Under the pieces are notes generated by a model. The model saw nothing but the letters and a program-made list of their open reading frames with translations. It was not told where the DNA came from and did no database searches. From assembly GCA_947475655.1 (NCBI GenBank), contig CANJOB010000007.1, positions 1 through 40,224 on the forward strand: a stretch of 40,224 nucleotides of DNA. Reading direction: 5' to 3'. A program made the position numbers and the translations under genes. This DNA is from Caulobacterales bacterium (lineage in GTDB: Bacteria; Pseudomonadota; Alphaproteobacteria; Caulobacterales; Caulobacteraceae). Below are positions 1-40,224 of this stretch, piece after piece. How positions within the stretch are numbered: position 1 is the stretch's first letter; every line of letters starts with the position of its first letter.

Positions 1-396
1 CCAGTCGGTCTCGACCAGGCCGCTCAGGGCCTGGATGCCGTCCTTGATGTGGTTGGGCGAGCCCATCACCCATATCGACCAGCCCGGCGGGGTCTTGAAC
101 AGATAGCCGGCGTGCAGGGTCAGCACTCCGTGGCTGAAGTGCGACTTGGCGAACTCGTGGAAGTCCGGGTGCGGCATGTCGGGGGTGAGCTTGATCGACT
201 CCTGGTAGATTTCCCCGTCCCACTCGGCGGTGAAGCCCATCGGGCACAGCAGTTCCCAGCCCGTGGTGTTGGCCATGCTGAGCGGCAGGCAGCGGTAGGG
301 GTGCCGCTCCATGAAATGGTCCATCCAGGCCCGCGACGGCCGGCCGGGCACGATCTCCGGCAGGCGGTTGCTGGTCGGGTAGCACTCCAATTCCAT
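1..396 (-). CDS. DUF6065 family protein (partial, C-terminus outside window)
   Basis: Minus-strand reading frame open from an ATG at 394-396 to the left edge, giving 132 residues with no stop inside the window. A purine-rich GGAGA lies about 8 bases upstream of the ATG. The product begins MELECYPTSNRLPEI and contains SRAWMDHF, YRCLPLSMANTTGWEL and FKTPPGWSIWVMGSPNH. I recognise these as the pattern of the DUF6065 family, a domain of unknown function common in Caulobacterales. No signal peptide or membrane segment is visible. It is divergent from the editing-protein gene at 461. Family assignment is from memory of motif pattern; no activity can be inferred. Confidence 0.75.
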   Translation of the reverse strand, partial: MELECYPTSNRLPEIVPGRPSRAWMDHFMERHPYRCLPLSMANTTGWELLCPMGFTAEWDGEIYQESIKLTPDMPHPDFHEFAKSHFSHGVLTLHAGYLFKTPPGWSIWVMGSPNHIKDGIQALSGLVETDW

Positions 397-460
397 CGCG
401 GGTCTCCTTGGGCCGAAAAAGCTCTAACGGCCAAGGGCGCGCGGCGCTAGAGAGCCATGC

Positions 461-967
461 ATGAAGGGCCGGGCCGAACTGTTCGCACACCTGGACGCCA
501 TCGGCGTGGCGCACAGGACGCTGGACCATCCGGCGGTGTTCAGGGTCGAGGAGGGGTTGGCGATCAAGCAAGCCCTGCCCGGCGGCCACACCAAGAACCT
601 GTTCCTAAAAGACGCCAGGGATCAGCTGTGGCTGATCTCGGCCCTGGGCGAGACCGTGATCGATCTCAAGCGCCTGCATCCGGTGATCGGCTCCGGCCGG
701 CTGTCGTTCGGCTCGGCGGCGCTGATGCAGGAGACGCTCGGCGTGACGCCGGGCTCGGTCACGGCGCTGGGACTGATCAACGATACGGACAAACGGGTGC
801 GGTTCGTGCTCGACGCTGCCTTGGCCGCCGCCGACCCGGTCAATTTCCACCCCCTGACCAACACCGCCACCACGGCCCTGAGCCAGCAAGGGTTTCGCGC
901 CTTCCTCGCCTCCATCGTCGTGGCGCCGATGATTGTCGATTTTGAGCGGATGGCGGTGGTCGGCTGA
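461..967 (+). CDS. YbaK/ProX-type prolyl-tRNA editing domain protein
   Basis: 168-residue free-standing editing domain of the YbaK/INS superfamily. Such proteins hydrolyse mischarged aminoacyl-tRNA in trans, typically alanine or cysteine wrongly attached to tRNA-Pro, in the cytoplasm. Visible hallmarks are [12 protein letters not shown] near residue 21 and [11 protein letters not shown] at 41-51, which carries the lysine (K50) conserved in the family's active site. Its length fits the ProXp-ala/PrdX subgroup (about 165-170 residues) rather than E. coli YbaK. The start ATG at 461 has no strong Shine-Dalgarno; an overlapping frame is discarded because it lacks the motifs. It probably forms a single-gene unit. 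The exact substrate (Ala versus Cys) is inferred from similarity, not proven. Confidence 0.85.
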
Positions 968-1038
968 GGTTGCGGACCGTCGGGCTTGCGACCATCTTCC
1001 GGTCGACGCGTTGCTGCTTTTAGAGACGGATAGAGAGC

Positions 1039-1944
1039 ATGAGCCTGATCGGCGAGACCCAGACCCCGGCCGCGGGTTCCGCGAAGGACTGGATCAAGGA
1101 CGGCAGCGACGCCGGCTTCATGGCCGACGTGATCGAGATGTCGCGCACCGTGCCGGTGATCGTCGACTTCTGGGCCACCTGGTGCGGCCCTTGCCGCCAG
1201 CTGACCCCGACGATCGAGAAGGCGGTGGCCGAGGCGAAGGGCGCCGTGCGCCTGGTCAAGATCGACATCGACAAGAACCCGGCCTTCGCCGGCCAGCTGC
1301 GCGTGCAGTCGATCCCCACCGTCTACGCCTTCGTCGACGGCCAGCCGGTGGACGGCTTCCAGGGCGCGCAGCCGGAAAGCCAGGTCAAGGCCTTCATCGA
1401 CCGCCTGGCCGGCCCGCCCGCCGCCGGCGAGCTCGAGACCGCCCTCTCCATGGCCAAGGAATCGATGGACATGGGCGACCTCGGCGGCGCGGCCCAGGGC
1501 TTCGCCGCGGCCCTGTCGCTGGAGCCGGCCAATCTGAAAGCGATTGGGGGCATGGCCCGCGTCTATATGCTGGGCGGCGACCTGGAGCGCGCGGCCGAGG
1601 TGGCGGCCATGGCGCCGGAGGCAGCCAGCGATCCTGACCTCGACGCCGTGCGCGCCGCCGTGGCCCTGAGCGCCAACGCCAACAGCGAAACCAAGCCGTT
1701 CGAGGACCGCCTGGCCAGGGAGGCCGACGACCACGAAGCCCGCTTCGCCCTCGCCGGGGCCCTGGCCGCCGCCGGCGACTTTTCCGGCGCCGCCGACCAC
1801 CTGCTAGAGATCATTTCCCGCGACCGGGCCTGGAACGAGGAAGCGGCGCGAAAGCAACTGCTGACCGTGTTTGAGGCCGCCGGGCCGGGATCGGATGTGG
1901 CCAAGGCGGGCCGCCGGCGTTTATCGTCGATCTTGTTCAGCTAA
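1039..1944 (+). CDS. cnoX: Thioredoxin-fold/TPR chaperedoxin (CnoX/YbbN family)
   Basis: 301 residues: an N-terminal thioredoxin fold (about residues 20-125) followed by a helical TPR-type C-terminal half (about 130-300), the layout of CnoX (YbbN). The active-site motif WCGPC is intact at 48-52 and the cis-proline is in SIPT (P93). E. coli CnoX has lost the resolving cysteine arrangement, whereas the Caulobacter protein is known to keep redox activity, so this one should act both as a holdase delivering clients to GroEL and as a dithiol oxidoreductase. It is cytoplasmic, with no signal peptide. The Lon-N and Trm112-like genes follow closely on the same strand and may be co-transcribed. Confidence 0.88.
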   Translation: MSLIGETQTPAAGSAKDWIKDGSDAGFMADVIEMSRTVPVIVDFWATWCGPCRQLTPTIEKAVAEAKGAVRLVKIDIDKNPAFAGQLRVQSIPTVYAFVDGQPVDGFQGAQPESQVKAFIDRLAGPPAAGELETALSMAKESMDMGDLGGAAQGFAAALSLEPANLKAIGGMARVYMLGGDLERAAEVAAMAPEAASDPDLDAVRAAVALSANANSETKPFEDRLAREADDHEARFALAGALAAAGDFSGAADHLLEIISRDRAWNEEAARKQLLTVFEAAGPGSDVAKAGRRRLSSILFS

Positions 1945-1968
1945 CGCGTTCAGTGAAAGGGGCTACCG

Positions 1969-2628
1969 ATGCCGACCGGCTACCGCAAGGCCTCCGACAT
2001 GCCCCAGGTGATCCCGATCTTTCCGCTCGACGGCGCGGTGCTGCTGCCCGGCGGCCAGCTGCCGCTGAACATCTTCGAGCCGCGTTACCTGAACATGCTG
2101 GACGACGCCATGGCCGGCGACCGCATCATCGGCATGGTGCAGACCCGCCCCGGCGGCGAGACGACCCGGCCGGTGCTGGCAGCTATCGGCTGCGCCGGGC
2201 GCGTGACCAGTTTCGCCGAGACCCCAGACGGCCGCTACGTCATCACCTTGACCGGGATCTGTCGGTTCGAGGTCAAGGACGAACTGCCGGTGCGCAGCCC
2301 CTACCGCCAAGTGCGGGCCGACTTCTCCGCCTTCGAGGGAGACCTGGCCGTGGGCCAGCACGATCTGCCCGAGGCCGAGCGCGAGGAGTTCCTCACCGCC
2401 TTGCGCCACTACCTCGACCATCGCGGCCTGGACATCGACTGGTCGGCGGCCGAGAGCGCCCCCACCGCCGCCCTGGTCAACAGCCTGGCCATGGCTCTGC
2501 CGTTCGAGGCGGCGGAGAAACAGGCCCTGCTGGAGACGCCGACCATCCTCGACCGCTGCGCCGCCCTGGTGGCCCTGCTGGAGATCGACGCCGCCGATTC
2601 CGATGACGCGCCGCCGTCCATGCAGTAG
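1969..2628 (+). CDS. LON peptidase substrate-binding domain protein
   Basis: 219 residues consisting only of a Lon N-terminal (substrate-binding) domain; no AAA+ or protease domain follows. The family signature is clear at the N-terminus: IPIFPLDGAVLLPGGQLPLNIFEPRY, split here as IPIFPLDGAVLLPGG (residues 16-30) and PLNIFEPRY (32-40). Such stand-alone proteins are widespread in alphaproteobacteria and have no proven function; a role as an adaptor in protein quality control is plausible. The start at 1969 has AAAGGGG about 7 bases upstream; an internal ATG at 1999 is an alternative. It lies 24 bases after cnoX and 9 bases before the Trm112-like gene, suggesting one operon. Confidence 0.88.
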   Translation: MPTGYRKASDMPQVIPIFPLDGAVLLPGGQLPLNIFEPRYLNMLDDAMAGDRIIGMVQTRPGGETTRPVLAAIGCAGRVTSFAETPDGRYVITLTGICRFEVKDELPVRSPYRQVRADFSAFEGDLAVGQHDLPEAEREEFLTALRHYLDHRGLDIDWSAAESAPTAALVNSLAMALPFEAAEKQALLETPTILDRCAALVALLEIDAADSDDAPPSMQ

Positions 2629-2637
2629 GAAGACCTC

Positions 2638-2844
2638 ATGAACGCCGCCCTTCCGCCCGCCCCGTCTGTCGATCCCCGCCTGCTGGAGATTCTGGTCTGC
2701 CCGGTGACCCGCAGCCCGCTGCGCTACGACAAGGCCCGCGCCGAACTGATCAGCGCCGGCGCCCGCCTGGCCTACCCGATCCGTGACGGCGTGCCGGTGA
2801 TGCTGGTCGACGAGGCGCGGCAGCTGGACGAGGGCGAGGGTTAA
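2638..2844 (+). CDS. Trm112 family protein (YcaR-like)
   Basis: 68-residue protein with the Trm112/YcaR signature [20 protein letters not shown] near the N-terminus and [18 protein letters not shown] near the C-terminus. Eukaryotic Trm112 is a zinc-binding activator of methyltransferases; bacterial homologues are of uncertain role. Only one cysteine of the usual metal-binding set remains (CPVT rather than CPVC), so zinc binding is doubtful here; this form is common in alphaproteobacteria. AGGAAG just overlaps the preceding stop codon and gives a good ribosome-binding site. It is the last gene of the cnoX-lonN cluster and is followed by paired palindromic repeats. Confidence 0.88.
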
Positions 2845-2861
2845 CACCCCTTTTCACGTCA

Positions 2862-2954
2862 TTCTCGGGCTTGACCCGAGAACCCATACACGCGGACCGT
2901 TCCGGTAAACTCACCGTCGATTGAGCTTATGAGCCCTCGGATCAAGTCCGAGGG
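2862..2954. repeat. Inverted pair of palindromic (REP-like) repeats
   Basis: Two imperfect copies of one palindromic unit face each other. Copy 1 has arms TTCTCGGG (2862-2869) and CCCGAGAA (2875-2882) with loop CTTGA. Copy 2 has arms CCCTCGGA (2934-2941) and TCCGAGGG (2947-2954) with loop TCAAG, the reverse complement of CTTGA. Flanks also match in inverted orientation: CGTCA before copy 1, TGACG after copy 2. The pair sits between two convergent genes, so it may also act as a bidirectional transcription stop, although no T-tract follows. This resembles paired REP elements of other bacteria; similarity to repeats seen across alphaproteobacterial genomes is from memory. Confidence 0.75.
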
Positions 2955-2970
2955 TGACGGGTGTATTTGG

Positions 2971-4257
2971 CTACAGCGCCTCGCCGCGCAGCAGCCGAGG
3001 CAGGTCCCCGGTCGCCCCGCCGGCTTCCTGCATGAAGAACCGCCGTGCCGGGCCGATGCGGTTGATCACCGCCATTCCGGCGCCGCGCGCCAGGCGCAGC
3101 AGCGGGTCGTCGTTGGCGAACAGGCGGGTGAAGAGGTCGGTCGCCGCCGCCAGGGCGACGGTGTCGAACCGCCGCCAGCGGGCGTAGCGCTCCAGCACCG
3201 CCTCGCTGCCGATGTCCTCCCCAAGTCGCGAGGCGTCGACCAGCACCTGCGCCAGGGCCGCCGCGCCTTTTAGCCCCAAGTTCAGCCCCTGGCCGGCGAT
3301 CGGGTGGATGCCGTGGGCGGCGTCGCCGAGCAGGGCGGCGCGCGGGGCGGTCATGTTTTCCGCCAGGCTGAGCGACAGCGGATAGACGAAGGTCGGGCCC
3401 GCCCGCTCCACCCGGCCGAGGAATTCGCCGAACCGACGGGCCAGGTGGGCATGGAACATCTCTTCCCCGGCGGCTTTGAGGGCCGCGCCGGTCGCTTCCT
3501 TTTCGGTCCAGACCAGGCTGGCGCGGTTGCCGGTCAGCGGCAGGATGGCGAAGGGGCCGCTGGTCAGGAAATATTCGTGGGCGACGCCCTGGTGCGGCCG
3601 CTCCAGCTTCACCGTCGCGACCACCCCGGCCTGTTTGTACGACCACGCCAGTTCGCCGATCTTCGCGGCGGTGCGCACCACCGAATTGCGGCCCTCGGCG
3701 CCGACCACCAGCGGGGCGCTTAAAGTCCGGCCGTCCTCCAGCGTCACCGTGGCGCGGCCCGGCTCGAAGGCCACGGAGGCGACGCGCGCCGGGGCCAGGA
3801 CGGGGATGCCCGCCGCCGTCACCGCCGCCGCCAGGGCGGCGCGGGTCTGGCGGTTTTCGATCATGTAGCCGAGCGGCTCGCCGCCGGAGGCGTCGCCGAT
3901 CTCGGCCGCCTCGAAGCGGAGGAAGGCGCCGCCAAAAACACCCAGGGCCGCTCGTGTGGCCGCGCCGGGGGAGGCGGCGTCGGTGACCAGGATCTGTTCG
4001 ATGCGCTGGGCGACCGGCTCCAGGGCGGCGGCCACGCCCAGGGTCCTCCACTGGCGGAAGGCGCTATAGGCGATGGCCGAGGCGCGGCCGTCGAACTCCG
4101 GCGCGATGCGCGCCTCGAACGGCAAGGGGTCGATCAGCAGAGGATTGAGGCCGCCCTGTTTCAGCGCCAGTGCCAGGGTGGCGCCGGCCATGCCCGCTCC
4201 GGCGATGATGACGTCGATATCGCCATGGGCGTCAGGGGATTTGCGGGCGGCGGCCAT
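2971..4257 (-). CDS. UbiH/UbiF/COQ6-type FAD-dependent monooxygenase
   Basis: 428 residues of the class A flavoprotein hydroxylase family. The FAD-binding GAGMAG is at 20-25, a second nucleotide/substrate motif VGAEGRNS at 185-192, and the FAD ribityl motif GDAAHGIHPIAGQG at 311-324. Members hydroxylate the benzene ring of ubiquinone precursors (C5, C6 or C1) using NAD(P)H and O2, working with Ubi proteins at the membrane. Which carbon is attacked cannot be told from sequence alone. The start chosen is the ATG at 4255-4257, giving MAAARKSP; an in-frame start 14 codons upstream (4299) is possible. It is divergent from ftsK, with about 130 bases between. Confidence 0.85.
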   Translation of the reverse strand: MAAARKSPDAHGDIDVIIAGAGMAGATLALALKQGGLNPLLIDPLPFEARIAPEFDGRASAIAYSAFRQWRTLGVAAALEPVAQRIEQILVTDAASPGAATRAALGVFGGAFLRFEAAEIGDASGGEPLGYMIENRQTRAALAAAVTAAGIPVLAPARVASVAFEPGRATVTLEDGRTLSAPLVVGAEGRNSVVRTAAKIGELAWSYKQAGVVATVKLERPHQGVAHEYFLTSGPFAILPLTGNRASLVWTEKEATGAALKAAGEEMFHAHLARRFGEFLGRVERAGPTFVYPLSLSLAENMTAPRAALLGDAAHGIHPIAGQGLNLGLKGAAALAQVLVDASRLGEDIGSEAVLERYARWRRFDTVALAAATDLFTRLFANDDPLLRLARGAGMAVINRIGPARRFFMQEAGGATGDLPRLLRGEAL

Positions 4258-4387
4258 GGCGGCGATATGGCCTTCCCTGCGGCCTTCTGTCCACCGCAAG
4301 GACCGCTGAGACGGTGGCCATCGTAAACGCCCCTTAACCCTTAGGCGGCAGGATCGCAGGCTGAGTTTCTATTGGGTTTTGGAGCTT

Positions 4388-6718
4388 ATGGCGCGGGCGG
4401 CTAGGCGGACGACGACGGAATTGGCGTGGGAGGCGGTGCGGATCGGCTGGTCCTTGCCGAGCGCGGCGCGTTTCCGCGGCGGCATGCTGACCGCCACCGG
4501 CCTGGCCCTGATGCTGGCCATCGCCACCTACAACGCCGCCGATCCAAGCTGGAACGTGGCCACGCCGCTGCCGGCGCAGAACGCCCTGGGCGGCGTCGGC
4601 GCCGTGGTGGGCGACATTGTAGTGCAGTCGCTGGGCCTGGGCGCCTGGGCCGGGGCCCTGCTGATGGCCATTTTCGGCCTGACCCGTTTGGCGCAGCGTG
4701 ATCCCGCCGCCGCCCGCCGCGACACCCGCCGCCGCGCCCTGGCCGGGGTCGCCGGCCTCTTCGCCCTCACCGCCCTTTTCGCTGCCCCGCTGCCCCCGGC
4801 GACTTGGCCCCTGGCCAGCGGCCTGGGCGGCTTCTGGGGCGACGCCCTGCTGTACACCGTCACCGTGGTGCTGGAGTTCGCCCGCCTGCCCGGCGCCCGG
4901 CTGATAGGCGCGGCCCTTTTCGGCGCCGCCGCCTTCGTCGCCCTGTCCTATGCGCTCGGCCTTGAACGCATCGACGCATCGTCCTCGACCGAATGGCTCA
5001 AAGCCGCCTTCCGGCCTAGGGCCAGGGCCGCCCCGGCCGCCGCGCCGAAGACCGCCGCCCGCGCCCGCCGCCAGAAGCGCGATATGGCCGACATCCCGAT
5101 CGAGACCCCGGTCCACACCGCCGCCCCCGCGCCGGTGCAGGTGCGCCAGCCCAAGAACGCCCGGACCACCGACCGCGAGAAGCGCGAGCAGCAGAAGACC
5201 TTCGACTTCGTCAATCCTGGCGGCTTCGCCATGCCGGAGCTGGCCATGCTGGCCAAGCCCAAGCCGCGCTCGTCCTCGGTCGACGAGGGTTCGCTGCGCC
5301 AGAACGCCCAGCTGCTGGAGAGCGTGCTGGCCGAGTACGGGGTGCGCGGCTCGATCGACCAGATCCGGCCAGGCCCCGTGGTCACCCTGTACGAACTGGT
5401 CCCCGTCGCTGGGGTCAAGCATGCCCGCGTGGTGGCGCTGAGCGACGACATCGCCCGCTCCATGGGCGTGGCCGCCTGCCGCATCGCCGTGGTCGCCGGG
5501 CGCAACGCCATCGGCATCGAACTGCCCAACGCCCGCCGCGAGACAGTCTATCTGCGCGACCTGCTGTCGGCCCCCGATTACGAGAAGAGCCAGGGCCTGC
5601 CCTTGGCGCTGGGCGAGACCATCGGCGGCGAGCCCTATGTGGCCGACCTCTCGAAGATGCCGCACCTGCTGATCGCCGGCACCACCGGCTCGGGCAAATC
5701 GGTCGGGGTCAACGCCATGATCCTGTCGATCCTCTACCGGCTCAGCCCGGAAGAGTGCCGTTTCATCATGATCGACCCGAAAATGCTCGAGCTGTCGGTC
5801 TATGACGGCATCCCCCACCTGCTGGCTCCGGTGGTCACCGATCCGAAGAAGGCCATCGTCGCCCTGAAGTGGACGGTGAGGGAGATGGAGGACCGCTATC
5901 GCCGCATGTCGAAGATCGGCGTGCGCAACGTGGCGGGCTTCAACGAGCGGGCCCGCGAGGCGCTGGCCAAGGGCGAGCACTTCGAGCGCACCGTGCAGAC
6001 CGGTTTCGATGACGCCGGCCGCCCGGTCTATGAGAGCGAGAAGATTCGCCCCGAACCCATGCCCTATCTGGTGGTGGTGATCGACGAGGTCGCCGACCTG
6101 ATGCTGGTCGCCGGCAAGGACATCGAGGGCGCGGTGCAGCGCCTGGCGCAGATGGCCCGCGCCGCCGGCATCCACCTGATCATGGCCACCCAGCGCCCGT
6201 CGGTGGACGTCATCACCGGCACCATCAAGGCCAACTTCCCGACCCGGATCAGCTTCCAGGTCACCAGCAAGATCGACGCCCGCACCATCCTGGGCGAACA
6301 GGGCGCCGAGCAGCTGCTGGGCCAGGGCGACATGCTCTACATGGCCGGCGGCGGACGGGTGACGCGCCTGCACGGTCCGTTCGTCTCCGACGGCGAGGTC
6401 GAGGCCGTGGCGTCCTTCCTGCGCGGCCAGGGCCAGCCGCAGTACCTCGACGCGGTCACCGCCAGCGACGACGAGGAAGGCTTCGAGGGCGAGGGCGGCG
6501 GGTCCGGCGGCGGCGGCGAGGGCGACCTCTACGACCAGGCCGTGGCCATCGTCACCCGCGACCGAAAGGTCTCGACCTCCTACATCCAACGCCGCCTGCA
6601 GATCGGCTACAACCGCGCCGCCAACCTGATCGAGCAGATGGAAAGCCAGGGCGTCATCAGCGCGGCCAACCACCAGGGCAAGCGCGAGATCCTGGCCGGG
6701 CCGCCGCCGCTTCCTTAA
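4388..6718 (+). CDS. ftsK: DNA translocase FtsK
   Basis: 776 residues. An N-terminal membrane region of about four hydrophobic segments lies within the first 175 residues, followed by a charged and proline-rich linker, the alpha/beta motor with Walker A GTTGSGKS at 431-438 and Walker [11 protein letters not shown] (acidic residue near 566), a glycine-rich hinge (about 698-711) and the winged-helix gamma domain (about 712-776) that reads polar KOPS sequences. It pumps DNA at the septum during division and activates XerCD at dif. The linker is short compared with E. coli FtsK (1329 residues), as usual in alphaproteobacteria. The ATG at 4388 is preferred over an in-frame TTG at 4379; GGAG is 3 bases upstream, a close spacing. 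Confidence 0.96.
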
Positions 6719-6812
6719 GCCGTCCAAAAGCGAAAATGGGGATCGGACGCTTCGCCGTTTGCGTTGGAGCCTTCCTTGAGGCCGCCGCAATCGGGGCCTA
6801 GGAGAGTTCTAA

Positions 6813-7466
6813 ATGATGAAACGCGTCCTCCTTCCCCTCGTCCTGCTCCTCTGCCCGCTGGCGGCGTCCGCCCAGACCTCCGTCCCCAAGGCCGCGCCCG
6901 CCGCGCGGCCCGCGGCCTTAAGCGCCGAGGACCAGGCCCTGATCGATCGCGCGGTGGCCTATCTGGAAGGACTCAATTCGGCGTCCGGCCGCTTCGTGCA
7001 GACCGATGCGCGCGGTTCGGTGACGCAAGGCGCCGTCGCCCTGCAACGTCCCGGCAAGGCGCGGTTCGAGTACGATCCACCCTCCGGCCTGCTGGTGGTG
7101 GCCGACGGCCGCTCGGTGTCGGTGCTGGACCGCCGGCTGAAGACCTTCGAATCCTATCCCGAGCGCTCGACCCCGCTGGGCCTGTTCCTGGCCGGACGCA
7201 TCAAGCTCGACGGCGGGGTGCGGGTCACCCGCGTGGCCCGACTGTCCGACGGCTTCTCCCTCACCGCCGAGGACCCGAAGAAACAAACCCGCGGCTCGAT
7301 CACCCTGAACTTCACCGACGGCCCCCTGACCCTGGCCGGCTGGACCCTCGTAGACCCTCGCGGGACCATGACCCGCGTGCGGCTGATCGACCTCAAGGCC
7401 GCCGCCGGCCTCAACCCGGCGCAGTTCGTGCTGCGCGACCCGCGCCCGCCGACCCGCCAGCGCTGA
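6813..7466 (+). CDS. lolA: Outer-membrane lipoprotein carrier protein LolA
   Basis: 217 residues with a signal peptide (positively charged start, leucine-rich core, cleavage after ASA near residue 20) and a LolA-type beta fold: SASGRFVQTDARGSVTQG, GKARFEYDPP, PLGLFLAGRI. LolA is the periplasmic chaperone that takes lipoproteins from LolCDE in the inner membrane and hands them to the outer membrane; DUF3576 and LptE in this window are predicted clients. GGAG lies about 8 bases before the ATG. It sits 94 bases downstream of ftsK on the same strand, a neighbourhood (ftsK-lolA-xthA) usual in alphaproteobacteria. Confidence 0.93.
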   Translation: MMKRVLLPLVLLLCPLAASAQTSVPKAAPAARPAALSAEDQALIDRAVAYLEGLNSASGRFVQTDARGSVTQGAVALQRPGKARFEYDPPSGLLVVADGRSVSVLDRRLKTFESYPERSTPLGLFLAGRIKLDGGVRVTRVARLSDGFSLTAEDPKKQTRGSITLNFTDGPLTLAGWTLVDPRGTMTRVRLIDLKAAAGLNPAQFVLRDPRPPTRQR

Positions 7467-7512
7467 CCCGCTGTCACCCATTTGTCACGATCAACCCTGA
7501 TCGCGATTTACA

Positions 7513-7657
7513 TTGACAATTGTATTTGCCTGTGGCACCTTCGCAACACGATTGGCGGCGCATGGAGTGGCGCGGCCAGGATCCTGTCGGGCCATCCCCT
7601 CTCGACACGGATTAGCGATCATCTTAACGCCAGGCCGCCATCTACGCCTGGGCGTTT
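7513..7657 (+). ncRNA. Possible small RNA or structured 3' UTR (candidate)
   Basis: The 229-base lolA-xthA gap holds a TTGACA element (7513-7518), a hairpin whose arms CCTGTCG and CGACACGG flank a C-rich loop with CATCCCCTCT, and then a strong terminator. No -10 box is convincing, so the transcript start is unknown and the 5' boundary given is only a guess. It could equally be the 3' end of the lolA mRNA. No Rfam family is recognised. The C-rich loop could pair with Shine-Dalgarno sequences, as in several alphaproteobacterial sRNAs, which is inference. Confidence 0.3.
7625..7657 (+). terminator. Rho-independent terminator after lolA
   Basis: Arms AACGCCAGGC and GCCTGGGCGTT pair with a single bulged base and are followed directly by seven T residues (about 7651-7657). 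It is the best intrinsic terminator in the window and ends transcription about 40 bases before the xthA start codon, separating lolA from xthA or ending a small RNA. Confidence 0.75.
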
Positions 7658-7695
7658 TTTTGTCCGGCGCTCAGCCTGTCTTGCCGGAGAACGCC

Positions 7696-8502
7696 ATGCG
7701 CCTGCGGGTCGCCACATGGAACGTCAACTCGGTGCGGCTGCGGGTCGAACAGGCCGGGCGGCTGATGGACGAGCACGGCATCGACGTGCTGTGCATGCAG
7801 GAGATCAAGTGCCAGGCGCACGAGTTCCCCGGCGAAGGCTTCGCCGGCATCGGCCTGCCGCACCTGAAGATCGCCGGCCAGAAGGGCTGGCACGGCGTGG
7901 CCATCGCCTCGCGCCTGCCGATCGAGGAGGTCGCCCCCCTGGACGTCTGCCGCGAGGGCCACGCCCGCTGCGTGCAGGTCAAGGTGGCCGGGATCGAAAT
8001 CCAGAACTTCTACATCCCGGCAGGCGGCGACCTGCCGGACCGCGCGCTGAACAAGAAGTTCGACCACAAGCTGGATTTCTACGAACAGCTCACTGCCGAG
8101 ATGGCCAGGCGCGACCCCAAGGCGCCGCTGATCGTCACCGGCGACCTCAACGTGGCCCCGGGCGAGTTCGACGTCTGGAACCACAAGTATATGAGCAAGA
8201 TCGTCAGCCACACGCCGGTGGAGATCGAGGCGTTCAAGGCGCTCATGGATTCGATGGGCTTTCTCAACCTGCTGCGCGAGGCGACGCCCGAGCCGGAAAA
8301 ACTGGCCAGCTGGTGGAGCTACCGCGCCGCCGATTTCCGCCAAAGCAACCGTGGCCTGCTGCTGGACCACATCCTGATCAGTCCCGGTTTGAAGGACGCG
8401 GCCTACGCGGGCGGCAGGCCGCAGTCGCGGGTTTTGGATCACGTGCGCGAATGGGAGCGCCCCAGCGACCACGCCCCGGTGATCGCCGACTTCGCCATCT
8501 AA
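7696..8502 (+). CDS. xthA: Exodeoxyribonuclease III (AP endonuclease)
   Basis: 268 residues of the exonuclease III/AP-endonuclease family. The catalytic set is complete: TWNVNSVR at 7-14 (Asn), MQEIK with Glu36, TGDLN with Asp150/Asn152, LLLDHIL, and SDHAP with Asp258/His259. It cleaves abasic sites in base-excision repair and trims 3' ends; it acts in the same pathway as the Nth glycosylase encoded near the other end of the window. The start ATG at 7696 has GGAG 6 bases upstream. The reading frame stays open further upstream, but that part runs through the terminator and is not coding. Confidence 0.95.
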   Translation: MRLRVATWNVNSVRLRVEQAGRLMDEHGIDVLCMQEIKCQAHEFPGEGFAGIGLPHLKIAGQKGWHGVAIASRLPIEEVAPLDVCREGHARCVQVKVAGIEIQNFYIPAGGDLPDRALNKKFDHKLDFYEQLTAEMARRDPKAPLIVTGDLNVAPGEFDVWNHKYMSKIVSHTPVEIEAFKALMDSMGFLNLLREATPEPEKLASWWSYRAADFRQSNRGLLLDHILISPGLKDAAYAGGRPQSRVLDHVREWERPSDHAPVIADFAI

Positions 8503-8519
8503 TCTCCCTCAAGCGATGA

Positions 8520-9206
8520 TCAAGGCTCCAGCCGATACCCGCCCGGCTCGGTGATCAGCAGCTTGGCGTGCGCGGGGTCGGGTTCGATTTTCTGGCGCAG
8601 GCGGTAGACGTGGGTCTCCAGCGTATGGGTCGTCACCCCGGCGTTGTAGCCCCACACCTCGGCCAGCAGCTCCTCGCGCGTCACCGGCTTCTCGCCGGCG
8701 CGGTAGAGGTATTTGAGGATGCTGGTTTCCTTCTCCGTCAGCCGGATCTTGCCGCCCTTGTCGTCCAGCAACTGCTTGGCCGAGGGGCGGAAGACGTAGG
8801 GCCCGATGCGGAACAGGGCGTCCTCGCTCGCCTCGTGGCTGCGCAGCTGGGCGCGGATGCGGGCCAGCAGCACCCCGAAGCGGAAGGGTTTGGTGACATA
8901 GTCGTTGGCGCCGGCGTCGAGGCCGAGAATGGCGTCGGAGTCGGAGGCCGCCGCGGTGAGCATGATGATCGGCGCCGCCGTGCCGCCCTTGCGCATCAGG
9001 CGGCAGGCCTCTCGCCCGTCCATGTCCGGCAGGTCGACGTCGAGCAGAATCAGGTCGGGCCGCATCTCGCGCGCCATCTTGATCCCCTCGGCGGCGGTGC
9101 TGGCCTCCTTGGCCTCGAACTCCTCGTGCAGCTGGAGCTGCTCGGCCAGGGCGCCGCGCAGGTCGGCGTCGTCGTCGATGATCAGAAGGGTCTTGCGCTG
9201 GGCCAT
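8520..9206 (-). CDS. OmpR-family response regulator, orphan
   Basis: 228 residues: a receiver domain (about 5-120) with acidic DDD at 11-13, phosphoacceptor Asp56 in LLDVDLPDMDG, Thr84 and Lys106 (TKPF), then a winged-helix DNA-binding domain (about 130-228) with RLTEKETSILKYL, REELLAEVWGY and THTLETHVYRLRQKI. It should bind DNA as a phosphorylation-controlled dimer. No histidine kinase is in the window, so its partner is unknown. The start ATG at 9206 follows a purine-poor leader; it is divergent from the L,D-transpeptidase gene 48 bases away, so it may control that gene. I do not recognise a specific named regulator. Confidence 0.9.
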   Translation of the reverse strand: MAQRKTLLIIDDDADLRGALAEQLQLHEEFEAKEASTAAEGIKMAREMRPDLILLDVDLPDMDGREACRLMRKGGTAAPIIMLTAAASDSDAILGLDAGANDYVTKPFRFGVLLARIRAQLRSHEASEDALFRIGPYVFRPSAKQLLDDKGGKIRLTEKETSILKYLYRAGEKPVTREELLAEVWGYNAGVTTHTLETHVYRLRQKIEPDPAHAKLLITEPGGYRLEP

Positions 9207-9254
9207 GGGGGGAGCATGCACTAAAGGAAGGGGCCGGGCCAAGCGGAGGCGACC

Positions 9255-9761
9255 ATGATCTTCACCGCCCTGTCGGATGGGCGCTTTCTGTTGCCGCAGG
9301 CCGAGACGCGCTGCGCGCTTGGGCGCAGCGGCGTGATCGAGGCGGCGGCCAAGCGCGAGGGCGACGGTTTTGCGCCCCTGGGCGACTGGCCAATCCGCCG
9401 GCTGCTGTACCGGCCGGACAGGGGCAAGCCGCCGACCGCCCTGGAGGCCCAGCCGATCGGCCCCGACGACGGCTGGTGCGACGATCCCGGCGACACCGCC
9501 TACAACCGCCCGGTCTGCCTGCCCTATCCGGCCAGCGCCGAGGTGATGTGGCGCGACGACGGGCTGTACGATCTGGTGGTGGTGTTGGGCCACAACGACG
9601 ACCCGCCGGTGGCGCGGATGGGTTCGGCCATCTTCCTGCACCTGGCCAAGCCGGGCTACGCGCCGACCGAGGGCTGCGTGGCGCTGTGCCGCCCGGATAT
9701 GGAAACCCTACTCGGTCAGGTCCGTCCGGGCGACGTGCTGCGTATCGCGCGCGCCGAATAG
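9255..9761 (+). CDS. YkuD-type L,D-transpeptidase family protein
   Basis: 168 residues forming little more than one YkuD catalytic domain. The active-site signature is complete: VLGHNDD at 111-116, [16 protein letters not shown] at 129-144 with catalytic His129 and Cys141. These enzymes make 3-3 cross-links in peptidoglycan or attach proteins to it. No signal peptide is apparent at the N-terminus ([15 protein letters not shown]), which is common for this compact subgroup but leaves export unexplained. Its 3' end overlaps the convergent YggS-like gene by 54 bases. It is divergent from the OmpR-type regulator. Confidence 0.85.
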
Positions 9762-10391
9762 GGCGCTGCCGACCCGCACCGAGGTGGCGCCGCAGGCCAC
9801 CGCCGTCTCGAAGTCGCCGCTCATGCCCATCGAGAGTTTTTCCAGCCCGTTGGCGGCGGCGATCTGCGCCAGCAGGGTGAAGTACGGCGCGGGGGGTTCT
9901 TCGGCCGGCGGAATGGCCATCAAGCCTTCGATCTCCAGCCCCTGCGACCGGCACAGCGCGACCAGGGCGTCGGCGTCCTTCGGCAGGATTCCGGCCTTCT
10001 GCGGCTCGGCTCCCGTGTTGACCTGCACGAACAGCCGCGGCGAGACGCCTGTACGGTCAACTTCCGCCGCGATGGCGCGGACCAGCTTTTCTCGGTCGAC
10101 CGTTTCGATCGCGTCAAACAGGGCGAAGGCGTCGCGCACCTTGTTGGTCTGCAGCGGGCCGATCAGGCGCAGCTCCAGGTCGGGGCGCGAGGGCTTCACG
10201 GAAGCCCAGCGGGTTTGCGCCTCCTGCACCCGGTTCTCGCCGAACACCTCCTGGCCCTCGGCCAGAACGGCGGCGACCGCGTCCCAAGGCTGTTGCTTGC
10301 TGACCGCCACCAGGGTCACATCTGCCGGGTCGCGGCCGGCGGCCAGGGCGGCGCGTTCGATGCGGGTCAGTATTTGCGCGCGCGCGGTCAT
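9708..10391 (-). CDS. YggS/PLPBP family pyridoxal-phosphate homeostasis protein
   Basis: 227 residues of the fold-type III PLP-binding protein family (YggS, ProSC). The cofactor lysine is K32 in [16 protein letters not shown] at 51-58, [10 protein letters not shown]-type [16 protein letters not shown] and MSGDFETAV / VRVGSALFG complete the signature. The family has no known enzymatic reaction and maintains free PLP and amino-acid pools. The last 18 codons overlap the end of the L,D-transpeptidase gene on the other strand. No good Shine-Dalgarno precedes the ATG at 10389-10391; the divergent ThiE-like gene starts only 18 bases away. Confidence 0.92.
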
Positions 10392-10409
10392 GAGTTGAGG
10401 AAACAGCCC

Positions 10410-11015
10410 TTGCAGGAACAGACGGCGCTGCAGCGCGCGGCGCGGAGGTTAGGCGCAAGGCGGCCGGGGAAAAAGGCCATTCCCACCCTGCTGGCCTTCA
10501 CCGATCCCGACCGCAGCGGCGATATCCTTGAGCTAGCGGCGCGGCTGCCGCGCGGATCGGCCCTGATCTATCGCGCCTTCGGGGCGGCGGACGCGCAGGC
10601 CGTGGCGTGGCGGCTGCGGCGCATCACCTGGCGGCGCGGGGTGTTGCTGTTGATCGGCGCGGACGAGGGCCTGGCCCAGCGGGTAAAGGCCGACGGCCTG
10701 CATCTGCCGGAGCGACTGGCTCACCGCCTGCCGTATGTGACCCGAGCGGTCACGGTCGCGGCCCACTCCCCGGCGGCGGCGCGGCGCGCCCTGGCGCGGG
10801 GGGCGGACGCGGTGGTGCTTTCCCCCGCACTGTCCAGCGACAGCCCGTCGGCCGGCAAGCCGATCGGCGTGCTCAGGTTGGCGGGGATCGTGCGGGGATT
10901 AAGCGGACCGGCCTATGCCCTGGGCGGGATCGACGGATCAAACGCGCGGCGCGTGGGGGCGACCGGGGTCGCGGGCCTGGCGGCGGTGGGGGCGTTTGCG
11001 GCGCTTAGAACTTGA
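10410..11015 (+). CDS. ThiE/TenI-like thiamine phosphate synthase family protein
   Basis: 201 residues with a TIM-barrel pattern of the thiamine monophosphate synthase/TenI family: LLAFTDPDRSGD, VKADGLHLPE, TVAAHSPAAARRALARGADAV, VVLSPALSS and GPAYALGGI. True ThiE joins the pyrimidine and thiazole moieties of thiamine; TenI-type relatives aromatise thiazole or are uncharacterised. The match is partial and no other thi gene is nearby, so enzymatic ThiE activity is uncertain. The start is fixed by GAGGAAA at 10397-10403, six bases before a TTG at 10410; no suitable ATG exists. It ends 11 bases inside the convergent ntrZ-like gene. Confidence 0.75.
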   Translation: MQEQTALQRAARRLGARRPGKKAIPTLLAFTDPDRSGDILELAARLPRGSALIYRAFGAADAQAVAWRLRRITWRRGVLLLIGADEGLAQRVKADGLHLPERLAHRLPYVTRAVTVAAHSPAAARRALARGADAVVLSPALSSDSPSAGKPIGVLRLAGIVRGLSGPAYALGGIDGSNARRVGATGVAGLAAVGAFAALRT

Positions 11016-11421
11016 ACGCCGTTTCCAGGCGCACGCGGGGCGCCACTTCCTGGATCGGCTGGTTCTTGCGGGTCATGAAGCGGGGATCGGTCTCGCCCAG
11101 GCTGACCGCGCCGCCAACTCGAAGGCTGGGGGTCAGCTTGAAGAAGGCGCCGGCGCGGATGTCTTCCAGCTTCATGTCGCGGTCGACCGGCTGGTCGAGG
11201 TCCAGCTTCAGGCCCCAGCGGCCCTTGGTGGCGTCGAACTGCAGGGTGCTCTTGGCCGCCGGCGAGAACTGGGCTGACTGCGGGTTGAAATCGCCGCGGA
11301 CGTTGAAGCCGTTGGTGGTCTTGGCGGCGAGCTGGACCGGCTGGGCATAGGCTGCCGCGCCCGATCCGAGAAGGATCAGGAGGCCCAAAGCCAGCGAGGT
11401 CTTGCCCGTCCGGGTCACCAT
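11005..11421 (-). CDS. ntrZ: NtrZ-like periplasmic regulatory protein
   Basis: 138 residues with a clear signal peptide (MVTRTGK, hydrophobic core, AAAYAQ cleavage near residue 26) and a small beta-rich periplasmic domain: GRWGLKLDLDQPV, AGAFFKLTPSLRVGGAVSLG and the C-terminal PRVRLETAFKF. This pattern matches the NtrZ family, described in Caulobacter crescentus as a periplasmic modulator of the NtrY sensor kinase. NtrY and NtrX are not in this window. The ATG at 11419-11421 is chosen; a TTG three codons upstream has no ribosome-binding site. The beta-barrel-like ending (alternating residues, terminal Phe) leaves an outer-membrane protein as an alternative. Confidence 0.72.
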   Translation of the reverse strand: MVTRTGKTSLALGLLILLGSGAAAYAQPVQLAAKTTNGFNVRGDFNPQSAQFSPAAKSTLQFDATKGRWGLKLDLDQPVDRDMKLEDIRAGAFFKLTPSLRVGGAVSLGETDPRFMTRKNQPIQEVAPRVRLETAFKF

Positions 11422-11705
11422 CGTCTCCAAATAGGCGGGGACACGCGCTTTCGCACGCTACAGCCGCTCCGAGATAAACGGCGCCGTAGTCCCAAGGTCA
11501 ACTCCGGCTGGGTCTTTTGGATGCAATTGCCCGGATTCCGACAGCGCCTGTGGCGTGAAGGTCACGAACCGCACAACCGGAGCGGCCGCGCTTGCCCTTA
11601 AGGCGGCCCGGCCACAAGGCCGCCACTAAAAAAGCGCCTTGGATGCGGGCGGCGGCCTGTTATAGACCGCTTGGCCGGGGGAATACCTGAGCAGTGGAGC
11701 GAAGA
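11422..11705. other. Divergent intergenic region, ntrZ-like / DUF3576
   Basis: 284 bases that must hold the promoters of both flanking genes. The only structure I see is a hairpin with arms GGCGGCC (11602-11608) and GGCCGCC (11618-11624) and a 9-base loop, with an A-run after it on the plus strand, so it is not an intrinsic terminator in that direction. No recognisable operator or RNA gene was found. Confidence 0.4.
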
Positions 11706-12182
11706 ATGGCGTTGGAGCGTGGGCGTTTAAAGCAAGTTGTGCGGATCGCCGTCCTTGGCCTGTTCCTGGTCGGCCTGACCGCCTGCGGCACCACGCGGCG
11801 GCTGCTGGGCCGCGATGAGAACGCGCCGTCGCGGGTCGCCGAAGCCCCGGCCGGCTCGATCGGCGTCAACGGCTTCCTGTGGCGGGCGACGCTCGACACT
11901 CTGTCGTTTATGCCGCTGGTGTCCGCCGACCCCTACGGCGGTGTGATCATCACCGACTGGTACGCCAACCCGAAGGTTCCGGGCGAGCGCTTCAAGGCCA
12001 CGGCCTACATCCTGGATTCGCGCCTGCGCGCCGACGGCCTGAACGTCGCCGTCAACAAGCAGGTGCGCGACGCCGCCGGCGCCTGGGTCGACGCGCCCCT
12101 GGCCGAACAGACCGAGACGGATATCGAGAACGCCATCCTGACGCGCGCGCGTCAGCTGCGCCTGTCCAACATCGGCAACTAG
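11706..12182 (+). CDS. DUF3576 domain lipoprotein
   Basis: 158 residues with a lipoprotein signal: charged start, hydrophobic stretch and lipobox LTAC with Cys27. The body ([52 protein letters not shown]) is the DUF3576 domain, conserved across alphaproteobacteria and usually found just before leuS, as here. The function is unknown; an outer-membrane or periplasmic-facing anchor is expected after LolA transport. The start ATG at 11706 has GGAG six bases upstream. leuS begins 10 bases after its stop, so the two are probably co-transcribed. Confidence 0.88.
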
Positions 12183-12192
12183 GGACCGCCTC

Positions 12193-14748
12193 ATGGCGGC
12201 CTACGTCCCGAGCCAGGTAGAGCCCCGGTGGCGCGCCGCCTGGGAGACCGCCGACGCGTTCCGCGCCGGCGCCGGCGATGACGGCCGCCCCAAATACTAC
12301 GTGCTGGAGATGTTCCCCTATCCGTCGGGGCGCATCCACATGGGCCACGTGCGCAACTACGCCATGGGCGACGTGGTGGCCCGCTTCAAACGCGCGCGCG
12401 GATTTTCCGTGCTGCACCCGATGGGCTGGGACGCCTTCGGCATGCCGGCCGAGAACGCGGCCATGGAACGCGGCGTCCACCCCAAGGGCTGGACCTACGA
12501 CAACATCGCCGCCATGCGGGCCGAGCTGAAAGCTTTAGGCCTTTCGATCGACTGGTCGCGCGAGTTCGCCACCTGCGATCCGTCCTACTACGGCAAGCAG
12601 CAGGCTTGGTTCCTCAAGCTGATGGAACGCGGCCTGGTCTATCGCCGCGAAGCCAACGTCAACTGGGACCCGGTCGACATGACCGTCCTGGCCAACGAGC
12701 AGGTGATCGACGGCCGCGGCTGGCGCTCCGGCGCGGTGGTCGAGAAGAAGAAGCTGACGCAGTGGTTCCTGCGCATCACATCTTACGCCGACGCCCTGAT
12801 CGAAGGCCTCAAGACCCTGGAAGGCCGTTGGCCGGACAAGGTGCGGCTGATGCAGGAGAACTGGATCGGCCGGTCGAAGGGCCTGCAGATGACCTTCGAT
12901 TTCGCCGGCGCGGCGCCGGCGGGATTTGAAAACGGCGTTGAGGTCTACACCACCCGCCCCGACACCCTGTTCGGCGCTTCGTTCCTGGCCATCGCCACCG
13001 ACCACCCGCTGGCCGAGAGCCTGAAGGGCGATCCAAAGGTCGCCGCCTTCATCGCCGAATGCAAAAAGGGCGGATCGACCGAGGCCGACATCGAGGCCGG
13101 CGAGAAGCTGGGCCTGGACACCGGCTTGGCCGTCGCCCACCCGTTCGAGCCGGGTAAGTCGCTGCCGGTCTGGATCGCCAATTTCGTGCTGATGGACTAC
13201 GGCACAGGCGCCATTTTCGGCTGCCCGGCGCACGACCAGCGCGACCTGGATTTCTCGCGCAAATACGGCCTGGCGGTGAAGCCGGTGGTGCTGCCGCCGG
13301 GGGCGGACCCGGCCGCGTTCGACGTCGGGACCGAGGCCTACACCGGGGCGGGGACGATCTATCACTCCGACTTCCTCAACGGCCTGAGCATCGAGGCGGC
13401 CAAGGCCGAGGCGATCTCGCGCATAGAGGCCATGGGTAGGGGCGAGGGCGCCACGGTCTATCGCCTGCGCGACTGGGGCGTCTCGCGCCAGCGCTACTGG
13501 GGCTGCCCGATCCCGGTGATCCACTGCGGCAAGTGCGGCGTGGTCCCTGTGCCGGCCGACCAACTGCCGGTGATCCTGCCCGACGACGTCACCTTCGATA
13601 AGCCGGGCAACCCGCTGCTGCGCCATCCGACCTGGCGTCATGTGGCCTGCCCGTCCTGCGGCGGGGAAGCCAGCCGCGAGACCGACACGCTGGACACCTT
13701 CGTCGACAGCAGCTGGTACTTCGCCCGTTTCGCCAACCCGGACGCGGCCGAGCCGGTCGACAAGGCCGCCGCCGACCACTGGCTGGCGGTCGACCAGTAC
13801 ATCGGCGGGGTCGAGCACGCGGTGCTGCACCTGCTGTACGCCCGTTTCATCACGCGCGCTCTCAAAGACGTCGGGCTGCTGTCGGTGGAGGAGCCGTTCG
13901 CCGGCCTGTTCACCCAAGGCATGGTTACCCACGAGACCTACCGCGCCGCCAACGGCGAATGGGTTGAGCCGGGCCAAGTCACCCTGGTGGCGGAGAACAA
14001 CAAACGCCGGGCGATCCTGACCGACACCGGCGAGGACCTCATTCTGGGCGACATCGAGAAGATGTCGAAGAGCAAGAAGAACGTCGTGGCACCGGAAGCG
14101 ATCTTCGCCGCCTACGGCGTCGACGCCGCGCGCCTGTTCGTCATGTCCGACAGCCCGCCCGAGCGCGACGTGCAATGGACCACCGGCGGGGTCGAGGGCG
14201 CCAGCCGCTTCGTCTCCCGCGTCTGGGCCGAGTTCGACGCCCCCGCAGGCGATGAGGGTTCCGCCGACGAGGCCCTGGCCCTCCGCCAGGCGGCGCACCG
14301 GCTGATCGACAGCGTCACCGACGGCATCGAGGGTTTCCGCTTCAACTCGGCCATCGCCAAGCTCTACGCCTTCCTCAACACCCTGAAGGCCAGCAAGGCC
14401 GGCGGCGCGGCGCGGCGGGAATCCCTGTCGATCCTGGCCCGGCTGATCGCGCCCTTCACCCCGCACCTGGCCGAGCAGTGCTGGGCCAAGCTGGGCGAGG
14501 CCGGCATGATCTGCGACGCCGCCTGGCCCGTGGCCGATCCGGCCCTGACCGCCCAGGATGAGGCGGTGCTGCCGGTGCAGGTCAACGGCAAGCGCCGCGG
14601 CGAGATTCGCGCGCCGGTCGGCGCCTCTTCGGCGGATGTGGAAAAAATCGCTCTGGCGGACGCCAACGTTGCGGCGCACCTTGAGGGCCTCACCCTTCGC
14701 AAGGTGATCGTGGTCCAGGACCGCATCGTCAACATCGTGGCCAACTAG
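12193..14748 (+). CDS. leuS: Leucyl-tRNA synthetase
   Basis: 851-residue class I synthetase that charges tRNA-Leu in the cytoplasm. HMGH (class I HIGH equivalent) is at 49-52 and KMSKS at 623-627; in between lie the CP1 editing domain ([38 protein letters not shown] split across it) and the zinc-type CGKCG...CPSCGG segment. The C-terminus has the anticodon-binding domain and the [16 protein letters not shown] motif. The length is normal for bacterial LeuRS. lptE starts on the base after its stop codon, and holA follows, the usual leuS-lptE-holA order. Confidence 0.97.
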
Positions 14749-15252
14749 ATGACCAGACTCGCCCTGACCGTTCCCGCCCTGCTGACCGCCGCCGCCTTGG
14801 CTCTGGTCGGCTGCGGATTCACCCCGCTCTACGCCACACCGGGGATCAATTCCGACCTGGCGGCGGTCAGCGTGGTCGCGCCGCAGGGCCGCTCGGGCTT
14901 CCTGCTGCGGCAATCGCTGGACGACGCCTTCGGCCACAATCCGGCTCTGGCCCCGGCCTATCGCCTGACCATGACCTATGACGAGACCAAGATTCCGCGC
15001 GGGGTTCGGGTCGACAACGTCGCCAACCGCTACGAGCTGGTGCTGACGGTGAACTACACCCTGACCACGGCGACCGGCGCGCCGGCGCGACAGGGCCGGG
15101 TGCGCAGCTCGGTCACCTACGATTCCGCCGACCAGCCCGACGCCTCCATCGCCGCCGAACAGGACGGCCAGGAGCGCGCCGCCGCCGAGGCCGCGCGGCA
15201 GATCCAGCTCGAGCTGGCCGTCTGGATGGCCAACCGGCGCTCGCCAGCCTAG
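14749..15252 (+). CDS. lptE: LPS-assembly lipoprotein LptE
   Basis: 167 residues with a type II signal ending in LVGC (Cys22), followed by GFTPLYATPG, the typical LptE opening. LptE is the outer-membrane lipoprotein that plugs the LptD barrel and completes lipopolysaccharide insertion. The ATG immediately follows the leuS stop codon, so translation is coupled. Bacterial LptE proteins diverge greatly; the assignment rests on the lipobox, length, GCGFTPLY motif and the leuS-lptE-holA context. The stop codon lies at the foot of a long hairpin belonging to a repeat element. Confidence 0.9.
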   Translation: MTRLALTVPALLTAAALALVGCGFTPLYATPGINSDLAAVSVVAPQGRSGFLLRQSLDDAFGHNPALAPAYRLTMTYDETKIPRGVRVDNVANRYELVLTVNYTLTTATGAPARQGRVRSSVTYDSADQPDASIAAEQDGQERAAAEAARQIQLELAVWMANRRSPA

Positions 15253-15300
15253 GGCGTGGCGGCCGAAAGTGGACACCGGTTTCGGCGCCCGCCACGCCCT
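15251..15300 (+). repeat. Palindromic repeat family, copy 1 (lptE-holA gap)
   Basis: A long stem-loop beginning in the lptE stop codon. Outer stem AGGGCGTGGCGG (15251-15262) pairs with CCGCCACGCCCT (ending 15300; its first two bases at 15289-15290), inner stem CCGAAA (15263-15268) with TTTCGG (15280-15285), with an 11-base loop and a 3-base bulge. The 29-base core at 15263-15291 recurs in reverse orientation at 34982-35010 with one mismatch, while the outer stem differs but still pairs. No T-tract follows, so it is not a canonical terminator. Confidence 0.75.
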
Positions 15301-15312
15301 ATTTCTGGAGAC

Positions 15313-15359
15313 AGAGCCTTGTTGTCTGTTTCAGACTGCATCTGAAACAGGAAGGCTCT
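15313..15359 (+). promoter_or_regulatory. Long hairpin covering the holA ribosome-binding site
   Basis: Inner stem TGTTTCAGA (15327-15335) / TCTGAAACA (15341-15349) with loop CTGCA, and outer stem AGAGCCTT (15313-15320) / AAGGCTCT (15352-15359), separated by a small asymmetric internal loop. All 17 base pairs are perfect. The Shine-Dalgarno AGGAAGG (15349-15355) lies in the 3' arm and the structure ends one base before the holA ATG. In RNA it would hide the site, so holA may depend on ribosomes arriving from lptE or on a factor that opens the stem. It may instead be the second half of the repeat element just upstream, or a DNA operator. Confidence 0.65.
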
Positions 15360-15360
15360 G

Positions 15361-16419
15361 ATGATCATTACTCGCCGCCCGGACATCGAGCGGTTCCTGA
15401 AAAGCCCCGACAGCGGGATACGCGCCGTCCTGTTCTACGGCCGCGACGCCGGGATGGTGCGCGAGCGCGCCGATATGCTGGCGAAGAAGATCGTCGCCGA
15501 CCCGGACGACCCGTTCGACGTCTCGGCCCTGACCAACAGCGACGCGGAAAGCGAGGGGACGCTGGAGAGCGCGCTTTCGGCCCAGTCCATGACCGGCGGA
15601 CGGCGGCTGGTCCGCCTAAGTCTGATCGGCGAGAAGGGCGGCGCCGACCGGGCCGCGGCGGCGGCCATCACCGCCCACGCCAATGGCGAACTCAATCCCG
15701 ATGCCTTCTTCCTGATCGAGGCGGGAAATCTTGGCCGCGACAGCGCCCTGCGCAAGGCTGCGGAGGCGCGCGGGATCGAGAAGGTCTGCGTGGTGATGCC
15801 GGCCTACGAGGACGAGCCGGGCGACGTGGCCCGGCTGATCCGCGAGGGTCTGGCCGCCGACAAGGTGTCCCTGACCAACGACGCGGTGACCCTGCTGGTC
15901 GAGCGCCTGCCGCGCGACCGCGGCGTGGCCCGGCAGGAGATCGAGCGCCTGGCCCTGTTCCTGGGCCCCGGCAGCGGAGCCCAGGGCGACGCCAGCCTGC
16001 TGACCGCCTTCTTCGGCGTCGAGCCGGAAGCCTCGCTTTCGGAAGCGGCCAACGACGCCTTCGGGGGCCGGCTGGCGGCCGCGCAGGGACATCTGCGCCG
16101 GGCGCGGGCGGAGGGCGAGGGCGGCCCGGCCACGGTGCGCGCGGCGGGCATGCACCTGGCCAAGCTGCGCAAGGCCCTGACCCTGATGGCCGGCGGGACC
16201 GACGCAACGGCGGCGGCCAAGGCGGTCGGGGTGTTCTGGAAGACCGAGAAGGAATTCCTGCGCCAGGCCCGCGCCTGGTCCCTGGCCGAACTCGACAAAC
16301 TGCAGCCGCAGGTGCTGGCGGCCGACCGGGCCTGCAAGACCGCCGGCGCCCCCGACGACCTGATCGCCGAGCGGCTGGTGCTGACCATCGCCGGGCGCGC
16401 ACGCGCCCTTCGTCTTTAG
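15361..16419 (+). CDS. holA: DNA polymerase III subunit delta (clamp loader)
   Basis: 352 residues. HolA opens the beta sliding clamp within the clamp-loader complex. Seen are the N-terminal LFYGRDAGMVRERADMLAKKI, a degenerate AAA+ fold, and VSLTNDAVTLLVERLPRDRGVARQEIERLALF in the middle, typical of delta; the C-terminal helical collar follows (KTEKEFLRQARAWSLAELDKL). It follows lptE after 108 bases filled by palindromic structures. With dnaQ at 30909 it is one of two replisome subunits encoded here. The start ATG at 15361 has AGGAAGG at a 5-base spacing, but within a stable hairpin. Confidence 0.92.
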   Translation: MIITRRPDIERFLKSPDSGIRAVLFYGRDAGMVRERADMLAKKIVADPDDPFDVSALTNSDAESEGTLESALSAQSMTGGRRLVRLSLIGEKGGADRAAAAAITAHANGELNPDAFFLIEAGNLGRDSALRKAAEARGIEKVCVVMPAYEDEPGDVARLIREGLAADKVSLTNDAVTLLVERLPRDRGVARQEIERLALFLGPGSGAQGDASLLTAFFGVEPEASLSEAANDAFGGRLAAAQGHLRRARAEGEGGPATVRAAGMHLAKLRKALTLMAGGTDATAAAKAVGVFWKTEKEFLRQARAWSLAELDKLQPQVLAADRACKTAGAPDDLIAERLVLTIAGRARALRL

Positions 16420-16515
16420 AAGGCTTCGCGTAAGGGCGCTGAAACTGTAGGGCGCTTGGCCTTTGCGACCATTGGCGCTATCAGCGCCGCTTCTTCTCTC
16501 TGGAAGCCTTCACTG

Positions 16516-16767
16516 ATGTCCGACCTGCCCGACCGCCTGTCGACCAACCCCGACAGCCCCTATTACGACGCCGCCCTGCTGGAACGCGGCGTGGGCGTGC
16601 GCTTCAAGGGCGTCGACAAGCAGAACGTCGACGAATACTGCGTCAGCGAGGGTTGGGTGCGGCTGGCGGTGGGCAAGGCGGTCGACCGCAAGGGCAACGC
16701 CATGACCGTCAAGCTGCAGGGCGCGGTCGAACCCTATCTGCGCAACGATCCGGCGGAAGAAAGCTAG
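16516..16767 (+). CDS. DUF3126 family protein
   Basis: 83 residues: FKGVDKQNVDEYCVSEGWVRLAVGKAVDRKGNAMTVKLQGAVEPYL, given here as FKGVDKQNVDEY, GWVRLAVGKAVDRKG and MTVKLQGAVEPYL, matches DUF3126, a small alphaproteobacterial family of unknown function. No export signal or membrane segment. The ATG at 16516 (GGAAG 9 bases upstream) is preferred to an upstream in-frame TTG. Its stop codon touches the stop codon of the convergent parB with no base in between, so the two transcripts must overlap or share a terminator. Confidence 0.88.
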   Translation: MSDLPDRLSTNPDSPYYDAALLERGVGVRFKGVDKQNVDEYCVSEGWVRLAVGKAVDRKGNAMTVKLQGAVEPYLRNDPAEES

Positions 16768-17661
16768 CTACCTCTGCCCCGACAGCCGGCGGCAGAGCTC
16801 GTCGAGCTGTTCCAGGGTGACGTAGCGCACGGTCACCGTCCCCTTGCCGCCCCTGTCGTCGATCGACACCTGCAGGCCGAGCGCCTCGCTCAGGTCCGAT
16901 TCCAGGGCGGCCGTGTCGGCGTCCTTGATGCCGGTGGCCAGGCCCGGCGTGCGCGGGGCCTTGGCCGACGGCTTGCGGGCCAGGGCCTCGGTGTCGCGCA
17001 CCGACAGGTGCTTTTCGATCACCCGCCGCGCCAGGCCGGGAATATCCGCCTCCTCGGCCGTGAGCAGGGCGCGGGCGTGGCCGGCGCTCAGCGCCCCTTC
17101 CGACAGATAGCCCTGCACCTCCGGCGGCAGCTGCAGCAGGCGAAGGGTGTTGGCCACGTGGCTGCGGCTCTTGCCCACCGCCTGGGCGATGTCGTCCTGG
17201 GTATGCGAATAGCGGTCGATCAGGGCGCGGTAGCCGAGCGCCTCTTCAAGCGAATTCAGATCGGCGCGCTGGACGTTCTCGACGATGGCGATCTCCAGCA
17301 CCGCGCGGTCGTCCAACTCGCGCACCACCACCGGAATCGTGCGCAGGCCGGCGATCTGCGCCGCGCGCCAGCGGCGCTCCCCGGCGACGATCTGAAACTC
17401 GCCCGGCTGATCGGGGGCCGGCCGCACCAGGATCGGCTGCAGCACGCCGCGCGTCTTCACCGTCTCGGCCAGGGATTCCAGCTCGGCCTTGTCGAAGTGC
17501 CGGCGCGGCTGGTCGGGATTGCGGCGCACCAGTTCGATCGGCGTTTCGCGCTGGCCGGCCGGCGGGGCGGGCGCGGCGGCGTCACCGCTGGCGGCATTGG
17601 CGTCGGACTCGCCCAGCAGGGCCGAGAGGCCCCGGCCCAGTCCGCGGCGTCCTTCAACCAT
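16768..17661 (-). CDS. parB: Chromosome-partitioning protein ParB
   Basis: 297 residues. The N-terminal RRGLGRGLSALLGE (5-18) is the peptide that stimulates ParA ATPase; the CTP-binding/clamp domain has GERRWRA at 94-100 and ENVQRADLN at 128-136; the helix-turn-helix IAQAVGKSRSHVANTLRLL (about 158-176) reads parS; the C-terminal dimer domain ends in LEQLDELCRRLSGQR. ParB loads at parS, slides along DNA using CTP and is pulled poleward by ParA. The start ATG at 17661 matches known Caulobacter ParB and has GGAG at a 6-base spacing; an ATG four codons upstream is possible. parA lies 23 bases upstream in the same operon. Confidence 0.97.
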   Translation of the reverse strand: MVEGRRGLGRGLSALLGESDANAASGDAAAPAPPAGQRETPIELVRRNPDQPRRHFDKAELESLAETVKTRGVLQPILVRPAPDQPGEFQIVAGERRWRAAQIAGLRTIPVVVRELDDRAVLEIAIVENVQRADLNSLEEALGYRALIDRYSHTQDDIAQAVGKSRSHVANTLRLLQLPPEVQGYLSEGALSAGHARALLTAEEADIPGLARRVIEKHLSVRDTEALARKPSAKAPRTPGLATGIKDADTAALESDLSEALGLQVSIDDRGGKGTVTVRYVTLEQLDELCRRLSGQR

Positions 17662-17684
17662 GGTCGTCTCCATTGCGGCGGCCT

Positions 17685-18476
17685 CTACGCGACCTGCGCC
17701 TGGCGGGCGCGTTCGCGGCTGACCACTTCCCGCGCCAGCTTCAGATAGGCTTGGCTGCCGGCGCACTTGAGGTCGTAGATCAGCACCGGCTTGCCGAACG
17801 ACGGCGCCTCGGACACCCGCACATTGCGGGGAATGACGGTCTCATAGACCTTGTCGCCGAAGTGAGTGCGCACGTCGCTGGCCACTTGGTCCGACAGGCT
17901 GTTGCGGCGGTCGTACATGGTCAGCACCACGCCCTGCAGCTCCAGCGAGGGATTGAGGCTGCCACGCACCAGCTCCACTGTGCGCATCAGCTGCGACAGG
18001 CCCTCCAGGGCGAAGAACTCGCATTGCAGCGGCACGAACACCGCGTCCGCCGCTGCCATGGCGTTGACGGTCAAAAGGTTCAGCGACGGGGGGCAATCGA
18101 TCAGCACATAGGTATAGCTGCCGCTCGTACGGATTAGGTCCAGGGCGTCGCGCAGGCGGAACGATCGGCGCTGCGCCGAGTGCAGTTCCATCTCCACCCC
18201 CGACAAGTCGGGGTCGGAAGGCAGCAGGTCCAGGCCCGGCAGGGCCGTTTTCAACGCGGCTTCCTGCACCGTCGCCTCGCCCATCAGCACGTCATAGAGG
18301 GTGACCTTGCGCGCGGCCCGGCCGATGCCTAGGCCGGTCGAGGCGTTGCCTTGCGGATCGGCGTCGATCAGCAGCACGCGTTCGCCAACCGCCGCCAGGG
18401 CGGTGCCGAGATTGATGGCGGTAGTGGTTTTTCCCACCCCGCCCTTCTGATTGGCCACGGCCAGAACGCGTAACAC
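17685..18476 (-). CDS. parA: Chromosome-partitioning ATPase ParA
   Basis: 263-residue Walker-type ATPase with the deviant P-loop KGGVGKT at 11-17, the signature DADPQGNAS, and VLIDCPPSLNLLT. ATP-bound ParA forms a nucleoid-associated gradient that guides the ParB-parS complex to the new pole. The start is a GTG whose G is shared with the last base of the rsmG stop codon (TAGTG), so translation is coupled; AAAGG lies about 10 bases upstream. It is transcribed with mnmG, rsmG and parB, a widespread origin-proximal arrangement. Confidence 0.97.
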   Translation of the reverse strand: MLRVLAVANQKGGVGKTTTAINLGTALAAVGERVLLIDADPQGNASTGLGIGRAARKVTLYDVLMGEATVQEAALKTALPGLDLLPSDPDLSGVEMELHSAQRRSFRLRDALDLIRTSGSYTYVLIDCPPSLNLLTVNAMAAADAVFVPLQCEFFALEGLSQLMRTVELVRGSLNPSLELQGVVLTMYDRRNSLSDQVASDVRTHFGDKVYETVIPRNVRVSEAPSFGKPVLIYDLKCAGSQAYLKLAREVVSRERARQAQVA

Positions 18477-19150
18477 TAGGGTATGACCTTTCGCAGCGGC
18501 TTGAGGCCGGAGACCTGCACGACCCGGCCGCGAGCATCACTCTGGCTGGGGTGGAGTTCTACCTCAAACTTCCAATATCTAGTAGCTTCCGTTAACTCAG
18601 ACACAACATCTTGACCCTTGAGGAACAGGCCGACCGTTTCGCCGCGCAGGTACGGCCGGGCGAAGTCCAGCAGTCTTACCATTGGAGCGCAGGCGCGGGC
18701 GGTGACAACCTCTACAGGACGGTCAACAACTTCGGCGCGGGCGTGGATAACTTCCGCCGGCAGGTCCAGAACGGTCACGACCTCGTTGAGGAAACGGCAC
18801 CGTTTGGCCATGCTTTCAACGAGGTAGACTCGGGCATTACCGCGGCCCTTGAGCAGCGCCGCCAGCACGATCCCCGGCAGGCCGGCGCCCGATCCAAGGT
18901 CGGCCCAGCGGTTCGCGCCCGGTATGACCGTCAGCAGCTGCGAACTGTCCAGAACGTGCCGCCGCCAGAAGTCCGGAAGCGAGGCCGGGCCGACCAGATT
19001 CATCACCGCGTTGCCGGCTTCGAGCATCTGGCGATAGCGCTCGAGATCGGAAATCTGCGCGTCCGTGGCGCCGCTTAGGGCCTGGAAGCCGTCCGCGCCC
19101 AAGGCCTCGGGGGCCGGCGGACGAGCCTCAGGCTGCGGCGCGGCGGACAT
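18476..19150 (-). CDS. rsmG: 16S rRNA (guanine-N7)-methyltransferase RsmG (GidB)
   Basis: 224 residues of the Rossmann-type SAM methyltransferase that modifies G527 of 16S r[25 protein letters not shown] and the SAM-binding [13 protein letters not shown] are clear, as is [17 protein letters not shown]. The family motif near the substrate site usually reads VTSRA; here it is VTARACAP, a mild change. It carries a proline/alanine-rich N-terminal tail of about 20 residues. The gene start overlaps the mnmG end by 23 bases, and its stop overlaps the parA GTG by one base. Confidence 0.95.
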
Positions 19151-21005
19151 GGGCCAGCAGGGCGGTCAGGGCGCCGGGGGTGACCCCCTCGATACGGGCG
19201 GCCTGGCCGAGGGTTTGCGGCCGCACCTTGGATAGTTTGGAGCGCACCTCGTTGGAGAGGCCGCCAATGGCCGCGTAGTCGAGTTCGGCCGGCAGGGTCA
19301 GGGCCTCGTCGTCGCGCAGCGCCGCCGCGTCAGCGGCCTGGCGGTCGAGATAGCCGGCGTAGGCGGCGTCGATCTCCACCTGTTCGCGGGCGTCGGCCGA
19401 CCATTGCGAGATCTGCGGCCAGACAATCGCCAGGCGGTCGAGAGTCACGTCCGGATAGGCCAGCAGATGGAAGACGTCGCGGCGCTGGCCGTCCTGGCCG
19501 ACCTTGATCCCGGCCTCGGCGGCCTGTTGCGGGCTCAGCCTCAAGGCCTTGGCCTGGTTTCGCACGTCAGCCAGGTCGGCGGCCTTGGCGGCCCAGGCGG
19601 CGGCGCGCGCCGCTCCCACCAAGCCCAACTCGATGCCGCGGTCCGTGAGCCGCTGGTCGGCGTTGTCGGCGCGCAGGGTCAGGCGGTACTCGGCCCGGCT
19701 GGTGAACATGCGATAGGGCTCGCTCACTCCTCGAGTGACCAAGTCGTCGATCATCACCCCGATATAGGCCTCGTCCCGGCGTAGCACGGCGGGCTCCTGA
19801 CTCCGCGCCGCCCGGGCGGCGTTCAAGCCGGCCATCAGCCCCTGGGCGCCCGCCTCCTCATAGCCGGTGGTGCCGTTGATCTGGCCGGCCAGGTAAAGCC
19901 CCGGCAGGCGCTTGGATTCAAGGCTGGGCAAGAGTTCGCGCGGGTCGACGTAGTCGTATTCGATGGCGTAGCCGTAGCGGATCACCTCCACCGCCTCGAG
20001 ACCGGAGATGGTGCGCAGGAACGCGAGCTGGGTTTCTTCGGAAACCGAGGTGGAGACACCGTTGGGATAGACAGTGTGGTCGTCGAGGCCTTCCGGCTCC
20101 AGGAACACCTGGTGGCTGGCGCGGTCGGCGAAGCGGACAACCTTGTCCTCGATCGACGGACAGTAGCGCGGGCCGATACCGGTGGCCCGGCCGCCATAGA
20201 CCGCCGATTCCCCCAGGCGGTCGGCGATAATCTGGTGGGTCTTCTCGTTGGTGTAGGTGACGCCGCAGGAGACCTGCGGTCCGGCGATGGGAAGCGCGCC
20301 CGCCGGGGTGAGGAACGAGAAAGTCACCGGGTGCTCGTCCCCGGCCTGGCTCTCGATCGAAGCCCAGTCGATGGTGCGGCCGTCCAGGCGAGCTGGAGTC
20401 CCCGTCTTCAAGCGCCCCATGTCGAAGCCCAGGCCGTACAGTCGGTCGGACAGCCCTATGGCGGGGGCTTCGCCGTGCCGGCCGGCGGGGGTGCGGGTCT
20501 CGCCGCGATGGATCACGCCTTTCAGGAACGTGCCGGTGGTCAGCACCACGGCGGGGGCGTGATAGGCGCCGCCGTTGCCGTCCAGCACCCCCACGACCCG
20601 CCGGCTCTCGACAATCAGGTCCTCAGCGGGGGCGGCGATAATGTCCAGGTTAGGCTGGGCCTTGAGCGCCGCTTGCATGGCCTCGCGGTAGAGCTTGCGA
20701 TCGATCTGCGCCCGAGGACCGCGCACGGCGGGGCCCTTGGAGCGGTTCAACAGTCTAAACTGGATGCCGGCGGCGTCGGCCATCCGGCCCATCAACCCGT
20801 CCAGGGCGTCGATCTCGCGCACCAGATGGCCCTTTCCCAGCCCGCCAATGGCTGGGTTGCAGCTCATCTCGCCGATGGTCTCGGCCTTGTGGGTCAGCAA
20901 AAGCGTGCGCGCGCCGGTGCGCGCCGAGGCCGCCGCGGCTTCACAGCCGGCATGGCCGCCGCCGATGACGATGACGTCCCAGGTGTTGTTCGAGGGCTCG
21001 GGCAT
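19128..21005 (-). CDS. mnmG: tRNA uridine-5-carboxymethylaminomethyl modification enzyme MnmG (GidA)
   Basis: 625-residue FAD-dependent enzyme that, with MnmE, installs the cmnm5 group on wobble U34 of several tRNAs. FAD site [14 protein letters not shown] with GGGHAG at 15-20; family motifs [46 protein letters not shown]-type [15 protein letters not shown] and [11 protein letters not shown] are intact. Normal length. The leader between it and mnmE contains two parS sites, so the promoter region of the mnmG-rsmG-parA-parB operon is bound by ParB, which could feed back on parAB expression (inference). Confidence 0.97.
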
Positions 21006-21055
21006 GGGGCGCTTCCCATAGCGCCTGAGGGGTCTCGCGTCGATGTTTTACCCGT

Positions 21056-21071
21056 TGTTTCACGTGAAACA
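21056..21071. other. parS: parS centromere site 1
   Basis: Perfect 16-base palindrome TGTTTCACGTGAAACA, identical to the consensus ParB-binding site of most bacteria including Caulobacter. It lies in the leader of mnmG, about 6.7 kb from the predicted origin and 3.4 kb from parB. Confidence 0.97.
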
Positions 21072-21089
21072 TCGAGGCGGCCCGACCGC

Positions 21090-21105
21090 TGTTTCACGTG
21101 AAACA
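21090..21105. other. parS: parS centromere site 2
   Basis: A second perfect 16-base copy of the same palindrome, 34 bases centre-to-centre from site 1 (about three helical turns, so both face the same side of DNA). It ends 2 bases from the mnmE stop codon. Confidence 0.97.
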
Positions 21106-21107
21106 CG

Positions 21108-22445
21108 CTATTTGCCGATACAGAACGTGGAGAACACCCGCCCCAGGACTTCTTCTGCTCCTACACGCCCCGTCACGCGCTCCAGGGCGCGCGCCGCAAG
21201 CCGAACGTCTTCCGCCGCCAGCTCCGCGCCCTGTTCCGCCGAGACGATCGCCGCCCGCAGCCGGTCACGGGCCTCCAGCAGCCGCTCCTGGTGGCGCAGG
21301 CGGGTAGCGGCGGGGAAGTCCGCGCCGGTCAGCAAAGCCGTGGCGCGCGTCGTCAGCCAGGCCCGAACCGGGTCAGCCCCGTCCCGCAGCGACAGGCGCA
21401 GCACGTCCAGCCCGGCAATCCCCGACCATCCGTCCGCGGACATGGCGTCGCCGCCAGGCTTGAGGTCGGCCTTGTTGATCAGGCAAAGGTCGCCGGCCCG
21501 AGCCTCCAACCGCGCCTCAACCCAGCCGCCGTCACCCAGACTGCCGTCGACCACCAGCACGCGCACGTCGGCCTCCTCGGCCCAGGCGCGGGCGCGGCGC
21601 ACACCCTCGGCCTCGATCTCCTCGTCGGATTCCCGCATCCCGGCAGTGTCGGCCAGCAACAGCTGGTAGCCGGCCAGGACCAGGGGCTGTTCGATCACAT
21701 CGCGCGTCGTGCCGGGCGTGGGGGCGACAATGGCGGCGTTGCGGCCGACAAGGGCGTTGAGCAGGCTGGACTTGCCGGCGTTCGGAGCCCCGATCAGGGC
21801 GACTTTAAGTCCCTCGCGCACCCGCCGGCCACGCTCCGCGTCAACCAGGGCGGCCTCCAGTTCGCCGAGCAACCCGTCCAGCAGCGGCCGGGCGCGCGCC
21901 GCCACCTCGACCGGAAGGTCCTCGTCCGGGAAGTCGATCGCCGCCTCGAGAAAGGCCAGGGCCTCGACCAACCTTGTCCGCCAGGCGTCGTAGCGACGGC
22001 TGAGCGCCCCGCCGAGCTGGTCCAGCGCTTGGCGCGCTTGGCTGGCGGTCTCCGCCTCGACCAGATCCGCCACCGCTTCCGCCTGGGCCAGGTCGAGCTT
22101 GCCGTTGGCGAACGCTCGGCGGGTGAATTCGCCCGGCTGCGCCAGCCGCCCGCCCAGGGCCACCGCCGCCTGCAGCACGGCGCCGACCACGCCCGGCCCA
22201 CCGTGCAGGTGCAACTCGGCCATGTCCTCGCCGGTGTAGCTGGCGGGAAGGGGCATCCACAGCACCAGGGCCTGGTCGAGCCCGGCCCCGTCATGGCTCA
22301 GTCGCCGCAGACTAGCCCGCCGCGCCGGCGGCAGGTCGCCGGCCAAGGATCGCAGCATGTCCTCGGTCCCGGGACCGGACAGCCGCACGACCGCCAGGGC
22401 TGCGCGGCCGGGCGCGGTGGCCGGGGCGACGATGACGCCCGTCAT
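21108..22445 (-). CDS. mnmE: tRNA modification GTPase MnmE
   Basis: 445 residues. N-terminal tetrahydrofolate-binding domain ([20 protein letters not shown]), helical domain with the inserted G domain: P-loop GAPNAGKS at 219-226, GTTRD, DTAG and NKAD, and the C-terminal CIGK whose cysteine is invariant. It forms the cmnm5U34 enzyme with MnmG. It is upstream of mnmG on the same strand with twin parS in the 102-base gap. The initiation ATG at 22445 is 7 bases after the stop of DUF6489, consistent with co-transcription. Confidence 0.96.
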
Positions 22446-22452
22446 GGCTCTA

Positions 22453-22698
22453 TCAGGACTTTCCGCCCATGGCGCCCGTGGCCGCCGCGGTCATCAGGTT
22501 GCGGAACTGCTCCTGCGCCCCGGCGCCGAAGCTCATCCAGTTCTTCATCAGCTCTTCCGGGGCGAGCATGTTGATGTTGGCGGAGAGGCGCTTTTGCATC
22601 TCGTTGACCAGGTGGTCGTTGAGCGGGGTCACATCCGGCAGGCGCATGAAGGCGCGCGCCTCCTCCGGCGTACAGTCGACTTCGATGGTCATCTTCAT
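22453..22698 (-). CDS. DUF6489 family protein
   Basis: 81 residues: [23 protein letters not shown] at the start, LVNEMQKRL, and [16 protein letters not shown]. This pattern matches DUF6489, a small alphaproteobacterial family of unknown function often found beside mnmE or phasin-like genes. No signal peptide; mostly helical by composition after residue 10. It ends seven bases before the mnmE start, so the two are likely one transcript. A phasin-type granule association is a guess based only on the helical middle. Confidence 0.85.
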
Positions 22699-22734
22699 GG
22701 GGTCGCCCGTTCACAAAACTTGCACGCAGTTAAG

Positions 22735-22762
22735 GGCGGTTGGCGCGGCGCGTCCAGCCGCC
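22735..22762 (-). other. Hairpin after GST stop codon
   Basis: Arms GGCGG-T-TGG (22735-22743) and CCA-G-CCGCC (22754-22762) around a 10-base GC loop, starting two bases beyond the GST stop. No T-tract follows, so at best it is a Rho-assisted stop or an mRNA 3'-end stabiliser between GST and DUF6489. Confidence 0.4.
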
Positions 22763-22764
22763 GT

Positions 22765-23382
22765 CTAACGGCCTTGCGCGGCGGCGCGACGGAAAGCCTC
22801 GCGCTCATAGAGCCGCCTGCGGTAGGCGGTCACCGAAGATGGTATGATGTCCTCGCCTAGCTTGAGCAGTCCGCTGGCGATGCCGAGCGGGAAGGTGACG
22901 GAGATGTCGGCCAGGGTCAGGCGGCCGCCGACCAGGAATTCGCGCCCATCCGCCAGCTGGCGTTCGAGCTGCGACATGCGGCGCTTGAAACCGTCGATGA
23001 TGAACCGGTGCACGGCGCTGGGCGGGGAGTCCTCCTCCCCCATCAACCGCACCCCCACCACCGTGCTCATGGGCGCGGCCAGGCCGGCCTCACCAAACAT
23101 GACGAACTGCAGGTAGTCGGCGAAACCCGCCTCGTCGGGCGAGACCACCAGCGGGGTCGGCCCATAGCGGGCGGCCAGGTACTGGGTCGCGGCGACGGAC
23201 TCGCTGATGATCGCGTCGCCGTCGACCATCACCGGCACGGTGCGTGACGGGTTCAAGGCCACGAACTCCGGATCGGAGTCGCGCAGCTGCACCGGTTTGA
23301 CCTGATAGGGCAGGCCCATCTCCTCGCAGGTCCAGAGGATGCGTATCCCGCGGGCGCCGCGCATGTGATAGACAGTAATCAC
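22765..23382 (-). CDS. Glutathione S-transferase family protein
   Basis: 205 residues with a thioredoxin-like N-terminal domain (about 1-80; TVYHMRGARGIRILWTCEEMG, NPSRTVPVMVDGDAIISES, where the cis-Pro and glutathione-binding ES pair are seen) and an all-helical C-terminal domain with the folding motif LTLADISVTFPL. The usual N-terminal catalytic Ser/Tyr/Cys position reads Ala-Arg-Gly here, so classical transferase activity is uncertain. The substrate is unknown. It sits between rho and DUF6489 on the same strand, 30 bases after the rho stop. Confidence 0.9.
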   Translation of the reverse strand: MITVYHMRGARGIRILWTCEEMGLPYQVKPVQLRDSDPEFVALNPSRTVPVMVDGDAIISESVAATQYLAARYGPTPLVVSPDEAGFADYLQFVMFGEAGLAAPMSTVVGVRLMGEEDSPPSAVHRFIIDGFKRRMSQLERQLADGREFLVGGRLTLADISVTFPLGIASGLLKLGEDIIPSSVTAYRRRLYEREAFRRAAAQGR

Positions 23383-23412
23383 GGCCTATCCTCCGTCAGA
23401 TATTCAGTTCGG

Positions 23413-24792
<1,380 letters not shown>

Positions 24793-24818
24793 GGTTCTAT
24801 TCTTCACATAGGGCGCGG

Positions 24819-24909
24819 CTCCGGCGGGAGGGCCGGAGTCCGGGCGGGAAATTTAAGTTGTCTCGATCCCAAAGGACCGGTCGTGTCGTTCAGGGATCGA
24901 ACCGGTCGT
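24819..24909 (-). promoter_or_regulatory. Structured rho leader: hairpin and inverted/direct repeats
   Basis: Three elements lie in the leader. A stem-loop with arms CTCCGGC (24819-24825) and GCCGGAG (24832-24838) is 26 bases from the rho start codon. An inverted repeat TCGATCCC (24863-24870) / GGGATCGA (24893-24900) has a 22-base loop. A direct repeat ACCGGTCGT occurs at 24876-24884 and 24901-24909. Rho genes elsewhere are autoregulated through their leaders; whether these elements serve that role is inference. Confidence 0.45.
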
Positions 24910-25000
24910 CGGCGCGTCGGCCGGCGGTTCGTATGAGGCGGGCGCGCAGCGTTTGAGCGCTACGCGGGTACCGCACGCAAACCACAGCCGCCCACAGCGG

Positions 25001-25465
25001 TCAAGGGCGGCCAAATTCCGTCGTCACGGCGATCACCATGACGATGGCCGCCAGGAACGGCAGTTCGTTGGTCGCGCGCCAGAACTTCTCGGGCTTCGTG
25101 TTGGTCCCGGCGGCGAACCGTTTGCGGGCTTTCGCCAGGTAGCCGTGCCAGGCGCTGAGGAACAGCACACCGCTCAGCTTGGCGATCATCCAGGGCTGGT
25201 GCAGGAACCCCCAGCCGCGGATTTTGGCATCCGCCAGGATCAGGCAGACGCCGAAAATGAAGGTGGCGATCATGGCCGGGTTGATAATGCCCTTGAGCAG
25301 TCGGCGCTCCATGGTCTGAAAGGTCGTATCCATCTCCGAGCCCGGCGTGGCCGAGCAGTGATAGACGTAGAGGCGCGGCAGGTAGAGCATCCCCGCCATC
25401 CAGGCGATCGCCGCCAGGATGTGCAAGCCGCGCAGCAGATCGTACTGTCCCGCCAGCCAGAGCAT
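25001..25465 (-). CDS. hemJ: Protoporphyrinogen IX oxidase HemJ
   Basis: 154-residue inner-membrane protein with four hydrophobic helices, e.g. LLRGLHILAAIAWMAGMLYL and AMIATFIFGVCLILA. The early histidine in GLHILA, and LPRLYVYHC, are family hallmarks of HemJ (UPF0093), the oxygen-independent type that oxidises protoporphyrinogen IX. With HemE and HemH beside it, three of the last four steps to haem are encoded together. Its ATG lies directly against the hemH stop codon. No HemG or HemY is seen. Confidence 0.94.
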   Translation of the reverse strand: MLWLAGQYDLLRGLHILAAIAWMAGMLYLPRLYVYHCSATPGSEMDTTFQTMERRLLKGIINPAMIATFIFGVCLILADAKIRGWGFLHQPWMIAKLSGVLFLSAWHGYLAKARKRFAAGTNTKPEKFWRATNELPFLAAIVMVIAVTTEFGRP

Positions 25466-26515
25466 CTAAGCCGTGCATCCTTCCCGGCGGGCGCACCGCC
25501 GCCATTGTTCGCCGCAGGCGGACGCCGCCGGCTCCACGCCCGGTGCTTCTAGCGCACCCGACACGACCCCGGCCAGGGCGGCGATGAAGTCACCCTGCAC
25601 GCCCAGAGCCGGAACTCTAAGATAGGTTTCCACCCCCAGGCCCGCCGCCAGTTCGGCATAATCCCGGTCCAGCTCGACCAGGGTCTCCACATGCTCCGAG
25701 ACGAAGGCGATGGGGACGATGATGATGCCTCGCCCGACCTCGGCGGCGTCGGCTATGGCCGCCGGCGCGTAGGGTCCGAGCCATTTCAGCCGCCCGACCC
25801 GGCTCTGGTAGCAGAGCCGCCAGTCCCAGTCCTCGCCCAGGCCTTTCGGCCCCAAGGCTCGGAGCACCGCGGCGCAGCTTTTTTCCACCTGCATGGCGTA
25901 GGGGTCGCCATCGTCCACCACCTGCTGCGGCAGGCCGTGGGCCGAGAACAGCAGCCGCAGGCCGCTGGGCTTGCCCGCCTTCTCCCACGTCCCCCGGATC
26001 ACCTTGGCGTGGGCGGAGGCCAGGCCGGCGAGATCGGGATAGCAGCACACGGTCCGATGGACTCCGCTTCCTCGGTAGGCGGCCTTCCAGGCGGCGAACG
26101 ACGACCCTGTCGTGGTGGTCGAGTACTGCGGGTAGAGCGGAAGCAGCACCACCTCGTCCGGCCCCCAGGCGGCGACCTCGCGGGCAGCCTGCGCGGTCAG
26201 CGGATGCCAATAACGCATGGCGATGAAGACACGGGTCTCAGCGCCGGATGCGGCGTTGGCCAAGGCGAGTTGGAGCGCATCGGCCTGTTTGCGCGTCTCC
26301 GGCAGCAGCGGCGAACCGCCGCCCATGAGCGCGTAGTTCGCACGGGCGGATTTGGCACGGGTGGTCGAGATCAGCGCCGCCAGCGCCAGACGGGCCGGGG
26401 CGGCCAGCCGGATGATTGCCTTGTCGCGGAACAGGTTGAACAGGAAGGGAGCCACCGCCTCCTGACGGTCTGGTCCCCCGAGGTTGAACAGGACGACGGC
26501 GACTTTTCGGCTCAT
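25466..26515 (-). CDS. hemH: Ferrochelatase
   Basis: 349 residues. Begins MSRKVAVVLFNLGGPD, with NLFRDKAIIRLA, ALMGGGSPLLPETR, MRYWHPLT, LLPLYPQYSTTTTGSS, LLFSAHGLPQ (catalytic His) and IAFVSEHVETLVELD. It inserts iron into protoporphyrin at the inner membrane. The ATG overlaps the hemE stop as ATGA (26512-26515), which fixes the start although the frame continues upstream through hemE. Confidence 0.96.
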   Translation of the reverse strand: MSRKVAVVLFNLGGPDRQEAVAPFLFNLFRDKAIIRLAAPARLALAALISTTRAKSARANYALMGGGSPLLPETRKQADALQLALANAASGAETRVFIAMRYWHPLTAQAAREVAAWGPDEVVLLPLYPQYSTTTTGSSFAAWKAAYRGSGVHRTVCCYPDLAGLASAHAKVIRGTWEKAGKPSGLRLLFSAHGLPQQVVDDGDPYAMQVEKSCAAVLRALGPKGLGEDWDWRLCYQSRVGRLKWLGPYAPAAIADAAEVGRGIIIVPIAFVSEHVETLVELDRDYAELAAGLGVETYLRVPALGVQGDFIAALAGVVSGALEAPGVEPAASACGEQWRRCARREGCTA

Positions 26516-27534
26516 TTGCCGGTCACGCGCGCCAGCACCTGCTCCACATGGGCGATCGGGGTGTCGGGCAGGATGCCGTGACCGAGGTTGAAGATGTACG
26601 GTCCCTCGCCCCAAGTCTGCAGATATTCCTCGACCCGCGCGTCCAGGGCCGGGCCGCCGGCGCGCAGCAGCAACGGGTCGAGCGCGCCCTGGATCGGTTT
26701 GAGGGCCTGCACCCGCTGCCCAAGGCCCAGCGGCGCGGTGGTGTCGAGGCCGACCGCGGCGACCGGGACCTTCACCGCATAGCGCTCGGCCAGGGCCGGG
26801 GCGCCACGCGGAAAGCCGATCACCGGCGTCTGCACCCCCCGCGCCCGCAGGCCGGCGATGATCGCCTGGTGGGTGCGGATGACGATGGTCTCGAACAGGC
26901 TGTCGGTTAAGGCCTCGGCCCAGCTCTCGAACAGCATCAGCGCCTGGGCGCCCGCCGCCGCCTGCATGGCCAGGTAGTCGACTGTGCCCTCGACCAGCAC
27001 ATCCAGCAGCGCCGCCAGATCGTCTGGATTGGTATAGGCGTAGGACCTGGCCTTCGACCGGTCGCTCGACCCGCCCTCGATCATGTAGGTGGCCACCGTC
27101 CACGGCGCCCCGGCGAACCCAATGAGCGCCTTGTCGGCGGGAAGGCCCGCGCGGACCAGCTTTAGCGTCTCGCCGACGGCGCTCAAGGCTTCCCCGGCTT
27201 GGCCGGTCAGATCCTTCATGCGGGCCAATTCGGGCATCTCGCCCAGCTTCGGCCCCTCACCGGCCTCGAACCAGACCTTCTGCCCAAGGGCTTTGGGCAG
27301 CAGCAGGATATCGGCGAAGACGATTGAGGCGTCGAACGGAAAGCGCCGCATCGGCTGCAGTGTCGCCTCCGCCGCCATCTCGGGGTTAAGGCAAAAGGCG
27401 ATAAAGTCTGGCGCGGATGCCCGCAGCGCGCGGTATTCCGGCAGGTAGCGCCCCGCCTGGCGCATGAACCACACCGGCGGCCTCGCCTGCTTCTCTCCGG
27501 CCAGTACGCGCAGGAACTTCGGATCGGCTTGCAT
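26512..27534 (-). CDS. hemE: Uroporphyrinogen decarboxylase
   Basis: 340 residues. The signature RQAGRYLPEYR is at 25-35; PFDASIVFADIL, GFAGAPWTVATYMIEGG and NLGHGILPDTP are conserved. It decarboxylates the four acetates of uroporphyrinogen III to give coproporphyrinogen III. AAGG lies 8 bases before the ATG. In Caulobacter crescentus hemE borders the chromosomal origin and its promoter is part of it; the same position is seen here, with 431 non-coding bases between hemE and the divergent RP001-type gene. Confidence 0.97.
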   Translation of the reverse strand: MQADPKFLRVLAGEKQARPPVWFMRQAGRYLPEYRALRASAPDFIAFCLNPEMAAEATLQPMRRFPFDASIVFADILLLPKALGQKVWFEAGEGPKLGEMPELARMKDLTGQAGEALSAVGETLKLVRAGLPADKALIGFAGAPWTVATYMIEGGSSDRSKARSYAYTNPDDLAALLDVLVEGTVDYLAMQAAAGAQALMLFESWAEALTDSLFETIVIRTHQAIIAGLRARGVQTPVIGFPRGAPALAERYAVKVPVAAVGLDTTAPLGLGQRVQALKPIQGALDPLLLRAGGPALDARVEEYLQTWGEGPYIFNLGHGILPDTPIAHVEQVLARVTGK

Positions 27535-27555
27535 GGCGAGCCTTAAAGCCCGTCC

Positions 27556-27564
27556 GGTGGATCA
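27556..27564 (-). promoter_or_regulatory. G-box-like DnaA site
   Basis: Reads TGATCCACC on the minus strand, one base off the Caulobacter G-box TGATCCACA, a moderate-affinity DnaA site. It is 22 bases from the hemE start codon, so DnaA bound here would also touch hemE expression. Confidence 0.5.
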
Positions 27565-27723
27565 TCTCAACCCACCCCTCTTCCTTCCTCTAATAAGATG
27601 ATTGGAATCTTGAAGGGTAGCGGCGATAGGGGCGAGGACGGCGGGGACGGATTGTGAGCGTCACCCTTCGCCCAGAGGCAATCCGCATCGGCGGCGCGGA
27701 ACGCCGACAGGCGCCGCCAGGTC

Positions 27724-27741
27724 TGTGGACAACGGGGACAA
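27724..27741 (-). promoter_or_regulatory. Abutting pair of DnaA boxes
   Basis: On the minus strand 27724-27732 reads TTGTCCACA, one base from the E. coli consensus TTATCCACA. The next nine bases (27733-27741) read TTGTCCCCG, a weaker box in the same orientation with no spacer. Confidence 0.7.
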
Positions 27742-27762
27742 CCCCTAAACGGGCGGAAAGCC

Positions 27763-27777
27763 TTAACGAATCCTTAA
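27763..27777. promoter_or_regulatory. CtrA binding site with internal GANTC
   Basis: Perfect TTAA-N7-TTAA (27763-27766 and 27774-27777), the consensus of the cell-cycle regulator CtrA, which blocks initiation at the Caulobacter origin. The spacer contains GAATC (27768-27772), a GANTC target of the CcrM adenine methyltransferase. Confidence 0.8.
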
Positions 27778-27809
27778 CGACCGTTGGCGCCATAGCGGGA
27801 CGGGGCACG

Positions 27810-27852
27810 GCATCCCCAACCGTGCATTAACCACCCTTGGCCATGTTCCCCA
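27810..27852 (+). promoter_or_regulatory. Two W-box-like weak DnaA sites
   Basis: GCATCCCCA (27810-27818) and TGTTCCCCA (27844-27852) carry the TCCCCA core of the weak DnaA sites described in the Caulobacter origin. A CtrA half-site TTAACCA lies between them. Short motifs in GC-rich DNA occur by chance, so confidence is limited. Confidence 0.4.
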
Positions 27853-27965
27853 GGGCGGCCAGGCTGGAGACGGAACGGGCCTCAAACCCCTGGCGGTCAA
27901 CAGCCGGACCCGGCATAGCTACGGGCAGCCCAAACCATGCACCGCCGTCCCCGAGATACCGCCCG

Positions 27966-28880
27966 GTGATACAGCCCCCGCCCACCGAAGACTCACAGGC
28001 CCCGGGGGAAAAATCCGCCGCGCCGCCGGCTGAGCCGACCGGCCGCTTCGCCACCTATTTCCATATCCATCTGGTGTCGGATTCCACCGGCGAGACGCTG
28101 AACGCCCTGGCCCGCGCCGTCTGCGCCCGGTTCACCGACATCCTGCCGATCGAGCACATCTACGCCCTGGTCCGGTCCCCGCGCCAGCTCGAGCGGGCGC
28201 TGGAGGAGATCGCCGGGGCGCCGGGGGTGGTGATGCACACCATCATCGACCCGCAGCTGCGCACGGCGCTGGAGGAAGGCTGCCGCCGGCTGGAGATGCC
28301 CTGCATCGCCGCCCTTGATCCGGTGGTCTCGACCATGGCCCGCTACCTGGGGGCGCGGATCTCCACCCGCGTCGGCGCCCAGCACGCGCTCGACAACGAC
28401 TACTTCAACCGCATGGAAGCGCTGAACTACGCCATCGCCCATGACGACGGCGCCGGCGGCCAGGACCTGAACCAGGCGGACGTGATCCTGGTCGGGGTGT
28501 CGCGCACCAGCAAAACGCCAACCTCCATCTACCTCGCCCACCGGGGCGTGCGGGCCGCGAACGTGCCGCTGATTCCGGGCCAGGGCATCCCGCCGGCCCT
28601 GGCGGCGGTGCTGGGCTCCAAGCCGATCGTCGCCCTGACCGCCTCGTCGGACCGGCTGCTCTCGATCCGCCGCAACCGCCTGCTGGCGCTGAAGCAGGAT
28701 CGGGCGAGCAGCTATACCGATCCCGACGCGGTGCGGGCCGAGATCATCGAGGCGCGGCGATTGTTCGAGCGTCACGGCTGGCCAATCATCGACGTCACCC
28801 GCCGTTCGGTCGAGGAGACGGCGGCGCAGATCATCAACTATCTGTCGGGCGACCGCGGCAAGTCGGCCGAGGCTCCATGA
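27966..28880 (+). CDS. Pyruvate phosphate dikinase regulatory-type kinase/phosphorylase (RP001/DUF299 family)
   Basis: 304 residues. FHIHLVSDSTGETLNALARAV opens the conserved domain (about 32-52), and the P-loop-like GVSRTSKTPTSIYLA is at 177-191; family members switch pyruvate phosphate dikinase or PEP synthase on and off by ADP-dependent phosphorylation and Pi-dependent removal. Its target enzyme is not in the window. The start is uncertain: the GTG at 27966 gives a normal family length, while an ATG at 27843 would add 41 proline-rich residues across the W-box region. It is the first gene of a plus-strand operon, next to the origin as RP001 is in Caulobacter and Rickettsia. Confidence 0.88.
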   Translation: MIQPPPTEDSQAPGEKSAAPPAEPTGRFATYFHIHLVSDSTGETLNALARAVCARFTDILPIEHIYALVRSPRQLERALEEIAGAPGVVMHTIIDPQLRTALEEGCRRLEMPCIAALDPVVSTMARYLGARISTRVGAQHALDNDYFNRMEALNYAIAHDDGAGGQDLNQADVILVGVSRTSKTPTSIYLAHRGVRAANVPLIPGQGIPPALAAVLGSKPIVALTASSDRLLSIRRNRLLALKQDRASSYTDPDAVRAEIIEARRLFERHGWPIIDVTRRSVEETAAQIINYLSGDRGKSAEAP

Positions 28881-29485
28881 CCCCCACCGGCGCCTTGGGC
28901 ATCACCTTGGCCTCCACCAGCGCCACGCGGCGCGCCTTGCTGACCGGCGCGGGGGTGATCTTCAACGCCGAGTCCCCGGGCGTCGACGAGGACGCCGCCA
29001 GGGCTTCGATGACCGGCGAAGGCTTCACCCCGCGCGACATGGCCGACGCCCTGGCCGAGCTGAAGGCGCTTAAGGTGTCTCGGCGGCGCGGCGGGCTGGT
29101 GATCGGCGCGGACCAGACCCTCGACCTCGACGGCGTGACCATCGACAAGGCGGACACCCTGATCCAGGCGCGCGAGCGCCTGCTTTCCTTGCGCGGCCGC
29201 CGCCACAAGCTGCACTCGGCCGTGGTCGTGGCCCTGGCCGGAAATCCGATCTGGCGCGAGGTGGCCACCGCCACCCTGACCGTGCGCCCGTTCAGCGACC
29301 AATTCCTCGACGCCTATCTGGCGGCCGAGGGGGAGGCCATGCTGGGCTCGGTCGGCTGTTATCGGCTGGAGGGCCTGGGCGCCCAGTTGTTCGAACGCAT
29401 CGACGGCGACTATTTCGCCATCCTCGGCCTGCCTCTGCTGGGCCTGCTTGACCTGCTGCGCCGGCACGGAGCCCTGTCCTCATGA
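28877..29485 (+). CDS. maf: Maf-like nucleoside triphosphate pyrophosphatase
   Basis: 202 residues with the Maf opening LASTSATRRALL, GADQTLDLDG (catalytic Asp region), SLRGRRHKLHSAVVV and AEGEAMLGSVGCYRLEGLG. Maf proteins hydrolyse modified or canonical NTPs (dTTP, UTP or m7GTP depending on subgroup) and have been linked to septum control in some bacteria. The ATG overlaps the previous stop as ATGA. It lies within a coupled five-gene operon next to the origin. The exact NTP preference cannot be read from sequence. Confidence 0.9.
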   Translation: MTPTGALGITLASTSATRRALLTGAGVIFNAESPGVDEDAARASMTGEGFTPRDMADALAELKALKVSRRRGGLVIGADQTLDLDGVTIDKADTLIQARERLLSLRGRRHKLHSAVVVALAGNPIWREVATATLTVRPFSDQFLDAYLAAEGEAMLGSVGCYRLEGLGAQLFERIDGDYFAILGLPLLGLLDLLRRHGALSS

Positions 29486-30297
29486 CCCTACGCGCCGGCG
29501 TCGTCGGCCATCCGGTGGCCCATTCGCTCAGCCCGCTGATCCATGGCGCCTGGATCGCCGCGGCGGGCCTCGACGCCACCTACGAAAAGCTTGACGTCGC
29601 GCCGACCGACTTCGCCGTCTTCGTTCGCTCCGGCCACGGCCTGCGCGGCCTCAACGTCACCGTCCCGCACAAGGAGGCGGCCCTGGCTTGCGCCGACGAG
29701 GTCCGCCCCGCCGCGCGCCGCGCCGGCGCCGCCAACCTGCTGACCTTCGAATCCGGAGGCATCACGGCCGACAACACCGACGGGATCGGCCTGCTGGCGG
29801 CCCTGCGCGAACAGGCCGGCTTCGACCCGACGGGCAAGATCGCCACCGTCCTGGGCGCCGGCGGCGCGGCGCGCGGCGCCGTGGCGGCCCTGCTCGACGC
29901 CGGGGCGAGCCAGGTCTGGGTGGTCAACCGCACCCTGGAGCGGGCGCGGGCCTTGATGGTGCTGGGCGCGGTCAAGGCCGCCGGCTGGAGTAAATCGACC
30001 GACGCCTTTCTGGAAGCCGCGGTGATCATCAACGCCACCACGCTTGGCCTTGGCGGCGGACCCGGCCCACACGCGCCGCTCGGCATGACCGCGCCCGACT
30101 GCGTGGTGATGGACATGGTCTACAAACCGTTGCGCACCCAACTGCTGATCGAGGCGGAACGGCTGGGGCGGCCGACGGTCGATGGCCTGGCCATGCTGAT
30201 CGGCCAGGCTCGACCAAGCTTCGAGGCCTTCTATGGCCGGACGCCGGACGCGGGCGTCGACGTGCGCGGCCTGGCGCTGAAGGCGCTGGGAGAATGA
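29482..30297 (+). CDS. aroE: Shikimate dehydrogenase
   Basis: 271 residues. [16 protein letters not shown] binds shikimate, [11 protein letters not shown] holds the catalytic Lys64, and [10 protein letters not shown] the catalytic Asp100; the NADP fold has [16 protein letters not shown] and VVNRTLERA. It reduces 3-dehydroshikimate to shikimate in aromatic amino-acid synthesis. The ATG overlaps the maf stop as ATGA and the coaE start overlaps its own stop in the same way, so all are translationally coupled. Confidence 0.95.
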
Positions 30298-30902
30298 TCG
30301 TCGTCGGCCTGACCGGCTCGATCGGCATGGGCAAGAGCGCGACGGCGAAGATGTTCGCCGACCTCGGCGCGGCGGTGCAGGACGCGGACGCGGTGGTAGC
30401 GCAGCTCTATTCGCCCGGCGGCGAGGCGGTCGCGCCGGTCTTGGCGGAGTTTCCCGCCGCGAAGGGCGACAGCGGCGGCGTCGACCGCGTCCGACTCAGT
30501 GGTCTCCTCGCCGAAGAGCCCGGCCTGCTGGAAAAACTCGAAGCCATTGTCCACCCGCTGGTAGCCAACTATCGCGACGCCTTCCTGGCCGCCGAGCGGG
30601 CCAGGGGAACCAAGGTCGCCGTGCTGGAAATTCCGCTGCTGTTCGAGACCGGCGGCGAAAAAAAAGTCGATCAGACGGTGGTCGTCACCGCCCCGCCGCA
30701 GATGCAGCGCCTCCGGGTGCTGGCGCGGCCTGGCATGACGGCGGAAAAATTCGAGCAAATCCTGGCCCGCCAGACGCCGGACGCTGAAAAGCGCGCCCGG
30801 GCCGACTTCATCATCGACACCGGGCAGGGCCTCGACAACGCGCGGCGGCAGGTCGCGGACATCATGGCCAAGCTTGCCGGAATCGGCGAACGGAAGCATT
30901 GA
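30294..30902 (+). CDS. coaE: Dephospho-CoA kinase
   Basis: 202-residue P-loop kinase catalysing the last step of coenzyme A synthesis. [11 protein letters not shown] at 5-15 is the Walker [21 protein letters not shown] and [12 protein letters not shown] are conserved. The start overlaps the aroE stop (ATGA). A run of eight A residues near 30659-30666 falls inside the gene without disrupting the frame. coaE-dnaQ order is common in alphaproteobacteria. Confidence 0.95.
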
Positions 30903-30908
30903 TCGGCC

Positions 30909-31613
30909 ATGGTCCGCCAGATCGTCCTCGACACTGAAACCACCGGTTTCGACCCCAACAGCGGCGACCGTCTGGTCGAGGTCGCAGCGCTGGAGATCGA
31001 GGACTTCGTCCCCACCGGCCGCTCGTTCCACCGCTATATCGACCCGTGCCGCGACATGCCGGCCGGGGCCGAGAAGGTGCACGGCCTGTCGACGGCCTTC
31101 CTGCGCGGCAAGCCGAAGTTCCACGAGCCGGACATCTGCGACGCCCTGCTCGACTTTATCGGCGACGCGGCGATCATCGCCCACAATGCCGCCTTCGACC
31201 GCTCCTTTCTCAACTGGGAGCTGGAGCAGGTCGGCAAGATCACGATCGAAGAGAACCGCTGGATCTGCAGCCTGACCATGGCCCGCACCCGTTTTCCCGG
31301 CGCGCACAACTCGCTCGACGCCCTGTGTAAGCGGTTCAAGATTTCCCTGGCCGAGCGCGAGAAACACGGCGCCCTGATCGACGCCCAGTTGCTGGCCGAG
31401 GTCTATCTGGAACTGCAGGGCGGGCGCGAACGGGCGCTGGACCTAGGGGTATCGATTGCTGCCGCGGCGGTCTCGGCCGCGGTGGCCGGGTCCTATGGCG
31501 CGCGGCCCCGGCCGCTGGCGCCGCTGTCGACGGAGCTCGAACGCGAAGCCCACGCCGCCTTCATCGAGGCGGCGCTCAAGGGCAAGTCGCTGTGGTCTAA
31601 GCTCGGGGCTTAG
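30909..31613 (+). CDS. dnaQ: DNA polymerase III subunit epsilon (proofreading 3'-5' exonuclease)
   Basis: 234 residues of the DEDDh exonuclease family: LDTETTGFDP (Asp8, Glu10), HNAAFDRSFL (Asp of ExoII) and HGALIDAQLLAEVY (ExoIII with His and Asp). It proofreads for the replicative polymerase. The C-terminal tail after residue 180 is variable and would bind the alpha subunit. It begins 6 bases after coaE and ends the origin-proximal plus-strand operon; convergent secB follows after 15 bases. Confidence 0.95.
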   Translation: MVRQIVLDTETTGFDPNSGDRLVEVAALEIEDFVPTGRSFHRYIDPCRDMPAGAEKVHGLSTAFLRGKPKFHEPDICDALLDFIGDAAIIAHNAAFDRSFLNWELEQVGKITIEENRWICSLTMARTRFPGAHNSLDALCKRFKISLAEREKHGALIDAQLLAEVYLELQGGRERALDLGVSIAAAAVSAAVAGSYGARPRPLAPLSTELEREAHAAFIEAALKGKSLWSKLGA

Positions 31614-31628
31614 CGGCCCCTAATCGTC

Positions 31629-32141
31629 CTAAGCGTTGCCGGCCGGCGGGGATTCGATTGAAGAGCCAGCGCCCTGAGCCTTGCGGGCGGCATAGACGCC
31701 GGCGAAGTCGATCGGGTCGATCATGAAGGGCGGGAAACCGCCTTCGGCGGTGACGTCGGCGATCATGCGGCGGGCGAAGGGGAACAGGAAACGCGGGCAC
31801 TCGACCAGCAGCACCGGCTCCATGTCCTCGGCGGGGACGCCCTCGATCTGGAACAGCCCAGCATAGACCAGTTCGACCACGAACACCGGTTCCTCGCCGC
31901 GCACGGCCTTGGCCGAGAGCTTGAGGTCGACCTCGAACAGGCCATCCTCGCGGGCGCGGGCGCTCATCTCGACGTTCATGTCGATGTTCGGCTGGCCGAC
32001 GCCGCCGCGCAGGCTCTCCGGCGCGGTAGGGTTTTCGAACGACAGGTCGCGGATGAACTGGGCCAGGACGCGCACGCCGGGCTGCGGCGTCTCGCCGTTC
32101 TGCGGCTGGGCGTTGGCGATGTCCGGGGGCGTGTCGGTCAT
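31629..32141 (-). CDS. secB: Protein-export chaperone SecB
   Basis: 170 residues with [74 protein letters not shown] (split here as [15 protein letters not shown] and [13 protein letters not shown]) typical of SecB. This tetrameric cytoplasmic chaperone keeps precursors unfolded and hands them to SecA. It is divergent from the Tim44-like/mltA/smr operon, a conserved pairing in alphaproteobacteria. The ribosome-binding site is weak. Confidence 0.95.
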
Positions 32142-32325
32142 AAAGTTTTAGTCTCGCATGAGGATTTGGGTCGGCGGCGCGTATCATGACGGGCCTGGGC
32201 GCGCAACGATGGACGCCGCGGCCGGATCAGCGCAGCGTTAAGCCTGACGCGCCGCTACCTTCCCGCCACACCCTGGCCTATATATTAGGGTTCAAGACCT
32301 GCTTCACCGGATATAAGCCAACCCC

Positions 32326-32925
32326 GTGCTCGAACTGATCATCTTCGCCGCCCTGGCCGCTGTCGTGCTTTACCAGCTCTATTCGGTGCTCGGACGGCGC
32401 GTGGGCCGCCAGCCGCAGGACCTGGGCGCGCCCACGTCGGTCCCCACCGTCGCCAAGCCGACGGCCGAGGCGATCGAGGACGGCGTGGTGCTGTCCGGCC
32501 TGGCGGCGATCAAGGCCCGCGACCCGGGCTTCGATGTCGACCGTTTCCTGGGCGGCGCCCGCTCAGCCTACGAGACGGTGGTCCGCGCCTTCGCCACCGG
32601 CGACCGCGAGACGCTCGGCAAGCTGCTGGCCCCGGCCGTGCTGTCCGACTTCGAGGCGGCCATTGACAAGCGCGAGGAAGAGGGCCGCACCGAAAGCGTC
32701 GAATTCACCCAGCCGCCGCGCGCCGACCTGGAGAAGACAGAGCTGGCGGGCGACATCGTCCGCGCATCGGTCCGCTTCCTGGCCGAGTTCCGCAGCCGGT
32801 CCAAGGGGCCCGAGGGCGAGGCGGTCGACGACCGGCGCACGGCGGAGGTCTGGACCTTCGAGCGCAGCGTCAAGAGCAAGAACCCCAACTGGACGCTCGT
32901 GCGCGTCGACGCCGCGCAAGCCTGA
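32326..32925 (+). CDS. Tim44-like domain protein (TimA type)
   Basis: 199 residues with an N-terminal membrane anchor (MLELIIFAALAAVVLYQLY) and a Tim44/Tim45-like domain (DPGFDVDRFLGGARSAYETVV, FATGDRETLGKLLAP, EVWTFERSVKSKNPNWTLVRV). Mitochondrial Tim44 tethers the import motor; the bacterial relatives are inner-membrane proteins of unclear role. A GTG start at 32326 is used. The upstream DNA has a TATATATTA stretch near 32280. The mltA start shares one base with its stop (TGATG). Confidence 0.9.
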   Translation: MLELIIFAALAAVVLYQLYSVLGRRVGRQPQDLGAPTSVPTVAKPTAEAIEDGVVLSGLAAIKARDPGFDVDRFLGGARSAYETVVRAFATGDRETLGKLLAPAVLSDFEAAIDKREEEGRTESVEFTQPPRADLEKTELAGDIVRASVRFLAEFRSRSKGPEGEAVDDRRTAEVWTFERSVKSKNPNWTLVRVDAAQA

Positions 32926-34136
32926 TGCGGCGTCTCGCAGCCGTCCTCTGCGCCGCCGCCTCGGCGCTGGCCGCCTGCGCCACCACCCCGCCGCCTTCAT
33001 CCCCGACCGCGCCCCCCGCCTCGGCCCCGTCTCCGGCGGCCAGTCCCTTGGCGCCGGACTCGGTCGCGCCTGCCACGGCCACGCCTCTGCCGCCGCTCGG
33101 CTCGACCCCGCCCGTTCCGTCCGCGCCCTACGTCACCCGTAGCGATTTCCGCGCCCCGCCGGGCTGGGACTCCGACGACCACGGCGCGGCCCTGGCCGCC
33201 TTCATCGCCGGCTGCGGCGTTTCCAAGGACCCGGCCCTGGCCACGGTCTGCCGCCGCGCCCGCGCCCTGCCGCCGGTGGACGCCAACGGCGCGCGTGATT
33301 TCCTCGAAGCCAATTTCCAGGCCCGGCAGCTGTCCGGCGACGGCCTGCTGACAGCCTATTTCGCCCCGGAGTACGAGGCCCGCGCCAGCCGTCAGGGTGA
33401 TTTCACCGCACCCCTGCTGGGCAAGCCCGACGACCTGCAGGTGCTCGACCTCACCCCGTTTGACCCGGCCCTGAAGGGCAAGACCATCATCGGCCAGATC
33501 AGCCCGGCCGGCTTCGCCCCCTATCCGGCCCGCGCCGCGATCGATGCCCAGCCGCCCGCGCGGCCCCTGGCCTGGATGAAGCCGGAGGACCTGTTCTTCC
33601 TGCAGATCCAGGGCAGCGGCGTGCTGATTCTGCCTGACGGGCGGCGCTTGAAGGCGCTCTACGCCGCCAACAACGGCCTGCCCTTCAACGGCATCGCCAC
33701 GCCGATGCGCGACCGCGGCCTGCTCACCGACAACAACACCTCGGGCGAAGCGATCCGCGCCTGGCTGGCGGCCAACCGCGGCGAGACGGCGGCCGGGGTG
33801 ATGAACCTCAACCCGCGCTACGTCTTCTTCCAGACCGCGCCGGACGACGGCGCCCATCCGGCCGGGGCGGCGGGAATCCCGCTGCCGCCCGGCCGCGCCA
33901 TCGCCGTCGATGTCGCCCGCCATCCGCTCGGCGGCCTCTATTGGATCGACGCCTCGGCCCCGGCCCTGGCCGGCGCCTTCCCCACCTACCGCCGCACGGT
34001 GGTGGCGCTTGACGCCGGCGGCGCCATACGCGGCGACATCCGCGCCGACCTCTACCTGGGGGCCGGAGAACTGGCCGGGCGCGAGGCGGGCCGCGTGCGC
34101 CACCGCCTCACCCTGTGGCGCCTCGATCCGCGCTGA
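32925..34136 (+). CDS. mltA: Membrane-bound lytic murein transglycosylase A
   Basis: 403 residues: lipoprotein signal ending LAAC (Cys18), a long Pro/Ala/Ser-rich linker (about 20-68), the MltA barrel domain (GDGLLTAYFAPEYEA, MKPEDLFFLQIQGSG) and a C-terminal 3D domain (AIAVDVARHPLGGLYWIDA). It cleaves peptidoglycan to anhydromuropeptides at the outer membrane. One-base overlaps (TGATG) at both ends couple it to the Tim44-like gene and to smr, the standard alphaproteobacterial trio. Confidence 0.94.
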   Translation: MRRLAAVLCAAASALAACATTPPPSSPTAPPASAPSPAASPLAPDSVAPATATPLPPLGSTPPVPSAPYVTRSDFRAPPGWDSDDHGAALAAFIAGCGVSKDPALATVCRRARALPPVDANGARDFLEANFQARQLSGDGLLTAYFAPEYEARASRQGDFTAPLLGKPDDLQVLDLTPFDPALKGKTIIGQISPAGFAPYPARAAIDAQPPARPLAWMKPEDLFFLQIQGSGVLILPDGRRLKALYAANNGLPFNGIATPMRDRGLLTDNNTSGEAIRAWLAANRGETAAGVMNLNPRYVFFQTAPDDGAHPAGAAGIPLPPGRAIAVDVARHPLGGLYWIDASAPALAGAFPTYRRTVVALDAGGAIRGDIRADLYLGAGELAGREAGRVRHRLTLWRLDPR

Positions 34137-34630
34137 TGGCGCGCAAGCCCCGCCCCGCGGAGCTTCGGCTGTGGGGGGCGGTCACGTCCACGGTGCGGCC
34201 GCGCACCAGCCCGATCGAGCCCGACAGGCTGCCCGCCGCGCCGCTGCTGCTCGACCCGACCGCCAAGACCCCGGCGAAAAAGCCGCCGCAGGGCGCGGTG
34301 GGCGCCATCGAACCCAACCGCCGCCGCCGCATCGTCGTCCAGGCCAAAGGCGACCCGCTGATGCGGCTCGACCTGCATGGCATGACCCAGGCCGCCGCCC
34401 GCCACGCCCTGGGCGGCTTCATCGCCCGCGCCTTCGCCGATAACGTCCGCGCCGTGCTGGTGATCACCGGCAAGGGGGTGCAGGGCGACGGTGTGCTGCG
34501 TAAGCAATTGCCGGCCTGGCTGGCCGAGCCGGAGCTGCGGCCGATGGTGGCGGGCTTCTCGCCGGCCGACCCGCATCACGGCGGCGAGGGCGCGGTCTAT
34601 GTGGCGCTGAAGCGGCGGGTCAGGCCTTAG
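34136..34630 (+). CDS. Smr/MutS2 C-terminal domain protein
   Basis: 164 residues with an unstructured basic N-terminus and a C-terminal Smr domain: LDLHGMTQAAARHAL, VLVITGKGVQGDGVLRKQ, and HHGGEGAVYVALKR. Smr domains are nicking or RNA-cleaving nucleases; bacterial stand-alone forms have been linked to collided-ribosome rescue, but this subgroup is untested. The ATG shares a base with the mltA stop. Its last 11 bases overlap the convergent hisE. Confidence 0.92.
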   Translation: MARKPRPAELRLWGAVTSTVRPRTSPIEPDRLPAAPLLLDPTAKTPAKKPPQGAVGAIEPNRRRRIVVQAKGDPLMRLDLHGMTQAAARHALGGFIARAFADNVRAVLVITGKGVQGDGVLRKQLPAWLAEPELRPMVAGFSPADPHHGGEGAVYVALKRRVRP

Positions 34631-34946
34631 GCCGCGAGGCCTTCTCGGCGAATCCCGACTGCCCCTGGCGGGCCTCGAGTTTAGCGGCCACCGCGTCCAA
34701 TTCCACACCCTGCGCCGCCAGCAGGGCCAGCAGGTGATAGATAAGGTCGGCGCTTTCGGCGGCCATGGCGTCCTTGTCGGCCAAGGCGGAAGCCTGAACC
34801 AGCTCGACCGCCTCCTCGCCCAGCTTCTTCGCCGCCAGCTTCGGATCGGCCAGCAGTTTCGCGGTCCAGGACGCGGAGATGTCGCCGCCCTTGCGGGCGG
34901 CGATGGTCGCCTGGATGTGGTCGAGGGCGTTGTTGAACCGGCTCAT
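34620..34946 (-). CDS. hisE: Phosphoribosyl-ATP pyrophosphatase
   Basis: 108 residues. LLADPKLAAKKLGEEAVELVQAS and ESADLIYHLLALLAAQGV carry the acidic metal-binding residues of HisE (MazG-like all-helical fold), step two of histidine synthesis. It is separated from hisF by 81 bases containing a palindromic repeat, so it may be less tightly coupled than the other his genes. The end overlaps smr by 11 bases. hisI, hisD, hisG are not in the window. Confidence 0.94.
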   Translation of the reverse strand: MSRFNNALDHIQATIAARKGGDISASWTAKLLADPKLAAKKLGEEAVELVQASALADKDAMAAESADLIYHLLALLAAQGVELDAVAAKLEARQGQSGFAEKASRPKA

Positions 34947-34975
34947 GGGCTCTCAGTAGAGTTTTTTTATTGGTC

Positions 34976-35019
34976 GCGCGACGGGCGCCGAAACCGGTGT
35001 CGACTTTCGGTTGTCGCGC
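34976..35019 (-). repeat. Palindromic repeat family, copy 2 (hisF-hisE gap)
   Basis: Outer stem GCGCGAC (34976-34982) / GTCGCGC (35013-35019), inner stem CCGAAA (34988-34993) / TTTCGG (35005-35010), 11-base loop. The 29-base core (34982-35010) is the reverse complement of the lptE-holA copy at 15263-15291 with one mismatch. It sits inside the histidine operon between hisF and hisE. Confidence 0.72.
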
Positions 35020-35027
35020 TCCGAACC

Positions 35028-35792
35028 CTAGCCCAGCCGCATCGGAATGCCAGCCGCCGACATGGCCGCCTTGGCCTCGCCCACGCTGATCTCGCCGAAG
35101 TGGAAGATGGAGGCCGCCAGCACCGCGTCGGCATGGCCGTCGCGGACCCCAGCGATCAGGTCGGCGGTCGAACCGGCCCCGCCGGAGGCGATCACGGGCA
35201 CCCCGACCGCGCCGGTGATGGCGCGCAACAGGCCGATGTCATAGCCGGTCCTGGCCCCGTCGCGGTCCATCGAGGTCAGCAGGATTTCCCCCGCGCCCTT
35301 GGCGACCGCCAGGGCGGCGTAGTTGACCGCGTCGATGCCGGTGTCCCTGCGCCCGCCGTAGGTCCAGATGTTCCAGCCCGAACCGTCGGCCCGCGCCTTG
35401 GCGTCGACGGCGGCGACAACGCACTGCGATCCGAACGCGTCGGCGCAGGCGGTGAGCACGTCCGGGTTCTCGACCGCGGCGGTGTTGATCGACACCTTGT
35501 CGGCGCCGGCGCGCAACAGCTTGCGCGCGTCCTCGGCCGAGCGCACCCCGCCGCCGACCCCGACCGGCATGAAACAGACCTCGGCGGTGCGGGCGATGAC
35601 GTCGAGGATCGCGCCGCGACCCTCATGGCTGGCAGTGATGTCGAGGAACATCAGCTCGTCCGCCCCGGCGGCGTCATAGGCGGCGGCCTGTTCGACCGGG
35701 TCGCCGGCGTCGCGCAGGTCGATGAAGTTGATGCCCTTCACCACCCGGCCGTCCTTGACGTCGAGGCAGGGGATGACGCGGACCTTAAGCAT
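35028..35792 (-). CDS. hisF: Imidazole glycerol phosphate synthase, cyclase subunit HisF
   Basis: 254-residue (beta-alpha)8 barrel beginning [20 protein letters not shown], with catalytic Asp11. [28 protein letters not shown] and the second Asp in the [11 protein letters not shown] loop are conserved. With HisH it converts PRFAR and glutamine-derived ammonia to IGP and AICAR. The ATG at 35792 overlaps the hisA end by 8 bases; an upstream in-frame extension inside hisA is not used. Confidence 0.96.
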
Positions 35793-36516
35793 CGGCGATG
35801 GCCAGGGCTTCTGCCGGGTCGATCTTACCAAGATAGAGCGCCCTGCCGAGGATGGCGCCCGAGGCCGGGCGCCTTTCCCTTGTAGACTTCAAGTCGCGGA
35901 TATCCTGCACACTTGCCAGGCCCCCGGAGGCGATGACGGGGATATCGACAGCGCCGGCCAGGGCGAGCGTAGCCTCAATGTTCAGGCCGGTCAGGGCGCC
36001 GTCGCGGGCGATGTCAGTGAAGACGATGGCCGCCACTCCGGCATCCTCGAACTTGCGCGCCAGATCGATGGCCGAGACGGTGGAGGTCTCGACCCAGCCT
36101 TCGGTGGCCACCATGCCGTCGCGGGCGTCGATACCGACGACGATCCGGCCATCAAACTCCTTGGCCGCCTGTTTGACCAACTGCGGATCACGCAGGGCGA
36201 TCGTGCCCAAGATTACCCGCGCGATCCCGGCGTCGAGCCAGGTCTCGATGTTCTCGAGCGTCCGGATGCCGCCGCCCAGCTGGACGGGCATTCCGCCCAC
36301 GGCTGCCAGGATCGCCTCCACCGCCGGACGGTTGGCGGTCGCCCCTTCGATGGCGCCGTTGAGGTCGACCACGTGCAAATGCCGGAAGCCCGCCGCCTTG
36401 AAACGCGCGGCCTGATCGGCGGGGCTGTTGTTGAACACCGTCACCCTGTCCATGTCGCCGTGCAGCAGGCGCACGCACTGGCCGTCCTTCAAATCGATGG
36501 CGGGGTACAGGATCAC
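35785..36516 (-). CDS. hisA: ProFAR isomerase HisA
   Basis: 243-residue barrel: [20 protein letters not shown] with the catalytic Asp, [30 protein letters not shown]. It opens the ribose ring of ProFAR. The start is decided by the ribosome-binding site: GTG at 36514-36516 overlaps the hisH stop (GTGA) and has GGAG 8 bases upstream, whereas the GTG three codons earlier would overlap the GGAG itself. This gives the usual family length. Confidence 0.95.
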
Positions 36517-37145
36517 GGCTTCCACTCCAGGAAGTTGGTTAGCAGCTTGAGGCCATTGGCCTGGCTCTTCTCCGGGTGGAACTGCACCCCGGCGACATTG
36601 CTCCGGGCCACGACCGCGGCGAAGGTCCCGCCGTGATCGGTGCTGGCCACCACGGTCGACGGGTCCTCGGGATAGAAAGCGTAGGAATGGGTGAAATACA
36701 TGTGCGGCTGGTCGGGCAGGCCGGCCAGCAGCGGATGGGCCGATCCGCTCAAGGCATTCCAGCCCATGTGCGGAATCTTGAAGCTGTCGTCGCTGGGGGT
36801 GAGTAGCCGCACCTCGCCGCCGATCCAGTCGAGGCCTTGGGTGACGGCGAACTCCAGCCCACGCGTGGCCAGCAGCTGCATGCCGACGCAGATGCCCAGA
36901 AACGGCGCGCCGCGCGACCTCACCGCTTCGTTCATCGCCTCGACCAGGCCGTCGCGTTCCCGCAACGCGCCCATGCAGGCGGCGAAGGCCCCGACGCCGG
37001 GCAGGACGATGCGGTCGGCCCGCGCCACCACGGCGGGGTCGTCGGAAACGATGACGCGCGCGGGATCGCCCGCCGCCACGGCAAGCGCCTTGGCCGCCGA
37101 GGGCAGGTTCCCCGAGCCGTAGTCGATCAGGACGACGCTGGACAT
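36513..37145 (-). CDS. hisH: Imidazole glycerol phosphate synthase, glutaminase subunit HisH
   Basis: 210 residues of class I amidotransferase: [22 protein letters not shown], nucleophile Cys86 in [11 protein letters not shown], and GVQFHPEKS with the His-Glu pair. It supplies ammonia to HisF. It lies 5 bases after hisB and overlaps hisA by 4 bases. Confidence 0.96.
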
Positions 37146-37150
37146 CGGTC

Positions 37151-37741
37151 CTACAGGACGCCCTTGGTCGAGGGGGCCTGTCCCATGGTCTTGGGGTCCA
37201 GCTCCACCGCTTGCCGCAGCGCCCGGGCCAGTGCCTTGAAGCCGCTCTCGGCGATGTGGTGGCTGTTGGTCCCGTACAGGGTTTCCAGGTGCACGCAGGC
37301 GCCGCAGTTCATGGCGAAGGCGTGGTGGAATTCCTTGAGCAGCTCGGTGTCCATGTCGCCGACCTTGGGGGTCTTGAACTCGACCTTCCAGATCAGATAG
37401 GCGCGGTTGGACAGGTCCAGGGCGCAGCGGCTCAGGGTCTCGTCCATCGGGATATAGGCGCTGCCGAAACGGCGGATGCCCTTGAACCCGTCCAGCGCCT
37501 TTGCCACGGCCTGGCCGATGACGATGCCGGTGTCCTCGACGGTGTGGTGCATGTCGATGTGCAAGTCGCCCTTGGTGTCGACGGTCATGTCGAAACCGCC
37601 GTGACGGGCGAAGCTCTCCAGCATGTGGTCGAAGAAGCCCACGCCGGTGGAGACGGTCGATTGACCGGTCCCGTCCAGGTCGATGGTGACCCGGATCTGG
37701 GTCTCCTTGGTTTCGCGGACGACGGTCGCCGTGCGGGACAT
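37151..37741 (-). CDS. hisB: Imidazoleglycerol-phosphate dehydratase
   Basis: 196 residues, monofunctional type. The duplicated metal-binding motifs [33 protein letters not shown]-type [15 protein letters not shown] and [15 protein letters not shown] are present. It dehydrates IGP to imidazole acetol phosphate. ATG at 37741 with GGAAA 7 bases upstream; a TTG two codons upstream is less likely. The kinase gene ends 12 bases upstream, so hisB is probably second in this operon. Confidence 0.96.
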
Positions 37742-37753
37742 GCTCAACTTTCC

Positions 37754-38740
37754 TTACAGGCCCGAGGCGGCGGCGAGGTCTTTCAGCGAGACCTGTGGCC
37801 GGGGGCCGACGTGCGAGATCACTTCGGCGGCGGCGACGCCGCCCAGCTTGGCGCAGATTTCCAGCGGGCGGCCCTGCGCCAGGCCGAACAGGAACCCTGC
37901 CGCGTATTGGTCGCCAGCGCCGGTCGTGTCCACGACTTTTTCGATCGGGGCGGCGGGGACCGAGAAGGTTTCACCGGCGGCGATGACCATGGAGCCCGCC
38001 GCGCCGCGCGTGACAGCGGCGAGCTTCACCTCTCCGCCGAGGGTGCGCACGGCGGAGTCGAAATCGGTCTCGTACAGCGACTTGACCTCGTCCTCATTGG
38101 CGAAGACCAGGTCAACCTGTGTGCGCAGGAACTCGCGCAGGGCGCCGCGGTGGCGGTCGACCATGAAGCTGTCGGACAGGGTGAAGGCGATGGTCCGGCC
38201 ATTGGCGCGCGCCAGGCCCGAGGCCTTGGCGAAGGCGCGGCGCGCTTCGGCCAGGTCGAACAGATAGCCCTCCAGATAGACCACGGCGGCCTGTTCGATC
38301 AGGGCCGGCTCGATATCGTCGGCCACCAGTTCGTTGGCGGCGCCCAGGAAGGTGCACATGGTGCGCTGGCCGTCCGGGGTGACGTTGATCAGGCTGCGGC
38401 CGCTGGACGGCCCGCCGATCAGGGGCGCCACGTCGAAATGGACGCCGATGGCCTGGATGTCGTGGGCGAAGATCTCGCCGAGCTGATCGTCGGCCACCTT
38501 GCCGATGAAGGCGGCGCGGCCGCCCAAGGAGGCGATGCCGGCCATTGTGTTGCCGGCCGACCCGCCGGAGGTCTCCACCGCCTGGCCCATGCGGGTATAG
38601 AGCGAGGCGCCGAAATCCTGGCTGACCAGCTGCATCGAACCCTTGGTCAGGCCCTCAACGGTCAGAAAGCTGTCCTCGCAACGGGCGATCACGTCGACGA
38701 TGGCGTTGCCGACAGCGGTGACGTCGAAACGGGCGGTCAT
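37754..38740 (-). CDS. PfkB-family carbohydrate/adenosine kinase
   Basis: 328 residues of the ribokinase/PfkB family: VGNAIVDVIARCED, the first signature GGSAGNTMAGIASLGGRAAFIGKVADD (split GGSAGNTMAGIASLGG and AAFIGKVADD), and the C-terminal anion-hole motif DTTGAGDQYAAGFLFGL with the catalytic Asp. Best fit is the alphaproteobacterial adenosine kinase subgroup (ATP plus adenosine gives AMP), but ribose, fructose or nucleoside substrates cannot be excluded. It leads the his operon and is divergent from the unknown gene at 38811, with 70 bases of shared promoter region. Confidence 0.9.
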   Translation of the reverse strand: MTARFDVTAVGNAIVDVIARCEDSFLTVEGLTKGSMQLVSQDFGASLYTRMGQAVETSGGSAGNTMAGIASLGGRAAFIGKVADDQLGEIFAHDIQAIGVHFDVAPLIGGPSSGRSLINVTPDGQRTMCTFLGAANELVADDIEPALIEQAAVVYLEGYLFDLAEARRAFAKASGLARANGRTIAFTLSDSFMVDRHRGALREFLRTQVDLVFANEDEVKSLYETDFDSAVRTLGGEVKLAAVTRGAAGSMVIAAGETFSVPAAPIEKVVDTTGAGDQYAAGFLFGLAQGRPLEICAKLGGVAAAEVISHVGPRPQVSLKDLAAASGL

Positions 38741-38810
38741 TCCATATCCTTGCGCGGCGTTAGGTCAGCCGGAGTATAGGAATAGGACGGAAACGAGAAG
38801 GCGGGGAGCC

Positions 38811-39305
38811 ATGACGCTGCAGGATGCGTCCAATATCGCCTCGGTGATCAGCGCCGTGGCGGTGGTGATCTCCCTGATCTACGTCGGCATAGAAATCCGC
38901 CACAACAGCCGGGTGGTGCAGCTGGCGACCCAGCAGACCCAGGCCGATTCGACCACCAACTACCTGATCCCGATCGCCCTCGACCCGGTGTTCGGCGACA
39001 TCGCCGGCCGCGCCCTGGCGGGGGAGACGCTCACGCCGCTGGATCACCTGCGGCTGGGGCTGATGATGAACGGGGTCTTCGCCCAGTTCCAGGCCGGGTA
39101 CGAGGCGGTGCAATCCAACCCCAAGGCGCTGAGGTCCTGGTGGGCCTACCGCGAGGAATCCCTGGCCAGCTGGCTGTTGAACCCGATCTTCCAGGCCTGG
39201 TGGCGCTCCGACCGGCATCTGTTCTCTGACGGCTTCGCCGCCCTGGTCGACCGCAAGCTCGACGAGATCGCCGCCACCCAGCGCGCCGGAGCGGCGCCTC
39301 AGTAG
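38811..39305 (+). CDS. Membrane-anchored protein of unknown function
   Basis: 164 residues with one N-terminal hydrophobic helix (about 7-25: NIASVISAVAVVISLIYVGI) followed by EIRHNSRVVQLATQQTQAD and a soluble, mostly helical remainder rich in Trp (SWWAYREESLASWLLNPIFQAWW). Proteins with this N-terminal pattern are widespread, but I do not recognise a function. GGGGAG precedes the ATG closely. The last 7 bases overlap the convergent nth gene. Confidence 0.75.
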   Translation: MTLQDASNIASVISAVAVVISLIYVGIEIRHNSRVVQLATQQTQADSTTNYLIPIALDPVFGDIAGRALAGETLTPLDHLRLGLMMNGVFAQFQAGYEAVQSNPKALRSWWAYREESLASWLLNPIFQAWWRSDRHLFSDGFAALVDRKLDEIAATQRAGAAPQ

Positions 39306-39961
39306 AACAGGTCGCGCGACGGGCAGAGGTCGGCGATCAGGCACTCCGGGCATTTGGGCTTGCGGGCGACGCAGGTGTAGCGGCCGTGCAGGATCAGCCA
39401 GTGATGGGCGCGGGTGAGGTAGGGCGCCGGAATGATGGCGGTCAGCTCGGCCTCCACCGCGTCCGGCGTCTTGGCGGTCGAGAGTTTCAGCCGGTGCGAA
39501 ACGCGGAAGACGTGGGTGTCGACAGCGATGGCCGGCTCGATCCCCAGCTCGTTCAGCACCACGCTGGCGGTCTTGCGCCCCACGCCGGGTAGGGCCTGCA
39601 GCGCCTCGCGGCCCAGCGGAACCTCACCGCCGTGCTGTTCGACCAGGATGCGCGACATCTCGATCAGCCGCGCCGCCTTGCCGCGATAGAGGCCGATACT
39701 GCTGATGTAGGGGATCAGCCGCTCGACCCCCAGATCGAGCATGGCCTGCGGCGTCGGGGCGATCGGGAACAGCCGGGCGGTGGCCTTATTGACCGAGATG
39801 TCGGTGGCCTGGGCCGACAGGGCCACGGCGCTGACCAGTTCGAACGGCGAGCGGTAGTTCAGCTCGGTGCGGGGATGATCGGTCTTCGCCTCGAAACGCG
39901 AGAAAATCTCGGCGATGCGCGCCTTCTCCTTCGGCGAGCGGCGGTAGGACGTCTTGACCAT
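39299..39961 (-). CDS. nth: Endonuclease III (DNA glycosylase/AP lyase)
   Basis: 220 residues. Helix-hairpin-helix [15 protein letters not shown] with the catalytic Lys, AVDTHVFRV with the catalytic Asp, and the C-terminal 4Fe-4S ligands [17 protein letters not shown] (C-X6-C-X2-C-X5-C). It removes oxidised pyrimidines in base-excision repair, upstream of AP endonucleases such as XthA. It overlaps the unknown gene by 7 bases and is divergent from the MoeB/ThiF-type gene. Confidence 0.96.
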
Positions 39962-40017
39962 GCACGGCGACCATGACCGCCCTGGAAGCGGCGGCGCAAG
40001 TCTGCGAACTTCGCGCC

Positions 40018-40224
40018 ATGAGCTTTTCCCCCGACGAGGTCGACCGCTACGCTCGCCAGCTGGTGCTGCGCGAACTGGGCGGGCCGGGCCAGCAACGCTT
40101 GAAGGCCGCGCGTGTCGGCCTGGTCGGCGCCGGCGGGCTGGGCGCGCCGGCGGCCCTGTACCTGGCGGCGGCGGGGGTGGGGACCCTGCGCCTGATCGAT
40201 CCGGACACGGTGGCGATGTCGAAC
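40018..40224 (+). CDS. MoeB/ThiF/HesA-type adenylyltransferase (partial, 3' end outside window)
   Basis: The first 69 residues are visible and the frame runs off the edge. [20 protein letters not shown] is the typical MoeB/ThiF lead-in and [23 protein letters not shown] the nucleotide-binding GxGGxG loop. These E1-like enzymes adenylate the C-terminal Gly of MoaD or ThiS. ATG at 40018 is chosen by homology; an in-frame ATG at 39973 would add 15 residues. MoeB and ThiF cannot be told apart from this part. Confidence 0.85.

Follow-up and report, generated by a model that had tools for sequence, protein, structure and literature searches.

A very probable Caulobacter chromosome origin in which CtrA control appears cut to one canonical site

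The replication origin of Caulobacter crescentus, Cori, is the textbook example of an origin governed by a response regulator, here CtrA, the cell-cycle regulator that normally restrains replication. It contains five high-affinity CtrA boxes (PMC4468827) and five W-boxes of the form TCCCCA (PMC4285127), according to the available parts of these two papers. The first of them also describes a puzzle: CtrA is bound tightly and DnaA weakly, yet a weakening of all CtrA sites has only a mild effect on the laboratory cell cycle (PMC4468827). When all five CtrA sites were weakened, the cell cycle was only mildly perturbed and the strains were sensitive to antibiotic pulses (Bastedo and Marczynski 2009, as related in PMC4468827). 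Freshwater Caulobacter keep four of the five sites (Shaheen 2009, as related in the same paper). An uncultured Caulobacter raises the question of what such an origin looks like when most of these sites are absent. We analysed a stretch of 40,224 bases, referred to as the window, from a draft assembly of 2.88 Mb in 239 contigs that is 83.1% complete and falls in genus group g1, identified as Caulobacter through named loci that have the same contigs. Is the gap between its hemE and PPSR genes the chromosomal origin, and how much CtrA control has it kept? The locus is very probably the chromosome replication start, and we hold with good confidence that the gap, together with about the first 33 bases of PPSR, constitutes a working Cori in which CtrA control has been cut to one canonical site.

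The genes hemE and PPSR diverge across a gap of 431 bases (27535-27965), and gene orientation reverses at this interval, as the sequence-only reading had stated (Table 1). On the left flank lie hemH, rho, a GST gene, mnmE, mnmG, rsmG, parA and parB, and on the right flank maf, aroE, coaE, a dnaQ-like exonuclease gene, a Tim44-like gene and mltA. A perfect pair of parS sites is located 6.4 kb from the gap. Divergent hemE-PPSR neighbours were present in 183 of 187 loci, duplicates counted, the four remaining stretches (L046, L084, L090 and L094) having PPSR without hemE; after the exclusion of L161 for its truncated hemE match, the 182 divergent loci compared held 154 distinct gaps. The earlier claim that the position matches the Caulobacter origin is thus supported by synteny, conserved elements and the nearby parS and parAB, and also by the GC skew of a complete congener. 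In this genome (G013) the mean skew is -0.0127 in 11 samples to the left of the locus and +0.0255 in nine to the right, one of the nine having been assigned by assuming that the terminus lies opposite (one-sided Mann-Whitney P=0.0075, twenty 20-kb samples). Within the window itself no such switch is seen, which counts against the claim. This gap and the Cori of C. crescentus are orthologous, and the two share the hemE/RP001 position, the hemE promoter form, an A+T-rich region, TCCCCA W-boxes, a CtrA box at the C position described below, and neighbouring parS and parAB.

Table 1. Coordinates of the genes and motifs discussed (window numbering; motif assignments are predictions)
Feature	Position	Strand	Remarks
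parB	16768..17766	-	TIGR00180 3.7e-59, above cut-off
parA	17685..18476	-	ParA/MinD-superfamily matches, each under the family's curated cut-off; adjoins parB
parS GTTTCACGTGAAAC	21057..21070	+	exact match
parS GTTTCACGTGAAAC	21091..21104	+	exact match
hemE (uroporphyrinogen decarboxylase), left origin border	26512..27534	-	Pfam URO-D 2.8e-101; TIGR01464 hemE 9.5e-113
hemE promoter-like TTGAGA-N17-TTTAA	27543..27570	-	predicted; sole pattern match in the 40-kb window
near-G-box TGATCCACC	27556..27564	-	one mismatch to TGATCCACA; within the hemE promoter spacer
A+T-rich patch	27585..27614		candidate unwinding element; 70% A+T
degenerate A-site	27590..27604		position of the conserved CtrA box TTAATAAGAAATTAA, here CTAATAAGATGATTG
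DnaA box TTGTCCACA	27724..27732	-	predicted
weaker DnaA-like neighbour TTGTCCCCG	27733..27741	-	read from sequence; adjoins TTGTCCACA
C-site CtrA box TTAACGAATCCTTAA	27763..27777	+	predicted; 16-mer TTAACN6TTAAC runs to 27778
W-box TCCCCA	27813..27818	+	
W-box TCCCCA	27847..27852	+	
PPSR (RP001-type kinase/pyrophosphorylase)	27966..28880	+	GTG start at 27966; Pfam Kinase-PPPase 1.3e-86; NF003742 3.1e-96
eroded R element	27970..27998	+	homologous to TTAAN7TTAA-N7-TCCACAG; here neither CtrA box nor TCCACA

To place the window among its relatives, we surveyed 234 loci, which gave 167 distinct regions reaching from the hemE start to the FATYFH anchor of PPSR. Of these regions 68 are from Caulobacter, one each from 68 of the 75 genomes of the genus; the 99 others include Caulobacter-named loci unlinked to the 75 genomes, such as L137, which has the R element described below. 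The survey dropped L191, L226, L249 and L252 (all from G203) for a late-starting PPSR match, and L046, L084, L090, L094, L227, L228 and L250, in which one border gene lies outside the stretch. The seven genus genomes outside the 68 are G203, G198, G200, G204, G214, where the contig ends, and G211 and G015, which gave no hemE match.

CtrA boxes with at most one mismatch number one in a single region, that of the window, two in four regions, three in 41, four in 12, five in six and six in four. When aligned, they fall mainly at three positions, which we call A, C and R. A box with at most one mismatch occupies the A position (about 27597, in the A+T patch) in 55 of the 68 regions and the C position (about 27770) in 51; a box is present at R (about 27977) in 65, exact in 56. 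The window has an exact box at C and none at A or R, and no box with at most one mismatch replaces those that were lost. The origin had been described from the sequence as sparse relative to the five boxes of C. crescentus, with control perhaps resting on fewer sites; its single box is the minimum of the 68 regions, and the claim is borne out against the 67 others. The main loss of CtrA sites lies just to the right of the interval originally singled out, in the first codons of PPSR, and affects one clade only. A count restricted to the gap missed the R element, because R overlaps the start of PPSR. By that count the window had passed for ordinary, one exact box being common, a view overturned once the region was extended to the PPSR anchor.

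The R element is the most constant element of Caulobacter origins. It consists of a CtrA box followed 7 bp on by TCCACA, and is found close to the start of PPSR or overlapping it. It is complete in 65 of the 68 regions (7-bp spacing in 64, 8 bp in one) and absent only from the window and two uncultured relatives, G219 and G201. Shuffling the window's region 5000 times produced an R-like element in three cases. Next to R, TCCACA occurs in 64 of the 68 regions, in 39 of them as TGATCCACAG; with one mismatch allowed it is found in 67, all but the window. In C. vibrioides the element overlaps the opening codons of PPSR (VVKQPLTDDPQ), and the encoded residues are still similar in the window (VIQPPPTEDSQ), where no site is left. 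In G219 the element is half-eroded (GTGATTAAGCC...GATTCACAG), and G201 keeps TCCACA without the R CtrA box, its A-site box being still there. Beyond the 68 regions, the element is present in G198, G200 and G204, and by eye in the dropped L191 (G203). In Caulobacter G198, PPSR is not found within 19 kb of hemE. An R element is nevertheless present there, about 470 bases upstream of hemE, which ties the element to the origin rather than to PPSR. That copy (L228, L303; G198:C1:93500-115000) is a CtrA box with a one-mismatch TCCACA at 7 bp. The origin region of L234 (G189) measures 855 nt, against about 500-570 in other Caulobacter regions; its R element lies 425 nt before the PPSR anchor, apparently through an insertion between R and PPSR.

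Outside the genus, the element with 7-bp spacing occurs in g12, g15 and g16 (one each), in g29 (2/2) and in g31, Acaudatibacter (2/2, one with a mismatch), and looser forms with other spacing occur in g13 (4/7), g14 (1/1) and g24 (3/3). It is absent from g17 (0/5) and from g18, g19, g20, g21, g23, g25, g27 and g28 (0/1 each), and with so many genera lacking it, its age outside Caulobacter is unsure. Our literature search, in which subscription papers were mostly outside coverage, found no published Caulobacter origin with a lost R element.

When was the element lost? In a tree of hemE and PPSR (84 rows, IQ-TREE quick mode), the window and G219 are joined inside the genus with an SH-aLRT of 100, and G201 appears to join them with an SH-aLRT of only 92, a value from two genes and a quick method. 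Deeper Caulobacter branches, including L233 and L234, carry the R element. Since R is missing only from members of the clade {G201,(window,G219)}, the simplest reading of the sequences is one R loss in this clade, with a later A-site loss in the window and G219. The absence of R in the window may also reflect mere general divergence, as its lineage has a long stem in the tree. Against this, G201 is without R as well, and its root-to-tip distance is no longer than those of L233, L234 and the G013 group, which keep the element.

The gap retains several other elements of a Caulobacter origin, and the motifs named in the sequence-only reading (a perfect CtrA box, a near-consensus DnaA box with a weaker neighbour, G- and W-box-like motifs and an A+T-rich patch) were all recovered. 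The C-site box is the sole exact TTAAN7TTAA in the 40,224 bases (0.02 expected), the only other CtrA box with at most one mismatch lying at 4323, and of 5000 Markov shuffles made from the 512-nt region, seven contain an exact box. It sits 21 bases to the right of the DnaA pair and 30 bases to the right of TTGTCCACA. A CtrA half-site, TTAACC, follows at 27827. The predicted hemE promoter form recurs in 50 of the 68 Caulobacter regions, those of G219, G201 and C. vibrioides among them. The A+T-rich patch is the joint A+T maximum of the 40,195 30-nt windows, tied with one starting at 7498. The two W-boxes compare with four in C. vibrioides (L009) and a range of 0-5 over the 68 regions. Over the whole window the DnaA 9-mer is within chance, with three one-mismatch matches to TTATCCACA against 1.57 expected. 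Only 1.3% of 431-nt windows match the gap's count of DnaA-like 9-mers, and 0.4% equal its 9-mers plus W-boxes. The near-G-box alone is weak evidence, since the window holds 11 one-mismatch G-boxes against 4.54 expected. At its position within the hemE spacer it is absent from G219, G201, L009 and L010, so that DnaA might act on hemE transcription here. A CcrM site (GANTC) is also present as GAATC at 27768-27772, inside the only CtrA box, and the state of its methylation could therefore bear on CtrA binding; GANTC falls within the C-box in three of the 51 regions that have one.

The DnaA side of the origin has changed as well. The box TTGTCCACA occurs in one of the 68 Caulobacter regions, that of the window, the wider form TTNTCCACA in two and TTATNCACA in none. 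The G-box TGATCCACA is found in 40 of the 68; its exact form was not found in the window's origin region. In the accessible part of PMC4285127, TTGTCCACA is listed as the DnaA box of high affinity in Mycobacterium tuberculosis and Streptomyces coelicolor, with TGATCCACA as its counterpart in C. crescentus. According to the corresponding part of PMC4468827, G-boxes lose affinity through the T-to-G change, the two in C. crescentus are both located next to CtrA sites, and DnaA is excluded by CtrA. Cori therefore differs from the window in having two TGATCCACA G-boxes near or overlapping CtrA boxes, whereas the window has no exact G-box and carries TTGTCCACA, a DnaA box without the T-to-G change. 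The affinity of DnaA for this box would be expected to be higher. With the change absent from TTGTCCACA, the G-box missing and CtrA sites lost, the window's origin leans from CtrA toward DnaA. At the column of window position 27722, a CtrA box with at most one mismatch is present in 19 of the 68 regions and missing from 49. In C. vibrioides (L009) this box is TTAACGCTCTGTTAA, which contains TAACGCTCTGTT, listed as an IHF/CtrA site in the available text of PMC4285127. The window carries TTGTCCACA at that column, and TAACGCTCTGTT was not found in its origin, a further difference from Cori.

We infer from these motifs how binding, unwinding and a weaker repression would work at this origin. DnaA would bind the central TTGTCCACA/TTGTCCCCG pair and the weaker W-boxes, and would open the A+T patch next to the promoter of hemE. 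CtrA would still bind, among canonical sites at the C-site only, and act there as a single brake. Two ancestral CtrA inputs are gone, namely the A-site box of the A+T patch and the PPSR-end box, which in relatives lies 7 bp from a DnaA box. With both of them lost, the exclusion of DnaA by CtrA should be weaker, and the timing of initiation would be left mainly to the regulation of DnaA. Cori has five CtrA boxes against one here, and the boxes of the A+T patch and of the PPSR start are both missing from the window. This difference is quantitative and the locus is orthologous, so it lowers the case for control like that of Cori, not the case for orthology. As far as sequence can tell, the locus is an orthologue of the known origin type, in a variant with CtrA control at one canonical site.

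The regulators themselves are encoded in the genome of the window. Its CtrA is 94% identical to the query and identical to that of three congeners from KEYQMLELL to KLRKKL; the DNA-binding region, judged from the protein alignment, is unchanged. DnaA, ChpT and GcrA are also encoded, along with five flagellar hook/rod matches. Two candidate explanations, that CtrA is missing from this genome and that its flagellum has been lost, were rejected on the 94%-identical CtrA and the five hook/rod matches, respectively. The strict CtrA 16-mer has eight matches at seven places in the 2.88-Mb assembly, against 1-7 in 11 other genomes, which gives no indication that the CtrA regulon is shrinking.

Could CtrA and DnaA simply occupy degenerate or shifted sites, with control remaining as in C. 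crescentus? Such motif turnover is possible, although we consider it unlikely. CtrA may also recognise sequences outside the TTAAN7TTAA pattern, for example the half-site at 27827, and the near-G-box in the hemE spacer could be read in the same way. The sister G219 has a one-mismatch box near 27722, the number of boxes varies from 1 to 6 (at most one mismatch) within the genus, and the long stem marks the window's lineage as rather divergent. However, the lost boxes are unreplaced, the one other near-match in 40 kb lying at 4323, and elsewhere in the genus R is almost always present, even in the divergent L233 and L234.

A second alternative, of similarly doubtful standing, is that the C-box has been kept for transcription, as a CtrA-activated promoter like that of ccnA, and that CtrA repression of replication is gone. 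The ccnA RNA is 182 nt long, with a CtrA box at -23 and another at its end, as given in the available part of PMC8959179. The distance from C to R is 210 nt in C. vibrioides, which fits a 182-nt ccnA with both CtrA boxes, and the window retains 207 nt from the C-box to the eroded R position; from this spacing, the C-box may correspond to the ccnA promoter box. The pair of boxes seen in ccnA is not found in the window, where the presumed upstream box is kept and the end box is lost. The candidate RNA folds no more than shuffles do (z 0.55), an Rfam search gave no match, and the sequence between C-box and R is poorly conserved, all of which speaks against this alternative.

It is very unlikely that the locus represents a former origin in decay, with replication starting elsewhere. 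Such decay would fit the loss of the most constant element, and the 40-kb window shows no local switch in GC skew (-0.0043 on the left, -0.0130 on the right); at 239 contigs, the genome itself is too fragmented for a genome-wide skew or copy-number test. On the other hand, parS and parAB are close by, the C-box is a strict 16-mer, a DnaA box with a TT start is present, and the hemE promoter form and the A+T patch are kept. The 500 bases upstream of the genome's own dnaA frame contain no TTATNCACA, TTNTCCACA, TGATCCACA or TTAAN7TTAA, so none of the exact boxes searched points to a rival origin there. An artefact of assembly or binning, which a draft as fragmented and incomplete as this one might suggest, is scarcely credible, given that a single contig carries everything from parB to mltA, with both hemE and PPSR intact, that the PPSR frame runs through the eroded R position, and that R is also lost in two further assemblies of other species.

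The preferred reading, an origin that works with one canonical CtrA site, gives the window's lineage a wider meaning. It seems to be a natural experiment, in which CtrA is kept, most of its sites are lost, and the DnaA box is without the affinity-lowering change. It thereby allows a test of which CtrA sites are important under natural conditions, and of whether the origin loosens before CtrA and the dimorphic life cycle disappear. It resembles the five-site strains of Bastedo and Marczynski in having reduced CtrA input at an otherwise normal origin. It differs from them in that the change is natural, partial and fixed in a lineage, one strong site is kept, and the DnaA site is altered too. The survey also shows that the most constant element of the origin, the PPSR-end CtrA and DnaA box, can overlap a coding start and be missed when only the gap is read. 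Whether the origin of this clade escaped CtrA first, by an ancestral loss of R, a later loss of the A-site and a new TTGTCCACA in the window's species, can be put forward only tentatively, as the less favoured course of events.

The relatives of the window offer a lead in this direction. G219 and G015 (L224, L244, L255, L256, L300) are assemblies of 1.5 Mb placed in Caulobacter, 74% and 70% complete, respectively; G015, with no hemE or PPSR match, is outside the tree. At this completeness, neither gave a CtrA orthologue (best identity 34%) or a GcrA match, and each has one weak, stop-ridden hook/rod match below the cut-off. ChpT was found in G015, with none over the cut-off in G219, and the DnaA proteins of the two are very alike. 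G201 (78% complete) likewise gave no CtrA orthologue, and has GcrA, ChpT and six hook/rod matches. Incompleteness could explain single absences in these three assemblies. In G219 and G015, CtrA, GcrA and flagella may have been lost altogether, and the gene content suggests a possible further non-dimorphic lineage. For Phenylobacterium immobile and for Acaudatibacter a loss of dimorphism has been described (Hallgren et al. 2025, PMC12700997), and the available part of that paper does not name a non-dimorphic lineage inside Caulobacter. The isolate name of Acaudatibacter SZAS_AMP-5 is also that of L162 (= L098, G128) in group g31. These Caulobacteraceae are comparable in that dimorphic control is being dismantled, which is the lead for G219 and G015, and they differ from the window's genome, which retains flagellar hook/rod genes and CtrA. 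Both surveyed genomes of Acaudatibacter (g31) have flagellar matches.
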